Part shown: positions 1 through 14,067 of the stretch, piece after piece | How positions within the stretch are numbered: position 1 is the stretch's first letter | Layout of the letters: the number at the start of each line of letters is the position of its first letter | Assembly (NCBI GenBank): GCA_017402895.1 | Contig: JAFPLG010000044.1 | Location: forward strand, 1-14,067 | Source: Paludibacteraceae bacterium | GTDB taxonomy: Bacteria; Bacteroidota; Bacteroidia; Bacteroidales; Paludibacteraceae | Length of the DNA: 14,067 nucleotides | Direction: 5' to 3' | Made by a program: the position numbers and the translations under genes | The notes under the pieces: model-generated | Seen by the model: the letters and a program-made list of their open reading frames with translations, nothing else | Database searches by the model: none | What the model was told of the DNA's origin: nothing

Positions 1-1027
1 CATCAACGGATCGCTTTCGCTCAACCATAACTGGCGTACCGACCGCTTCTACTATGACAACGTGACAGCACGTGACTCGGTCGTACGTATCGGCGGAACA
101 ATCAAGGGAGGTCTTAACTATAAGTTCGCTCGCTACCACAACGTATTCGTCAATGCCGGCTTTATCTCCCGTGCACCGAAATACCAGGCTATCTATATGT
201 CGGTCAGCACCTCCAATGCTATCAACAACGAGGCGAAGAACGAGAAGATCGCCAGCGTAGAACTCGGTTACGGTTTCGAGAACCAGTATGCTTCGATCCA
301 TGTCAACGGTTACTTCACCGAGTGGATGGACAAGACCATGACCAAGTACGGCAACCTCTCCGATCCGGCTCAGACGCAGTTCTATATGAACATGACCGGC
401 GTCAATGCACGCCATATGGGTCTGGAGTTCGAAGCCAAGGCTCGTCCTACCAAGTGGCTCGAACTCAGCGCCATGGTTTCTCTGGGCGACTGGAAATGGG
501 ACAGCGACTCCGTCATCGGCCGTGCCTACGACGAACATGGCTTTGCCATGACAGCCGACGCACAGGTGACCGAGATAGGTGCTCCAGACCACTACTGGGC
601 TAAGATCAACATGAAGGGTATCCACGTAGGTGGCCAGGCACAAACGACGGCTAACTTCGGCATCCTATTCAAGCCGTTCAAGGGATTCCGCATCGGTGGT
701 GAGTATACCCTCTACGACCGTAACTACAGCTACTATAGCTTCTCTGGCTCCAACCTGACGCCGGGTAAGACGATGAATATCGTAGAGCCCTACCGCTGCC
801 CGCTGGGTGGAAGCCTCGACCTGCGTGCCAGCTACCAGTTTGAGATGGGTCCCATCCGTGCTACGATCGCCGGAAACGTGACCAACGTACTCAACCAGTA
901 CTACATCGAGAAAGCATGGTCGGCCAGCACCGCTACACAGACCGTTGCAGAGAATACCAAGGATAATATCTACTTCTTCTACAACAAGGGTCGTCAGTGG
1001 AACATCAGGTTAAAACTTCAGTTTTAA
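1..1027 (+). CDS. TonB-dependent outer membrane receptor, C-terminal part (5' end outside window)
   Basis: The reading frame is open from base 2 and gives 341 residues before TAA; the N-terminal signal, plug and early barrel lie upstream of the window. The visible part alternates short polar and aromatic-rich stretches typical of beta-strands and ends in RLKLQF, a terminal Phe as expected for a BamA-inserted barrel. The stretch VFVNAGFISRAPKYQAIY, followed by NNEAKNEKIASVELGYGF, is characteristic of the late barrel strands of TonB-dependent receptors (motif recognition). Family role: TonB/ExbBD-energised uptake of a large substrate across the outer membrane. The substrate cannot be read from this fragment. 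The next genes encode a lipoprotein, a secreted endonuclease and a small outer membrane protein, so a nucleic-acid or nucleotide substrate is plausible (inference). It is not followed by a SusD gene, which argues against an ordinary glycan locus. Confidence 0.88.
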   Translation, partial: INGSLSLNHNWRTDRFYYDNVTARDSVVRIGGTIKGGLNYKFARYHNVFVNAGFISRAPKYQAIYMSVSTSNAINNEAKNEKIASVELGYGFENQYASIHVNGYFTEWMDKTMTKYGNLSDPAQTQFYMNMTGVNARHMGLEFEAKARPTKWLELSAMVSLGDWKWDSDSVIGRAYDEHGFAMTADAQVTEIGAPDHYWAKINMKGIHVGGQAQTTANFGILFKPFKGFRIGGEYTLYDRNYSYYSFSGSNLTPGKTMNIVEPYRCPLGGSLDLRASYQFEMGPIRATIAGNVTNVLNQYYIEKAWSASTATQTVAENTKDNIYFFYNKGRQWNIRLKLQF

Positions 1028-1028
1028 C

Positions 1029-1086
1029 AGTTGAAAGTTTAGAATTTAAAGTTAAAAGAAGTTTTAAAGTTAAAAGTTAAAAAGTT
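1029..1086 (+). repeat. Degenerate AGTT(AAA) tandem repeat filling the gap to the lipoprotein gene
   Basis: AGTT recurs at 1029, 1036, 1050, 1060, 1068, 1075 and 1083, mostly 7 or 8 bp apart, separated by A-rich spacers. It fills the 59-nt gap between the receptor stop codon and the ATG at 1087 and replaces any recognisable ribosome binding site. The A-rich sequence before the ATG fits Bacteroidales translation starts, which lack Shine-Dalgarno pairing. Confidence 0.6.
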
Positions 1087-2433
1087 ATGAAAGCAAAATA
1101 TTTATTTTCGATAGTAGCTTTAGCGCTGGGTCTGACGGCTTGTGAGAACTATTTCGACGAGAAATACCTGGATAATGGCGATCCCTACATCAGCGTAGTC
1201 AAGACATACGACTACACCCTGACGACTGCGGATTATGCCACCATTGCCAACAACGCCACCAACAAGGCCATTGCCTATGAGACGGACTCCCTCAAGGGCC
1301 TCAAGAACCGCTACCAGAATGCGTTGGCGAACGTAGGCAAACAGGGTTACTTCAATTCTAATGCCACGGCTGACATGTATGCACCCGCGTTCATCTACAA
1401 CAAGTATCCGCAACTCGATCCGGGGTCGATATTCAACCTCACGTACCTCACCGACGACGGACTGCCTCCGTACCTGCGTGCCTACAATGCCGCTAGTCGT
1501 GTCGTGCTCGACGTGACCGACGAATCGCAGATCATTGCTAAGCTGCCGCAACCCGACGAGGGCGTCATCATTGGCGTCATCTACGACACCGACAAGGAGG
1601 TCTTCTACGAGTCGGCCGATGGCTACGCTTGGACCAAACTGACGCTGCCGGCTAACTTCCATCTGCTGCCTGCCGAGGCCAATGGACAAGTCGTAAAATG
1701 GCTGCTAGTCAACTTCCCCTATGCCGAGATCGACCAAGTGGAAGTCATGCTCTGGTACGACGAGACGGCTAAGCACTATATCGCCTATGAGTACACCTTC
1801 AACGGCGAGACATGGATCGCCAATACGGGCGTCGTAGAAGAGACGATGTCGTTCATACTCGATCAAAAGAAAGGGTGGGTTGCCAACCTCTCTACCTACT
1901 ACCAGCAGGCTGTGGCCGGCGACGGCAATATGGGTAAACTGACCATCCAGGACTTTGACCTCGAGGACGGAATCAGCTATATCTGGATGTTCGACAACCT
2001 CTATGGTATGAAGGGTACTGCATATGCCAAGGGTGGCCCGCACTACGGCGAGGGATGGTTCGTCACGCCTAAGATCAAGTTGAAGAAAGCCGTCAGCCCG
2101 GCATTGAGCTTCGACATGGCCATGAACTACGGTCCGCTGCCCGAAGACGGACGCTACGAGCAGGCTACCGTTTGGGTGTCTACCGATTATGCCGGTGATG
2201 TCAAGACAGCTACCTGGACCCAACTGCCATGGAATGAGTTCAACGGCTCAACCGGCTTCCCGGATGCCAACAGCTGGACGTTCTACAACACCGGCCGACT
2301 GGACCTGAGTCAGTGGAAGGACCAGATTATCTATATCGGTTTCCGCTACAAGAGTCTGCCGGGGCAGACCTGCTCGACCTGGGAGGTCAAGAATATCCTT
2401 GTCAACGAACCCGAAGAAGAAACCGCTGAATGA
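1087..2433 (+). CDS. Surface lipoprotein with C-terminal choice-of-anchor-J-like domain
   Basis: The 448-residue product starts with a lipoprotein signal peptide (MKAKYLFSIVALALGLTAC, lipid-bearing Cys19). The acidic pair D24-E25 shortly after the Cys fits the export signal that sends Bacteroidota lipoproteins to the cell surface. Residues about 40-270 form a region I do not recognise, rich in Tyr and Asp. From about residue 295 (IQDFDLEDGISYIWMFDN) to the end it resembles the choice-of-anchor J or DUF5017-type beta-sandwich of secreted Bacteroidales proteins, including GEGWFVTPKIKLKK and LSFDMAMNYG. The position between a TonB-dependent receptor and a secreted nuclease suggests a surface partner that binds the receptor's substrate, as SusD does in glycan systems (inference). 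Its TGA stop overlaps the ATG of the nuclease gene as ATGA, so translation is probably coupled. Confidence 0.75.
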   Translation: MKAKYLFSIVALALGLTACENYFDEKYLDNGDPYISVVKTYDYTLTTADYATIANNATNKAIAYETDSLKGLKNRYQNALANVGKQGYFNSNATADMYAPAFIYNKYPQLDPGSIFNLTYLTDDGLPPYLRAYNAASRVVLDVTDESQIIAKLPQPDEGVIIGVIYDTDKEVFYESADGYAWTKLTLPANFHLLPAEANGQVVKWLLVNFPYAEIDQVEVMLWYDETAKHYIAYEYTFNGETWIANTGVVEETMSFILDQKKGWVANLSTYYQQAVAGDGNMGKLTIQDFDLEDGISYIWMFDNLYGMKGTAYAKGGPHYGEGWFVTPKIKLKKAVSPALSFDMAMNYGPLPEDGRYEQATVWVSTDYAGDVKTATWTQLPWNEFNGSTGFPDANSWTFYNTGRLDLSQWKDQIIYIGFRYKSLPGQTCSTWEVKNILVNEPEEETAE

Positions 2434-3626
2434 TGAAACGAATTCTCATATCTATTGCCCTGTGCGCCCTCTCGTGGGGCGCCTGGGCTGTTGATATGCA
2501 GGCACACATGGGCTCGCGTGAAGCCCAAGAGACCTACAGTCAATACCTTGGAAAACAAGCCGCTTACTATACCGATACCTATGCACCGGAAGCCTTGCGT
2601 GCTCTGAGTGGCGACGACCTGTTTGGTGCCCTCAATACGCTCATGGGCAATACCTGCCGTATCGCCGAGACGCGCTATAGCTACGACAACCTGCGCAACC
2701 AGTACAAATATGTGGACAAAGATCTGAATACCAACGCCTATATCATCGGTTATTACGATGGCAGTTCGATTAATGGTTCGTGGGATAGTGGTAAGACATG
2801 GAACCGTGAGCACACCTGGCCGCAGTCGAAAGGCGCCGACAAGAGTCTGCCGATGGGCTACGACATGCAATCGGTTCGCCCTGCCTCTACGGCTGTGAAT
2901 AGCGAACGTGGCAATACGCCCTATGGCGAGTCGTCCAACTACTATGACCCCAATGTGATCTCAATCAACAATGCCCTCTACGTACAGACCAACCTCGGTT
3001 CGTACCGTGGCGATGCGGCACGCGTCATCCTCTACGACTATATCGTCTATGGTCAGGCCGGTGGTCACAAGAACAGTCTCTACAACGGCAATGCCCAACT
3101 GCTGAGCAAACTCGGAAAGAGTGGGGTGTTCGAGTCGATACCCGTCCTGCTCAAGTGGCATATGAACGACCCTGTCTCGCTCACCGAGATGGTTCGAAAC
3201 GATGGCGCAGCCAACTACCAGGGCAACCGTAATCCCTTTATCGACTATCCCGAACTGGCTATCCAGATGCTCAAGAATGCCAGTGGTGTTACCACCTACA
3301 GCGTCACCACCACTGGTGCCACCCTCTGGCCAGCATATACCCTGACGCTCAAAGCGGGCTTCATCGCCTATCTCGGTACACCCGACAACCGGCCTACCGA
3401 AGTGACCATCACCGGCGCTACCGGCAAGTACGATCCCGAGACAGGCCGACTGACGATCACTAATGTGACGGGTGCAGTGACAATCACGGCGGTCGGAACA
3501 GAGGCGCTCGAGCAGACGGAGGCGGAGCAGAAAGCCATCAAGACTATCTACAACGGACAAGTAATCATTATTCGCAATGGTAAAGCGTATACTACTCTCG
3601 GCGCTACTCTGGGTGACCTGCGTTAG
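2430..3626 (+). CDS. Secreted endonuclease I family nuclease with C-terminal Ig-like and sorting-type tail
   Basis: The 398-residue product has a cleavable signal peptide (MMKRILISIALCALSWGAWA). Residues about 60-285 carry the endonuclease I (EndA/NucM/Vvn) signature: WNREHTWPQS with E127 and His128, the likely general base; RPASTAVNSERGN with N157, R160 and N162; LLKWHMNDPV with H244; and QGNRNPFIDYPEL. These metal-dependent enzymes cut DNA and often RNA with little sequence preference. Residues about 288-357 form a small beta domain (VTITGATGKYDPETGRLTIT). The end, YNGQVIIIRNGKAYTTLG, resembles the short tail of many type IX-secreted or surface Bacteroidales proteins, so export beyond the outer membrane is likely (inference). 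An alternative in-frame start is the second ATG at 2433. The 3' end overlaps the next gene by 50 nt in another frame. Confidence 0.87.
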   Translation: MMKRILISIALCALSWGAWAVDMQAHMGSREAQETYSQYLGKQAAYYTDTYAPEALRALSGDDLFGALNTLMGNTCRIAETRYSYDNLRNQYKYVDKDLNTNAYIIGYYDGSSINGSWDSGKTWNREHTWPQSKGADKSLPMGYDMQSVRPASTAVNSERGNTPYGESSNYYDPNVISINNALYVQTNLGSYRGDAARVILYDYIVYGQAGGHKNSLYNGNAQLLSKLGKSGVFESIPVLLKWHMNDPVSLTEMVRNDGAANYQGNRNPFIDYPELAIQMLKNASGVTTYSVTTTGATLWPAYTLTLKAGFIAYLGTPDNRPTEVTITGATGKYDPETGRLTITNVTGAVTITAVGTEALEQTEAEQKAIKTIYNGQVIIIRNGKAYTTLGATLGDLR

Positions 3627-4350
3627 TACGGCTGTGGCGGGCACCAATCTGCAGGTCTACTACGACTTTGGTAGCCTCAATACGGTATGCGCCAACCAGC
3701 GAACCAACCGCGTCACGACCACGCTCGAACTCTTCTATCCCGACCCGTGGGGTAGTACGTTCGCGTTCGTTGATTTCGACTACAATATCAACCCGCAGGA
3801 CCCGCAGAATACACCCTTCATGGCCTACACGGAGATTGCACGCTGCCTGAATTTCTGGGGCAAGACAAAAGCCAAAGATCTGAGTATCCAGGTTGAGTAC
3901 AACGGTGGTCTTGGTATCTACAAGGATGCGGTGGGCGATATACGCGGCTATGCGATCAACCATGCGGCACTCGTCGGACTAAACTACTGCTTACACACGA
4001 AGGATTACAAGAATATCTTCAATCTGGAGTTGCTCTACAAGTATATCGTCGACGACTACAACAAACTGGCCAATCAGGCCCCGCTCCAGTTTACCTTTGT
4101 CTGGGGATGTGACGACTTCTGTACGGCTCCCGGTCTGCGCTTCTCTGGTTTCCTCGATGTATGGGGACAACGGAACGCTACGGGACAGTCCTTTGTGCTG
4201 CTCTCCGAACCCCAACTATGGTATAACGTGGGACGATGGTTCAAGTGCCCGTACCTAAGTATTGGCACCGAGATAGAGTTCTCGTACAACTTCTCCGGCC
4301 AGGGCTTCATGTGCAACCCATGCTTGGGTATCAAGTGGAACTTTGACTAA
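3577..4350 (+). CDS. DUF5020 family outer membrane protein, Tsx-like in size
   Basis: The 257-residue product starts MVKRILLSALLWVTCVSTAVAG, a signal peptide cut probably after Ala21, and continues NLQVYYDFGS. The rest matches what I recall of DUF5020: repeated strand-like segments (GSTFAFVDFDYN, AYTEIARCLNFW, VEYNGGLGIYKD, VLLSEPQLWYNVG, GTEIEFSYNFSG) and a C-terminal GIKWNFD. Length and strand pattern suit a small monomeric barrel of about 12 strands, like the nucleoside channel Tsx; equating the two functions is inference. The start at 3577 is required to include the signal peptide, although it lies inside the 3' end of the nuclease gene. Its place after a secreted nuclease would suit a channel for released nucleosides or nucleotides. 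Four internal Cys residues (about 15, 38, 89 and others) are unusual for an outer membrane protein. Confidence 0.75.
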   Translation: MVKRILLSALLWVTCVSTAVAGTNLQVYYDFGSLNTVCANQRTNRVTTTLELFYPDPWGSTFAFVDFDYNINPQDPQNTPFMAYTEIARCLNFWGKTKAKDLSIQVEYNGGLGIYKDAVGDIRGYAINHAALVGLNYCLHTKDYKNIFNLELLYKYIVDDYNKLANQAPLQFTFVWGCDDFCTAPGLRFSGFLDVWGQRNATGQSFVLLSEPQLWYNVGRWFKCPYLSIGTEIEFSYNFSGQGFMCNPCLGIKWNFD

Positions 4351-4379
4351 CGACCAACGACAAACGACCAACGACCAAC
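4344..4379 (+). repeat. CGACCAA heptamer tandem repeat in the gap before the methyltransferase gene
   Basis: Exact 7-bp units: TGACTAA (4344, a diverged unit containing the TAA stop of the preceding gene), CGACCAA (4351), CGACAAA (4358), CGACCAA (4365) and CGACCAA (4372), then CATGATC with the next start codon. The array is the whole 29-nt gap. The same heptamer occurs three more times inside the following gene (4891-4915) and once after it (5211-5217). Confidence 0.85.
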
Positions 4380-5201
4380 ATGATCTCCAAAGCGCAACTC
4401 AAAACATATCGTAGTCTTCACCAGAAGAAGTATCGCGACGAACTCGGTCTCTTCCTGGCCGAGGGGGAGAAGTGCGTCAACGAACTTCGCAAAGCCTTCG
4501 AACTCGAGGCGCTTATCACCGAGGAGGAAGTGGGACGCGTAGCTGTCGAACAACTCTCGTCTCTCCGCACCCCACAAGGTGTCATCGCCGTCTTCCGCAA
4601 ACCCTCTTTCAGTCCGGAGGACGGTCTTTCAGTGAATGAAATGAACGGTCCTTCAGCGAAGCGGTCTTTCAGTCCGAAGGACGGTCTAATACTGGCCTTG
4701 GACAGTATTCAGGATCCCGGCAACCTGGGCACGATCATTCGTACCTGCGACTGGTTCGGCGTGCACGATATCTTCTGTTCGCTCGACACGGCAGACTGCT
4801 ACAATCCCAAGGTGGTCCAGGCCACGATGGGTTCCCTTGCCCGCGTCCGTCTCCACTACGTGGACTTGCCTCAATGGCTCCATAGTCAATCGACCAACGA
4901 CCAACGACCAACGACTATCTACGGCACTCTGCTCGATGGCCGCGACATGTACGAAGTACTATCTAACAGCAAAGCGGTCCAACAGCGAAGCGGTCTATCA
5001 GCAGAGCGGTCTATCAGTCCGAAGGACGGTCACGCAGTAATCATCATGGGCAACGAGGGCAACGGTATCTCGCCCCAGGTGCGCCAATACATCACGCATC
5101 CCGTTCGTATTCCTTCGTATCCGCCCGAGGCAGAGACCTCTGAGAGTCTGAACGTAGCTATTGCTACGGCCGTCATCCTCTCGGAATTCCGAAGGCCATA
5201 A
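4380..5201 (+). CDS. SpoU/TrmH family RNA methyltransferase with repeat-derived insertions
   Basis: This 273-residue protein is an AdoMet-dependent 2'-O-methyltransferase of rRNA or tRNA; the exact nucleotide target cannot be told. The N-terminal part (1-75) is the RNA-binding substrate domain (LGLFLAEGEKCVNEL). The SPOUT catalytic domain shows motif 1, DPGNLGTIIRTCDWFG, with N115 and R121; motif 2, IIMGNEGNGIS (G224-G229); and motif 3, SESLNVAIATAV, with S256 and N258. All family-critical residues are present, so the enzyme is probably active. Three tracts depart from the family and coincide with repeats in the DNA: residues about 76-102, 171-179 and 195-217. They fall in the interdomain linker and in surface loops and make the protein some 20-35 residues longer than the Bacteroides homologues I recall. 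The ATG follows a CGACCAA array; a terminator follows the gene. Confidence 0.88.
   Translation: MISKAQLKTYRSLHQKKYRDELGLFLAEGEKCVNELRKAFELEALITEEEVGRVAVEQLSSLRTPQGVIAVFRKPSFSPEDGLSVNEMNGPSAKRSFSPKDGLILALDSIQDPGNLGTIIRTCDWFGVHDIFCSLDTADCYNPKVVQATMGSLARVRLHYVDLPQWLHSQSTNDQRPTTIYGTLLDGRDMYEVLSNSKAVQQRSGLSAERSISPKDGHAVIIMGNEGNGISPQVRQYITHPVRIPSYPPEAETSESLNVAIATAVILSEFRRP
4606..4685 (+). repeat. Modular CTTTCAG...CGGT repeat, cluster 1 (inside methyltransferase gene)
   Basis: Four adjoining units begin YTTCAG-like and end CGGT, with different middles: 4606-4625 (20 nt, middle TCCGGAGGA), 4626-4649 (24 nt, middle TGAATGAAATGAA), 4650-4665 (16 nt, middle CGAAG) and 4666-4685 (20 nt, middle TCCGAAGGA). 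The middles TCCGGAGGA and TCCGAAGGA are small inverted repeats. The tract is translated in frame as the linker between the N-terminal and catalytic domains. Confidence 0.85.
4891..4915 (+). repeat. Intragenic CGACCAA heptamer array
   Basis: Three perfect CGACCAA units (4891, 4898, 4905) plus CGAC. Three units make 21 nt, which keeps the reading frame and encodes part of STNDQRPTT (residues 171-179). The same heptamer fills the gap before this gene. Confidence 0.88.
4963..5030 (+). repeat. Modular CNNCAG...CGGT repeat, cluster 2 (inside methyltransferase gene)
   Basis: Four adjoining units: CTAACAGCAAAGCGGT (4963), CCAACAGCGAAGCGGT (4979), CTATCAGCAGAGCGGT (4995), each 16 nt, and a 20-nt unit at 5011-5030 whose middle is again TCCGAAGGA. 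The last unit differs from the last unit of cluster 1 only in its second and third-position region (CTATCAG versus CTTTCAG). Translated as residues about 195-217, just before the GNEGNG motif. Confidence 0.86.
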
Positions 5202-5218
5202 TATCCTAAACGACCAAA

Positions 5219-5246
5219 AATCTCGCTTCCGGGCGGGATTTTTTTT
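5219..5246 (+). terminator. Rho-independent terminator after the methyltransferase gene
   Basis: TCTCGC (5221-5226) pairs with GCGGGA (5233-5238) with one G-T wobble, extended by two A-T pairs, loop TTCCGG, followed by eight T residues (5239-5246). It separates the upstream array from the tamL-like transcription unit. One lone CGACCAA lies just before it at 5211. Confidence 0.8.
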
Positions 5247-5247
5247 G

Positions 5248-5263
5248 TATATGCTTGCATATA
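5248..5263. promoter_or_regulatory. Perfect dyad overlapping the -33 element
   Basis: TATATGC-TT-GCATATA is a perfect 7-bp inverted repeat with a 2-bp spacer. It covers the TTG of the -33 element (5255-5257), a place where an operator would act. It also lies directly after the terminator T-tract, so part of the match may be chance in AT-rich DNA. Confidence 0.4.
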
Positions 5264-5285
5264 TCAAAAATTTTCACTACCTTTG
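5255..5285 (+). promoter_or_regulatory. Bacteroidales-type promoter for the envelope operon
   Basis: A -7 element TACCTTTG (5278-5285, consensus TAnnTTTG) lies 20 bp after CTTG at 5254-5257 (-33 element, consensus TTTG). This is the housekeeping sigma architecture of Bacteroidota. Transcription should begin near 5289-5293, only a few bases before the ATG at 5297. Spacing and sequence closely match the second promoter at 13059-13090. Confidence 0.82.
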
Positions 5286-5296
5286 CGCCCTGAATT

Positions 5297-7567
5297 ATGT
5301 TTCGGGTAGTGCGGACATATAAAAACGGGCTTTTGGCAGCACTTTTAGTGCTGGCTTTCTCGGCATGTAATACCACCAAGTTTGTGCCCGAGGGCGAATA
5401 CCTGCTCAACAAGGCCAAGGTCGTCATGGACGACACCAAGGATGTGACCGCTTCCGAGATGACTTCTTATCTGCGTCAGAAGCAGAACACCGAGATATTC
5501 GGCTTCTGGAAACTCCAACTCCACGTCTACAATACCGCCCCGCGCGATACGTCCTCCAAGGCCAATAAGTTCTTTGCCAACAATGCTCATAAGATGGGCG
5601 AGGCGCCTGAGATATACGACGAGGCACTCACCGAAGCCTCGATGAAGCAGATTCGGCTGGCAATGAACAACCGTGGCTATTTCAATGCCGAGGTGGATAC
5701 CGTCAAGACCTATGGCAAGCGCAATCCTCAGAAACTCAACCTCACTTACCATGTCACGGGCAACACGCCGTACCGCATAGCCGACTATACGACGCTGCTT
5801 GAGCACGAACTGGTTGACTCGTTGGCCCGGACCGAGCATTGTCTGGTTCACTCGGGTGAGATATACAACTCCTCAACGCTTGACGAGGAACGCCAGCGTA
5901 TCACGACCGCCATGCGTAATCGTGGTTACTATTATTACGATAAGTCGCTGCTCGCCTTTGCGGCCGATAGTTCGAATGGAAACCATACCGTGCGTCTCCA
6001 ACTCCACGAGACCCACTATCGCGGTATTATTCCGGATAGCGTTATGGACAAGGTCTATATCCGTCAAACCATCCGCAAGGTCTATTTCCATGTGGATTAT
6101 GACATGAATCGTCTGCCCGAAGACCTGATCCTGCACGAGGATAGCGACGAGAACGGCTATGTTTATTCCTACGTTGGCATACCTCTGTTGCGCCACCGGG
6201 TGCTTCAGCGCAAGTGTGTCATCCGCCCGGGCGATAGGTTCAGCGAATGGCGACTCGAGCGCACGTATACCAATCTCAATGCGCTGGGTCCGATCAAGTA
6301 CGTAGATATCGCCTTTTATCCTGTCGATAGCAGTCATCTCGACTGTCATGTCACCATCTCGCGCAGCAAGATCCATTCTGTCTCGGCCGAGGTCGAGGGA
6401 ACGTTCTCTGCCGGCGACTGGGGCATAGCGGCCGGAGTGGGGTATATGAACAAGAATATCTTCCACGGTGCGGAGCAGTTCACTCTCAACGGACGAGGCA
6501 GTTATGAGTGGCGTCAGAATGGCGGACGAGCTATTGAGGCGCGTGTGGATGCCGGACTTCAGTGGCCGAACCAACTCAAGATCAATATCGCCTACAACTA
6601 CCAGCAACGGCCAGACGAGTACACCCGTACGCTGGCGAATGCAGGGCTATCGTATACCGTGCCCCGCAAACCCCGTTCGCGGTGGACCCACCAGTTCAAC
6701 CTCATCGACATCAACTATATCTACCTGCCCTGGATGTCCGACCAGTTCCGCAAGGACTTTATCGAGAAATCCAGTGTGCTGCGGGCTTCCTACGAAGACC
6801 ATTTTATCCTTGATTGGAGCTATTCGGGTTCCTATTCGGGCTACAACTCCCGTCAGCCCTATCGCTCGTATCTGGATTTTCGCTACTCGATTGAGACGGC
6901 CGGTAACTTCCTGTACGGTGTCGGTAAGTTGGCCAATATGAAGCAGAATAGCGATGGTTCGTATGTGCTGTGGAATACACCCTTTGCCCAGTATGCCAAG
7001 GGGGACGTCAATCTGACTTACCACCAGATATTCAACCCCAAGCACCAACTCGTCTACCATGCCGCACTCGGTATCGTCGTGCCGTATCTGAATGCCTCGA
7101 CCGTACCGTTTGAGAAGCGTTATTTCGCCGGCGGTAGCAATAGTGTGCGTGGTTGGCAAGCCCGTACTCTCGGACCAGGTACGTTCCGTGGCGACGGCAA
7201 TACGTTGGTCTACGACCTACAGGCTGGAGATATCCGACTGGACCTCAACCTCGAGTATCGATGGAAAGTGTGGAAATACCTGGAACTGGCCGCCTTTACC
7301 GATGCCGGTAATATATGGACCATACGCGACTACGAACAGCAACCCGGAGGCTTATTCCGCTGGGATAAGTTCTACGAGCAGATAGCCTGGAGTTACGGTG
7401 TTGGTGCGCGCATCGATTTGAGTCTGTTTATCTTCCGTATCGACTTTGGCGTGAAGCTCTACGACCCCAGTCTGATATCTGCCGGCACCCAGTGGCGAAC
7501 CGCTGGCAACGGCCTGAACTGGAAGGATGATATGACCTTCCACTTCGCAATCGGTCACCCGTTCTAG
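5297..7567 (+). CDS. tamL: TamA/BamA family outer membrane lipoprotein (TamL-like)
   Basis: The 756-residue product has a lipoprotein signal (LLVLAFSAC, Cys24) followed by NTTKFVPEGEYLLNKAKV, a start typical of the Bacteroidota lipid-anchored TamA relative called TamL. Residues about 30-360 should hold the POTRA-like domains (repeated MRNRGYYYYDKS / MNNRGYFNAEVD type segments). The C-terminal half is a Bac_surface_Ag barrel: FAGGSNSVRGW with the conserved V617-R618-G619 of lid loop 6, then LDLNLEYRWKVWKYLELAAFTDAGNIW and IDFGVKLYDPS; it ends in Phe. Family role: insertion or export of outer membrane and surface proteins, with TamB in the inner membrane; no tamB gene is visible here. It is the first gene after its own promoter and is separated from rnhB by a 42-nt repeat gap. 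The start at 5297 leaves almost no 5' leader. Confidence 0.85.
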   Translation: MFRVVRTYKNGLLAALLVLAFSACNTTKFVPEGEYLLNKAKVVMDDTKDVTASEMTSYLRQKQNTEIFGFWKLQLHVYNTAPRDTSSKANKFFANNAHKMGEAPEIYDEALTEASMKQIRLAMNNRGYFNAEVDTVKTYGKRNPQKLNLTYHVTGNTPYRIADYTTLLEHELVDSLARTEHCLVHSGEIYNSSTLDEERQRITTAMRNRGYYYYDKSLLAFAADSSNGNHTVRLQLHETHYRGIIPDSVMDKVYIRQTIRKVYFHVDYDMNRLPEDLILHEDSDENGYVYSYVGIPLLRHRVLQRKCVIRPGDRFSEWRLERTYTNLNALGPIKYVDIAFYPVDSSHLDCHVTISRSKIHSVSAEVEGTFSAGDWGIAAGVGYMNKNIFHGAEQFTLNGRGSYEWRQNGGRAIEARVDAGLQWPNQLKINIAYNYQQRPDEYTRTLANAGLSYTVPRKPRSRWTHQFNLIDINYIYLPWMSDQFRKDFIEKSSVLRASYEDHFILDWSYSGSYSGYNSRQPYRSYLDFRYSIETAGNFLYGVGKLANMKQNSDGSYVLWNTPFAQYAKGDVNLTYHQIFNPKHQLVYHAALGIVVPYLNASTVPFEKRYFAGGSNSVRGWQARTLGPGTFRGDGNTLVYDLQAGDIRLDLNLEYRWKVWKYLELAAFTDAGNIWTIRDYEQQPGGLFRWDKFYEQIAWSYGVGARIDLSLFIFRIDFGVKLYDPSLISAGTQWRTAGNGLNWKDDMTFHFAIGHPF

Positions 7568-7603
7568 AAGTCTAGAAATATAGACATCTAGTCGACTAGT
7601 AGA
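7564..7603 (+). repeat. Exact 8-bp period CTAG tandem repeat between tamL-like gene and rnhB
   Basis: CTAG or ATAG recurs at 7564, 7572, 7580, 7588 and 7596, a strict 8-bp period (units CTAGAAGT, CTAGAAAT, ATAGACAT, CTAGTCGA, CTAGTAGA). The first unit contains the TAG stop of the preceding gene. CTAGTCGACTAG (7588-7599) is also a perfect palindrome. Confidence 0.82.
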
Positions 7604-7609
7604 AAGAAA

Positions 7610-8224
7610 ATGCTAAATGCTCAAATGATACCCCATGTCCTGGAGGCCGGATGCGACGAGGCAGGACGAGGACCGCTGGCAGGCAGTGTGTTTGCAGCCG
7701 CTGTCATCTTCGATCCTGAGCGAACCGACTGGACCAGTCTCGCGGAGCTCAACGACTCGAAGCAACTGACCGACCATCAGAGATATGCCCTCCGTCCTGT
7801 CATCGAACGCGAAGCACTGGCATGGGCAGTGGTGGAGGTCACGCCCGCGGAGATCGACCGACTCAATATCCTCTGGGCGTCCATCACGGGCATGCAGCGC
7901 GCATTGGACCAACTCTCGGTTCGTCCGCAACATATCCTGGTCGATGGGAATAAGTGGCGACCCTACGTGCCGGAAGGAGAAATTTTGGAGGTGCCGGCAC
8001 GAACTGTGGTCAAGGGGGATGGAAAATATATGTCGATAGCAGCAGCCAGTGTGCTCGCTAAGACCTATCGCGACGACTATATGCAGCGGCTCCACCGGGA
8101 GTACCCGCAGTATGGCTGGAATACCAATATGGGGTATCCTACAGCCGAACACTATGCGGCGCTCCGCAAGTACGGTCCTACGCCCTACCATAGGAAGAGT
8201 TTTAATCTCAAAATTGAAAAATAA
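7610..8224 (+). CDS. rnhB: Ribonuclease HII
   Basis: A 204-residue enzyme that cuts the RNA strand of RNA-DNA hybrids and removes single ribonucleotides from DNA. The acidic catalytic set is visible: D16 and E17 in AGCDEAGRGPLAG, D112 in ILVDGNKW and D155 in SIAAASVLAKTYRD. VVKGDGKYMSIAAAS is the usual substrate-binding segment, and the end (MGYPTAEHYAALRKYGPTPYHRKSF) is the normal family end. Length is normal. The start is uncertain: ATG at 7610 gives MLNAQMIPHV, but these first codons lie in an AAATGCT heptamer repeat (7608, 7615, then AAATGAT at 7623), so the in-frame ATG at 7625 (MIPHVLEAG) may be the true one. It lies in an otherwise envelope-related operon. Confidence 0.95.
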   Translation: MLNAQMIPHVLEAGCDEAGRGPLAGSVFAAAVIFDPERTDWTSLAELNDSKQLTDHQRYALRPVIEREALAWAVVEVTPAEIDRLNILWASITGMQRALDQLSVRPQHILVDGNKWRPYVPEGEILEVPARTVVKGDGKYMSIAAASVLAKTYRDDYMQRLHREYPQYGWNTNMGYPTAEHYAALRKYGPTPYHRKSFNLKIEK

Positions 8225-8251
8225 AATCGTAAATCGCCAAATCGAAAATTG
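8211..8251 (+). repeat. AAATCG/AAATTG degenerate tandem repeat between rnhB and sppA
   Basis: AAATTG at 8211, AAATCG at 8224, 8231 and 8239, and AAATTG at 8246 are spaced 13, 7, 8 and 7 bp. The array includes the last codons and TAA stop of rnhB and most of the 35-nt gap to the next start. Confidence 0.65.
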
Positions 8252-8259
8252 AATATATT

Positions 8260-10074
8260 ATGTGCTTACGAATTAAACGTCTCAGTGCTGAAGAGGCTCA
8301 GCAACTGGAAAACAACCTCTCTGGTCAACAACCCCAGCAACCGGTGCGTCGCCGTGGCTGCTTGCGTGGCTGTCTATGGGCCATGATTATCTACTTTGCC
8401 CTGAGTGCTATCTTCGGCCTGCTTTTTGGAAGTATGTTCTCATCTCAGCAGGTGAAACTCGAGGCCAACACTGTCTATCGTATGGATATGAAGGGTACGG
8501 TCGTGGAGCAGGGACGTCCTGCCGATCCTTGGGCTGACTTGCTCCAGGAGATGCCGGGCAACATGATGAGTGTGGACGAGACGGTTGGTCTCGACCAGAT
8601 ACTGGAGAATATCCGCCTCGCCAAGGAGGACGACCGCATACTGGGTATCTATCTATGTGGCGGTGAGCTCAACGTAGGTCAGGCGGCTGCCAAGGAGATC
8701 CGTGAGGCGCTGATCGATTTCAAGAAGTCGGGTAAGTGGATCGTGGCCTATGCCGATGCGTATAGCCAGATCAACTATTATATCGCTTCGGTGGCCGACC
8801 GCGTCTGCCTCAATCCCGTAGGTGAGGTCAATTGGAACGGACTCTCTGCCGAGCGCATGTACTATACCCGCCTGCTCGAGAAGATCGGCGTAGAGATGCA
8901 GATCCTGAAGGTCGGTACCTTCAAGTCGGCTGTTGAGCCGTATTTCCGCACTAGTATGTCGGACGAGGACCGTCTGCAGACCCAACTCTATATGGGGGGC
9001 GTATGGGACGATGTTGTGGCCGGCGTAGCCGCTTCGCGTAAACTCAGTGCCGACACCCTCAATGCGTATGCCGACGAGTATATGGGACTGCAGGCTCAGC
9101 AGAAGTACCTCGACTATGGCTTGGTTGACACCCTCGTTTATGCCTTCCAGATGGATAGCATCTTGCGTGTCTATGCCGGCGTAGAGGAATATGAGAAGAT
9201 ATCCACCGCCGAACTGGCCTCCGTATCTCGTCCGGCTTCTAAAGCCCAGGACGAGGTGGCTGTGCTCTATGCCGAGGGTGAAATTACCGATGAAACGGGC
9301 AACGGCATCGTCGGTAAGGAGATGCTCCGCACGATTCGCAAGATAGCCAAGAACGAGGATGTCCGTGCTGTCGTACTGCGTGTCAACAGCCCGGGCGGTA
9401 GTGCCGATGCCAGCGAGCAGATATGGGGCGCACTCCAGTCGCTACGCGAGAAGGGAATACCGGTAGTGGTATCTATGGGCGACGTGGCTGCTTCGGGCGG
9501 ATATTATATCTCCTGCGGTGCCGACTATATCTATGCCGAACCTACGACTATCACGGGTTCTATTGGTATCTTCGGTATCGTGCCGAACGCAAGTAAGATA
9601 CGCGATAAGATAGGTGTCGATGTCGATGGTGTCTCCACCAACCGCCACTCCGATATGCAGTCTAACATGATCTTCCGCGGCATGAATCCCGAGGAGACCC
9701 AAATGATGCAAACGATGGTGGAGCGCGGTTACGACCTGTTCACGCGTCGTTGTGCTGAGGGACGCCATGTATCGCAAGACTCCATCAAGGCCATCGGTGA
9801 GGGCCGTGTGTGGCTCGGCAAGGATGCTAAGCGTCTGGGGCTCATCGATGCGTTTGGCGATATCGATAAGGCTATTGAGAAAGCCGCTGCGCTGGCCAAA
9901 CTCGAGACCTACCGCCTGAGCTACTATCCCGAGGTCAAAGACCCGATCGAGGAGATGCTTGAGAACCTCATGAACGGCAACCCGACGCCCGAAGAGAAAC
10001 TCATCCAAAAGATGCGTACGCTCTGTTCCAAACCGCGTATCATGGCCCTCATGCCCGAGGTTGAAATCAAATAA
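8260..10074 (+). CDS. sppA: Signal peptide peptidase SppA, long (67 kDa) type
   Basis: The 604-residue product is a membrane-anchored serine protease with a Ser-Lys dyad that degrades cleaved signal peptides. It has the duplicated architecture of the long type. The N-terminal half carries the catalytic Lys (K222 in VGTFKSAVEPYFR, as in the E. coli GTYKSAVEPF motif). The C-terminal half carries the nucleophile (S412 in GDVAASGGYYIS) and the oxyanion-region segment VNSPGGSADAS (about 375-385). One membrane segment lies at about 40-58 (WAMIIYFALSAIFGLLFG). The 40 residues before it are odd: Gln-rich and Arg/Cys-rich (SGQQPQQPVRRRGCLRGC), longer than the short cytoplasmic start I expect; ATG at 8260 is the best start because the frame is coding-like throughout. 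It is followed after 30 nt by lpxK. Confidence 0.93.
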   Translation: MCLRIKRLSAEEAQQLENNLSGQQPQQPVRRRGCLRGCLWAMIIYFALSAIFGLLFGSMFSSQQVKLEANTVYRMDMKGTVVEQGRPADPWADLLQEMPGNMMSVDETVGLDQILENIRLAKEDDRILGIYLCGGELNVGQAAAKEIREALIDFKKSGKWIVAYADAYSQINYYIASVADRVCLNPVGEVNWNGLSAERMYYTRLLEKIGVEMQILKVGTFKSAVEPYFRTSMSDEDRLQTQLYMGGVWDDVVAGVAASRKLSADTLNAYADEYMGLQAQQKYLDYGLVDTLVYAFQMDSILRVYAGVEEYEKISTAELASVSRPASKAQDEVAVLYAEGEITDETGNGIVGKEMLRTIRKIAKNEDVRAVVLRVNSPGGSADASEQIWGALQSLREKGIPVVVSMGDVAASGGYYISCGADYIYAEPTTITGSIGIFGIVPNASKIRDKIGVDVDGVSTNRHSDMQSNMIFRGMNPEETQMMQTMVERGYDLFTRRCAEGRHVSQDSIKAIGEGRVWLGKDAKRLGLIDAFGDIDKAIEKAAALAKLETYRLSYYPEVKDPIEEMLENLMNGNPTPEEKLIQKMRTLCSKPRIMALMPEVEIK

Positions 10075-10076
10075 CT

Positions 10077-10104
10077 TTAGCCTATAACCATTAGCCTTTA
10101 TTCC
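10077..10104 (+). repeat. TTAGCCT repeat in the sppA-lpxK gap
   Basis: TTAGCCT occurs at 10077 and 10091, exactly 14 bp (two heptamers) apart, with ATAACCA between and TTATTCC after. It fills the 30-nt gap up to the lpxK ATG. Two copies are weak evidence alone; the other gaps make it meaningful. Confidence 0.45.
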
Positions 10105-11130
10105 ATGAAATGGACTGATCTCATCACCGCTCCGCTTAGCGGATTGTATGCCACCGGAGTCTGGCTGCGCCACCTCCTCTACGATGAGCATGTCTTCATC
10201 TCTCACGAGGTGGATATACCTACTATATGCGTGGGCAACCTGGCCGTAGGTGGAACGGGTAAGACGCCCCATGTCGAGGCACTGATCCGTATGCTCTCGC
10301 CTCACTACAAGGTGGCGGTTCTCTCGCGTGGTTATCGCCGTCGTACCCATGGCTTTGTGCTGGCTGATGAGAAATCCACCGAGCGCACGATTGGTGATGA
10401 GGCGATGCTGATCTATCTTAAGTTCCCCGAGGTGCGTGTGGCGGTGTGCGAAGACCGTGTACGCGGCATTCGCCAGATCCAAAACCAGTGCCCCGAGGTG
10501 GAGGTTATCCTGCTAGATGATGCCTTCCAGCACCGCCGTCTCCAGGCGGGCTATAATATCGTCCTCACGCCCTACGACCGCCTATACAAGGACGACCATA
10601 TGTTGCCGTGGGGACGTCTGCGCGACCTCAAGCAGCGTGTGCTCAAGGCCCATGCGATTATCGTGACCAACTGTCCCGAGGATATACAACCTATCGACAA
10701 GCGCGTAGTGGACAACCATCTGCGTCTGCCGGCCTATATGAAGCTCTATTTCTCGCATATCGCCTACGACCAAATACCCTTCACCGGGCGTCCGTTGGTG
10801 GTCACCGGTATTGCCAACCCGCAGTACCTTATGCAGCATATCCGTCGCCATTATCCCGGTGCCGATCTGCTGGCCTTCCCCGACCATCATCGCTACAGCG
10901 AGCGTGACCAGCAGCTTATTCAGGATCGTGCTGCCGGGTTCGATTTTATCCTCACTACAGAGAAGGACCTGATGCGCCTCCACGAGACGCCGCTCTATTC
11001 CCGTTTGGTCGATCGTATTTGCGCATTGCCTATCCGCGTGGAGATAGACAACGATGGACGCTCGCTCGAGGATGAACTCCTAACCTATATTCGCGAAACC
11101 CAGAAACGATGCACTTCCTCTCTCTCATAA
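10105..11130 (+). CDS. lpxK: Tetraacyldisaccharide 4'-kinase (lipid A synthesis)
   Basis: The 341-residue product transfers phosphate from ATP to the 4' position of the lipid A disaccharide at the inner membrane. The Walker A loop is GNLAVGGTGKTP (G44-P55). Then come LSRGYRRRTHGF (about 73-84), GDEAMLI with D98-E99, equivalent to the catalytic region of LpxK, and the Walker B-like LLDDAFQHRRL (D138-D139). The C-terminal domain shows TGIANPQYL, FPDHHRYSERD and LTTEKDLMRL, all usual for LpxK. Length is normal. An amphipathic N-terminal helix (residues 1-25) suits peripheral membrane binding. It overlaps the ABC exporter gene by 22 nt, mirroring the msbA-lpxK pairing in Enterobacteria in reverse order, and follows sppA, a neighbour I recall from other Bacteroidales. 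Confidence 0.95.
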   Translation: MKWTDLITAPLSGLYATGVWLRHLLYDEHVFISHEVDIPTICVGNLAVGGTGKTPHVEALIRMLSPHYKVAVLSRGYRRRTHGFVLADEKSTERTIGDEAMLIYLKFPEVRVAVCEDRVRGIRQIQNQCPEVEVILLDDAFQHRRLQAGYNIVLTPYDRLYKDDHMLPWGRLRDLKQRVLKAHAIIVTNCPEDIQPIDKRVVDNHLRLPAYMKLYFSHIAYDQIPFTGRPLVVTGIANPQYLMQHIRRHYPGADLLAFPDHHRYSERDQQLIQDRAAGFDFILTTEKDLMRLHETPLYSRLVDRICALPIRVEIDNDGRSLEDELLTYIRETQKRCTSSLS

Positions 11131-12974
11131 GACGTTTTGTGCCGCCTTATCGCGGACTGATGGGATTGAATATACTCTTCAACCTGCTGAGCACGATCTT
11201 GTCGCTCTTCTCGTTTGCGGCCATTATCCCCGTGCTCAAGATCCTGTTCGGACTGAGCGAGTCGGGCGTGAGTCATCATGACCTGTCATCGGCTGTCGGA
11301 CTGGAGCAGTGGTTGCAGTTCGCTAAGGACAACCTCTACTATTGGCTCGATGGTCAGATCAGTCTCCATGGCGGAGGCTATGTGCTCTTTATGCTCGGAC
11401 TTTTCTTGGTGCTTATGACCGGCCTTAAGTGCCTCACGGCTTGGCTGGCCAACTACTATATGGTGCCTATCCGAACGGGCGTGTTGCGTGACTTGCGCCG
11501 CCAGCTCTATGACAAGATGGTCTCGCTGCCGATCGGCTATTTCACCGAGGAACACCGCGGCGATGTCATGTCGCGCATGACCAACGATGTCAACGAGGTG
11601 GAAGCCAGTATCATGTCGGCTCTCGACGTGCTCTTCAAGGACCCCGTGATGATTCTCATCTACCTGCTGACGCTCTTCCTTATCTCGTGGCAATTGACGC
11701 TCTTTGTCATCATCCTGCTGCCTGTGGCGGGCTTCTTGATTGGCCGTATCGGCCGAAGCCTCAAGCGAGCTTCACGTCGTGGCCAGGAGCAGAATGCGGA
11801 GATACTCACCCAGATTGACGAGACACTGGGCGGACTGCGTGTGGTCAAGGCCTTTAATGCCGAGCAGAAACTCAGCGACCGTTTCCTGCGCCTCATCAAC
11901 GATACGCGCCAGACCTTCAACCGCATCAATCGTCGCTACTACCTGGCACATCCCGTGTCCGAGTTTCTCGGTACGGCCCTGATAGCCGTTATCCTTTGGT
12001 TTGGCGGCGTGCTGATTTTGCGGGGAACGAGCCTCATCGATGCCGCTACGTTTATCTACTATCTCGTTATCTTCTATTCGATTATCAACCCGGCAAAGGA
12101 TCTGAGCAAGGCCGGTTACGGCATACGTCGCGGTCAGGCCGCACTGGAGCGTATCGACCGCATTCTGCAGACCGAATCTACGATTCGTCAGTCGTCCGAC
12201 CCGTTGCCGCTGAGCGACTTTACCGATGCCATCCGCTACGACCATGTCTCGTTCCATTACGCAGACGACCGCCCTGTATTGCGCGATATCGACCTCACGA
12301 TTCGCAAGGGCCAGATGGTTGCCCTCGTGGGCCAGTCGGGTAGTGGTAAGACTACGATGGCCGACCTCTTGCCGCGGTTCTATGATACAATTCGCGGACG
12401 CGTCACAATCGACGGCGTTGATGTGCGCGATGTCTCTACGCGTGACCTGCGTGCCCTCATGGGCATTGTCAACCAGGAGGCGATTCTTTTCAACGACACG
12501 TTCTATCGTAATATCACCTTTGGAGTGGATACATCCCAGCCTGCACCGAACGGACTTACCTGGCCCGAGGCGGTTGAGCAAGCCGCCCGTATCGCCAATG
12601 CCCATGACTTCATCATGGCTACGCCGGATGGGTACGAGACCTCGATTGGTGACCGCGGAAGCCGTCTGTCCGGAGGACAGCGTCAGCGCATCAGCATAGC
12701 GCGTGCGATACTGAAGAACCCGCCTATTCTGATTCTGGATGAGGCTACGTCGGCGCTGGATACCGAGTCGGAGAAACTGGTACAAGAGGCGCTCGAGAAC
12801 CTGATGCGCGATCGCACCACGCTGGTCGTAGCGCATCGTCTGTCTACGATTCGCCATGCCGACCTCATCTGTGTACTCCACGAGGGACGGATTGTTGAGC
12901 AGGGACGCCACGAAGAGCTCCTCGCCCTCAATGGCTACTACACCCGCCTCGTTGAAATGCAATCGGCAAAATAA
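11109..12974 (+). CDS. ABC exporter, MsbA-like (probable lipid A-core flippase)
   Basis: The 621-residue product is a half-transporter with an N-terminal type IV transmembrane domain and a C-terminal ATPase. Six hydrophobic segments lie in residues about 15-320, with a polar loop (45-95) between the first two that is longer than in E. coli MsbA. The coupling region shows LRDLRRQLYDKMVSLPIGYF and GDVMSRMTNDVNEVE. The nucleotide-binding domain has Walker A GQSGSGKTT (408-416), signature LSGGQ (520-524), Walker B ILILDEA (D544, E545) and the H-loop VVAHRLSTI. The ATG at 11109 lies inside the end of lpxK. The direct link with lpxK supports transport of lipid A or rough LPS, but exporters of this subfamily also move peptides and drugs, so the substrate is inference. 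No terminator is visible after its stop codon. Confidence 0.87.
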   Translation: MHFLSLIRRFVPPYRGLMGLNILFNLLSTILSLFSFAAIIPVLKILFGLSESGVSHHDLSSAVGLEQWLQFAKDNLYYWLDGQISLHGGGYVLFMLGLFLVLMTGLKCLTAWLANYYMVPIRTGVLRDLRRQLYDKMVSLPIGYFTEEHRGDVMSRMTNDVNEVEASIMSALDVLFKDPVMILIYLLTLFLISWQLTLFVIILLPVAGFLIGRIGRSLKRASRRGQEQNAEILTQIDETLGGLRVVKAFNAEQKLSDRFLRLINDTRQTFNRINRRYYLAHPVSEFLGTALIAVILWFGGVLILRGTSLIDAATFIYYLVIFYSIINPAKDLSKAGYGIRRGQAALERIDRILQTESTIRQSSDPLPLSDFTDAIRYDHVSFHYADDRPVLRDIDLTIRKGQMVALVGQSGSGKTTMADLLPRFYDTIRGRVTIDGVDVRDVSTRDLRALMGIVNQEAILFNDTFYRNITFGVDTSQPAPNGLTWPEAVEQAARIANAHDFIMATPDGYETSIGDRGSRLSGGQRQRISIARAILKNPPILILDEATSALDTESEKLVQEALENLMRDRTTLVVAHRLSTIRHADLICVLHEGRIVEQGRHEELLALNGYYTRLVEMQSAK

Positions 12975-12976
12975 CT

Positions 12977-13021
12977 GTCTGACATGTCCGACCCGTCCGA
13001 CTCGTCCTACAGGTCCGACAT
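12977..13021 (+). repeat. Exact 9-bp period GTCCGAC tandem repeat
   Basis: Units begin at 12977 (GTCTGACAT), 12986 (GTCCGACCC), 12995 (GTCCGACTC), 13004 (GTCCTACAG) and 13013 (GTCCGACAT), a strict 9-bp period. All copies point the same way, so no hairpin forms and it is not a terminator. It follows the ABC exporter stop codon directly. Confidence 0.85.
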
Positions 13022-13049
13022 AGAAAAAAACGAAGAACAAATAGAATTT

Positions 13050-13064
13050 TGCAAATTATTTGCA
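13050..13064. promoter_or_regulatory. Perfect dyad overlapping the -33 element of the second promoter
   Basis: TGCAAAT-T-ATTTGCA is a perfect 7-bp inverted repeat around one base. It overlaps the TTTG at 13059-13062, in the same place as the dyad at the first promoter. A wider 8-bp inverted repeat, ACGAAGAA (13030-13037) and TTCTTCGT (13076-13083), brackets it. Confidence 0.4.
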
Positions 13065-13090
13065 TATTCCAAAAATTCTTCGTACCTTTA
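13059..13090 (+). promoter_or_regulatory. Bacteroidales-type promoter before the ion-channel remnant
   Basis: TTTG (13059-13062) and TACCTTTA (13083-13090) are 20 bp apart, fitting the TTTG / TAnnTTTG consensus except for the final base. From 13060 it aligns without gaps to the promoter at 5255: 25 of 32 positions are identical, including TTGCATAT, CAAAAATT and TACCTTT. Confidence 0.75.
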
Positions 13091-13183
13091 CAACGAGAAA
13101 TCAAAATTATTTAATAATCTAACTCCCGCCGCAGGGTATAAATGCAGTCGTCAGATCCGAGACGTTAAATGGGATGACATAGT

Positions 13184-13516
13184 GAAATCGGCGAAGCCGA
13201 TCCCGAACATTTCAGGACGCCGCTGCGGTCGATCTATGCGGTGTTCCAGATCTGTACCGTCGAGGGCTGGTACGAAATACCGAATACCGTCGCAGCGTAC
13301 TATGGCGGCTCTACGGTGGCTGCGGAGTTTGTGCGAATCTATTTCTGCGCCTTGCTGATATTGGGCGGCATCATAGGTATGTCGTTTATCAACTCCATCT
13401 TTGTGGACGCGATGGTCTCCGACAACAACGATGATGTCAAGGAACAACTGGACGAGATGCAGAAGACTCTTGATGAGATTAAACGCTCAATGCCTGTGCG
13501 TAAACCAATAAAGTAA
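13184..13516 (+). pseudogene. 5'-truncated ion transporter (voltage-gated cation channel family), pore and C-terminal part only
   Basis: The frame reads EIGEADPEHFRTPLRSIYAV, then FQICTVEGWYEIP, IYFCALLILGGIIGMSFINS and IFVDAMVSDNNDDVKEQLDE, ending in a helical tail. These are the pore helix and selectivity-filter region, the last membrane segment S6 and the C-terminal coiled coil of the Bacteroidales ion transporter family (six-segment voltage-gated type, usually about 260 residues). S1-S5 are missing: an in-frame TGA at 13175-13177 closes the frame, and no frame upstream as far as the promoter shows channel-like hydrophobic sequence. The first usual start codon in frame is GTG at 13241, inside the pore helix; an ATG at 13169 is in frame but meets the TGA after two codons. 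A promoter precedes and a terminator follows, so it is probably a deletion remnant. A sequencing or assembly loss cannot be excluded. Confidence 0.75.
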
Positions 13517-13548
13517 TTCTGCTTTGTCCTAAATAGCAAATCATTTTG

Positions 13549-13578
13549 AGGTCGGGATCAACTCCCGACCTTTTTTTT
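13549..13578 (+). terminator. Strong Rho-independent terminator after the ion-channel remnant
   Basis: AGGTCGGGA (13549-13557) and TCCCGACCT (13563-13571) form a perfect 9-bp stem with loop TCAAC, followed by a run of T to 13578. Read on the other strand the stem is preceded by A residues but lacks a comparable T-tract, so it mainly serves the + strand. Confidence 0.9.
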
Positions 13579-13920
13579 GCTTGCACACTCTCGTAAATGG
13601 CAGGCTTATCACGCATCCTATACGAGTTATTGTCTATACCATCACGGGACCATCTACCAATCGCGAACCAATCAAGAGCTGGTTACGTAACTTTTGGGGA
13701 TGCTCGGCGACTTCGTAACATGAACATAGAATGGGTGAGCAGATGAGCGGCTCACCTATATATTCTTCACCCGCGCGTGCGTGTGTATATTTAAGAAATG
13801 AGCTGCTCAATTGCTCACCTTCTGAATTTGATAAAATCCGAGTCGGACAAAGACCGTACAGAATCGTCCGCAATGCGAACGACATGCGAATGAGACCAAG
13901 CCGTAAGAAGCACGAGGGCT
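13579..13920. other. Gene-poor stretch between the terminator and the mutS 3' end
   Basis: About 340 bases without a convincing coding region. Short open frames exist on both strands across 13634-13955 but show no recognisable protein pattern, and one runs into mutS. The stretch holds the 86-bp inverted-repeat element described separately. I see no tRNA, no promoter of the TAnnTTTG type and no good terminator for the converging mutS gene. Confidence 0.5.
13734..13819. repeat. 86-bp element with imperfect 23-bp inverted ends and an alternating purine-pyrimidine core
   Basis: The left arm (13734-13756) and the reverse complement of the right arm (13797-13819) agree at 18 of 23 positions, starting with GGTGAGCA in both. 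Each arm is also self-complementary: GGTGAGC (13734-13740) with GCTCACC (13750-13756), and TGAGC-T-GCTCA (13799-13809). The 40-bp core contains CGCGCGTGCGTGTGTATAT (13772-13790), a perfect pyrimidine-purine alternation. The structure suggests a small dispersed palindromic or miniature mobile element, but no target duplication or second copy is seen here. Confidence 0.6.
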
Positions 13921-14067
13921 TTACTTCCCCCCGACGAGTTTCTGAATTTCGTTGAGTTTGTTGAGCGCCTCGAGTGGCGTTAGGCTGTTGATATCCAGTT
14001 GCTTGACTTCTTCGCGAACCTGCTCCAGCACGGGGTCATCCAGTTGGAAGAAACTCAACTGCATGCC
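13921..14067 (-). CDS. mutS: DNA mismatch repair protein MutS, C-terminal tail (rest outside window)
   Basis: Read on the - strand from the window edge, 48 codons precede the TAA at 13921-13923. They encode [31 protein letters not shown] and [17 protein letters not shown]. This is the conserved end of Bacteroidales MutS: the FFQLDDP segment followed by the helical tail with the [16 protein letters not shown] motif that mediates dimer-tetramer contacts in MutS. The mismatch-binding and ATPase domains lie beyond the window. It converges with the preceding + strand genes. Confidence 0.9.

Follow-up and report, generated by a model that had tools for sequence, protein, structure and literature searches.

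The stretch of DNA analyzed here, in the following called the window, comprises 14,067 nucleotides and corresponds to the entire contig C144 in a Paludibacteraceae assembly of 1.25 Mb, which consists of 185 contigs and is 59% complete. Ten of its co-directional genes were looked up and encode a partial TonB-dependent receptor, a DUF5017 protein, an Endonuclease I, a DUF5020 protein, a SpoU-family methyltransferase, TamL, RNase HII, SppA, LpxK, and an MsbA-like transporter that scores below the MsbA cut-off. The nearest named records in an alignment query with SppA, i.e., uncultured Bacteroidales and one Paludibacteraceae record from sheep abomasum, are 62–64% identical. Several gaps between the genes of the window are occupied by short tandem arrays (Table 1). 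No known structured RNA element of Rfam matches the window at gathering scores.

Table 1. Tandem arrays of the window and the gene hosting one of them (TRF, Tandem Repeats Finder).
Feature	Positions	Strand	Basis
AGTT-A-rich array, period 7 (7/8)	1024..1087	+	TRF; lag test on 1029-1086
CGACCAA array, period 7	4344..4379	+	TRF at 4345-4379; lag test
SpoU-family methyltransferase gene	4380..5201	+	Pfam SpoU_methylase, 1.8e-29
CGACCAA unit in frame within the SpoU CDS	4891..4915	+	TRF; lag test; SpoU alignment
Period-8 array, CTAG core with variable 4-nt spacers	7564..7603	+	Lag test; absent from TRF list
AAATCG-like array, period 7/8	8211..8251	+	Lag test; TRF 8223-8253
TTAGCCT weak repeat, period 7/14, sppA/lpxK gap	10075..10104	+	Lag test; absent from TRF list
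GTCCGAC plus 2 variable nt, period-9 array	12977..13021	+	Lag test; TRF 12977-13020

The original prediction had stated that each untranslated gap of this gene series is built from its own tandem repeat with a period of 7–9 bp. In a lag test, for which the best lag between 5 and 12 was compared with 2000 dinucleotide shuffles of each stretch, four of the six stretches named are clearly above the shuffles. At 4344-4379 (period exactly 7), 7564-7603 (period 8), and 12977-13021 (period 9) none of the 2000 shuffles reaches the observed match, and 1029-1086, for which about 7–8 bp had been proposed, has a best period of 7 (p 0.0055). The signal is modest at 8211-8251, where 7 is the best period and 8 nearly equal (p 0.021), and weak at 10077-10097, for which 14 bp had been proposed (p 0.16, as compared to p 0.0145 for the whole gap). 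Four of the six stretches are also listed by TRF as 7–9 bp arrays, and the phasing at the other two, 7564 and 10077, therefore rests on the lag test.

The term untranslated proved inaccurate, since the stretches at 4344, 7564, and 8211 begin within the upstream ORF and its stop codon (4348-4350, 7565-7567, and 8222-8224, respectively) is crossed by the array. The first array of the window extends from the stop codon (1025-1027) with which the gene for the TonB-dependent receptor ends up to the following ATG. In the second, the upstream stop lies inside the first unit and the end of the array adjoins the ATG of SpoU; the CTAG array opens with the stop codon of tamL, and the AAATCG-like array extends from the last codons of rnhB into the gap. 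The GTCCGAC array is located directly 3′ of the transporter stop codon (12972-12974), and thus at that end of a long gap rather than in a short operon gap.

Nor does each gap possess a unit of its own, because CGACCAA occurs again within the SpoU CDS, in a variable loop corresponding to columns 191-203 in an alignment of 14 SpoU proteins, and elsewhere in the genome. A three-unit CGACCAA pattern with at most two mismatches yields 19 matches representing 10 places on nine contigs, two of these places being in the window, and a unique unit per gap was therefore rejected genome-wide. All 19 matches are on the plus strand of the contigs and none on the minus strand. The SpoU gene also contains, at 4605-4687 and 4962-5017, longer repeats of 16–20 bp with hairpin-like words, e.g., AGTCCGAAGGACGGTC, and similar words are encountered at L105:4589-4641, L091:3853-3935, and in other gaps of the genome.

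For the wider analysis, genes were called with a home-made caller, and the assignment to gap or CDS is erroneous in some cases. The sample of the window's own genome consists of 40 contigs, six of which (the window's included) were chosen for the CGACCAA pattern, so that own-genome densities are biased upward; the stretches from the genus and those of two long contigs were chosen independently of arrays, and the genus pool amounts to 1.17 Mb, own genome included. Among 78 short co-directional gaps (20–150 nt) of the own-genome sample, autocorrelation confirms the predicted excess at 7 bp (z 13.7) and at 8 bp (z 5.2) but not at 9 bp (z 0.3). The match at lag 7 is 0.379 versus 0.281 in shuffled gaps, and lag 14 reaches z 6.2. 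With a slightly different gene model, z at lag 7 is 16.6 for the own genome (90 gaps) and 15.4 for the genus (104 gaps). A 9-bp class was discarded, as lag 9 in the short co-directional gaps of the genus is also at background (z 0.8), although single 9-bp arrays do exist (window 12977; L071, L078). In the window every short gap is periodic, but in the genome sample the best lag exceeds z 4 in only 24 of the 78 gaps, 22 of them at lag 7 or 8 (shuffles, about 2 in all). Across 324,711 bases of the own genome, 42 non-redundant arrays of period 7 are listed by TRF, as compared to 0.2 per dinucleotide shuffle (5 shuffles); the short co-directional gaps of the genus (16.3 kb) contain 34 of period 7, versus 0 after shuffling.

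Outside the genus, where the samples of gaps are small, z at lag 7 is 7.6 for rumen Bacteroidales, 6.0 for Prevotella, 4.4 for Mucilaginibacter, 3.5 for Parabacteroides and kin, 3.3 for Bacteroides and kin, 2.1 for other families of the order (20 loci), 1.7 for Flavobacteriales (7 gaps), 0.8 for Marinilabiliaceae and kin, 0.6 for Paludibacter (8 gaps), and −0.7 for both Muribaculaceae and kin and other Bacteroidota. In 100 kb of E. coli K-12, period-7/8 arrays cover no base of any gap class. The spread of the arrays over lineages is patchy. Four Mucilaginibacter loci (L173, L184, L196, L207), far from the genus of the window, have similar arrays, also in convergent gaps, with period 8 about as frequent as period 7 (6 and 5 rows), and three of the seven Mucilaginibacter loci (L159, L183, L187) have none.

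Of the sequence in the 314 short co-directional gaps of the genus pool, 15.0% belongs to period-7/8 arrays (0.1% after shuffling), as compared to 1.6% in 83 long co-directional, 4.0% in 47 convergent, and 1.1% in 80 divergent gaps; shuffled coverage ranges from 0.0 to 0.2% over the gap classes. In 53 of 105 cases, arrays of period 7–9 have their start no more than 1 nt away from the upstream stop, with 32.7 expected from random placement. Where at least 10 nt of slack are available, 20 of 57 arrays do so versus 4.3 expected and a maximum of 12 in 2000 placements. At the other side, 27 of the 105 arrays end within 1 nt of the ATG (32.6 expected), and among those with slack 3 of 57 (4.3 expected). 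A selected spacer role at coupled starts, as had been suggested originally, is thus not supported: the arrays anchor to the stop and not to the start codon, and similar arrays are found inside proteins. Furthermore, the phase of the unit carries on into the end of the upstream gene. When gaps with N nearby are left out, the positions from −1 to −7 are above permuted gene ends (z 2.7–4.0; 55 period-7 arrays) with one exception, position −3, which is the invariant T of the stop codon.

The proposal of a local generating process is supported by related species, in which the same gap has a different unit or lacks an array altogether. Phase-variable simple sequence repeats are marked by changes in copy number between strains of one species; the arrays were compared here between species pairs, as the collections used comprise one genome per species. 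The gene order tamL-rnhB-sppA-lpxK-abc is preserved in most of the 20 loci fetched from the genus. In 7 of 19 loci (the window, L071, L078, L080, L081, L082, L083) the tamL-rnhB gap contains different arrays, and in five (L073, L076, L077, L084, L089) it is at most 7 nt long or the genes overlap. Ten matched proteins of L071 and L076 are 77–99% identical, and a divergent gap of 35 nt has the same length in both, with 28 of 35 bases kept; meanwhile, operon arrays have been exchanged, lengthened, or are missing. In one gap, L071, L076, and L081 have a common leader ahead of the ATG; between the stop and this leader, L071 possesses a period-8 array and L076 an array of period 7 with another unit, and L081 has no array. 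Replacement is not universal, however, since the sppA-lpxK arrays of L071 and L076 are homologous and differ in length.

Confinement to intergenic DNA, a criterion of our own and not a published one, does not describe these arrays, as at a TRF score of at least 40 the 99 period-7 arrays of the genus pool are split between gaps (49) and called CDS (50). Among the 72 period-7/14 arrays in CDS, 55 are at least 40 nt away from both gene ends. In the genus, SpoU genes repeatedly harbor heptamer arrays in frame: 10 of the 14 aligned SpoU proteins have in-frame arrays of period 7–9, which are located in three variable segments at about columns 87-117 (5 proteins), 181-205 (8), and 218-247 (2), and the SpoU proteins of L074, L079, L082, and L072 have no array at threshold. 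For a test of conservation, at least three homologs were available for 23 of 72 genes with internal arrays. Residues encoded by arrays are 12% identical and 20% gapped versus 69% and 5% for the rest of the proteins (17 arrays, 13 conserved genes), 10 of these 13 period-7/14 genes being SpoU as judged by locus and length (L131 by length alone). Period-12 arrays in CDS were dismissed as ordinary, since their identity (0.63; 8 arrays) is on a par with that of the remaining protein (0.67).

With a probability of about 0.6, we consider the arrays to be the trace of an ongoing, lineage-boosted tandem duplication of 7–8 bp that is kept where changes in length are tolerated. A local, slippage-like duplication that favors steps of 7 bp over those of 8 bp would convert X-U-Y to X-U-U-Y, leaving both X-U and U-Y intact. 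Such an event would account for the tendency of arrays to start at the stop codon and for units that continue the end of the upstream gene, and also for the different units of individual gaps and species. In the variable loops of proteins, arrays would survive if the frame is kept and stops are absent. Duplication or slippage is thus the presumed generator, and tolerance rather than selection seems to keep the arrays. Some findings count against this explanation. Of the 105 arrays, 52 do not start at a stop, and on the start side, positions +1, +4, +6, and +7 are in excess at period 7 as well. Also, the variation found inside an array clusters by phase (variance 0.0245 versus 0.0148, sd 0.0008; 84 arrays), which could be caused by the copying of mutated units, and CTAG or GTCCGAC cores with spacers that are all different look odd under plain decay. 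Period-8 arrays with a CTAG core and four variable bases in between are present at L131:9328, L211:16504, L212:10181, and L216:513 in addition to the window, and they retain the C besides the TAG stop.

A further finding not predicted by purely local seeding is that units are shared. The 99 period-7 arrays represent 63 canonical units and form 64 identical pairs versus about 11 in two nulls (maximum 23); between species there are 39 identical pairs versus 9–10, and 388 pairs are within one mismatch versus 166–176. STRR sequences are defined by one or few fixed units. The contrast to them that had been drawn was too strong, as the same units come back more often than by chance, both in one species and in different ones, but 63 units among 99 arrays do not conform to the few fixed units of STRR or TAACTGA-type repeats either. 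The restricted vocabulary, the 10 places with CGACCAA, and the constant cores with varied spacers would be consistent with a dispersed repeat family or a binding site, in which a limited set of heptamer words is copied between loci or bound by an RNA- or DNA-binding protein, a reading put forward for the TAACTGA repeats of Beggiatoaceae. We regard this as unlikely in view of the number of different units, the other units occupying the same gaps in relatives, the array phase that runs into the upstream gene, and the missing anchoring at start codons.

Alternatively, the arrays might be selected as a translation buffer, a stop-bearing unit repeated every 7 or 8 nt providing stops in all three frames after a gene and so catching read-through or frameshifted ribosomes, or aiding termination and reinitiation at the next gene. 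Stops in the consensus unit of arrays with at least three units are indeed biased to the sense strand (67 of 84 versus 40 of 84 antisense; discordant, 35 versus 8), yet 17 of the 84 arrays lack a sense stop. The 69 period-7 arrays, a count of rows that includes one N run (L130, where it gave rise to a false row at period 7 and another at period 8), contain 277 sense versus 100 antisense stops, with 203 sense stops in shuffled sequence; gaps without arrays contain 459 and 408, respectively. TGA is kept at 114 of 125 positions, but TAA at 122 of 173, no better than other triplets (0.73). A sense stop is present in the unit of 30 of 41 gap arrays versus 13 of 50 CDS arrays (p 8e-6), the lower frequency in CDS being what a coding filter would predict. 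Heptamer arrays in coding loops and convergent gaps are not expected from such a buffer, the same gaps of relatives do without arrays, and seeding at a stop codon already yields stop content, which makes this explanation quite improbable. That the arrays are assembly errors of metagenome bins or a consequence of mismatch-repair loss is highly improbable. The genus is represented mostly by genomes assembled from metagenomes, and repeats are known to be hazardous for assembly, but stop-anchored arrays come from many independent assemblies, and the named strains Mucilaginibacter glaciei (L184) and M. conchicola (L196) have period 8–9 arrays (L159 and L183 have none). Loss of mismatch repair was rejected, since mutS1 and mutL are above cut-off in 35 and 33, respectively, of 37 genus genomes, several of which are incomplete.

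A second class of arrays, whose period is 11 (and 22) and whose units are specific to the locus, is common in all gap classes and nearly absent from CDS, examples from the genus being L089:3257-3378, L074:17505-17548, and L222:17186-17226. These period-11 arrays are distributed over short co-directional (8), long co-directional (14), convergent (7), and divergent gaps (6) and CDS (2), and the corresponding numbers for period 7 are 34, 4, 4, 1, and 50. The ratio of period 7 to period 11 is thus 34:8 in short co-directional gaps versus 5:20 in long co-directional and divergent gaps (p 1.6e-6), a contrast that counts against the favored duplication reading insofar as one uniform process does not explain it. 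It is conceivable, though doubtful, that the duplication step is set by the activity of the DNA, with 7–8 bp in transcribed or translated DNA, such as coding loops and the operon gaps adjoining stop codons, and 11 bp in promoter-bearing and other long gaps. If so, the heptamer signature would be a by-product of transcription-linked DNA transactions, about one helical turn would be the step elsewhere, and both the seven and the location in operons would be accounted for.

This genus of gut bacteria offers a strong case with internal controls, which include the same gaps with and without arrays, coding loops, anchoring at stops, the presence of mismatch-repair genes, and the contrast of 7 versus 11 bp by context. 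The unexplained preference of bacteria for seven-base repeats becomes easier to test, and such repeats should not be taken as regulatory sites by default.

Among open-licence PMC papers, none was found that describes stop-anchored heptamer arrays with units specific to each locus, and as far as this literature shows, the anchoring at stops, the independent turnover, and the arrays in coding loops are new aspects. The sections of the SPADE survey on period 7 (PMC6344855) describe tandem heptamers as widespread in prokaryotes and mostly reported from between genes, and according to the authors nothing clearly points to the function of this periodicity. The arrays studied here have the excess of period 7 in intergenic DNA in common with these repeats. 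They differ in that their unit varies by locus and species, they are stop-anchored, they occur in frame within variable protein loops, and period 11 is found in other gaps. The TAACTGA direct repeats of Beggiatoaceae, some Cyanobacteria, and five Bacteroidetes are similar according to the pertinent sections of that report (PMC4679880), being intergenic heptamers with a few arrays inside ORFs, with some gaps containing other heptamers and with relatives lacking them. In contrast, they consist of one fixed unit located mostly just upstream of start codons, whereas the arrays here have many units and, given slack, adjoin the stop in 20 and the start codon in 3 of 57 cases. The GGGAATC-type heptamers of Xanthomonas and Nostoc, as characterized in the relevant part of PMC4692102, are likewise degenerate and enriched between genes within a lineage; they form a single G-rich, quadruplex-capable unit family, whereas gap-array units here are varied and A-rich. 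In the portions of PMC9879509 that deal with the tandem repeats of Borgs, these repeats are described as independent in origin, fast evolving, A-enriched, present in gaps as well as in ORFs, and able to begin within the end of an ORF; all of these traits are shared by the arrays described here. The Borg units, however, are perfect, about 20 nt long in the examples given, and divisible by three in ORFs, whereas the present units are degenerate and keep their 7 bp even inside ORFs, as in SpoU and other conserved genes.
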